Part shown: piece after piece, positions 1 through 34,033 of the stretch
Position numbering within the stretch: the first letter of the stretch is position 1
How the letters are laid out: every line of letters starts with the position of its first letter
Source: Gemmatimonadota bacterium
GTDB taxonomy: Bacteria; Gemmatimonadota; Gemmatimonadetes; Gemmatimonadales; GWC2-71-9
Reading direction: 5' to 3'
Length of the DNA: 34,033 bases
Assembly: GCA_022562295.1 (NCBI GenBank)
Contig: JADFPO010000008.1
Location: 1 to 34,033 of the forward strand
Translations under genes and position numbers: made by a program
The notes under the pieces: model-generated
The model's input: only the letters and a program-made list of their open reading frames with translations
Database searches by the model: none
What the model was told of the DNA's origin: nothing

Positions 1-81
1 CGCGAACATGTGGGAGCAGCGGCGGATCGGTTTATGAAGGCGTACGATGTGGTGAATCGGAGGCGGAAACGGCCGCTTTAG
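1..81 (+). CDS. C-terminal end of an unidentified protein (partial)
   Basis: Frame 1 is open from the first base of the window and stops at TAG 79-81, giving 26 residues that end in a basic tail (DVVNRRRKRPL). The piece is too short to assign to a family. It is convergent with the gene ending at 222, and the heptamer repeat array lies between the two stops. It could be a chance open frame, but the lack of any other gene at the left edge and the convergent layout favour a real gene end. Confidence 0.45.
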   Translation, partial: REHVGAAADRFMKAYDVVNRRRKRPL

Positions 82-143
82 CATTTAGCTATCGCTGACA
101 GCTATTGACATTTGCTTCGGAGCGCCCAGACGTTTAGCGTCGG

Positions 144-220
144 ACTCACAACTCACAACTCACAACTCACAACTCACAACTCACAACTCACAACTCACAA
201 CTCACAACTCACAACTCACA
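144..220. repeat. Tandem heptamer array, 11 x ACTCACA
   Basis: Eleven perfect copies of ACTCACA run head to tail from 144 to 220. The array ends one base before the cta (TAG on the minus strand) that closes the gene at 222. On the minus-strand transcript it reads as TGTGAGT repeats directly after the stop codon. There are no spacers, so it is not CRISPR. The unit is not palindromic and no inverted arm is seen on the left side, which holds only small hairpins (TAGCT...AGCTA; GACG-TTTAG-CGTC). It belongs with the other 7-base-period arrays in this window. Confidence 0.97.
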
Positions 221-221
221 A

Positions 222-850
222 CTAACGGCCACCAGCTGCCCTGCTCCTCGCCTCGGCCGTATAGACGAGATCCCCGAGCGGCGAGTTGTCGCCGTTCGCC
301 GAGTTCGCCGCGACGTGAATCATCACGGGATCGCCCGCGTTCGGAGCCGTCCAAACAAAACTCCAACTCGCGAGCTCCGGTTCCGCGAGCTCGGTGCCGC
401 TTGCGGAATGATGAACGTACTCGACGGCGGGGGCCGCCGAGGCGCTCACCGTTACACGCGTATCGATCGGCTCGATCCGTCCGGCCTGCTTGCCTTGGGT
501 TTCACCGTCGGCGAAACGGAAAGCCGCTTGGAAACCCGCCCGAGTCATCCCCTCGCTCACGAACACGATGGTGATGCGGTAGCGCCCGCCGGGCTCGTAG
601 GCGTCCGGCATGCCGTCTACTCCCAACACACCGCCCGGCAAGTTCAATTGAGCGTCGGTATGACAGGCCTGACAGGTGGGTTCGCCGAAACCCCCGGTGT
701 GGCCCAATGGGGGACCGTCCGCATTGTGACGTAATGTCGGTGGTGCGGGCGCATGGAGCGCGGCCGCGACGTTCCCCAGGAGAAGAGAACGAGGGCGACT
801 CCGGTTGCCGGAGCCGCCCTCGCGTGTGACACGCCCTTGAGGGCATTCAT
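222..850 (-). CDS. Reeler-like secreted protein with a CxxCH motif; N-terminus unresolved
   Basis: The conserved part begins at GPPLGHTGGFGEPTCQACH and continues with a beta-sandwich-like stretch (YEPGGRYRITIVFV, AGFQAAFRF) typical of Reeler/'choice-of-anchor' domain proteins found beside c-type cytochrome genes in environmental bacteria. CQACH fits covalent haem or a related Cys-His site. The reading frame has no good start. The GTG at 932 would overlap the upstream gene by about 70 nt, the next in-frame start (TTG 707) removes any signal peptide, and the ATG at 850 is in another frame. That ATG encodes a signal-like MNALKGVSHARAAPATGVALVLFSWG, which would join the Reeler frame if one base were shifted near 775. 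The end coordinate given assumes that. It may be a frameshifted gene or a decaying one. Function is unknown; an extracytoplasmic redox or adhesion role is inference. Confidence 0.55.
781..821 (-). terminator. Strong hairpin after the beta-propeller gene
   Basis: On the minus strand GAGGGCGGCTCCGG-CAA-CCGGAGTCGCCCTC forms a 14-bp stem (one G-U pair) with a 3-nt loop, followed by the pyrimidine tract GTTCTCTTCT. It lies about 40 nt after the stop at 863, where an intrinsic terminator is expected. The tract is only moderately U-rich. The hairpin also overlaps the possible signal-peptide region of the downstream gene. Confidence 0.6.
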
Positions 851-862
851 GGTTCGAACGTA

Positions 863-1897
863 TCAGCTTACGCTGCGTCGCTTCGGTGGGAGCTTGGCCT
901 TGCCGATCGTGTTGGCATCCGTCCCGAACCACACGGTGTTGTTGGCTTCATCGTAGTACATGTGACGGATGCTGCCGCCGCCGCTCTCGACCTCGGTGAT
1001 GCTGAAGAAGTCCTCGGTCTCCGGATCGAATCCCACGAATCGGTTTGGCCGGAGACCCGTTTCGACGAACCAAATCCGATCGTCCTTGTCGACCGCCATG
1101 CCGTAGCCGCGGGCTCGCTCGCCACCCGGACTCGGCCATTCCGTCACCTCACCGGTCGTCGGGTTGAGCCGGCCGAGATATCCGCGTGCGTAGTCCACGT
1201 AATAGATCATGTCGTCGGACGTGATCACCAAACGCCGGGGCCTGGCGCCCTCAGGCAACTCGTACGTGTGCAACTCCATGGTCTCGGGATCCACCATCGC
1301 CAGCATGTTCGTGTTGAACAGCGTGGCCCAGGGGCGATTCTGCGAATCCATCTTGAGTCCATAGGGTCGGCTGCTGGTGCTGCGGCTTCCCGTCACCTCC
1401 GGCGCTTCGATCAGGTGCGTCTTTCCAGTCGCCGTTTCGAATTTGCCGATGTAGTTCCCGCCCTGCACGGTGAACCACAGGTCGCCTTGCCTGTCAAAGG
1501 CCATCGTGTGCGGATCGCGCGCACGCTCATCCGGCATCATGAACTTCTCGATGTGACCGGTCGCGGGGTCGAGGCGTCCGATATGGTTCGCCCTGTTACC
1601 CGTGTACCAGACGATCCCGTCGTCAGCGACGACGAGTGTGTGGGGTCCGGTCCCGTCGTCGAGGTCGTATTTCTTGAACTCGCCGGTCTCCGGATCGAGA
1701 TACGCGGCGTAATGGGTCCGCTGTCCTACGAACCAGACCTTGCCGTCCGGGGCCACATACGGATCGCGCGGCCGGCTTTCCTCCCAGGGGACGCGCCACT
1801 CGTTGAGTTCGGGGTCCGTGGTGTATTGGGCTGCGACGGTGGCGGGCACCAGGCCCAGAGCCGTCGCGGCCAGCAGCAGGGTGGGGACTCGGCGCAT
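863..1897 (-). CDS. Secreted beta-propeller of the virginiamycin B lyase (Vgb) type
   Basis: The chosen start at 1897 gives 344 residues, preceded by a clear GGAGGGA ribosome site and beginning with signal peptide MRRVPTLLLAATALGLVPATVAAQ. The longer track ORF (to 2023) adds 42 unlikely residues. At least six blade repeats of the form (D)G.(I/V)W(F/Y)...I(G)(R/K)LDP.TG follow, for example DDGIVWYTGNRANHIGRLDPATG and RQGDLWFTVQGGNYIGKFETATG, which is the Vgb/NHL-like propeller pattern. Most such genomic homologues are periplasmic propellers of unknown substrate. The last blades (GYGMAVDKDDRIWFVETG) do not show an obvious PHA-type catalytic histidine, so streptogramin resistance should not be inferred. 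The CxxCH protein follows downstream, and a hairpin terminator lies in between. Confidence 0.85.
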   Translation of the reverse strand: MRRVPTLLLAATALGLVPATVAAQYTTDPELNEWRVPWEESRPRDPYVAPDGKVWFVGQRTHYAAYLDPETGEFKKYDLDDGTGPHTLVVADDGIVWYTGNRANHIGRLDPATGHIEKFMMPDERARDPHTMAFDRQGDLWFTVQGGNYIGKFETATGKTHLIEAPEVTGSRSTSSRPYGLKMDSQNRPWATLFNTNMLAMVDPETMELHTYELPEGARPRRLVITSDDMIYYVDYARGYLGRLNPTTGEVTEWPSPGGERARGYGMAVDKDDRIWFVETGLRPNRFVGFDPETEDFFSITEVESGGGSIRHMYYDEANNTVWFGTDANTIGKAKLPPKRRSVS

Positions 1898-2007
1898 CGT
1901 TCCCTCCGTTATTTGTGGATTTTCTTCACATACGCTGCGGCCCCGGCGGGCGTTGCGCAAGGAGGAGTGCGATCGTGTCCATCGCCGCGACGAGAACCCC
2001 CGTGGCG

Positions 2008-2048
2008 CCCTGACCCCTGACACCTATCCCCTATCCCTATCCCCTACA
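2008..2048. repeat. Degenerate heptamer array (CCCTGAC/CCCTATC)
   Basis: The units CCCTGAC, CCCTGAC, ACCTATC, CCCTATC, CCTATC (6 nt) and CCCTACA run from 2008 to 2048, immediately before the TGA complement (tca 2049-2051) that ends the permease gene. On the minus-strand transcript the tract reads GGGGATAGGGATAGGGGATAGG and so on, a run of G-triplets that could form a G-quadruplex. Both flanking genes are on the minus strand, so the array sits in the 3' untranslated region of the permease gene. Confidence 0.85.
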
Positions 2049-4757
2049 TCACTCCGCTTTCAGCGCCTCGACGGGATCCACACCGGCAGCGCGCCGCGCC
2101 GGAACGTAGCATGCCACGAGCGTCGTGGTCAGCAGTATCGTTGCAACAGCGGCAAAGGTAATCGGATCGGTCGGTGAGACGCCGAAGAGCAAGGCGTCCA
2201 TGAGTCGCGTGAGCGCCAGCGCACCGGCCACGCCGAGCGCCACGCCGAGTGCGGCCGCCGTTCCCCCCTGGCGCAGCACCATGCGTCTCACGTCCCGTTG
2301 CGTGGCACCGAGGGCGATTCGTATCCCGATCTCGTTACGGCGCTTACTGACCACGTACGAGATTACCCCGTACACCCCGATGGCACCGAGAAGCAGGGCG
2401 ACACCGGCGGCTATTGCGAGCAACAGCATCGTGAACGTCGTTTGGATGCTGGCTCGGGAAATCAACTGTTCGAGCGTCCTCACCATCGCCAAGGGAAGAC
2501 TACTGTTCAGCGTCCAAACCTCTCTGCGCACTGCATCGACGAGATCGAGTGGAGGCGTGGTGGTCCGTAGAGTAAACGTCATGATGTGGGGAGGGGGCCC
2601 ACTGTTCGCCGTCGAGACCAGTGGGAAGTAGACGAGCGGGGATGGTCCGTCGGACAGTTTCCCCGTTTGCACGTCTCCGACGACGCCGACGATCGTGTAC
2701 CACTGATCGGGTTCTGGATCGCTGCCGGGGAACACCTGCTTGCCGAGTGCATCCTGCATCGGCCAATACAGTTCCACGAGTCTTGCGCTGACAACGACTG
2801 CATTCGTCATCTGTTCGTGGTCTGAGCGATCGAGCAGCCGACCTGCCAACAGTGGAATGCGTGTCGCCTCGAAGTAACCGGGAGCGACGGTGCGGCGCGC
2901 GACGATCGGTGGAATGATTCCCGGATCCGGCGGCGCACCCCGCTCGTAGAGTGGATCCCCACTGCACCAGCCCAACAGTGGAAGGCACGAAACCGCGCCG
3001 GCCTGCTCGACGCCGGGCAGATTTTCCAGTCGGTCGAGAAGTTGCTGTTGAAACGCGGCCGCCCGTTGGCGATCCGGATAGGCGGCGCTCGGAAGGCCAA
3101 TGTCAAACGTCAACACACTGCTCGCGTCGAACCCGGGATCTACGTTTTTCAGATACCAGAAGCTCCTCACCATCAAGCCGGATCCCACGAGCAGCACCAT
3201 GGCGACCGCTACTTGTGTTACCACGAGCGCGTTCCTTGCAGAGAATTGCCCGCGGCCTGCGGACACGGTACGACCGCCATCCCGGAGTGTCGCACCGATG
3301 TGGTGCGTACGGTGGAAGACTGGGATGACGCCGAACACCACCGCCGCAGCCACAGTGATGGCCGCTGTAAAGGCCAGCACCGGGCCGTCGATCCCAACTT
3401 CGTGCAATCGCGGAATGTTGGGTGGACCCCACCAGACGAGTCCGCGAACGCTTCCCCACGCGAGCGCCAGCCCTAGCGCGCTTCCCGCGACCGTCAACAC
3501 GCAGCTCTCCGTAAGAAAAAGTCGAATCAAATGTCCCTGCGACGCACCGAGGGCGGTGCGAACCGCGATCTCGCGCTGCCGAACCTCCGCGCGCACCAAA
3601 AACAGGTTTGCCACGTTGGTGCATGCGATGAGTAACACGAAACCGACTGTCCCCAACAGAATCCACAACGTTTGTTCGATGTCGCCGACGACGTAGTCCT
3701 TCATCGGCTGCAGGAGCACGCCGATCTTGGCATCGTCGATCACACTACGAGCATTGGGAAATCGGTCGGGCAGGCTGGGGAGCCGTGCGTTGAGATCCGC
3801 CTGGGCTTCGAGAGCCGAAACGCCAGACTTGAGTCGCGCCACGCCGTACTCACCAAATCCCCCGAAACGCGTGTTCTCCGGTATCACCCGCGGGATCCAC
3901 AACTGCGTATCGCGGCTCGGGAAGGCGAAGTCGCTGGGCATCACGCCGACGACCTCGAAGGGAACGTCGTCGATCCGAATTGACCGTCCCAGGATGTCAG
4001 GATCGGCTCCGTACCGGCTCTGCCAGAGCCCATGACTCAACACTACGATGCCCGTCCCGTCAGCGTAGACGTCGTCTTGCCGTATCCAGCGACCGAGCAG
4101 CGGTGGCACGCCAAGCACATCACCGAGCGTGTACGTCGCCCTTGCGGCCGGAACACGAATAGGTTCTCCGTCGTCGGTGATGGTGAACTCGTTTTCGCGG
4201 TAGGCAGCCACCTCGTCCAGTAAGCTGCCCTGATCGCGATAGAACACGTAGAGGCCGCGCGTCAGCTCGAGCCCCCCCGTGAGGCCGATCCCCGGGGCGC
4301 GGTGATGGATGCGAACGCCGCGATCGGCTGCCGGAAACGGCAACGGCCGCAGCACGATAGCGTTGACCAGACTGAAGATGGCCGTGTTGGCCCCGATCCC
4401 GAGACCCACCGTGACCACCGCGACGCTAGTGAATCCAGGGGTCTTTGCCAACCGGCGAATCGCCAAACGGATCTCCTGCAGCATGGTGGCTATTATCTCC
4501 CGCTTGTCGCGTGGTCCTGAGCGTGTCGGAGGCGGTCGCTTCGGTGCGTCGATAACCCGCTGTCGCGCTACCCCGGCCAAGAGTCCCAGGTACTCCCGCG
4601 CGACCAGACGGAGCCACCCAACAATCCCGTGCGACCGGGCCGACTCGGTCAACCGGAGCGAAAACATCTCGGCCATCCCGGTGCCGTAGCCCCGGCGAAA
4701 GGAGGCCGGATAGAGCCGGAGAAGAATGCGGTACAGTCGTATCGCTAGCGGTGTCAT
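2049..4757 (-). CDS. ADOP-type (orphan) MacB/FtsX-family permease
   Basis: This is a 902-residue membrane protein of the 'acidobacterial duplicated orphan permease' type. Residues about 1-85 (LYRILLRLYPASFRRGYGTGMAEMF) match the permease-prefix region of this family. A MacB-type core follows: first helix at about 108-135 (GFTSVAVVTVGLGIGANTAIFSLVNAI), a large periplasmic MacB_PCD-like domain, FtsX helices with VANLFLVRAEVRQREIAVRTALGAS, a second periplasmic domain, and a C-terminal FtsX repeat (NEIGIRIALGATQRDVRRMVL ... ARRAAGVDPVEALKAE). No ATPase gene lies nearby, as is usual for the group. The start at 4757 is chosen because the prefix motif begins there; the upstream 99 codons overlap PadR. 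It follows padR by 23 nt, so PadR probably regulates it. Its cargo is unknown; export or stress sensing is inference. Confidence 0.9.
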   Translation of the reverse strand: MTPLAIRLYRILLRLYPASFRRGYGTGMAEMFSLRLTESARSHGIVGWLRLVAREYLGLLAGVARQRVIDAPKRPPPTRSGPRDKREIIATMLQEIRLAIRRLAKTPGFTSVAVVTVGLGIGANTAIFSLVNAIVLRPLPFPAADRGVRIHHRAPGIGLTGGLELTRGLYVFYRDQGSLLDEVAAYRENEFTITDDGEPIRVPAARATYTLGDVLGVPPLLGRWIRQDDVYADGTGIVVLSHGLWQSRYGADPDILGRSIRIDDVPFEVVGVMPSDFAFPSRDTQLWIPRVIPENTRFGGFGEYGVARLKSGVSALEAQADLNARLPSLPDRFPNARSVIDDAKIGVLLQPMKDYVVGDIEQTLWILLGTVGFVLLIACTNVANLFLVRAEVRQREIAVRTALGASQGHLIRLFLTESCVLTVAGSALGLALAWGSVRGLVWWGPPNIPRLHEVGIDGPVLAFTAAITVAAAVVFGVIPVFHRTHHIGATLRDGGRTVSAGRGQFSARNALVVTQVAVAMVLLVGSGLMVRSFWYLKNVDPGFDASSVLTFDIGLPSAAYPDRQRAAAFQQQLLDRLENLPGVEQAGAVSCLPLLGWCSGDPLYERGAPPDPGIIPPIVARRTVAPGYFEATRIPLLAGRLLDRSDHEQMTNAVVVSARLVELYWPMQDALGKQVFPGSDPEPDQWYTIVGVVGDVQTGKLSDGPSPLVYFPLVSTANSGPPPHIMTFTLRTTTPPLDLVDAVRREVWTLNSSLPLAMVRTLEQLISRASIQTTFTMLLLAIAAGVALLLGAIGVYGVISYVVSKRRNEIGIRIALGATQRDVRRMVLRQGGTAAALGVALGVAGALALTRLMDALLFGVSPTDPITFAAVATILLTTTLVACYVPARRAAGVDPVEALKAE

Positions 4758-4780
4758 GAATACGCGGTTGTCGAGCCTGG

Positions 4781-5140
4781 CTACACGGAACCGGTGAAGA
4801 GTTTTTTCGCGCGCGCGTCGGCCACCAATTCGTGCAACCGCTGCGCTTCCAGGGCCGCCACTCGGCGACCTAGCGTGGTGAGCTTGAAGTATTGCCGGCG
4901 GGCGTCGGTGGAACGGTCCGCCGCTGCAGGAGCGTGTTCTACCAGCCCGTCTTCGTCGAGTCGCTTGAGTGCCTGGTAGAGACCGCCGGTCGTCGGGTTG
5001 AGACGGCCACCGGAGCGTTTCTCGACATCCTTGCCGATGGCGTACCCGTGGCACCGCCTATCGCCGAGCGCGAGAAGCACATGAAAAGACAGGTTGCTGA
5101 GCGGCAGAAAGCCACTCGGATCGGGACGTTGAGTGCTCAT
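4781..5140 (-). CDS. PadR-family transcriptional repressor
   Basis: A 119-residue winged-helix regulator. The core LSNLSFHVLLALGDRRCHGYAIGKDVEKRSGGRLNPTTGGLYQALKRLDEDGLVEHA is the classic PadR DNA-binding domain (GYxI, GxLYxxLxRLxxxGL). The remainder (RRQYFKLTTLGRRVAALEAQRL) is a short dimerisation helix, so it belongs to the small PadR class (PadR-s2). The start at 5140 has a good AGGAGAA ribosome site and begins MSTQRPDPSG. The longer ORF to 5293 runs through the promoter and was rejected. It is the first gene of an operon with the ADOP permease. AT-rich palindromic sequence upstream is a likely self-operator. The ligand is unknown. Confidence 0.92.
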   Translation of the reverse strand: MSTQRPDPSGFLPLSNLSFHVLLALGDRRCHGYAIGKDVEKRSGGRLNPTTGGLYQALKRLDEDGLVEHAPAAADRSTDARRQYFKLTTLGRRVAALEAQRLHELVADARAKKLFTGSV

Positions 5141-5181
5141 GGTTCTCCTGGCCCCCAAGGCGGATGACAGTAACTGATCGG

Positions 5182-5209
5182 ATACTATAGCGTTGATTAC
5201 TATAGTATA
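5182..5209 (-). promoter_or_regulatory. Candidate PadR operator/promoter
   Basis: In an otherwise GC-rich region the sequence ATACTATAG occurs at 5182-5190, and a related palindrome (TACTATAGTA, extended to ACTATAGTATAC) occurs at 5198-5210. On the minus strand TATAGT within this block could serve as a -10 box about 40 nt before the padR start. Paired AT-rich palindromes just upstream of a padR gene fit autorepression. No footprint data exist for this sequence, so the operator role is inference. Confidence 0.5.
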
Positions 5210-5347
5210 CGAAGCACGAGAACGCGAGTTTCCAGCCCTCGGCATCGGGACGAACACCGCCCGGTTCACCGTGACGCCGCTGCTGCAGAGCACCGCGGCG
5301 TGGCGTGTTTATCGGCATCCATGTCCGAGCTTGGCGAACGCGTCCTC

Positions 5348-5382
5348 TTGACAAATAAATAAATGAATGGTTCATTCATTAT
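5348..5382 (+). promoter_or_regulatory. TTGACA promoter with TetR-type palindrome, possibly leaderless
   Basis: A consensus -35 TTGACA is at 5348-5353. A perfect 6-3-6 inverted repeat, AATGAA-TGG-TTCATT, spans 5362-5376. A 17-nt spacer places a weak -10 (TTCATT, 5371-5376) so that transcription would begin at or within a base or two of the ATG at 5383. No Shine-Dalgarno sequence precedes that ATG. The palindrome covers the spacer and -10, an ideal place for autorepression by the TetR protein encoded downstream. Confidence 0.6.
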
Positions 5383-6108
5383 ATGGTCAGGAAGTTATCA
5401 CCGGAACGCTTCGATCGAATGATTGAAGCGGGTTTGGCTCACTTTCTCAGGAAGGGATACCGCCGCACCCGAATCGATGAGGTCGCGGCGGACGCAGGTG
5501 TCTCGGCAGGAAGCATCTATAACTACTGCACGTCCAAGGAGGCACTCTTTGACCTCTGTTTGGACCGCGCGTTCGGATGCTCGGAACTGCCGACCGTGCT
5601 TCCACACGATGCCCATCCCACAACGAATGTGATCGACCAGGCTTGGGAGCGATTCCTTTCCAGTACCCGTTCCGAGGTGATGGTGGCCGTTCACGAAGGG
5701 CGAGCCGCCGGATCTTACACGCTCGTTGAAATCGTCGAAGTCCTCTACGATTGGCTTGACGCGAACGGAAAAGGCATTCGGCTCATCGAACGTTGTGCGA
5801 GCGAATGGCCTGAGTTGGCGAGCTACTTCTACGTGAGTTTCCGGCGAAGGGGCGTCTTGGGGTTGGCAAAAGTGGTGGAGGCCGAAACGGAAGCAGGACG
5901 GGCGATTGCGGCCGGTCCCCCGGAGATCACTGCGCGCATCATTGTTGAGATTTGCTCCTACTTCGCGATGCATCGCAGGAAAGACCCCGACGACATGCAC
6001 TATGACGATCATGTGGTACGTGCGAGCGCGCTCGAGTTCATCCGACTTGCCCTCCGCCCAAGCGTTCCATCCACCCGCACGGCACGGCCAGAAGGTGCCC
6101 ACCCATGA
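5383..6108 (+). CDS. TetR/AcrR-family transcriptional regulator
   Basis: A 241-residue regulator. The N-terminal helix-turn-helix (residues about 8-55) reads FDRMIEAGLAHFLRKGYRRTRIDEVAADAGVSAGSIYNYCTSKEALFDLCLDRAF, a textbook TetR_N domain with recognition helix VSAGSIYNYCTSKEALF. The C-terminal ligand/dimer domain is divergent. Its stop (6106-6108) overlaps the ATG of the hydrolase gene at 6105, so the two are probably translationally coupled. The regulator likely controls itself and the hydrolase and PQQ-dehydrogenase genes through the palindrome at 5362-5376. The effector cannot be predicted. The gene is divergent from padR, with 242 nt between the two starts. Confidence 0.93.
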   Translation: MVRKLSPERFDRMIEAGLAHFLRKGYRRTRIDEVAADAGVSAGSIYNYCTSKEALFDLCLDRAFGCSELPTVLPHDAHPTTNVIDQAWERFLSSTRSEVMVAVHEGRAAGSYTLVEIVEVLYDWLDANGKGIRLIERCASEWPELASYFYVSFRRRGVLGLAKVVEAETEAGRAIAAGPPEITARIIVEICSYFAMHRRKDPDDMHYDDHVVRASALEFIRLALRPSVPSTRTARPEGAHP

Positions 6109-7571
6109 TTCTCGTTCGTCTCGGTATGCTCTTGCTCGCCGCAAACGTTCTGGGATGTTCAGCCAGGAACCTCGCCGACGTCATCAAGGAAAATGGTCCG
6201 TCGAGGGTGCTTGGATCCCTCACTGTAACGCCAATCGAATTCAGAACTTTAGAGAACGGCACAATCGAAGCGGAGCGGGGTCGGCTCACTGTCCCGGTCC
6301 GCCGTGACCGAGAGGGCTCTTCCCAGCTGTCGATACACTACGTGCGGTTTCCTGCGCGAACGCCGACGCCGGCCGCACCGATCGTGTATTTGGCCGGTGG
6401 GCCCGGCGGATCGGGTACGGCCTCGGCGGCCGGTGACCGCTTCTGGTTATTCGACGCCCTGAGAGAAGTGGCGGACGTGATCGCTCTCGACCAGCGTGGC
6501 ACCTGGAACGCCGATCCATACATGGTGTGTCCCGGCGAGTGGGACTTCCCTCTCGACGAGCCGATGACCGTGGACGCCTTAACTGCCGCGATCGAGCCCT
6601 GGGTAACGCAATGTCATCAACACTGGAGTGAACAGGGAGTCGACCTCGACGCCTTCAATACGCGCGAAAGCGCAGCCGATCTCGAGGATCTTCGCGTCGC
6701 CCTCGGCGCGAAAAGGCTCAATTTATGGGCTATCAGCTACGGTACACACCTGGCTCTCGAGTTCGCCCGATCCTTCCCAGAATCCGTTGACCGACTGGTG
6801 CTGGCTGGCACAGAAGGGCCAGATCATACGCTGAAGTCGGCGGGTGCGATCGAAGCTGCGCTGGAGCGGGTCGACGAACTCTTCGCGCAGCGGGGCATGG
6901 CCCCCATTACGCTTCGCGCCCGCCAGGTCATCGAACGCCTGGAGACGACGGTCACGGCTACCGCGCGTGACGCCCACACTCGATCAGAGGTGGCGGTAAG
7001 CTTTGGCGTTCTTGATGCGCAGCGTACCATTTTCGGTGGCGCGGGCGAGCGGAGCGACCTCTCCGAACTCTCCGAGGGGTTGGACCTCACCCTGAAGGGA
7101 GACTACGGCCCCGCCGCGCAGGCGATTTACGACTGGCGTACGGGCAACCGGGGCTTGGCGATGTCCATGGCCATGGACTGTTCGTCATGGGCGTCCGAGG
7201 AGCGCCTGCGTCAGATAGATGCAGAGGCCGCGACGAGTTTCCTCGGAGATGCGGCGAACCTCCTTGTAAGGGCCCAGTGCCGAAGTTGGCCCGGCGCTCG
7301 ACTGGCTGACGGATATCACGAGGCCGTGACGTCCGAGGCTCCTACGCTCTTCATCTCGGGGGCGTTGGATGTCCGTACCCCCCTCGAGAATGCTCTGGAA
7401 GTTTCCGAGGGATTCCCCAACTCATGGCATCTAGTTGTTCGCGACGGTGGCCATGACGACGACCTTTTGATCGCCACCCCGGAGATCGGAGAGGCCATCC
7501 GACGCTTCTTCGCCGGGCACCTTCCAGAGACCAAGCGGCGAGACATCTGGATCGACAGGCCGAACGGCTAG
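6105..7571 (+). CDS. Exported alpha/beta hydrolase, tripeptidyl-aminopeptidase (TAP)-like lipoprotein
   Basis: A 488-residue enzyme with a lipoprotein signal (MLLLAANVLGC, Cys18 in a VLGC lipobox). The order of motifs is that of TAP-like/proline-iminopeptidase hydrolases: the oxyanion segment IVYLAGGPGGSG (about 93-104), ADVIALDQRG (about 123-132), nucleophile elbow LWAISYGTHLALEFA with Ser211, and a C-terminal TAP-type segment APTLFISGALDVRTPLENA with Asp422 and RDGGHDD with His450. All three catalytic residues are therefore present. The first residue of the usual GxSxG is Ala here (AISYG), which is tolerated in this family. It begins inside the TetR stop codon (ATGA overlap). The substrate is unknown; peptides or small esters are possible. 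Confidence 0.88.
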   Translation: MILVRLGMLLLAANVLGCSARNLADVIKENGPSRVLGSLTVTPIEFRTLENGTIEAERGRLTVPVRRDREGSSQLSIHYVRFPARTPTPAAPIVYLAGGPGGSGTASAAGDRFWLFDALREVADVIALDQRGTWNADPYMVCPGEWDFPLDEPMTVDALTAAIEPWVTQCHQHWSEQGVDLDAFNTRESAADLEDLRVALGAKRLNLWAISYGTHLALEFARSFPESVDRLVLAGTEGPDHTLKSAGAIEAALERVDELFAQRGMAPITLRARQVIERLETTVTATARDAHTRSEVAVSFGVLDAQRTIFGGAGERSDLSELSEGLDLTLKGDYGPAAQAIYDWRTGNRGLAMSMAMDCSSWASEERLRQIDAEAATSFLGDAANLLVRAQCRSWPGARLADGYHEAVTSEAPTLFISGALDVRTPLENALEVSEGFPNSWHLVVRDGGHDDDLLIATPEIGEAIRRFFAGHLPETKRRDIWIDRPNG

Positions 7572-7590
7572 GACGATCCGTTAGCGAGAC

Positions 7591-9600
7591 ATGAGAGGGT
7601 TGAGAACAATGATTCGGATAGTGGTGCCGACGCTTCTGCTCGGAATGACGCCCATCGGTTGGTCTTGCTTGACGGCGCAGGCGCAGGAGGTGGAGTGGAT
7701 CGCGTACGGAAGAGACGCACAGGGCACACGCTATCTACCCGCATCCGAGATAAATCGGGACAACGTGCACCGGTTGGAAGTGGCGTGGACGTATCGCACG
7801 GGCGAAACAGATCCTCGCTTTGCAACCAGCAAGCCGACCTCGTTCCAGGCCACACCCATTGTCGTAGATGGCGTGATGTACCTGAGCACGCCGCTGGGGC
7901 GTGTGGTCGCGCTCGACCCGGCCAGCGGAGACGAATTGTGGGTGTTCGACCCGAACATCCGGCGCGACATTACCTATGGCGACTTTGTCAGCCGGGGCGT
8001 ATCAACTTGGCTGGATGAGTCCGCCCCCCGAGATGCCGCCTGTCGACGGACCATTTTCGTGGCAAACGCGCAGTCGCAACTGATTGCGTTGGATGCGCGC
8101 GACGGTAAACCCTGCCCGGAGTTCGGCCAGGACGGGATGGTGGATCTTAAGGAGGGGTTGCGACTTCCGCCATTCGAGCCGCAAGCGTATTCGATGACAT
8201 CCCCGGCGCTTGTCGCCAACGGACTGGTTGTGGTTGGCTCATCGATCGCCGACAACAGCCGTCCAAATCCTGCCAGCGGCGAGATCCGCGCATTTGATGC
8301 ACGCACCGGCGTGATGCGCTGGAGCTGGGATCCAATCCCGCAGGATTCGAACGACCCCGCATACGGCGACTGGCGCGGCGAGCTGGCTCACGGAACTGGT
8401 GGAGCCAATGCCTGGTCGGCGCTGTCGGCCGACCCGGAGCGCGATCTCGTCTTTATTCCGGCCACGAGTGCCGCGCCGGATTATTACGGCGCGCTACGGC
8501 TGGGTGAGAACCGATACGCCAATTCGATCGTAGCGCTCAAGCTGTCCACCGGCGAGCTGGTGTGGGCGTTCCAGACTGTGCACCACGATCTTTGGGACTA
8601 CGACAACGCCTCACCGCCGGCGCTGGTGACGATCAGGCGCAACGGTGCCGAAATCCCGGCCGTGCTGCAGGCGACGAAGACAGGCATGCTGTTCGTGCTG
8701 CATCGCGAGACCGGCCAGCCGATTTTTCCGATCGAGGAGCGCGCCGTTCCGCAAAGCGACATTCCGTTGGAGGAGGCATGGCCAACGCAGCCGTTCACGT
8801 CAGTGACTCCGCCGTTGAGTCCGCACCGGTTTCATCTCGAGGACGTCTGGGGGATCACCGATGACGACCGGGCCTCATGTCGGACCGCGATCGAAGGGCT
8901 TCGCAACGAAGGCATCTTCACACCCCCAAGTGTTCAGGGGTCGTTGATGATTCCGTCGAACATCGGCGGTGCACATTGGGGCGGTGTGGCGGTAGATCCG
9001 GTGCGACAGATAGCGGTTGTGCCAGTCAACCGGATCGCGTCGATGGTGCAGTTGATTCCGCGCGGAGAGTTTGATCGTGAGAGGTACGAGGCAGCAGATT
9101 CGCGGCTGGGGCATGACTACGAATACAACATGATGCGCGGGACGCCGTACGTCATGCGCCGACGCATCCTGTTGAGTCCATCGGGTCTGCCTTGTTCGCC
9201 GCCCCCTTTCGGTGCGCTGGTTGCCGTCGACCTCAGGACCGGCGGCAAGATCTGGGAGGTCCCGCTCGGATCCATGACCCGACCATTCGGTCCTGACATG
9301 GCCGCCAGGGTGCGGGACGAATGGGGCTCGCCCAACCTTGGCGGACCGATCGCCACCGCTGGCGGAGTTGTGTTCATCGGCGCAGCACTGGATCGCTGGC
9401 TCCGCGCTTACGACATCGAGAACGGTCGAGAGCTTTGGCGTGGACCGCTTCCCGAGAGCGGCAAAGCCACACCAATGGGCTACCAAGTGCGTTCGGGCGA
9501 GCAGTTTGTGGTGATTGCGGTGGGGGGAGGTGACGTTTTCGGAACGGGGGATTACCTAGTCGCGTTTCGGCTATCTACCTCGAGTCAGGATGCTCGCTGA
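7591..9600 (+). CDS. PQQ-dependent dehydrogenase, membrane-glucose-dehydrogenase-like soluble form
   Basis: A 669-residue secreted quinoprotein. The signal peptide is RIVVPTLLLGMTPIGWSCLTAQAQE; the start may be 7591 or the second ATG at 7609. Propeller blades begin at WIAYGRDAQGTRYLPASEINRDNVHRLEVAWTYRTG. Diagnostic motifs include GGANAWSALSADPERDLVFIPATSAAPDYYG, HHDLWDYDNASPPALV (the HDxWDYD signature) and GLPCSPPPFGALVAVDLRTGGKIWEVPLGSM, the last being characteristic of the Gcd/glucose-dehydrogenase branch. Unlike E. coli Gcd there is no N-terminal five-helix membrane anchor. It would oxidise a sugar or alcohol in the periplasm and pass electrons to quinone or cytochrome. PQQ synthesis genes are not in the window. 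It lies 19 nt after the hydrolase and is likely cotranscribed. Confidence 0.92.
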   Translation: MRGLRTMIRIVVPTLLLGMTPIGWSCLTAQAQEVEWIAYGRDAQGTRYLPASEINRDNVHRLEVAWTYRTGETDPRFATSKPTSFQATPIVVDGVMYLSTPLGRVVALDPASGDELWVFDPNIRRDITYGDFVSRGVSTWLDESAPRDAACRRTIFVANAQSQLIALDARDGKPCPEFGQDGMVDLKEGLRLPPFEPQAYSMTSPALVANGLVVVGSSIADNSRPNPASGEIRAFDARTGVMRWSWDPIPQDSNDPAYGDWRGELAHGTGGANAWSALSADPERDLVFIPATSAAPDYYGALRLGENRYANSIVALKLSTGELVWAFQTVHHDLWDYDNASPPALVTIRRNGAEIPAVLQATKTGMLFVLHRETGQPIFPIEERAVPQSDIPLEEAWPTQPFTSVTPPLSPHRFHLEDVWGITDDDRASCRTAIEGLRNEGIFTPPSVQGSLMIPSNIGGAHWGGVAVDPVRQIAVVPVNRIASMVQLIPRGEFDRERYEAADSRLGHDYEYNMMRGTPYVMRRRILLSPSGLPCSPPPFGALVAVDLRTGGKIWEVPLGSMTRPFGPDMAARVRDEWGSPNLGGPIATAGGVVFIGAALDRWLRAYDIENGRELWRGPLPESGKATPMGYQVRSGEQFVVIAVGGGDVFGTGDYLVAFRLSTSSQDAR

Positions 9601-9620
9601 AATATCGTACGGGGGCTGAC

Positions 9621-9968
9621 GTGAAGATTCCGTTTCGAGTGGAAAAGCCTTGGGGCCACGAACTGATTTGGGCGAAAACGGATCGGTACGTCGGCAAGAT
9701 TCTCCACATCGAGCCTGGCCACCTGTTGAGCCTGCAGTATCACGAGAAGAAAGATGAGACGATCCACGTACTGACGGGCGAAATCATTTTCCGGGTGCAG
9801 GAGGACGGCGAGATGACGGAGCGGCGCATGGTGGCGGGCGAGAGCTACCACATCACGCCGCACACCGTGCATCAGATGGAAGCGGTGACGTCGAGCGACT
9901 TACTCGAGGTCTCCACGCCGGAGTTGGACGACGTCGTGCGTATCGAAGACCGGTACGGAAGGGTGTAG
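9621..9968 (+). CDS. Cupin protein, mannose-6-phosphate isomerase type II-like
   Basis: A 115-residue single-domain cupin starting at GTG 9621, preceded by a GGGGG tract. The motifs EKPWGHELIWAKTDRYVGKILHIEPGHLLSLQYHEKKDETIHVLTGEI and ESYHITPHTVHQMEA match the metal-binding cupin of type II phosphomannose isomerases and the C-terminal domain of ManC. The histidines (QYHEKKDE..H, TPHTVHQ) are intact. Stand-alone copies usually act on, or bind, sugar phosphates. The next gene is a sugar nucleotidyltransferase that begins at its stop, so the pair may form a split, ManC-like nucleotide-sugar module. That link is inference. Confidence 0.85.
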   Translation: MKIPFRVEKPWGHELIWAKTDRYVGKILHIEPGHLLSLQYHEKKDETIHVLTGEIIFRVQEDGEMTERRMVAGESYHITPHTVHQMEAVTSSDLLEVSTPELDDVVRIEDRYGRV

Positions 9969-9970
9969 TG

Positions 9971-10951
9971 GTGAAAGTCATCATTCCGCTGGCTGGCAAA
10001 GGCACACGCTTGCTGCCGATTACCAAACATGTGCCGAAGCCGCTGCTCCGCGTTGCCGGGCGGCCGGTGCTCGATTACGTGATGGACCGACTCGAGGGAC
10101 TAGAGATCGAAGAACTCATCTTCATCACGGGTCATCTGAAGGAATTGGTGGAAACGCATGTCGCCAGCTACGGTCGGCCCTCCCGATTTGTAGAGCAGGT
10201 GGTGCAAGACGGTACGGCCGGCGCCATCAACCTCGCGCGTCCATATGTGGAGGGGCCAGTCTTGATCCTGTTTGTCGACACTTTGTTCGAGGCGGATCTC
10301 ACGCTCGTTCATCGACTCGATACGGATGGCATCATTTGGGTCAAAGAAGTGGAAGACTATCAACGATTCGGTGTGGTTATCACCGACGATGTCGGTAACA
10401 TGACGCGGATAGTCGAGAAGCCGTCGGAACCGGTTTCGAAGCTGGCCAACATCGGATTGTACTACATCAACGATTGGGAACTGCTGTTCGAGGGAATAGA
10501 GCACACCTTGGCCATGCCGAAGAACCAAGACGAGTGGTATCTCACCGATGCGTTTCAATACATGATCGATCACGGAGCCAAGATCCGGACGGCCGCGGTC
10601 GGTGGGTGGTACGATTGCGGCAGGGTGGAAACGTTGCTCGAGACCAACCATCACTTGCTGAGGGAAGGTCGGTCGGTGCCCTACGAGGCGCGTGACGGAG
10701 TCTCGGTGGTTGATCCGGTCCGGGTGGCTGAAGGGGTCGACCTGGTAGGCTCGACTATCGGGCCCAATGTGACGATAGAGGAAGGGGCTGTCGTTCACGG
10801 AAGCGAGTTGAGCCACACCATCGTCGGTCGCGGCGCTCAGGTTTTGGATTCGAAGATCGAATACTCAATGATAGGTGACGCCGCCGAGGTGGAGAACGTC
10901 ACGGGTTCACGTCTGATTGCGGCGCCCGGTGAACTCTCCGAAGCCCCGTGA
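9971..10951 (+). CDS. Sugar-1-phosphate nucleotidyltransferase (RmlA/GlmU-like)
   Basis: About 326 residues; GTG 9971 gives MKVIIPLAG, and an alternative GTG at 9968 overlaps the cupin stop. The N-terminal signature VIIPLAGKGTRLLPITKHVPKPLLRVAGRPVLDYVMDRL is the nucleotide-binding loop of NTP_transferase enzymes. FVDTLFEAD corresponds to the Mg-binding D.D region, although here it is DT rather than the usual GD. RIVEKPSEP is the sugar-phosphate loop, and WYDCG is typical of RmlA-type enzymes. From about residue 235 a left-handed beta-helix of hexapeptide repeats follows (GSTIGPNVTIEEGAVVHGSELSHTIVGRGAQV). It transfers a nucleotide to a sugar 1-phosphate; base and sugar cannot be told from sequence alone. 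It is paired with the cupin. Confidence 0.88.
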   Translation: MKVIIPLAGKGTRLLPITKHVPKPLLRVAGRPVLDYVMDRLEGLEIEELIFITGHLKELVETHVASYGRPSRFVEQVVQDGTAGAINLARPYVEGPVLILFVDTLFEADLTLVHRLDTDGIIWVKEVEDYQRFGVVITDDVGNMTRIVEKPSEPVSKLANIGLYYINDWELLFEGIEHTLAMPKNQDEWYLTDAFQYMIDHGAKIRTAAVGGWYDCGRVETLLETNHHLLREGRSVPYEARDGVSVVDPVRVAEGVDLVGSTIGPNVTIEEGAVVHGSELSHTIVGRGAQVLDSKIEYSMIGDAAEVENVTGSRLIAAPGELSEAP

Positions 10952-11014
10952 ACGACGGACGATCGGTGACGGTGCCGCTGGACGGCCATTTTACCGCCAA
11001 CCATCCTACATCCC

Positions 11015-12256
11015 ATGGATGAAGCGGATCTGATTTACGACTGGAACAGCCTGGGCGACATCGACTGGTCGGCGGTCGAGGTAGACCTGAACGACGAGAC
11101 GTTGCGTGACGGTCTGCAATCTCCTTCTGCGATCGACCCTGCCCCCGAGGACAAGCGCCAATTGCTTCACTTGATGGCGGATCTTGGAATCGTCGCGGCC
11201 GACCTCGGGTTGCCCGGCGCAGGGCCGCGGGCCGCCGACTCCGTGCGCACGCTCGCGAGCGAGATCGCCACACACAACCTCGCGATAGCGCCGAATTGCG
11301 CCGCGCGAACAGTCGTCGCCGACGTAGAGCCCATCGTGAGGATTTCACAGGAGACCGGGATTGCCATCGAGGCGGCCACTTTCATCGGCTCCTCCCCCAT
11401 TCGACAGTACGCCGAGGACTGGACGCTCGATCGGATGCTGCGTGTGAGCGAGGAAGCGGTGACCTTCGCCGTGGGGGAGGGGCTGCCGGTGATGTTCGTG
11501 ACCGAGGACACGACGAGAGCACTTCCCGAGACATTGAAGGCCCTCTACGGCAACGCCATCAGCTGGGGTGCACGGCGCATATGCCTGTGTGACACTGTTG
11601 GTCATGCGACCCCGCGGGGCGTCCGGAACCTCGTGCGGTTCGTTCGGGACGAGATCGTGACGCCGTCCGGTGAGGACGTGAAGATCGACTGGCACGGGCA
11701 CCGCGATCGAGGCCTCGCAGTGATCAACTGCCTGGCCGCCATCGAAGCGGGCGCGGATCGGGTACACGCGACGGCGCTCGGCGTCGGGGAGCGTGTGGGC
11801 AATGTCGAGATGGATCTCCTCATCGTGAACCTCCATCTCCTGGGCGCACACCGACACGATGTGTCGCGGTTGCGTGAGTATTGCACATTGGCCGCCCGGA
11901 CGATCGGCGTCCCTCTGCCGCCGAACTATCCGGTGATGGGGGAAGACGCGTTCCGCACCGGGACCGGCGTGCACGCCGCGGCCATCATCAAGGCCCGCCG
12001 CAAGGGCGATTCCTGGCTCGCCGACCGCATCTACTCCTCCGTCCCGGCGGCCACGTTTGGCGCGCGTCAGAAAATCGAAGTCTCACCGCTTTCGGGCCTG
12101 TCGAATGTGAGATGTTGGTTGGAAGAACACGGATACGACGCCGCAGACGAGGTGATCTGCGAACGTCTCTTCGGTGCGGCCAAGGTCGCGGACCGCGTGC
12201 TGAGCGACGAGGAATGCCACCGGATCGCCTCGGAAGGGGCTGGCAGCGCGGCCTGA
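11015..12256 (+). CDS. Isopropylmalate/homocitrate synthase-family enzyme without regulatory domain
   Basis: A 413-residue Claisen-condensing TIM-barrel enzyme of the HMGL-like family. Seen are NDETLRDGLQSP (the D.TLRDG.Q metal/catalytic motif), IGSSPIRQYAEDW, LCDTVGHATP, the metal-binding HxH in DWHGHRDRG, and VHATALGVGERVGN (the G.GER.GN signature). A short C-terminal subdomain follows (GTGVHAAAIIKARR). The allosteric LeuA dimer domain (another 120 or so residues in classical LeuA) is absent, so feedback inhibition by leucine is not expected. The product could be 2-isopropylmalate, homocitrate or citramalate. The IDH/IMDH-type dehydrogenase at 14033 fits a chain-elongation pathway but does not decide the substrate. 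No clear ribosome site precedes the ATG. Confidence 0.88.
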   Translation: MDEADLIYDWNSLGDIDWSAVEVDLNDETLRDGLQSPSAIDPAPEDKRQLLHLMADLGIVAADLGLPGAGPRAADSVRTLASEIATHNLAIAPNCAARTVVADVEPIVRISQETGIAIEAATFIGSSPIRQYAEDWTLDRMLRVSEEAVTFAVGEGLPVMFVTEDTTRALPETLKALYGNAISWGARRICLCDTVGHATPRGVRNLVRFVRDEIVTPSGEDVKIDWHGHRDRGLAVINCLAAIEAGADRVHATALGVGERVGNVEMDLLIVNLHLLGAHRHDVSRLREYCTLAARTIGVPLPPNYPVMGEDAFRTGTGVHAAAIIKARRKGDSWLADRIYSSVPAATFGARQKIEVSPLSGLSNVRCWLEEHGYDAADEVICERLFGAAKVADRVLSDEECHRIASEGAGSAA

Positions 12257-12307
12257 GGCCGTCCGGAGCCACCATTCTTCGGCCGGCGGTCCGCGCGAGG
12301 GTCTTTC

Positions 12308-12322
12308 CCGAGCCGCCCTCGG
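12308..12322 (+). other. Weak hairpin in the gap after the synthase gene
   Basis: CCGAG-CCGCC-CTCGG forms a short 5-bp stem about 50 nt after the synthase stop and is followed by TTAGT. It could be a weak terminator. Otherwise the 12257-12469 gap shows nothing convincing. If the TTG at 12356 is the true SDR start, most of the remainder is coding. Confidence 0.25.
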
Positions 12323-12469
12323 TTAGTACGTTCGGAAGGCCCAAGACCGGACGAGTTGAACATTCCTTACGGTTCTGACCCCGCTCCCTGGAGCGCATCT
12401 GGCCCTCGACAGACGTCAGGTTCGCTACTGGTCGAACAACCCGAGCCCGCTTCGATCGATCCCCAATCC

Positions 12470-13228
12470 ATGCGCGGCCACGTGGCCATCGTTTCGGGCG
12501 GGGCTACCGGCCTCGGACGGGCGACCGGGTTGGAGTTTGCCCGCCGGGGCGTCCATGTTGCGTTCAACTACGTCGATCTTCCGGGCCGCGACATTCCCGA
12601 GCAGGCATTGCTCACCGAAACCGCACTCCGTGCGCACGGTGTAAACGTCTACAGCAGTCGCTGCGACGTGCGTCACCGCGACGACGTGGAGGAGTTCGTC
12701 GCGGCCGCGAGAGATGAGCTCGGCGGCGTACACTATCTGGTGAACAATGCCGGGATCTCGCATGACGGCGCGCTGTGGCGACTGTCTGACGAAGCCTGGC
12801 ATGAGGTGCTCGAGACTAACGTCACCGGAGCGTTCAACTGTACTCGGGCCGTGGCACCATGGTATCGGGAGCAGCATTTTGGACGGATCGTCAACATCAC
12901 GTCTCACCAGGCGCTGCGGCCGAGCTTTGGGGTCAGCAACTACGCGACCAGCAAGGCAGCCCTCATCGGACTCACGAGGTCGAGTGCCGTGGAGCTCGGC
13001 CCCTCCAACGTGACGGTGAACGCGGTGGCACCAGGGTTTGTCCGGACCGAGATGCTCTCGAGACTGCCCAGCGAGATCCTGGAACGTGCAGAAAAAAGCG
13101 CCGTGCTCGGGCGCATTGCCGAGCCCGAAGACGTGGCTCGAGTAGTCGTGTTCCTCTGCTCCGACGACGCTCGGCAGGTAACGGGGCAAGTTATCCTGGT
13201 CGACGGAGGCATGACCCTCGGAAGCTGA
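12470..13228 (+). CDS. Short-chain dehydrogenase/reductase (FabG-like)
   Basis: A 252-residue SDR when started at ATG 12470 (MRGHVAIVSGGATGLGRATG), the usual length for FabG-like enzymes. The track ORF uses TTG 12356 and adds 38 residues lacking fold motifs. The cofactor loop is GGATGLGRATG, followed by NNAG (YLVNNAGISHDG), the catalytic serine in NITSHQALRP, YxxxK in SNYATSKAA, and a C-terminal VTGQVILVDGGMTLG typical of the family. NYVDLPGRD after strand 2 suggests NADP may be tolerated, but specificity is uncertain. It is a cytoplasmic oxidoreductase of unknown substrate; a 3-oxoacyl-ACP/CoA or polyol role is possible. No strong ribosome site is seen at either start. Confidence 0.88.
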   Translation: MRGHVAIVSGGATGLGRATGLEFARRGVHVAFNYVDLPGRDIPEQALLTETALRAHGVNVYSSRCDVRHRDDVEEFVAAARDELGGVHYLVNNAGISHDGALWRLSDEAWHEVLETNVTGAFNCTRAVAPWYREQHFGRIVNITSHQALRPSFGVSNYATSKAALIGLTRSSAVELGPSNVTVNAVAPGFVRTEMLSRLPSEILERAEKSAVLGRIAEPEDVARVVVFLCSDDARQVTGQVILVDGGMTLGS

Positions 13229-13340
13229 CCGCCGCTTCCCGCGCGCTCCACCATCCAACACCTGTCGCGGGGCGCCGCGGTTGGCAGATGTCACTATGTT
13301 GCATATCAAAACCCATTCGCCTGGAGCGGCCACGAGTCCG

Positions 13341-14036
13341 ATGCGACCTAATGTCGTTCTGCGATGCCCACGGGGAGTTCAGCCCTGCGCCGCGAGCCCG
13401 CGCGTCCACGTGGCGCTGCTGCTGTTTGTGCTGACCGCCACGCTGTTGGTCACAGCGTGCGGTAGCTCCCGGTCGGCCGACCCGACCGAAGTTCCGCCGC
13501 GACCCCTACCGGTCGGTGTATTGGTGGGTGTGGATGTCGTCGTGTACCCACTGACGATGATTTTGGCCGAGCGGGCGCTCGAATGGGATCTCGACATCGC
13601 ACCCCGTGAGACGGCGCTTCGCAAAGCCGATAGCCTGATTGTCGCGGCGCTGACGTCCCGCACACCGGAGGTGACCTGGGTGCCGCCTGAGGCGCTCCGG
13701 CGTGCGGCCCGGTCCGCGCCGGGCTTGTTGTCAAACCCTGACCGCATGGGGACCGCCGCGCTGCGCCACAATCTCAGCCGAATACCCGATCCGCTGCGCA
13801 GTCAAATGCGGTCGCTAACGGGGGTGGCGGGTGACCGCTTCGCGTTGGTTCCGGCGAGCCTGTTCTTCTTCGTGGATGAGACCGGGGAGGGGGAGGGTCG
13901 GGCTGAGCTGACCATGGTGTTGGCCGACGTGAGGCTCGGAGAGATACGCTGGCGATCGGTGGCACGTGGTGTCGGCATGACGCCGTGGATGGCGCTCGCT
14001 GCGGCGCTCGAGACGCTGGCGCCGGGTTTGCCATGA
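13341..14036 (+). CDS. Predicted lipoprotein of unknown function
   Basis: About 231 residues. The segment HVALLLFVLTATLLVTACGSS is a lipoprotein signal peptide with the lipobox VTAC; the ATG at 13341 is the best start, while 13281 (TTG) and 13296 (ATG) would give implausibly long n-regions. The mature part is hydrophilic with repeated ALxxA-type helices and ends in a beta-like stretch (ELTMVLADVRLGEIRWRSVARG) resembling periplasmic assembly-type or TolB-N-like lipoproteins. No family is recognised. Its stop overlaps the start of the dehydrogenase gene (ATGA at 14033). Confidence 0.75.
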   Translation: MRPNVVLRCPRGVQPCAASPRVHVALLLFVLTATLLVTACGSSRSADPTEVPPRPLPVGVLVGVDVVVYPLTMILAERALEWDLDIAPRETALRKADSLIVAALTSRTPEVTWVPPEALRRAARSAPGLLSNPDRMGTAALRHNLSRIPDPLRSQMRSLTGVAGDRFALVPASLFFFVDETGEGEGRAELTMVLADVRLGEIRWRSVARGVGMTPWMALAAALETLAPGLP

Positions 14037-15049
14037 CCATCGCCGCAACGCTCATCGAGGGCGACGGCATCGGTCCGGAGATCACGGACGCGACCCTCCG
14101 CATCCTCGACGCCGTGGGGGCCCCGATCGACTGGGACGAGCAGGTGGCGGGGGTGGGTGCGCTCGAATCCGTGGGCACGCCCCTACCCGACGCTACGATC
14201 GAGAGCATCCGGCGTACCCACTTGGTTCTGAAAGGTCCGTTGATGACGCCGATTGGCTCCGGATTCCGATCGGTCACCGTCGCGTTGCGGCAAGAGTTTG
14301 CCATGTATGCAAACGTCCGGCCCGTGCGGACGATCCTGCCCGGCCAACGCTACGAGAACATCGACCTCGTGCTCATTCGCGAGAATACCGAAGGCCTCTA
14401 CGTGGGATACGAGACGACGATCGCGGTCGGAGACGACCCGAAGGCAGTCGCGCAGTCCACGGCCATCGTGACCCGCGTGGGTTGTGAGCGGGCTATCCGC
14501 TTCGCGTTCGATTATGCGGTCGCCAATGGGAGGAAAAAAGTCACCATCTGCCACAAGGCCAACATTCTCAAAGCGGTGAGCGGTCTGTTTCTGGACGTCG
14601 GTCGCGAAGTGGCGCAGGAGTACCAAGGCCGCGTAGCGGTCGATGACGTTATCATCGATGCGTGTGCCATGAAGTTGGTGGTGGACCCATGGCAGTTCGA
14701 CGTCATCGTGACGACAAACATGTTCGGGGACATCCTCAGTGATCTCATGGCGGGTCTGGTGGGAGGCTTGGGGCTCGCCCCGGGCGCCAACATCGGAGAG
14801 CATACGGCACTGTTCGAGGCCGTTCACGGGTCGGCCCCCGACATTGCCGGCCAGCAGGTCGCCAATCCCTCCGCGCTCGTTCTTGCCGCATGCATGATGC
14901 TGGAGCACGCGGGTGAGCCGGAAAGGGCCAAGCGAGTACGGGACGCGCTCGAGCACACGGTGCGAGAGGGAATCCACACGACGCGAGACGTAGGGGGAAA
15001 TGGTTCGACGAGGGAGTTCGCCGACGCCGTTAGTAACCGGGTTAGTTGA
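14033..15049 (+). CDS. NAD-dependent isocitrate/homoisocitrate dehydrogenase-family enzyme
   Basis: A 338-residue beta-decarboxylating dehydrogenase starting at ATG 14033; the track ORF begins 16 codons earlier, inside the lipoprotein. Motifs are IEGDGIGPEITDA, KGPLMTPIGSGFRSVTVALRQEFAMYANVRPVRT, LIRENTEGLYVGYE, the Lys region HKANILK, and metal-binding NMFGDILSDLMAGLVGGLGLAPGANIGEH. The GSGFRSVNVxLR and RENTEGLY pattern resembles NAD-type isocitrate dehydrogenases of the mitochondrial IDH3 group and some homoisocitrate dehydrogenases more than LeuB. It oxidises a 2-hydroxy-acid with NAD and releases CO2. It may serve the TCA cycle or work with the synthase at 11015. Substrate assignment needs phylogeny. 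Confidence 0.88.
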   Translation: MTIAATLIEGDGIGPEITDATLRILDAVGAPIDWDEQVAGVGALESVGTPLPDATIESIRRTHLVLKGPLMTPIGSGFRSVTVALRQEFAMYANVRPVRTILPGQRYENIDLVLIRENTEGLYVGYETTIAVGDDPKAVAQSTAIVTRVGCERAIRFAFDYAVANGRKKVTICHKANILKAVSGLFLDVGREVAQEYQGRVAVDDVIIDACAMKLVVDPWQFDVIVTTNMFGDILSDLMAGLVGGLGLAPGANIGEHTALFEAVHGSAPDIAGQQVANPSALVLAACMMLEHAGEPERAKRVRDALEHTVREGIHTTRDVGGNGSTREFADAVSNRVS

Positions 15050-15311
15050 GCACGAGTGCCCGCGGTGTCACCGAGAAGTTGAGCTGCCGTTTGGGCAGTT
15101 GTGCGGTGCGTGCAGGGCGGCGATCAAGTCGCGGGCCAAAAAGACAGCCAGGATTGGCGCGACGTTGTCGACGCTCGCCGTCGCGCTGTACATTCTCATT
15201 CCGTTTCCGGCGGATGGACGTGCCAGAACGGTTGGTCTGGTGGGTACGGTGATTTGGTACGTTTTGAGTTACATAGTGGTTCGCCGGATGATGCAGAACT
15301 GGGAGCGATAA
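15000..15311 (+). CDS. Small zinc-ribbon membrane protein
   Basis: A 103-residue protein that begins 50 nt inside the dehydrogenase gene in another frame, preceded by a GGGGGAA tract. A zinc-ribbon-like pair, CPRC...CGAC (about residues 20-37), is followed by two membrane segments (ATLSTLAVALYILIPF and VGLVGTVIWYVLSYIVV). It ends with a basic/aromatic tail. No family is recognised. The overlap could mean that translation starts a little later, but no other good start codon is available in frame. It likely sits in the inner membrane with the zinc ribbon in the cytoplasm. Confidence 0.65.
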   Translation: MVRRGSSPTPLVTGLVEHECPRCHREVELPFGQLCGACRAAIKSRAKKTARIGATLSTLAVALYILIPFPADGRARTVGLVGTVIWYVLSYIVVRRMMQNWER

Positions 15312-15318
15312 AGCATAC

Positions 15319-16173
15319 ATGAGTTTCAGCATAGTCCACGTGTCGGATCCCCATTTTGGAGACGCGACCGATCTCCGAAAGATAGCGGGTGTCGAGAACC
15401 TAGTTCCCGATCTCGAGCCGGACGTGGTCGTCATTTCCGGTGATCTCACACTTCGCGCACGGCACGGCGAATATCAGGCGGCCCGCATGTTCGTTCACGA
15501 ACTAGAGCGCACCGCTCCCGTATACGTCGTCCCCGGCAATCATGACGTACAGTGGTGGTGGCGTCCCCTCGTCCCGTTTGCGCCCGCTGCCAAATACGCC
15601 AAGTTCCGGGAGTATTTTGGTCCCGCCCTCACGCCGACGTTGGATTTGACGGAGGGAATCGTGACAGGGGCGCTGACGGCTCACGGGATCGCGTGGCGCT
15701 CGCTGACGCCGCACCTGCGGGACGTTGCCGTCAAGGGTTATCTCCCTCGGGCAGAGATGCGGCGCGTCGTCGGTGTATTCGATCGAGCGCGGCCGGAGCA
15801 GGCCCGTGTCCTGGTGATGCATCACAATGTGCTGCCGGGCGAAGTCTCGCAGAGGATGGGATTGGCGCACTGGCAACGGGCCCGTTGGCGCATCGTAGAG
15901 TCGGGAGCCGATGTGGTGCTGTGCGGGCACGATCACGAGCACCAGATCGATGTGCTGGATGGCGTGGTCGTTTCATGTGCCGGAACGATTTCCGCAAGGT
16001 TTCAAGAGGGTCATCCGTCCGCTTTCCACCGGGTATGCATCGACGATGACGCGATCCAGGTCGAACTATATGTCTGGATGCCCCAGATCCAGTCGTTCAA
16101 GCGTACCGACATGTCCGTATTCACCCGTCGACGAAGTGTGAATAGTGCACCAGTCGCAGCAGGAACTGTTTAA
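15319..16173 (+). CDS. Calcineurin-like metallophosphoesterase
   Basis: A 284-residue enzyme with the full set of metallophosphoesterase blocks: SDPHFG (residues 9-14), VISGDLT, VVPGNHDVQ, VMHHNVLPGE and LCGHDHEHQ. These supply the Asp, His and Asn ligands for two metal ions. The arrangement resembles class III cAMP phosphodiesterase/Icc-like proteins, but the family is broad and the substrate cannot be named. The last 29 nt overlap the start of the SprT-like gene. It starts 8 nt after the zinc-ribbon gene, so it probably lies in the same transcript. Confidence 0.9.
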   Translation: MSFSIVHVSDPHFGDATDLRKIAGVENLVPDLEPDVVVISGDLTLRARHGEYQAARMFVHELERTAPVYVVPGNHDVQWWWRPLVPFAPAAKYAKFREYFGPALTPTLDLTEGIVTGALTAHGIAWRSLTPHLRDVAVKGYLPRAEMRRVVGVFDRARPEQARVLVMHHNVLPGEVSQRMGLAHWQRARWRIVESGADVVLCGHDHEHQIDVLDGVVVSCAGTISARFQEGHPSAFHRVCIDDDAIQVELYVWMPQIQSFKRTDMSVFTRRRSVNSAPVAAGTV

Positions 16174-16834
16174 CGACGATCTCTTGATGCGGAGGTTGAA
16201 CACCCTTGGCCTCAGCGGTGTTCGGATCGTCGAATCCCACGAGAATCAATCGGTCATGGTCAGTTTGACTGCACGGCGCGTACTGCGAGTGCACCGCGCT
16301 TTCACGTACGCGCCGGATTCGGTGCTCCGATCCATCGTGGTGTTTGCCGATCCTCGAACTCGATCGCCACGGCGACGGCGAGCTCAGCGGGTGATTCTGG
16401 CATTTCCGGTGGACGCGTATGTCCGCCCCCGGCCCCGCCGCCGTCCCCGCCGAAAGCGGCCATCCGTCCCGCGGGAGGACCGGCCGATCCTTCAGAGACT
16501 GGCCAAGCTCCACCGAGAGATGAACGAACGCTTCTTCGACGGCGCGCTGTCGCCCATCCGTTTCAGAGTGTCCGGCCGCATGCGGCGGAAATTAGGCGAG
16601 CTGGCTCTCGATCCCACCACCGACCGCCCGCTCGAGATCGCCATCGGTCACGTCCACATCCAACGAGACGGCTGGCGGGAGGTCGAGCACACGCTGCTGC
16701 ACGAGATGATTCATCAGTGGCAAGCGGAGAGCGATCTTCCGGTCGACCACGGTGCTATCTTTCGGAGGAAGGCACGCGAAGTTGGCGTAGCGCCGCGTGC
16801 AATGCGGGACATCGGTCGCTCAAGACTACAGTAA
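16145..16834 (+). CDS. SprT-like zinc metalloprotease domain protein
   Basis: 229 residues from GTG 16145, with an alternative ATG at 16187. The C-terminal half holds the gluzincin site HTLLHEMIHQWQAESDLPVDHGAIFRRKA: HExxH plus a third histidine followed by F, the arrangement seen in SprT-like/WSS1-like proteases. Upstream, LAKLHREMNERFFDGALSPIRFRVSGRMRRKLGEL fits the SprT fold. The N-terminal region ends in a strongly basic linker (RPRPRRRPRRKRPS) that may bind nucleic acid. In eukaryotes the family cleaves DNA-protein crosslinks; bacterial roles are poorly known. The overlap with the phosphoesterase gene suggests coupling. Confidence 0.85.
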   Translation: MHQSQQELFNDDLLMRRLNTLGLSGVRIVESHENQSVMVSLTARRVLRVHRAFTYAPDSVLRSIVVFADPRTRSPRRRRAQRVILAFPVDAYVRPRPRRRPRRKRPSVPREDRPILQRLAKLHREMNERFFDGALSPIRFRVSGRMRRKLGELALDPTTDRPLEIAIGHVHIQRDGWREVEHTLLHEMIHQWQAESDLPVDHGAIFRRKAREVGVAPRAMRDIGRSRLQ

Positions 16835-16849
16835 AAAAAGGATAATTGC

Positions 16850-18031
16850 ATGCCGTTCCATGGCGTCGATTTCTTGGGAATTGATTCGCTCTTCAATGAA
16901 GAAGAACTCGCCGTGCGCGACACCGTGCGCCGTTGGGTCGATGACGCTGTGATGCCGATCATCGGGGATCGGTACATAGCGGGAGAGTTCCCTCAGGAGC
17001 TGATAGGACAGATGGCCGAGTTGGGTTTGTTCGGGGCAAACCTCCCGGAGAAATACGGGTGTGCGGGTCTCAACAACGTTGCCTATGGCCTTATCATGCA
17101 GGAACTCGAGCGCGGCGACAGCGGCATCCGGTCGTTCGCTTCGGTGCAGGGAGCGTTGGTCATGTATCCCATCTACATGTTTGGCAATGAGGAGCAAAAG
17201 AAGGAATGGCTCCCGAAGCTGGCGAGTGGCGAGGTGGTGGGATGTTTCGGTTTGACCGAGCCGGATTACGGATCGAATCCGGCGGGCATGATCACCACGG
17301 CCAGGGAAACGGATGCCGGATGGACGCTGAACGGAACCAAGATGTGGATCACCAACGGGTCCACCGCACAAATGGCGATTATTTGGGCAAAGACCGGCGA
17401 TCTGGACGATCCCGGCAGCATTCGCGGGTTCATCGTTCCGACCGATGCGAAGGGGTTCACGTCGAAAGATCAGAAAGGCAAGATTTCGCTGCGCGCCAGT
17501 GATACCAGCGAGCTTGCGCTCGAGGACGTTTGTATTCCGCGTGATGCGGTGTTATCGGAGAGCGCAGGAATCAAGAGCCCGTTGATGTGCCTCACGCAAG
17601 CACGGTACGGCATTGCGTGGGGCGCGGTTGGGGCGGCGATGGCGTGCTACGACGAGGCTTTGAACTACGCCAAGACGCGAATGATATTCGACAAACCGAT
17701 CGGATCCTTCCAGTTGCAGCAGCTGCGGCTGGCTGACATGCTGACCGAGATCACCAAGGCGCAACTGCTTTGCGTCCAACTGGGCAGGTTGAAGGATGCC
17801 GGAACCATGCGGCCAGAGCAGGTGTCGCTCGCCAAGCGGAACAACGTCAACATCGCGACCGATATCGCACGCGAGGCACGGCGGCTTCTGGGAGCAAACG
17901 GTATCTTGGCCGAGTACCAATCGATGCGGCACATGACGAACTTGGAGAGCGTATATACCTACGAGGGCACGCATGACGTGCACACGCTCATCCTAGGAAA
18001 AGCGGTGACGGGGATCAGTGCCTTTGAGTGA
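16850..18031 (+). CDS. gcdH: Glutaryl-CoA dehydrogenase
   Basis: A 393-residue flavoprotein of the acyl-CoA dehydrogenase family that converts glutaryl-CoA to crotonyl-CoA and CO2 in lysine, tryptophan and aromatic-compound degradation. The glutaryl-specific features are present: SGIRSFASVQGALVM with Arg94 in the position that binds the substrate's terminal carboxylate in human GCDH, and YTYEGTHDVHTLILGKAVTGISAF with catalytic base Glu372. FAD-contact motifs CFGLTEPDYGSNPAG and MWITNGS are intact. The start at 16850 follows an AAAGGA ribosome site. Electrons would pass to the ETF and ETF-QO encoded downstream, which supports the assignment. Confidence 0.94.
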   Translation: MPFHGVDFLGIDSLFNEEELAVRDTVRRWVDDAVMPIIGDRYIAGEFPQELIGQMAELGLFGANLPEKYGCAGLNNVAYGLIMQELERGDSGIRSFASVQGALVMYPIYMFGNEEQKKEWLPKLASGEVVGCFGLTEPDYGSNPAGMITTARETDAGWTLNGTKMWITNGSTAQMAIIWAKTGDLDDPGSIRGFIVPTDAKGFTSKDQKGKISLRASDTSELALEDVCIPRDAVLSESAGIKSPLMCLTQARYGIAWGAVGAAMACYDEALNYAKTRMIFDKPIGSFQLQQLRLADMLTEITKAQLLCVQLGRLKDAGTMRPEQVSLAKRNNVNIATDIAREARRLLGANGILAEYQSMRHMTNLESVYTYEGTHDVHTLILGKAVTGISAFE

Positions 18032-18497
18032 GAGAACCCTGCTGCTGCGTCTCTTGGATCAAGCCTTCAATCGGCAGGCCTGGCACGGTACTACCTTGGC
18101 CGGCTCACTTCGCGGCGTGACGGTCCAGCAGGCGCTTTGGCGGCCGGATGCGAAGCGCCACAACATTTGGGAACTCACCCTGCACACGGCCTACTGGAAG
18201 TACGCGGTGCGGCGCCGGCTCACGGGTGAGAAGCGCGGGAGTTTTGGTCGAGCCGGGAGCAATTGGCTGAAATTGGTCAAGGTGAAGGATGCGTCCGCTT
18301 GGCGGGACGATGTGGCGTTCTTGAAACACGAACACGCAGCTCTTCGAGCGGTAGTCGCCGGGCTGAGCCCGACCAAACTGTCTGCCAGGAGCGCCACGCG
18401 CCGCTGGCGAAATTCGGAGTTGATTCACGGCGTTGCAGCGCATGACTTGTATCACGCCGGCCAGATCCAGTTGCTGAAGCGCCTTCAACGGCCATGA
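18018..18497 (+). CDS. DinB-fold protein
   Basis: A 159-residue four-helix protein of the DinB/YfiT superfamily. It starts at a GTG 14 nt inside gcdH, so it is likely translationally coupled. The metal-site histidines are visible: NIWELTLHTAYWKYAVRRRL supplies one, and HGVAAHDLYHAGQIQLLKRL supplies the H..YHAGQI pair typical of DinB_2. DinB-fold proteins include thiol-dependent transferases and hydrolases, but most are uncharacterised. The position between gcdH and etfB is conserved only if comparison shows it; here it is simply observed. Confidence 0.85.
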   Translation: MPLSERTLLLRLLDQAFNRQAWHGTTLAGSLRGVTVQQALWRPDAKRHNIWELTLHTAYWKYAVRRRLTGEKRGSFGRAGSNWLKLVKVKDASAWRDDVAFLKHEHAALRAVVAGLSPTKLSARSATRRWRNSELIHGVAAHDLYHAGQIQLLKRLQRP

Positions 18498-18640
18498 GTC
18501 CTTGCCGCCGGCTTGGTCTCGAAGATCGTCGAGCGTCGTTCGGTGAGACCTTCGAGAGCGCCTTCGTGCTAGGCCAGGAGCCGGGGCAGCCGGGGTACCG
18601 CGGAGTCGGGCCGGTTGGTACCTTCCGCAACCATTTCAGG

Positions 18641-18676
18641 CTTGTCACAAGATTTCCTAACCACAAGTAACACTTG
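18641..18676 (+). promoter_or_regulatory. Pair of short palindromes upstream of etfB
   Basis: CTTGT-C-ACAAG (18641-18651) and CAAGT-AAC-ACTTG (18664-18676) lie in the 187-nt gap before etfB, the second overlapping the GGAG ribosome site. They could be an operator or mRNA hairpin controlling the etf operon. No convincing -35/-10 pair was found. Confidence 0.35.
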
Positions 18677-18684
18677 GAGTTACG

Positions 18685-19437
18685 TTGAAGATCGCGGTGT
18701 GCCTCAAGCGGGTGCCGGACACGGAAACCCGCATCAAGATCGGGGCGGATGGAAGGTCCATAGACGAGGATGGCGTCAAGTTCATCCTGAATCCGTACGA
18801 CGAGTACGCCGTCGAGCAAGCACTGCAACTCAAGGACAGTGCGGGGACTGGCGAGGTAACGGCGATCTCCCTCGGCAGCAGCGCGTCGCAAGAGACGATC
18901 CGCACCGCGCTGGCGATGGGAGTGGATCGGGGAATCTTGCTCGAAACCGACGCGCTCCCGCTCGATCCGGTGCCGATAGGCAAGGCTCTTGCAGCGGAGC
19001 TCGGGTCCGGGGATTACGATCTCATCTTCTTCGGCAAGGTCGCGATTGACGACTACAGTCACGCGGTGGGCACCATCGTGTCGGAACTCCTCGGCATTCC
19101 GAGTGTCAGTGCCGTTGGCCGGCTCGAGATCGCGGATGGGAAGGGCACGGCGGAGCGCGAGATCGAGGGGGGCGTGGAGGTCGTCGAGTTTTCCTTGCCG
19201 GCAGTTCTCACGGCGGAGAAAGGACTGAACGAGCCCCGCTACCCCGCTTTGCGTGGCATCATGATGGCGAAGAAGAAACCCCTCGAGATAAAACCCGTAG
19301 AATTGGAAGAGGGTGGGTTGTCGGTGGTGGAGTTGTCGGTGCCGCCGGCCAGACCCGCTGGACGTATCGTCGGTGAGGGTGCGGACGCCGTGCCAGCGCT
19401 CGTCGAAGCCCTTCGTACGGAAGCCAAGGTGATCTAG
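18685..19437 (+). CDS. etfB: Electron transfer flavoprotein beta subunit
   Basis: A 250-residue protein from TTG 18685, 7 nt after a GGAG ribosome site. The N-terminus MKIAVCLKRVPDTETRIKIGADGRSID and the segment FILNPYDEYAVEQALQLKD are diagnostic for EtfB, as is YDLIFFGKVAIDDYSHAVGTIVSELLGIP. The C-terminal RYPALRGIMMAKKKPLEIKPVEL is the usual EtfB recognition-loop region (consensus PRYxxLxxIMxAKKK). With EtfA it carries electrons from acyl-CoA dehydrogenases such as GcdH to ETF-QO. It is the first gene of the etfBA-etfQO set. Confidence 0.96.
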   Translation: MKIAVCLKRVPDTETRIKIGADGRSIDEDGVKFILNPYDEYAVEQALQLKDSAGTGEVTAISLGSSASQETIRTALAMGVDRGILLETDALPLDPVPIGKALAAELGSGDYDLIFFGKVAIDDYSHAVGTIVSELLGIPSVSAVGRLEIADGKGTAEREIEGGVEVVEFSLPAVLTAEKGLNEPRYPALRGIMMAKKKPLEIKPVELEEGGLSVVELSVPPARPAGRIVGEGADAVPALVEALRTEAKVI

Positions 19438-20405
19438 TGTCTAACGTTCTTGCGGTGCTGGAGCAGCGCGCGGGCGCACTCAAGCAAGTCTCGCACGAGG
19501 TGCTGACGGCGGCGCGCGCACTCGCCGACGCTCTGGGTGGATCCGTCGACGCTCTGGTCATCGGCTCGACGGGCGTGGACGCTACCGGGCTCGGCGCGTA
19601 TGGTGCCGATCGCGTCACCTTGGTGGAGGACGAAGAGCTTTCCCTGTACCAGCCGGACGTGTTCAACGAGGTAGTCACCGCGCAGGTCCGTGCGGGCGAC
19701 TATGCCGCGATAATCTTGGCGGCAACCGCGATGGGGAAGGATCTCGCTCCGCGGGTGGCGGCCCGTTTGGACTGCCCGCTGGCGGTCGACGTGACCGCGA
19801 TTGACGGCAGCGGCGGCATTACCGTGACCCGCCCGGCGTATTCCGGTAAGGCTATCTACACCGCTGAGGTCACCGCGACCCCGTGCGTCATCTCAGTCCG
19901 GCCCAACGCGTTCACACCCAGCGAGAACGCGAGAGAAGCCGCGGTCGAGACGAGGCCAGCCCCGCGACCGGATCTGCGCACACGCACGGTGCGTGTGAAC
20001 GAGCCCGCCGGCGAGCGGCTCGACGTGGCGGAGGCATCGATCGTCGTGAGTGGCGGTCGTGGACTCAAGGGGCCCGAGAACTTCAAGCTGGTCGAAGATC
20101 TCGCGGATGCCTTCGGCAACGCGGCCGTGGGGGCATCGAGAGCCGTGGTCGACGCAGGATGGCGGCCGCACGCCGATCAGGTTGGTCAGACGGGCAAGAC
20201 CGTGAGCCCGCAGCTTTACATTGCGGTTGGGATCTCGGGAGCCATTCAACACCTCGCCGGTATGCGGACGTCCAAGGTCATCGTGGCCATCAACAAGGAC
20301 AAAGACTCACCGATCTTCAAAGTTGCCGACTACGGAGTGGTGGGAGACCTGTTTGAGATAGTGCCTCGCCTCACGGAGGAGATCCGAAAAGTCCGCGGAG
20401 GCTGA
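19437..20405 (+). CDS. etfA: Electron transfer flavoprotein alpha subunit
   Basis: A 322-residue protein from GTG 19437, sharing one base with the etfB stop. The N-terminal domain is VLAVLEQRAGALKQVSHEVLTAARALADALGG. The FAD-binding C-terminal domain reads SGGRGLKGPENFKLVEDLADAFGNAAVGASRAVVDAGWRPHADQVGQTGKTVSPQLYIAVGISGAIQHLAGM with DKDSPIFKVADYGVVGDLFEIVPRL, matching EtfA throughout. The GQTGKTVSP loop binds FAD and the pattern is that of ordinary, non-bifurcating ETF. Length and gene order are standard. Confidence 0.97.
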   Translation: MSNVLAVLEQRAGALKQVSHEVLTAARALADALGGSVDALVIGSTGVDATGLGAYGADRVTLVEDEELSLYQPDVFNEVVTAQVRAGDYAAIILAATAMGKDLAPRVAARLDCPLAVDVTAIDGSGGITVTRPAYSGKAIYTAEVTATPCVISVRPNAFTPSENAREAAVETRPAPRPDLRTRTVRVNEPAGERLDVAEASIVVSGGRGLKGPENFKLVEDLADAFGNAAVGASRAVVDAGWRPHADQVGQTGKTVSPQLYIAVGISGAIQHLAGMRTSKVIVAINKDKDSPIFKVADYGVVGDLFEIVPRLTEEIRKVRGG

Positions 20406-20407
20406 CG

Positions 20408-22063
20408 ATGGCGCGTGTGAGGCCCTCGGACACGCAGCCGTTGTTGCCGTTGGATCGCATCATCGTCAGGGATGCGCCGTCCGATGAAAGTATCGAGGTC
20501 GATGTTCTCTTCGTGGGTGGCGGACCCGCGGGTTTGGCCGGTGCCATCGAGTTAGCCCATCTCGTCGAGGCTGATGCCAAGGCGGCGGGCGGCCTGGGCG
20601 AGATCAGCATTGCCGTGCTCGAGAAGAGTGCGGCTCTCGGAGAACACAGCCTCTCCGGGTCGGTGGTGAACCCGATCGCTTTCCGAAGGCTGTTTCCAGA
20701 TCTAAAGGATGAGGACTTTCCGTTCCGCCAGCCCGTGAAGCACGAGGCGGTGTACCTGCTCACCAAGAACCGCTCTTTCCGTTTGCCAACGCCTCCCACG
20801 ATGCGCAATCACGGGAACTACACCGCCTCTCTCTGTGAAATGGTCCGTTGGTTGGGCAAGAAGGCCGAAGAGTTGGGAGTGGACGTGTTCGCTGGGTTCC
20901 CGGCGGAGAAATTGCTCGTGAGCGGCGAACGAGTGATTGGCGTCCGTACTGCTCCCTCCGGTTTGGATCGCGATGGGAGGCAGTCTTCGAGCTACACGCC
21001 CGGCACCGACGTCGTTGCGAGGGTCACAGCCCTTGCGGAAGGGAGTCGGGGTACCCTGGCCGAAGCGTATATCCAGTGGCAGGAGATCAAGTCGGAGAAT
21101 CCCCAGATTTACGCTCTCGGCGTCAAGGAGATCTGGGAGACGAAGAAACCGCTGGACACGGTGATCCACACCCTGGGGTGGCCGCTTCCGGGCGATGCGT
21201 TCGGCGGGAGTTTCATGTACCCGTTGGAGCCCAACGTGGTCGGTCTGGGGTTGGTGGTTGGTCTCGACTACCGGAAGACCAACCTGGACACGCACGGGTT
21301 GCTTCAAGAAATGAAAAGGCACCCCTTGTTCAGGCCGTATCTGGAAGGCGGCGAAATGGTGGAATGGGGAGCCAAGACGATTCCTGAAGGTGGGTTCTAC
21401 TCGCTACCGGACCGTCGTTTCGGACACGGCGTCGTGATTCTCGGTGATTCGGCCGGCTTCGTGAACGTGCCGTCTCTGAAGGGCATTCACTACGCGATGC
21501 AGTCGGGGATATTCGCGGCTCGTACCATCTTCGATGCCCTCAAGAAGGGAGAAACGTCCGCTCCCTATCTGGCGTCGTACGATGAATTGGTACGTGATTC
21601 CTTCATCACCGATGACATCTTCCGTACGCGCAATATGCGGCTGGCGTTCAAGAGCGGTTTTGTGCTCGGAGGATTCAAGTCGGTAATGATGACGCTTACT
21701 GGAGGACGATTATTCGGCAAGCGGATCCCAATAGAGACGGATGCCGACGTTTGGAAGCAAGCCCGCTCACCAAAGGCGTTGCAGCCGGATGGGGAACTGA
21801 CGTTCAGCAAGGTCGATGCGGTGTTCAAATCGGGGAACGCTACACGTGACACGATCCCTTCTCACCTGATCACCGAGGGCGACGTGGACCGGGAGGTGGC
21901 CGAGATGTACGCGAGCATGTGTCCGGCGGGCGTTTACGAACTGGTGGACGGGAAACTCCGCGTAAACGCACCGAACTGCGTGGATTGCAAGGCGACGGAC
22001 GTGTTGGGCCCCCGTTGGATGCCAAGGGAAGGTGGGAGTGGACCTTCCTACAAGAGGATGTAG
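20408..22063 (+). CDS. ETF:quinone oxidoreductase, with an incomplete Fe-S cysteine set
   Basis: A 551-residue membrane-associated flavoprotein that passes electrons from ETF to quinone. It starts 2 nt after etfA with GGAGG upstream. The FAD motif is VLFVGGGPAGLAGAIELAH; other family blocks are GEHSLSGSVVNPIAF, HTLGWPLPGDAFGGSFMYPLE, VGLGLVVGLDYRKTNL and FVNVPSLKGIHYAMQSGIFAA. The C-terminal ferredoxin-like domain reads MCPAGVYELVDGKLRVNAPNCVDCKATDVLGPRWMPREGG. Well-studied ETF-QO enzymes have four cysteine ligands with NCxxCxxCD. Here Cys505, Cys524 and Cys527 remain, but residue 530 is Thr (codon acg), followed by Asp531. The rest of the protein is intact, so it is probably functional with an altered cluster. 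Confidence 0.94.
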   Translation: MARVRPSDTQPLLPLDRIIVRDAPSDESIEVDVLFVGGGPAGLAGAIELAHLVEADAKAAGGLGEISIAVLEKSAALGEHSLSGSVVNPIAFRRLFPDLKDEDFPFRQPVKHEAVYLLTKNRSFRLPTPPTMRNHGNYTASLCEMVRWLGKKAEELGVDVFAGFPAEKLLVSGERVIGVRTAPSGLDRDGRQSSSYTPGTDVVARVTALAEGSRGTLAEAYIQWQEIKSENPQIYALGVKEIWETKKPLDTVIHTLGWPLPGDAFGGSFMYPLEPNVVGLGLVVGLDYRKTNLDTHGLLQEMKRHPLFRPYLEGGEMVEWGAKTIPEGGFYSLPDRRFGHGVVILGDSAGFVNVPSLKGIHYAMQSGIFAARTIFDALKKGETSAPYLASYDELVRDSFITDDIFRTRNMRLAFKSGFVLGGFKSVMMTLTGGRLFGKRIPIETDADVWKQARSPKALQPDGELTFSKVDAVFKSGNATRDTIPSHLITEGDVDREVAEMYASMCPAGVYELVDGKLRVNAPNCVDCKATDVLGPRWMPREGGSGPSYKRM

Positions 22064-22082
22064 GGACCGAGTCTTCACGGTG

Positions 22083-22150
22083 TGTCAGGTGTCAGGTCGA
22101 ACGTTTCGGGGCCGTGGGCCCCGACACCTGATCCCTAGAACCTGACACCT
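22083..22150. terminator. Heptamer-built inverted repeat between convergent genes
   Basis: After the ETF-QO stop come two TGTCAGG units (22083-22096). On the moeA side lie GACACCT, GATCCCT, AGAACCT and GACACCT (22123-22150), also 7-base units. AGGTGTCAGG (22087-22096) pairs perfectly over 10 bp with CCTGACACCT (22141-22150). Within that lies a perfect 8-bp hairpin, TCGGGGCC-GTG-GGCCCCGA (22106-22124). No U-tract follows on either strand. The location between convergent genes suits a bidirectional terminator or 3' end protection. Confidence 0.75.
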
Positions 22151-22192
22151 CTCAACACAAACTGACCAAGCCTCCGGTTCTCAGCCGCCCCA

Positions 22193-23440
22193 TCACCACG
22201 GACATGCCTCCACGTGCCGAGTGTCGTTCAGGATGATCGCGTCCAGCCTTTCCCCGGATTCGACGCGCGGCCGATCTTCCGCGACGATCGCTAGCGCGTC
22301 GGCGTGCATCATCGAGCTGAGGATACCCGATCCCTGAGCCCCGGTAAGCCGGGCTGTCAGCCCGGCTGGCCCGTGCGAGAGTTTGACCCGGAGGAAATGA
22401 CGCAGCGGTGGGCCGAGTGCGAGTGGTTCGGCTAGCGTCACCTCGGTGACACCTCGATATGGCAAAGGGTGTCCCAGCATCGTGCGAATGGCCGGCCGCA
22501 CGAACAGCTCGAAGGTGACCATGGCGCTCACCGGGTTACCGGGAAGCCCGATCCACGGGACACCATCCAGCGCCCCGATGAATCCAAATCCCACGGGCGC
22601 TCCGGGCCGCATGCGGATGCGCCAGAATTTCTGGTCGACCTGGAGGCTTTGCAAGACTCCGTGGAGTAGATCGTGTTCGCCCACACTGATGCCGGCGGTC
22701 GTGACCACGAAGTCGGCGTCCTTCGCCGCCAAGAGTCGTTGGCGCAAGTCGGCCGGATCGTCCTTGGCCACGCCGAGATTCAACGGCTCGGCCCCGGCTT
22801 CGCGGATCAAGGCCATGAGCGTGTAGGAGTTCGAGGAAGCGATCTTTCTCCCGTCGAGAATAGCATCGCGCTCGTCCGCGTCGGCGATCTCGTCGCCCGA
22901 GCCCATGAACGCGACCACCGGCCGGCGGTGCACTGGCGGCTCGAACTCCGCAACCGACGCGAGCATGCCGAGTTGTGCCGGGCCCAGCTGAGTACCGGCC
23001 TGTAGGACGGTGTCACCTCGGTGTACGTCCTCTCCTTCGCGTCGGATGTTTCGACCGGCGTCTCTGGTGTCGTTGACTCGTACCCGCGCGTCGTCGAGCC
23101 GTGTCGTGTCCTCCTGGCGTATTACGCCACCGGCACCGCGTGGGACAGGCGCACCCGTAAAGATTCGGGCGCACTGGCCCGCGCCCAATTCGCGTTGCGG
23201 AAACGCACCCGCGGGGATCTCCTCGATGATCTCGAGTTCGTGTGGCGCCTCGCCAGAAAGATCGCTCGACCGGACCGCGTAGCCGTCCATGGCCGAGTTG
23301 TCCCAAGGGGGCAGATTGAGTGGACTCTTGATGTCGGCGGCGACTACCAGACCGACAGCGTCGGTCAGGGTAACGCGTTCAACCGGAAGTGGTGTGACGG
23401 CCGCGAGGATTTTTTCGGCAGCCGAATGCGGCGTTTCCAC
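22193..23440 (-). CDS. moeA: Molybdopterin molybdenumtransferase MoeA
   Basis: 415 residues from the GTG at 23440, 2 nt after the mobB stop; the 540-codon track ORF extends into mobB and is rejected. The N-terminus METPHSAAEKILAAVTPLPVERVTLTDAVGLVVAADI, the PPWDNSAMDGYAVR motif, GAGQCARIFTGAPVP, and the MoCF-type motifs VVAFMGSGDEI, VVTTAGISVGEHD and WIGLPGNPVSAMVTFELF all match MoeA. The enzyme inserts molybdate (or tungstate) into adenylylated molybdopterin. It is the last gene of the Mo/W cofactor cluster and ends near the heptamer inverted repeat. Confidence 0.95.
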   Translation of the reverse strand: METPHSAAEKILAAVTPLPVERVTLTDAVGLVVAADIKSPLNLPPWDNSAMDGYAVRSSDLSGEAPHELEIIEEIPAGAFPQRELGAGQCARIFTGAPVPRGAGGVIRQEDTTRLDDARVRVNDTRDAGRNIRREGEDVHRGDTVLQAGTQLGPAQLGMLASVAEFEPPVHRRPVVAFMGSGDEIADADERDAILDGRKIASSNSYTLMALIREAGAEPLNLGVAKDDPADLRQRLLAAKDADFVVTTAGISVGEHDLLHGVLQSLQVDQKFWRIRMRPGAPVGFGFIGALDGVPWIGLPGNPVSAMVTFELFVRPAIRTMLGHPLPYRGVTEVTLAEPLALGPPLRHFLRVKLSHGPAGLTARLTGAQGSGILSSMMHADALAIVAEDRPRVESGERLDAIILNDTRHVEACPW

Positions 23441-23442
23441 GA

Positions 23443-23979
23443 CTACGATTCGATGACCATGGCGTTCGACCAGGCCATGCTCGAGATGGTTACCAGCCAA
23501 GCGGTATCGGAAAATCGAAAAACCGGAAAAGGAAACTCGCCGACCCGATCGTCTGTCACCATGGCGAACCAATCGCTGGCGTTCGGACGGGACGGATCGT
23601 AGTGCGGCCGCTCGTGCTCGCTCGGCCGGAACACTTCGATCTTGGGGACGGCGTGGCTGGTGAACCCTTCGGCGATCACGATGTCGGTCCCCTGCATGAA
23701 CTCGCGTGCGAGAGTCACGGGGCCGGATTCCTCTTGCAATCGCTGAAACAGAACGCGCTGGCCGGACGATTCGAGCATGCTCCGGTCTGCCATGCCTTGA
23801 TTGAAGTGGCGCCACGTATCCGTGCCTTCGTGATCCAACGTGGCCGGATGCGTACCGTGTTTCAGCGTGCCGACGCGCTTTCCCTGGCGGGTGTACTCGG
23901 CTGCGAGCGCGACGACGAGGGTCGTCTTACCGCTGTTCTTCTTCCCCACAACCGAGATCAAACGTGTCGGTTTTTCCAC
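23443..23979 (-). CDS. mobB: Molybdopterin-guanine dinucleotide biosynthesis adapter MobB
   Basis: 178 residues from GTG 23979 with a GAGGA ribosome site; the first 42 codons of the track ORF lie inside mobA and are not used. The P-loop LISVVGKKNSGKTTLVVALAAEY, GTLKHGTH and GTDTWRHFNQGM (the D.xR(H/Y)...G segment) and DIVIAEGFTSHAVPKIEVFR are diagnostic for MobB. The GTP-binding protein assists MobA in making the dinucleotide form of the cofactor. It overlaps mobA by 22 nt and precedes moeA by 2 nt. Confidence 0.93.
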   Translation of the reverse strand: MEKPTRLISVVGKKNSGKTTLVVALAAEYTRQGKRVGTLKHGTHPATLDHEGTDTWRHFNQGMADRSMLESSGQRVLFQRLQEESGPVTLAREFMQGTDIVIAEGFTSHAVPKIEVFRPSEHERPHYDPSRPNASDWFAMVTDDRVGEFPFPVFRFSDTAWLVTISSMAWSNAMVIES

Positions 23980-24560
23980 AGTTCCTCGGCGGTTTGGATA
24001 TCGTCTAGAGTGTTCACGTTGAAAAACATCATGCTCGGATCGCCAAGCTGTTCGACCTCCGCGAGAGGCAGCGTGCCGCATCGGACCTGATCGTGGAACC
24101 CGCACGCCCGAAAGTCCTTCTCGTCAAGAGCGTGCTCGATGGGCCCCGTACAGGCGGGGCCATACACGCCGCAAAGCGGCTCCACTCCCAGCGGCCCGGT
24201 GCTTTCAGGCAGGAATACGTCGTTGGCTTCGGCTCCCCGAATCAGTGATTGGAGCAACTCTGGGTGCAAGAACGGCATGTCCCAGGCCACGATGAGGGCG
24301 GGCTCGAGTGAACTGGAGACGACGGTGAAGATTCCTCCCAGACTGCCGCAGTGAGGCCGGACGTCCTTCACGACCGATAATCCCTGCACCCAGTCGCCTG
24401 CGTCGGCCGCGTTGGCGACAATCACAGGATCGCTGCCAACGGCGGTTTGCAGAGCACGCACCGCACGATCCAGCATCCGTTCGCCCCCGATTTCCCAAAG
24501 GCCCTTTGGTTCTCCGCCGAACCGTCTCGCCGCGCCGCCTGCCAGTATCGCGCCTCTCAT
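23958..24560 (-). CDS. mobA: Molybdenum cofactor guanylyltransferase MobA
   Basis: A 200-residue nucleotidyltransferase beginning MRGAILAGGAARRFGGEPKGLWEIGGERMLDRAVRAL, the LAGGxxxRxGxxK GTP-binding signature of MobA. VKDVRPHCGSLGGIFTVV, the metal-binding IVAWDMPFLHPELL, and the terminal FFNVNTLDDIQTAEEL (family consensus NVNTPEDL) confirm it. It attaches GMP to molybdopterin for DMSO-reductase-family enzymes. It follows the ABC ATPase gene by 64 nt and overlaps mobB, so cofactor maturation is physically linked to oxyanion import. Confidence 0.95.
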   Translation of the reverse strand: MRGAILAGGAARRFGGEPKGLWEIGGERMLDRAVRALQTAVGSDPVIVANAADAGDWVQGLSVVKDVRPHCGSLGGIFTVVSSSLEPALIVAWDMPFLHPELLQSLIRGAEANDVFLPESTGPLGVEPLCGVYGPACTGPIEHALDEKDFRACGFHDQVRCGTLPLAEVEQLGDPSMMFFNVNTLDDIQTAEELWKNRHV

Positions 24561-24624
24561 GCCTCACCGTTGTGGTGTCGAGCACTTACGGAATCACATC
24601 CACGCCAAGGAAACTATCGCGGGA

Positions 24625-25623
24625 TCAGAACACGCGCACGGCTACGGCCTTCACCGACAGAACGACGGCCGAGCCCACCGAAAGGCCCAGTTCCGCCAAC
24701 GAGTCCGGCGTGATTCGAACGATGAACTCCGGTCCCGCGTCCACCGTGAGCGTGACCCGGCCCCGTGTGTCCTCGCTGATCCGCTTTATGCGCCCGGGAA
24801 ACTGATTGCGCGCGCTGGACGGGAACGCCGACTTGCTCACGATAAAATCGTCCGGCGGCAGGGCGATGGTTGCCGGACCCGACGTATCCGTTACGACGTG
24901 AATCTCGAGGTCGCCCACCCGCACGGGTTTCGCTCCCGTCCCGGGCGGGATGTCGACTCGGAACAGGTTTTCCGGGGTCACGGGACTGGCCCGACCGCCT
25001 TCCAGCGACACCATGCGGTCCGACCAGCGATAGGCATCCTCGAGATGATGCGAGGCGAAACACACTGCCAGGCCGGCTTGCCTGACGTCGTCGAGCACCC
25101 GGTACAACCGGTTCTTCGAGGCCCTGTCGGCGGCGCTCGCGGGTTCGTCCAGCAGCAACACCCGGGGCTGGACAACCAGGGCGCGAGCCACCGCGGCTTT
25201 TTGTTTCTCACCGTCGCTGAGGGAACGGGCGTCTCGTTCGGCGAGCTCCTCGATCTCGATGGTTTGGAGGGCCTCGGTGACGCGTGTGGTGGCCTCACGT
25301 CCGCGACAACCGCGGGTCCGCAGGCCGAACATGAGATTGGATTTGACCGTGCCGCCGAACAGGAAAGGCTGCTGCTCGACCAGAGTCACCGTCCGCCGTG
25401 CGGCCAACCGATCGGCCCTGGTTCGCACCTGTTTGCCATCGAGTGTCAGCGTTCCGCGTGTCGGGGTCTCCAGGAATCCCAAAATCCGCAGTAACGTGCT
25501 CTTTCCGCTTCCGTTGGGCCCGACGAGCGCCGTGATGGTTCCGGGGGCGAACTCAATCTCGTCGACCGCGAGCACGCAACGGCCCCGGTAGTGGTGCTCG
25601 ATGTGGCGCGCGCTAAGCAGCAT
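24625..25623 (-). CDS. Tungstate/molybdate ABC transporter ATP-binding protein
   Basis: A 332-residue ATPase. Walker A is GPNGSGKST, the Q-loop region is VTLVEQQPFLFGGTV, the signature is LSDGEKQ (Asp replaces the usual second Gly), and Walker B is VLLLDEPAS followed by the H-loop SHHLEDA. The C-terminal region (about 265-332, FPGRIKRISEDTRGRVTLTVDAGPEFIVRITPDSLAELGLSVGSAVVLSVKAVAVRVF) is a TOBE/Mop-like oxyanion-sensing domain as in ModC and TupC/WtpC. It overlaps the permease gene by 11 nt. Downstream mob/moe genes support Mo or W as substrate; the TupB-like permease points to tungstate. The usual symbol would be tupC or modC. Confidence 0.9.
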   Translation of the reverse strand: MLLSARHIEHHYRGRCVLAVDEIEFAPGTITALVGPNGSGKSTLLRILGFLETPTRGTLTLDGKQVRTRADRLAARRTVTLVEQQPFLFGGTVKSNLMFGLRTRGCRGREATTRVTEALQTIEIEELAERDARSLSDGEKQKAAVARALVVQPRVLLLDEPASAADRASKNRLYRVLDDVRQAGLAVCFASHHLEDAYRWSDRMVSLEGGRASPVTPENLFRVDIPPGTGAKPVRVGDLEIHVVTDTSGPATIALPPDDFIVSKSAFPSSARNQFPGRIKRISEDTRGRVTLTVDAGPEFIVRITPDSLAELGLSVGSAVVLSVKAVAVRVF

Positions 25624-26311
25624 GCCCCCGGCCCTGAAACAACTGGAGCAAGACGTTGACCGTCAGCGCGAGACCGAACAGGACGAGTCCGAGCGCCATC
25701 GCCAGGGCGAAATCTCCCTGTGATGACGCGAGCGCGACGGAGGTGGTCAGGGTGCGCGTGTGGTATCGGATGTTGCCTCCCACGATCATGGCCGCCCCTA
25801 CTTCGGCGAGCACCCGCCCGAAAGCGACCACCACGGCGGCCAGCAGGGCAAACCGAGCTTCGCGGGCCACCGCCCAGTGAGTGGTCCAGAATCCCGCGCC
25901 CAGGGTCATAGCGGTGCGCCGCACGCGCGGGTCGATGCCCTGGACGGCGGCGGCCGTGAGGGCCGCGGCGACGGGTGCGGCCAGTATGACCTCGGCGATG
26001 ACGATTGCCCACCAGGTGTACAGCAGGCCGAGCCCGCCGAGCGGCCCGTTGCGCGTCAGCATTCCCCACGTGAGGAGACCGACGACCACCGTCGGGAATG
26101 CCAGCATCGTGTTCAGCGCCGTGATCGCTGCGCGCCGCCCCCAAAACCGAGAGGTCCCGACCAGGAATCCGACCGGTATGCCCACCGCGCACGCGAAAAT
26201 CGTCGAAACGAGCGCGATCTGGAGCGATAGTAAGGTGATGCCAAGGACTTCGGCGTCGCCCCCTAGCAGGAGCTGAGCGCCCCGCCGCAGGCCCTCAACG
26301 AAGAAATCCAA
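25613..26311 (-). CDS. Tungstate-type ABC transporter permease
   Basis: A 232-residue inner-membrane permease starting at TTG 26311. It has about five to six hydrophobic segments, such as TLLSLQIALVSTIFACAVGIPVGFLV and WAIVIAEVILAAPVAAALTAAAV. The TupB-like block AFPTVVVGLLTWGMLTRNGPLGGLGLLYT and the EAA-type loop AREARFALLAAVVVAFGRVLAEVGAAMIVGGNIRYHTRTLTTSVALASSQGDFALAMALGLVL are typical of tungstate TupB/WtpB-like permeases. No substrate-binding protein gene lies next to it; the gene just upstream (6 nt away) encodes a barrel-like exported protein instead. The binding protein must be elsewhere or unrecognised. Confidence 0.88.
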   Translation of the reverse strand: MDFFVEGLRRGAQLLLGGDAEVLGITLLSLQIALVSTIFACAVGIPVGFLVGTSRFWGRRAAITALNTMLAFPTVVVGLLTWGMLTRNGPLGGLGLLYTWWAIVIAEVILAAPVAAALTAAAVQGIDPRVRRTAMTLGAGFWTTHWAVAREARFALLAAVVVAFGRVLAEVGAAMIVGGNIRYHTRTLTTSVALASSQGDFALAMALGLVLFGLALTVNVLLQLFQGRGHAA

Positions 26312-26317
26312 CGGTCT

Positions 26318-27043
26318 TTACAACCTCAGCGCATAGGCAACGGAGAACACGAGAACCAAATGGTGCGTCCACTCCGCACTCTTTTGAATGACTGGATCCA
26401 ACAATGGCGGGTCATCCGGAGCGGCTACCGGAGTGGCAAAAAAGATGTCGGGATAATTGATCCGCCACAAAATGTCTCGCGTCTCGAAGCGCAGGTGGAA
26501 ACGACGGGTTGGGTGCCAGCGCACGCCAATCGCCGGGCCGACTTGGAATTTCGAATTGAACCGAAACACCGAGTCTTCCGGGACCGATCCCCCCAATGCC
26601 GCCCCGAGGGACGCCCCGAAATACGGCGCAAACCCGTGCCAGGTCTTGCGGCCGGTGAGGATCAAGTCGAACCCGCCGTCTACGATGAACACCCGTTGTC
26701 TCGCTGTCCCGAAAAAGCGCGTGTCGGCCGGCTCGGTGGGGTTGACGAGATTCCGCACCAGGTCCGCTCGTGCGATGGAGAGAAAAGCCACGGTGGGTGC
26801 TCCGACCGTGATGTCCCAGCGCACACCGAGCAGCGACCCGCCGGAAGGGCCCACGCCCGCTCTGCCCCTTCCACCGGTGAGGTACCCGGTCATAACGGAA
26901 ACAGCCTGCTTGATCCGCAGGTCTTTGTAGGGAGACCGATCCGGCAAGTGACCGACCTGTGCCAACACGCCGCCAGGCGCGGACAGTGCTGCCAGAAGCA
27001 GTGCCGCGGTCAGCGACGATCTCATGCGGAACCTGTCCTTCAC
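26318..27043 (-). CDS. Predicted outer-membrane beta-barrel protein
   Basis: A 241-residue exported protein from GTG 27043 (AAGGA 7 nt upstream; ATG at 27025 is an alternative). The signal peptide is SSLTAALLLAALSAPGGVLAQ. The rest alternates short beta strands and turns (GGSLLGVRWDITVG, RVFIVDGGFDLILTG, FAPYFGASLGAALGG, FQVGPAIGVRWHPTRRFHLRFETRDILWRI, HHLVLVFSVAYALRL), the pattern of small OmpA-like/OMP_b-brl barrels. No family name can be given. It lies 3 nt after gpmI and 6 nt before the ABC permease. It may simply be cotranscribed, or may serve as an outer-membrane path or sensor for the oxyanion. Confidence 0.75.
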   Translation of the reverse strand: MKDRFRMRSSLTAALLLAALSAPGGVLAQVGHLPDRSPYKDLRIKQAVSVMTGYLTGGRGRAGVGPSGGSLLGVRWDITVGAPTVAFLSIARADLVRNLVNPTEPADTRFFGTARQRVFIVDGGFDLILTGRKTWHGFAPYFGASLGAALGGSVPEDSVFRFNSKFQVGPAIGVRWHPTRRFHLRFETRDILWRINYPDIFFATPVAAPDDPPLLDPVIQKSAEWTHHLVLVFSVAYALRL

Positions 27044-27046
27044 GTC

Positions 27047-28630
27047 TCATCCTTCCCTCAGATCCCGTCCGGTCATCTCGGACGGTTGGCCAATCCCGAG
27101 CAAGCCCAAGATAGTCGGCCCGACATCGCAGAGCGCTCCTCCGGCCCGCAATGCACGCGTCCGGGAGTCTCCGAGCAACACCAAAGGTACGGGGTTTGTG
27201 GTGTGCGCGGTGTGCGGCTCGCCGTTCTGTGGGTCTACCATCAGCTCACAGTTGCCGTGGTCGGCAGTGATGATCACGGTCGCCCGGGCCTTTTCGGCAC
27301 TCCGCAACACGCGCCCCAGGCACCGGTCGACGACCTCGACTGCACTCACGGCGGCTTCTAGTACCCCGGTATGCCCCACCATGTCCCCATTGGCGTAGTT
27401 GCAGAGGATATAATCGTGGCTCCGCGCCTCGATGGCTCGGCACAATACGTCCGTGACGCCTGGTGCGCTCATCTCCGGTTTCAGGTCGTAGGTGGCCACT
27501 TGCTGCGAGTCCACCAGCAACCGCTCCTCACCCGGGAATGGAACTTCGACGCCCGCATTGAAGAAATAGGTTACATGGGCGTACTTCTCCGTCTCGGCGG
27601 TGCGGAACTGGGTCCGGCCGGCGTCGGAAACAACTTCTGCGATGCTGCGCGAGAGGGTGAGAGGCGGGAATGCTGCGGGAATGGGAAACGTCGCATTGTA
27701 TTCCGTCATCGTTGCGATCGAGATCGAAGGACGCGGACCGGTCTCGAACCCGTCGAATCCTTCGATGACCAGCGCACGTACTATCTGTCGCATGCGGTCG
27801 GCTCGAAAGTTGAAGCAGAATATTCCGTCGCCGTCACGAATCTGGGCGATGGGCGCGCCATCACGATGAACCACGAGCGGCTTGACGAACTCGTCGGTTT
27901 CGTCGCGCTGGTACGCCTGGAGGATTCCGTCGACCGGGTCGGTGACGGCGGTGCCGGTGCCGTTGACCATCGCGTCGTACGCCCGTTGGATCCGGTCCCA
28001 GCGGCGATCCCGATCCATCGCGTAATAGCGCCCAATCGCAGTTGCGATCGAGCAGCTCGTTTCGGCCGTCGAGTGCGCGGCAGCGTCTTCCACGACTTGA
28101 CGCAGGAAGCCCGCGGCCGATCGCGGTGGCGTGTCTCTCCCGTCCAGGAAGGCGTGAATGGCAACGCGCCGCACCCGGTAGCGCTTGGCCAACTCCATGG
28201 CGGCGACCAGGTGCTCGTGGGTGGCGTGCACCCCCCCTGTGCCCACCAGTCCCAAGAGGTGCAGGGTTCCGTCGCCGTCCCGGACGTTGGCGCACAGGTC
28301 ACGGAGGGCGGGGATCTGATAATATTCGGCGGAGCGGATGGACTTCGAGATGCGTACGATGTCCTGCGGGACGGTGCGTCCGGCCCCGAGGTTGATGTGG
28401 CCGACTTCGCTGTTCCCCATCTGCCCGGCGGGCAGGCCGACGACCTCTCCCGAAGCCTCGAGCAGCGTGTGGGGGGCCTGTCTCACAATGCCGTCCCACA
28501 CCGGTGTCGAGCCCAGGGCGATCGCGTTGCCGGCCTCCTGAATGCGGTGTCCCCAGCCGTCCAGCACGATCAAAACCACGGGACCGGGGCGCGCGCCGTC
28601 ACTGCCACCCATCGGGTCCCCCTTTGACAT
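27047..28630 (-). CDS. gpmI: 2,3-bisphosphoglycerate-independent phosphoglycerate mutase
   Basis: A 527-residue, two-metal enzyme of lower glycolysis that interconverts 3- and 2-phosphoglycerate. VVLIVLDGWGHR provides the first metal Asp, and LPAGQMGNSEVGHINLGAGR carries the phosphorylated Ser74. AIHAFLDGRDTPP and FCFNFRADRMRQI build the substrate domain, while YILCNYANGDMVGHTG and VIITADHGNCE supply the second metal set. The length is close to the usual 510-515 plus a short N-terminal extension. The ATG at 28630 is preceded by TAGGAGG. It is the first gene of the minus-strand run and is divergent from the SH3 gene, with only 38 nt between the starts. Confidence 0.96.
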   Translation of the reverse strand: MSKGDPMGGSDGARPGPVVLIVLDGWGHRIQEAGNAIALGSTPVWDGIVRQAPHTLLEASGEVVGLPAGQMGNSEVGHINLGAGRTVPQDIVRISKSIRSAEYYQIPALRDLCANVRDGDGTLHLLGLVGTGGVHATHEHLVAAMELAKRYRVRRVAIHAFLDGRDTPPRSAAGFLRQVVEDAAAHSTAETSCSIATAIGRYYAMDRDRRWDRIQRAYDAMVNGTGTAVTDPVDGILQAYQRDETDEFVKPLVVHRDGAPIAQIRDGDGIFCFNFRADRMRQIVRALVIEGFDGFETGPRPSISIATMTEYNATFPIPAAFPPLTLSRSIAEVVSDAGRTQFRTAETEKYAHVTYFFNAGVEVPFPGEERLLVDSQQVATYDLKPEMSAPGVTDVLCRAIEARSHDYILCNYANGDMVGHTGVLEAAVSAVEVVDRCLGRVLRSAEKARATVIITADHGNCELMVDPQNGEPHTAHTTNPVPLVLLGDSRTRALRAGGALCDVGPTILGLLGIGQPSEMTGRDLREG

Positions 28631-28668
28631 GGTTGAAGCGGCCTCCTAGAATGATCTAAGTAGAGACA

Positions 28669-29793
28669 ATGCAGCAATCTAGCCCCCCCCTTGCAGCCCT
28701 TCCAGGCTGTCTGTTGCTGGCGGTCGTGGCATCGGTCGCGCCGGTTCACGCGCATGCCCAGGACCGATACCGGGTTACTCGGCAGGAGAATTTTCGGCGT
28801 GAGGCGGGCCCGACTGCCGGGCTGTTGGCGTCCGTCAACGTGGGGACCGAAATGGTCGGGGGCGTGACTCGGGAGGGTTGGGTGGAGGTGACTCTCGAGG
28901 GGTGGATCTGGGCGCAGTCTCTCCGCAGCCTTTCCGGCCCAGAGTACGACTGGGTGGTCAATGCCCGCAGCGGCGAAAACCTGCGAGCCGAGCCCGACGG
29001 AACAATCCTCGCTCGCCTCATCAACGGATTTTGGCTGAAGGAGATCGAGGATCGCGGGAGCTGGATACGGGTTGAGCGCACCGGTTGGATGTGGGGCCGC
29101 TCTCTAGAGGTGGCACAGGTCGCTGGGCCTGCAGATCAGCCGGAACCCTCGGGGGATGGCCTTCAGCCAGAGGGCTCTTCGGGGAGCCAGCGTTCGGACG
29201 ACCGCGAGTCCCCGCCCTCACCCCCGCCCCCGGCTGAGGGGCTGCCCACCCCATCCCGCAGCGATGGCGCGGCGGGCGTTTCCGATATGGATCGCGCCGT
29301 CACGATCGGCCGGTCGACACTCCGACGGCTGCCGGATGGTGATACGACGGCGATACTCGGACCCGACTCTCCGGTACGCATCCTAGCTCGCTCCGGGGAA
29401 TGGGTACGGGTGCGGGCGGAGGGTTGGTTGCACGAGAGCGACCTACGGCCCGCTTCGGGAGACGTGCTTGTCGGGGTGAGCGGTGCAGAAGTGCGCGCAC
29501 GTCCGAGCGATTTCGAGGGACGGGTGCTGCAGTGGACGGTACAGCTGCTCGCCCTGCAGACCAGCGTCGGTCTGCGGCGCGAGTTGCCGGCGGGACAACA
29601 GTATATGCTGGCCCGCGGCCCCCTGCCGGAGGTGGGTATCGTGTACGTGCTGCTCGCCGACGAGCAGGTTGAAGAGGTCGCGCGTTTGTCTCCCTTGGCC
29701 CAACTTGTCGTTCTCGTTCGTGTCCGAGGTCGAGACGAGTACTTGGGGAATCCGATCGTCGAGTTGGTGCAAATGTCTCTGCGAAAGCCGTGA
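28669..29793 (+). CDS. Exported multi-SH3 (bacterial SH3-like) protein
   Basis: A 374-residue protein with signal peptide PGCLLLAVVASVAPVHAHAQ. Three or four SH3b-like repeats are visible: REAGPTAGLLASVNVGTEM...GWVEVTLEGWIWAQSL, VNARSGENLRAEPDGTILARLINGFWLKEIEDRGSWIRVERTGWMWGRSL, and STLRRLPDGDTTAILGPDSPVRILARSGEWVRVRAEGWLHESDL, each ending in the GW(L/M/I)(W/H) strand. A Pro/Ser-rich linker separates the second and third. The last 100 residues are a separate domain. Such proteins usually bind cell-wall peptides or act as periplasmic scaffolds. The promoter must overlap the gpmI leader; TTGAAG and TCTAAG 16 nt apart are candidate boxes. Confidence 0.82.
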   Translation: MQQSSPPLAALPGCLLLAVVASVAPVHAHAQDRYRVTRQENFRREAGPTAGLLASVNVGTEMVGGVTREGWVEVTLEGWIWAQSLRSLSGPEYDWVVNARSGENLRAEPDGTILARLINGFWLKEIEDRGSWIRVERTGWMWGRSLEVAQVAGPADQPEPSGDGLQPEGSSGSQRSDDRESPPSPPPPAEGLPTPSRSDGAAGVSDMDRAVTIGRSTLRRLPDGDTTAILGPDSPVRILARSGEWVRVRAEGWLHESDLRPASGDVLVGVSGAEVRARPSDFEGRVLQWTVQLLALQTSVGLRRELPAGQQYMLARGPLPEVGIVYVLLADEQVEEVARLSPLAQLVVLVRVRGRDEYLGNPIVELVQMSLRKP

Positions 29794-29801
29794 GGTAATC
29801 G

Positions 29802-30185
29802 ATGGACGAGTTGATGAAAGACCGAGTGTTGAGGCGACTCGACAGCTTGCCGGATGAGAAGGTTCATCAGGTGCTGGACTACATAGAGTTCCTCGAATCG
29901 AGATTCGGCGATCGTTCGGGGCCGTCGACGCTCGAGAAAATCGCCGACCGGGTGGAAGACACGATGCGTGCGGGTCGCGTGTCGGTGTCGGCCATCAAGG
30001 GCACCCGCGAGGTATTCGATGCGGCCGGGCGGGTCGTGCAAGGTATCGCTGACGCAAGCCGCACTATGATCGACGAGCTACAAGCGCCCATCAAGTCGGA
30101 CGACAAAAAAACCACCACGGTGGAGGAAAAGAAATCGGTGGACGATGGCAAGAAGGACGACGACGGTGACGCCGGGGGCGCTTGA
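29802..30185 (+). CDS. Small charged protein, DUF2281-like N-terminus
   Basis: A 127-residue cytoplasmic protein 8 nt after the SH3 gene. The first 35 residues (DRVLRRLDSLPDEKVHQVLDYIEFLESRF) match the leucine-rich 'LP.E...VLDFI.FL' pattern of DUF2281/antitoxin-like small proteins. The middle is amphipathic helix and the last 30 residues are low-complexity Lys/Asp (DDKKTTTVEEKKSVDDGKKDDDGD). No toxin gene is adjacent, so a toxin-antitoxin role is not supported. Two stacked hairpins follow. Confidence 0.78.
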   Translation: MDELMKDRVLRRLDSLPDEKVHQVLDYIEFLESRFGDRSGPSTLEKIADRVEDTMRAGRVSVSAIKGTREVFDAAGRVVQGIADASRTMIDELQAPIKSDDKKTTTVEEKKSVDDGKKDDDGDAGGA

Positions 30186-30198
30186 CCGTCGACTGAGC

Positions 30199-31746
<1,548 letters not shown>

Positions 31747-31788
31747 CCTCAGCTACCGTCTTCAGGCATTGATGGATGGAGTTTCGGA

Positions 31789-31856
31789 ATTGGAGATGTG
31801 CGGAACCAATCTCCAATCTCCGATCCCTAATCTCCAATCCCCAATCCCTACCTCCC
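31789..31856. repeat. Heptamer array and inverted repeat at the guaB/symporter junction
   Basis: Seven 7-base units run from 31808 to 31856: AATCTCC, AATCTCC, GATCCCT, AATCTCC, AATCCCC, AATCCCT and ACCTCCC. The symporter stop (cta, 31848-31850) lies within them. ATTGGAGAT (31789-31797) pairs perfectly with ATCTCCAAT (31809-31817) over 9 bp around an 11-nt loop. The left side also shows 7-base spacing (GGAGTTT, CGGAATT, GGAGATG). On the minus transcript the array is rich in GGG/GGGG runs. Confidence 0.88.
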
Positions 31857-33581
31857 CTCTTTGAGCCGTCGACGCACTTCCGCGTTCTCGATCCAAGGCT
31901 TCCTCTGGAAGTAACTATTCGACATCTCTCGAACCTGACCCGACAACATGACGAGCGCGAGGAGGTTGGGGAGAATGACGATGCCCAGGAAGATGTCGCC
32001 CAGATCCCAGGCCACCGCCGGTGCGATGACTGCGCCGGCGACGTGCATGCCGACATACACGATTTTGTACGGCATTACCGCTTTCGGTCCCCACAGGTAC
32101 GTGGCGCACCGGTCGCCGTAGTAGCTCCACGCGATGGCGGTTGAGATACCGAATAGCAGCACCGAAATCAACACGATGTAGTGTCCGAAATCGCCGATGG
32201 CCGAAAGTCCCCTGCGGAATCCGAGCATCGTCAGTGGCGCCCCGCCCTCAACCGCATCGGCGTAGAGCGTGATGTAAGTGGTCCCGTCGTTGGCCACCGC
32301 ATCGACTCCCGGATTGATGACCCCGCTGAACGGAACCGTCTGGGCTTGATCTGTAAACAACTGATCCACGATCACGTCGTGCCATGCAAAGGCTGGCTCA
32401 CCAGCGGTGATCAATTGTCTCCCGTTCTCGACGCGAACCTGTGCTGGTGCATCGCCCTCCTCGAATGAGCCGTCGGCGTTCGCCACAACGAAGGTTATGT
32501 CTCCTCCATCCATAGTAAGCTCGGACGGGACCCGCTCATTCCACACGCCCGTCATGACGATGACGAGCGCGGTCATGGTCACGATCACGATCGTATCGAT
32601 GAACGGCTCCACTAGTCCGACCACGCCCTCCGATACTGGCTCGTCCGTCTTCGCCGCTGCGTGCGCAATCGGGGCGGAGCCTTGTCCGGCCTCGTTCGAG
32701 AATAGGCCGCGGTTGACACCCCAATTCATCGTTACCAGGATCGCGCCGATTCCGGTTCCGGCTACTCCGGCTGAGGGGTTGAAGGCCTCGCGGAAGATCA
32801 GCGCGAAACTCGGAATCAGCTGATCGAGGTGGAGGAGGATGATGACGACTGCGCCAGCGACGTAGATGGCGGCCATTACCGGCGCGAGGACGCTCGTGAC
32901 CTTCCCGATGCGCGTGATGCCGCCGAGTATGACGGATGCGAGGATGGCTGCCGCGACGAGTCCGGTCACGATGTTGGGAACACCAAAGCTCGACCGCATC
33001 GTGTCGGCGAGCGTGTTCGCCTGCACGGCGTTGCCGGTGAGAAACGCCGTAGTTCCCAGCATCACGGCAAAGAAGATTGCCATCGGCCGCCACGCGGCGC
33101 CGAGCCCGGACTCGATATAGTACATCGGACCGCCCGACACGGTGCCCTCCCACTTGTGGGTGGTGGCATCGGGCGCTTGCACGTTGCGGTAGCGCTGCGC
33201 CAGAGTCACCTCGGAGAATTTGGTCGCCATGCCGAGCACCGCTGTCATCCACATCCAGAAAAGCGCCCCCGGACCACCGAAGTGGATCGCCCACGCAGCC
33301 CCCGCGATGTTCCCGATGCCGACCGTGGCAGAGAGTGCGGTGGTGAGCGCCTGAAAATGCGACACGTCGCCGGGTTCGTTGGGATCGTCGTACCGGCCCG
33401 ATGTAACTGCGAATCCGTGCATCAGGTGGCGGATCTGCACGAAGCCCAGCTTGATCGTGAGAAAGGCGCCGGCTCCCAGGAGCGCGATCACCTTGAACGG
33501 TATGGTTTCGCCCCTGAAAGGAATGCCGAAGTTGTCGATAACATTCTTTACGGCAGTGACGATCTGTTCAAGTGCGTCCAT
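31848..33581 (-). CDS. Alanine/glycine:cation symporter (AGCS family) with inserted domain
   Basis: A 577-residue inner-membrane transporter from ATG 33581 (GGAG ribosome site); the earlier ATG at 33632 gives a poor leader. The family blocks are GDVSHFQALTTALSATVGIGNIAGAAWAIHFGGPGALFWMW, ATKFSEVTLAQRYR, GGPMYYIESGLG, NWGVNRGLFSNEAGQGSAPIAHAAAKTDEPVSEGVVGLVEPFIDTIVIVTMTALVI and AWSYYGDRCATYLWG. AGCS proteins are usually 450-480 residues. The excess of about 100 lies between helices at residues 348-455 and is hydrophilic and beta-rich. Alanine or glycine with Na+ or H+ is the expected cargo. Confidence 0.92.
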   Translation of the reverse strand: MDALEQIVTAVKNVIDNFGIPFRGETIPFKVIALLGAGAFLTIKLGFVQIRHLMHGFAVTSGRYDDPNEPGDVSHFQALTTALSATVGIGNIAGAAWAIHFGGPGALFWMWMTAVLGMATKFSEVTLAQRYRNVQAPDATTHKWEGTVSGGPMYYIESGLGAAWRPMAIFFAVMLGTTAFLTGNAVQANTLADTMRSSFGVPNIVTGLVAAAILASVILGGITRIGKVTSVLAPVMAAIYVAGAVVIILLHLDQLIPSFALIFREAFNPSAGVAGTGIGAILVTMNWGVNRGLFSNEAGQGSAPIAHAAAKTDEPVSEGVVGLVEPFIDTIVIVTMTALVIVMTGVWNERVPSELTMDGGDITFVVANADGSFEEGDAPAQVRVENGRQLITAGEPAFAWHDVIVDQLFTDQAQTVPFSGVINPGVDAVANDGTTYITLYADAVEGGAPLTMLGFRRGLSAIGDFGHYIVLISVLLFGISTAIAWSYYGDRCATYLWGPKAVMPYKIVYVGMHVAGAVIAPAVAWDLGDIFLGIVILPNLLALVMLSGQVREMSNSYFQRKPWIENAEVRRRLKEGR

Positions 33582-33686
33582 TGGGGCTCCGCCGCTCAGT
33601 GATTGAAGGTCCGGGAAAATGGATGCTCGCACGGATTACAGCAAGGGCCATTGCTGCTATGCCGAGATCGGTTCGGAAGATGCGCG

Positions 33687-33700
33687 TTCGGTACCGAACC
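33687..33700. promoter_or_regulatory. 14-bp perfect palindrome in a divergent promoter region
   Basis: GTTCGGTACCGAAC is a perfect palindrome centred between the divergent symporter (start 33581) and the DHH gene (start 33717). A related half site, GGTTCGG, lies at 33671-33677. It ends 16 nt before the DHH start codon. It is a good candidate repressor site, but could also be chance. Confidence 0.4.
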
Positions 33701-33716
33701 CATTATCTTGGATAGA

Positions 33717-34033
33717 TGTCCGTAGTTCCCTCTCAGCGCGGCGGCTCTCTCGAGGTGAGCGAGAAGCGGCGCACCGCGGCCCTCCAGGTGGCCGAGCTGC
33801 TCCAACCCGGTAGCCACGTGGCCATCACGACACACGTGAACGCCGATGGTGACGGGTGCGGAAGCGAGGTGGCGCTGTGGCACCTGCTGACCGCGCATGG
33901 GGTCGACGTGGTACTGGCGAATCCCACCCCGATCCCGTCGCGCTATCGGTTTCTTCTCAGCGGAATCGAGCACGCCGACAAGACCGCCAAGGCGGTCAAG
34001 CAGCTCGACGCCGCGGATGCCGTGGTCGTGGTC
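33717..34033 (+). CDS. DHH-family phosphoesterase (NrnA/pAp-phosphatase-like), 5' part
   Basis: The gene runs off the window, which is why it is missing from the ORF track. From ATG 33717 it reads MSVVPSQRGGSLEVSEKRRTAALQVAELLQPGSHVAITTHVNADGDGCGSEVALWHLLTAHG. The motif H.NADGDGCGSE..L matches motif I of DHH phosphoesterases such as nanoRNase NrnA/bifunctional oligoribonuclease-pAp phosphatase (consensus H.NPDGDAIGS). About 105 residues are present, ending in VKQLDAADAVVVV, where the next motif (D) would follow. Ordinary members degrade very short RNAs or pAp, but the exact role cannot be set from this part. Confidence 0.88.

Follow-up and report, generated by a model that had tools for sequence, protein, structure and literature searches.

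The window analysed here, a stretch of 34,033 nucleotides, belongs to a Gemmatimonadota metagenome-assembled genome that is about 95% complete. It encodes a homologue of ETF-quinone oxidoreductase (ETF-QO), a respiratory enzyme that delivers the electrons of fat and amino-acid breakdown to the quinone pool (Table 1). A preliminary description had placed the gene in a complete operon with gcdH upstream. This largely holds: etfQO directly follows etfB and etfA, and the upstream gene is best matched by glutaryl-CoA dehydrogenases, but a DinB-family gene and about 190 bp separate it from etfB. Beyond the 3' end of etfQO, inverted GTGTCAGG/CCTGACAC-like copies were spotted by eye in the intergenic stretch at 22080-22160, and are possibly a repeat element or a terminator.

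Table 1. Genes and cluster-site residues in the window
Feature	Position	Strand	Basis or remark
Glutaryl-CoA dehydrogenase-like acyl-CoA dehydrogenase	16850..18031	+	2eba (putative glutaryl-CoA dehydrogenase), E=7.2e-135
DinB-family gene	18018-18497		between acyl-CoA dehydrogenase gene and etfB
etfB	18685..19437	+	PF01012, 141 bits
etfA, sole ETF alpha gene found in the genome	19437..20405	+	PF01012, PF00766; single PF00766 match genome-wide
etfQO, three-cysteine ETF-QO homologue	20408..22063	+	551 aa, ATG start; ORF, Pfam, 2gmh match, fold
N477-x-T479-R480-D481 loop, replacing T-x-H-[ED]-E of four-cysteine enzymes	21836..21850	+	alignment columns, pattern count
Cys505, cluster ligand (pig Cys528)	21920..21922	+	same residue in every class
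Cys524, cluster ligand (pig Cys553)	21977..21979	+	same residue in every class
Cys527, cluster ligand (pig Cys556)	21986..21988	+	invariant across classes of the tree set
Ala529-Thr530 for pig Thr558-Cys559 (lost ligand and lost neighbouring Thr)	21992..21997	+	class alignment
Asp531 (pig Asp560), found in four-cysteine enzymes too	21998..22000	+	alignment

The genome contains a single ETF alpha gene and, next to it, a single Fer4_ETF_QO gene; its CCG-domain proteins resemble GlcF and LutA by length and sequence rather than the long EtfD. Given these single copies and the absence of an EtfD-like protein among the CCG proteins, the window ETF-QO is probably the genome's only link from ETF to quinone. 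An obligate linkage of etfQO with etfBA can be ruled out, since etfA/B lay nearby in 17 of the 56 relatives' loci with enough flank; synteny therefore supports the window only.

Outside the cluster site the protein is intact, as had been described. The ETF-QO ubiquinone-binding domain (PF21162) scored 85.7 bits against a cut-off of 27.7, the GGGPAG of a FAD-binding Rossmann core occupies residues 37-42, and the C-terminal Fer4_ETF_QO domain (PF05187) was recognised at 44.1 to 48.5 bits (cut-off 24). Pig ETF-QO (2gmh) matched over the full length (E=3.5e-94), and an NCBIfam search returned no ETF-QO-specific match. The AlphaFold model (mean pLDDT 95.7) superposes over its full length on 2gmh_A with a TM of 0.89. 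The fold, the FAD, quinone-binding and Fer4_ETF_QO domains, and three of the four cluster cysteines are thus shared with the mitochondrial and proteobacterial enzymes (ETFDH). A FixC-like flavoprotein fold is likewise shared with the FixC-FixX/EtfABCX systems (7koe_C), but these use a separate ferredoxin-like subunit and electron bifurcation with NADH, whereas the window type is one chain with one incomplete site. Judging from fold, synteny and its standing as the only copy, the protein is most likely active in ETF-dependent quinone reduction, in line with the activity proposed for it earlier.

The translated open reading frame has cysteines at residues 143, 505, 524 and 527 and no others; position 530 is occupied by Thr, encoded by ACG (21995-21997), and position 531 by Asp. 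In a phmmer alignment with pig ETF-QO, Thr530 falls on Cys559, the fourth cluster cysteine (NCVDCKATD against NCVHCKTCD). The earlier reading of an ETF-QO that keeps Cys505, Cys524 and Cys527 and lacks the last cysteine of CxxCxxC is therefore correct, and the four-ligand set C...CxxCxxC that marks the family's [4Fe-4S] site is incomplete. By this feature of its sequence the three-cysteine ETF-QO is a variant form of ETF-QO. We found no description of such a form in the open literature that we searched.

The substitution had been suggested to be a lineage trait, and it proved to characterise a subfamily found in several phyla. All 166 distinct Thr-type homologues read carry NC[VI]DC[KR]ATD; they come from loci of Gemmatimonadota and their neighbours, further families, and samples of Bdellovibrionota (19 among 192 genomes), Planctomycetota (8 more genomes) and Acidobacteriota (2 more genomes). 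C505, C524, D526, C527, A529, T530 and D531 are kept in 159/159 aligned distinct sequences of this type, so that the stretch 523-531 has seven invariant positions out of nine, whereas the whole protein has 73 out of 551 (P about 2e-5). Across 156 distinct Thr-type genes Thr530 is encoded by ACC (90), ACG (41), ACA (15) and ACT (10). The use of all four codons indicates that selection acts on the protein to keep Thr, and the conservation of this residue with synonymous codons across genera, families and phyla rules out both a sequencing error and a pseudogene.

A sister class of 26 proteins, NC[VI]QC[GN]AI[TSN], likewise lacks the fourth cysteine and has Ile in its place; it is mainly from Actinomycetota, with further members from one Gemmatimonadota family and one Planctomycetota genome. 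Over both classes the remaining three cysteines are invariant in 185/185 aligned proteins and the fourth is present in none. The native spacing, including NC-x-x-C and CPAxVY, is strictly retained throughout. Without a bound cluster or metal, such invariance would be difficult to account for. A substitute for the fourth ligand elsewhere in the chain is ruled out: Cys143 occurs in 69% of the Thr-type class and never in the sister class, and ten of the three-cysteine proteins contain no further cysteine at all. Both refutations named in the preliminary description, a sequencing error and another cysteine as ligand, thus fail.

The same phyla also contain four-cysteine enzymes. Most Acidobacteriota and Planctomycetota have this type, and so do 33 Bdellovibrionota, two Gemmatimonadota genomes and one Actinomycetota. 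The PF05187 score separates the two types, four-cysteine members lying mostly at about 91 to 153 bits, far above the window protein, and three-cysteine members at about 38 to 64; part of the low-scoring genome matches were typed by this score alone and are left out of the counts.

Further changes accompany the lost ligand. Thr-Cys occupies the positions of pig 558-559 in 42/42 four-cysteine rows, and the residue before the lost cysteine is Ala in both three-cysteine classes. Both have also lost about four residues from the loop that follows the motif, and an upstream T-x-H-[ED]-E has become N-x-T-R-D, with T-R-D in 190 of 192 three-cysteine proteins (S-R-D in one, and one missed by the pattern). 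Relative to the mitochondrial and proteobacterial enzymes the window protein shows all of these, namely Cys559 to Thr, Thr558 to Ala, H-[ED]-E to T-R-D and the shortened loop. The Actinomycetota-type class (NCVQCGAIT) has the three cysteines, the Ala and the T-R-D loop in common with it, but differs in the Ile at the lost ligand, in a Gly after the third cysteine and in lacking the Asp after the lost ligand. The equivalent of pig Tyr533 is retained in three-cysteine proteins and that of Thr558 is not. In the Rhodobacter enzyme the equivalents of both residues reportedly hydrogen-bond to the cluster, and their removal is said to lower its potential.

We placed these classes on a maximum-likelihood tree of 73 proteins built from roughly the first 465 residues, with the cluster domain left out; the search was a quick one, branch support is SH-aLRT only, and the outgroup sits on a long branch. 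Both three-cysteine classes together form one clade (support 100), and the separate classes are also clades (100 and 98). Given that this single clade emerges without the cluster domain, loss of the fourth cysteine looks like one old event at the base of the clade. The clade spans Gemmatimonadota, Actinomycetota and parts of Bdellovibrionota, Planctomycetota and Acidobacteriota. Thr-type Bdellovibrionota (loci L103, L123, L124, L127 and L248-L264), each genome with one Fer4_ETF_QO match, nest inside the Gemmatimonadota radiation, which suggests horizontal transfer.

Other cluster motifs were seen among the homologues. Most four-cysteine Bdellovibrionota proteins (L190-L219, L265-L267) have extra cysteines, C-x3-C ... 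PC-x3-CP ... CxxCxxC-x3-CP, the full eight-cysteine pattern of a dicluster ferredoxin fused to the flavoprotein, and probably hold two [4Fe-4S] clusters. Three more conserved cysteines (C-x3-C ... PC-x2-FCP) give a seven-cysteine pattern in four-cysteine proteins of Gemmatimonadota (L135, L136), Acidobacteriota (L274-L303) and Planctomycetota (L315-L344). In two Acidobacteriota genomes (L306, L307) the homologues read NCLHPKICEFACP, with Pro for the second cysteine of CxxCxxC; here the cluster motif has changed independently.

From the conservation described above we infer a three-cysteine cluster in the window ETF-QO. It is rather probable that the clade is a multi-phylum ETF-QO subfamily in which a stable, functional three-cysteine cluster lies on the route to quinone, either a [3Fe-4S] cluster or a [4Fe-4S] cluster with a new oxygen ligand, for example from the Thr-Arg-Asp loop, and that this natural ligand swap was fixed once and has been kept since. 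In its specific form our best explanation, held with even confidence, is an old ETF-QO subfamily that lost the fourth cysteine once, is likely active and holds a cluster that is most likely [3Fe-4S]. Three points of background count against it. In known [3Fe-4S] ferredoxins the missing cysteine of CxxCxxC is usually the second, not the third; three conserved cysteines could alternatively hold zinc; and human ETF-QO deprived of one ligand cysteine reportedly no longer reduces quinone.

A complete [4Fe-4S] cluster with a fixed non-cysteine ligand is possible, though we think it distinctly the less likely arrangement. Three residues come into question: Thr530 or Asp531 in the motif, or Asp481 in the Thr-Arg-Asp loop. 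An Asp-ligated cluster had been proposed previously, but a role for Asp531 specific to the variant is weakened, given that four-cysteine enzymes have the same Asp (pig Asp560) and the sister class replaces it by Thr, Ser or Asn; in that class Thr530 is replaced too, by Ile. Position 531 nevertheless always bears an oxygen in three-cysteine proteins, and Asp481 stands out as the one acidic residue that both classes keep without exception where four-cysteine enzymes have Glu or His. These changes are, however, all common to one branch, so that their association neither proves contact nor provides independent evidence. There is a precedent in NsrR, where a [4Fe-4S] cluster is held by three Cys plus Asp (PMC5411485). 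A counterpart for the preferred [3Fe-4S] reading is mycobacterial EtfD, which has Thr where relatives have a cluster Cys, contains a linear [3Fe-4S] at that site and also passes ETF electrons to menaquinone (PMC13083937), but belongs to an unrelated protein family with CCG domains and membrane haem. These parallels lend chemical plausibility to the two leading readings and are no evidence for the window protein itself.

Loss of the cluster altogether, with the three cysteines kept for zinc or structure and ETF passing electrons directly to FAD, appears improbable to us. The site is short of one ligand, and in the AlphaFold models residues 529-533 form a short helix in the window protein where a four-cysteine Gemmatimonadota relative has coil. 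Against this stands the strict retention of three natively spaced cysteines in 185 proteins. The predicted helix hints that the ligand loop has been rebuilt, although AlphaFold leaves clusters out of its models.

An adaptation to the use of menaquinone instead of ubiquinone seems very improbable as the origin of the change. Gemmatimonadota and Actinomycetota use menaquinone, which a lower cluster potential would suit. Acidobacteriota and Planctomycetota are menaquinone users too, yet have mostly four-cysteine enzymes. Among 192 Bdellovibrionota genomes none had a match above the cut-off to Ubi-OHase, the ubiquinone hydroxylase family searched for, although 33 of them carry the four-cysteine and 19 the three-cysteine type; the presence of both types in this phylum without a Ubi-OHase match largely refutes quinone type as the sole cause.

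Together these data allow us to propose how the three-cysteine enzyme would work. The partner ETF would hand its electrons to the three-cysteine ETF-QO, where they would pass the iron-sulfur cluster and FAD before the membrane quinone is reduced. The cluster would most likely be [3Fe-4S], with a [4Fe-4S] cluster whose fourth iron rests on an oxygen ligand or water as a close second. The replacement of Thr558 by Ala points to a potential unlike that of the textbook enzyme, and probably below it.

Constructed mutants have been used to probe what the cluster does in ETF-QO, and the three-cysteine type is a natural one that has probably been kept working. Comparison of three- and four-cysteine enzymes, such as those that both occur among Bdellovibrionota, would give a direct test of how the ligand and the potential affect electron entry into the quinone pool. 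For bacteria with a three-cysteine ETF-QO, annotation that presumes an ordinary [4Fe-4S] cluster is unsafe.
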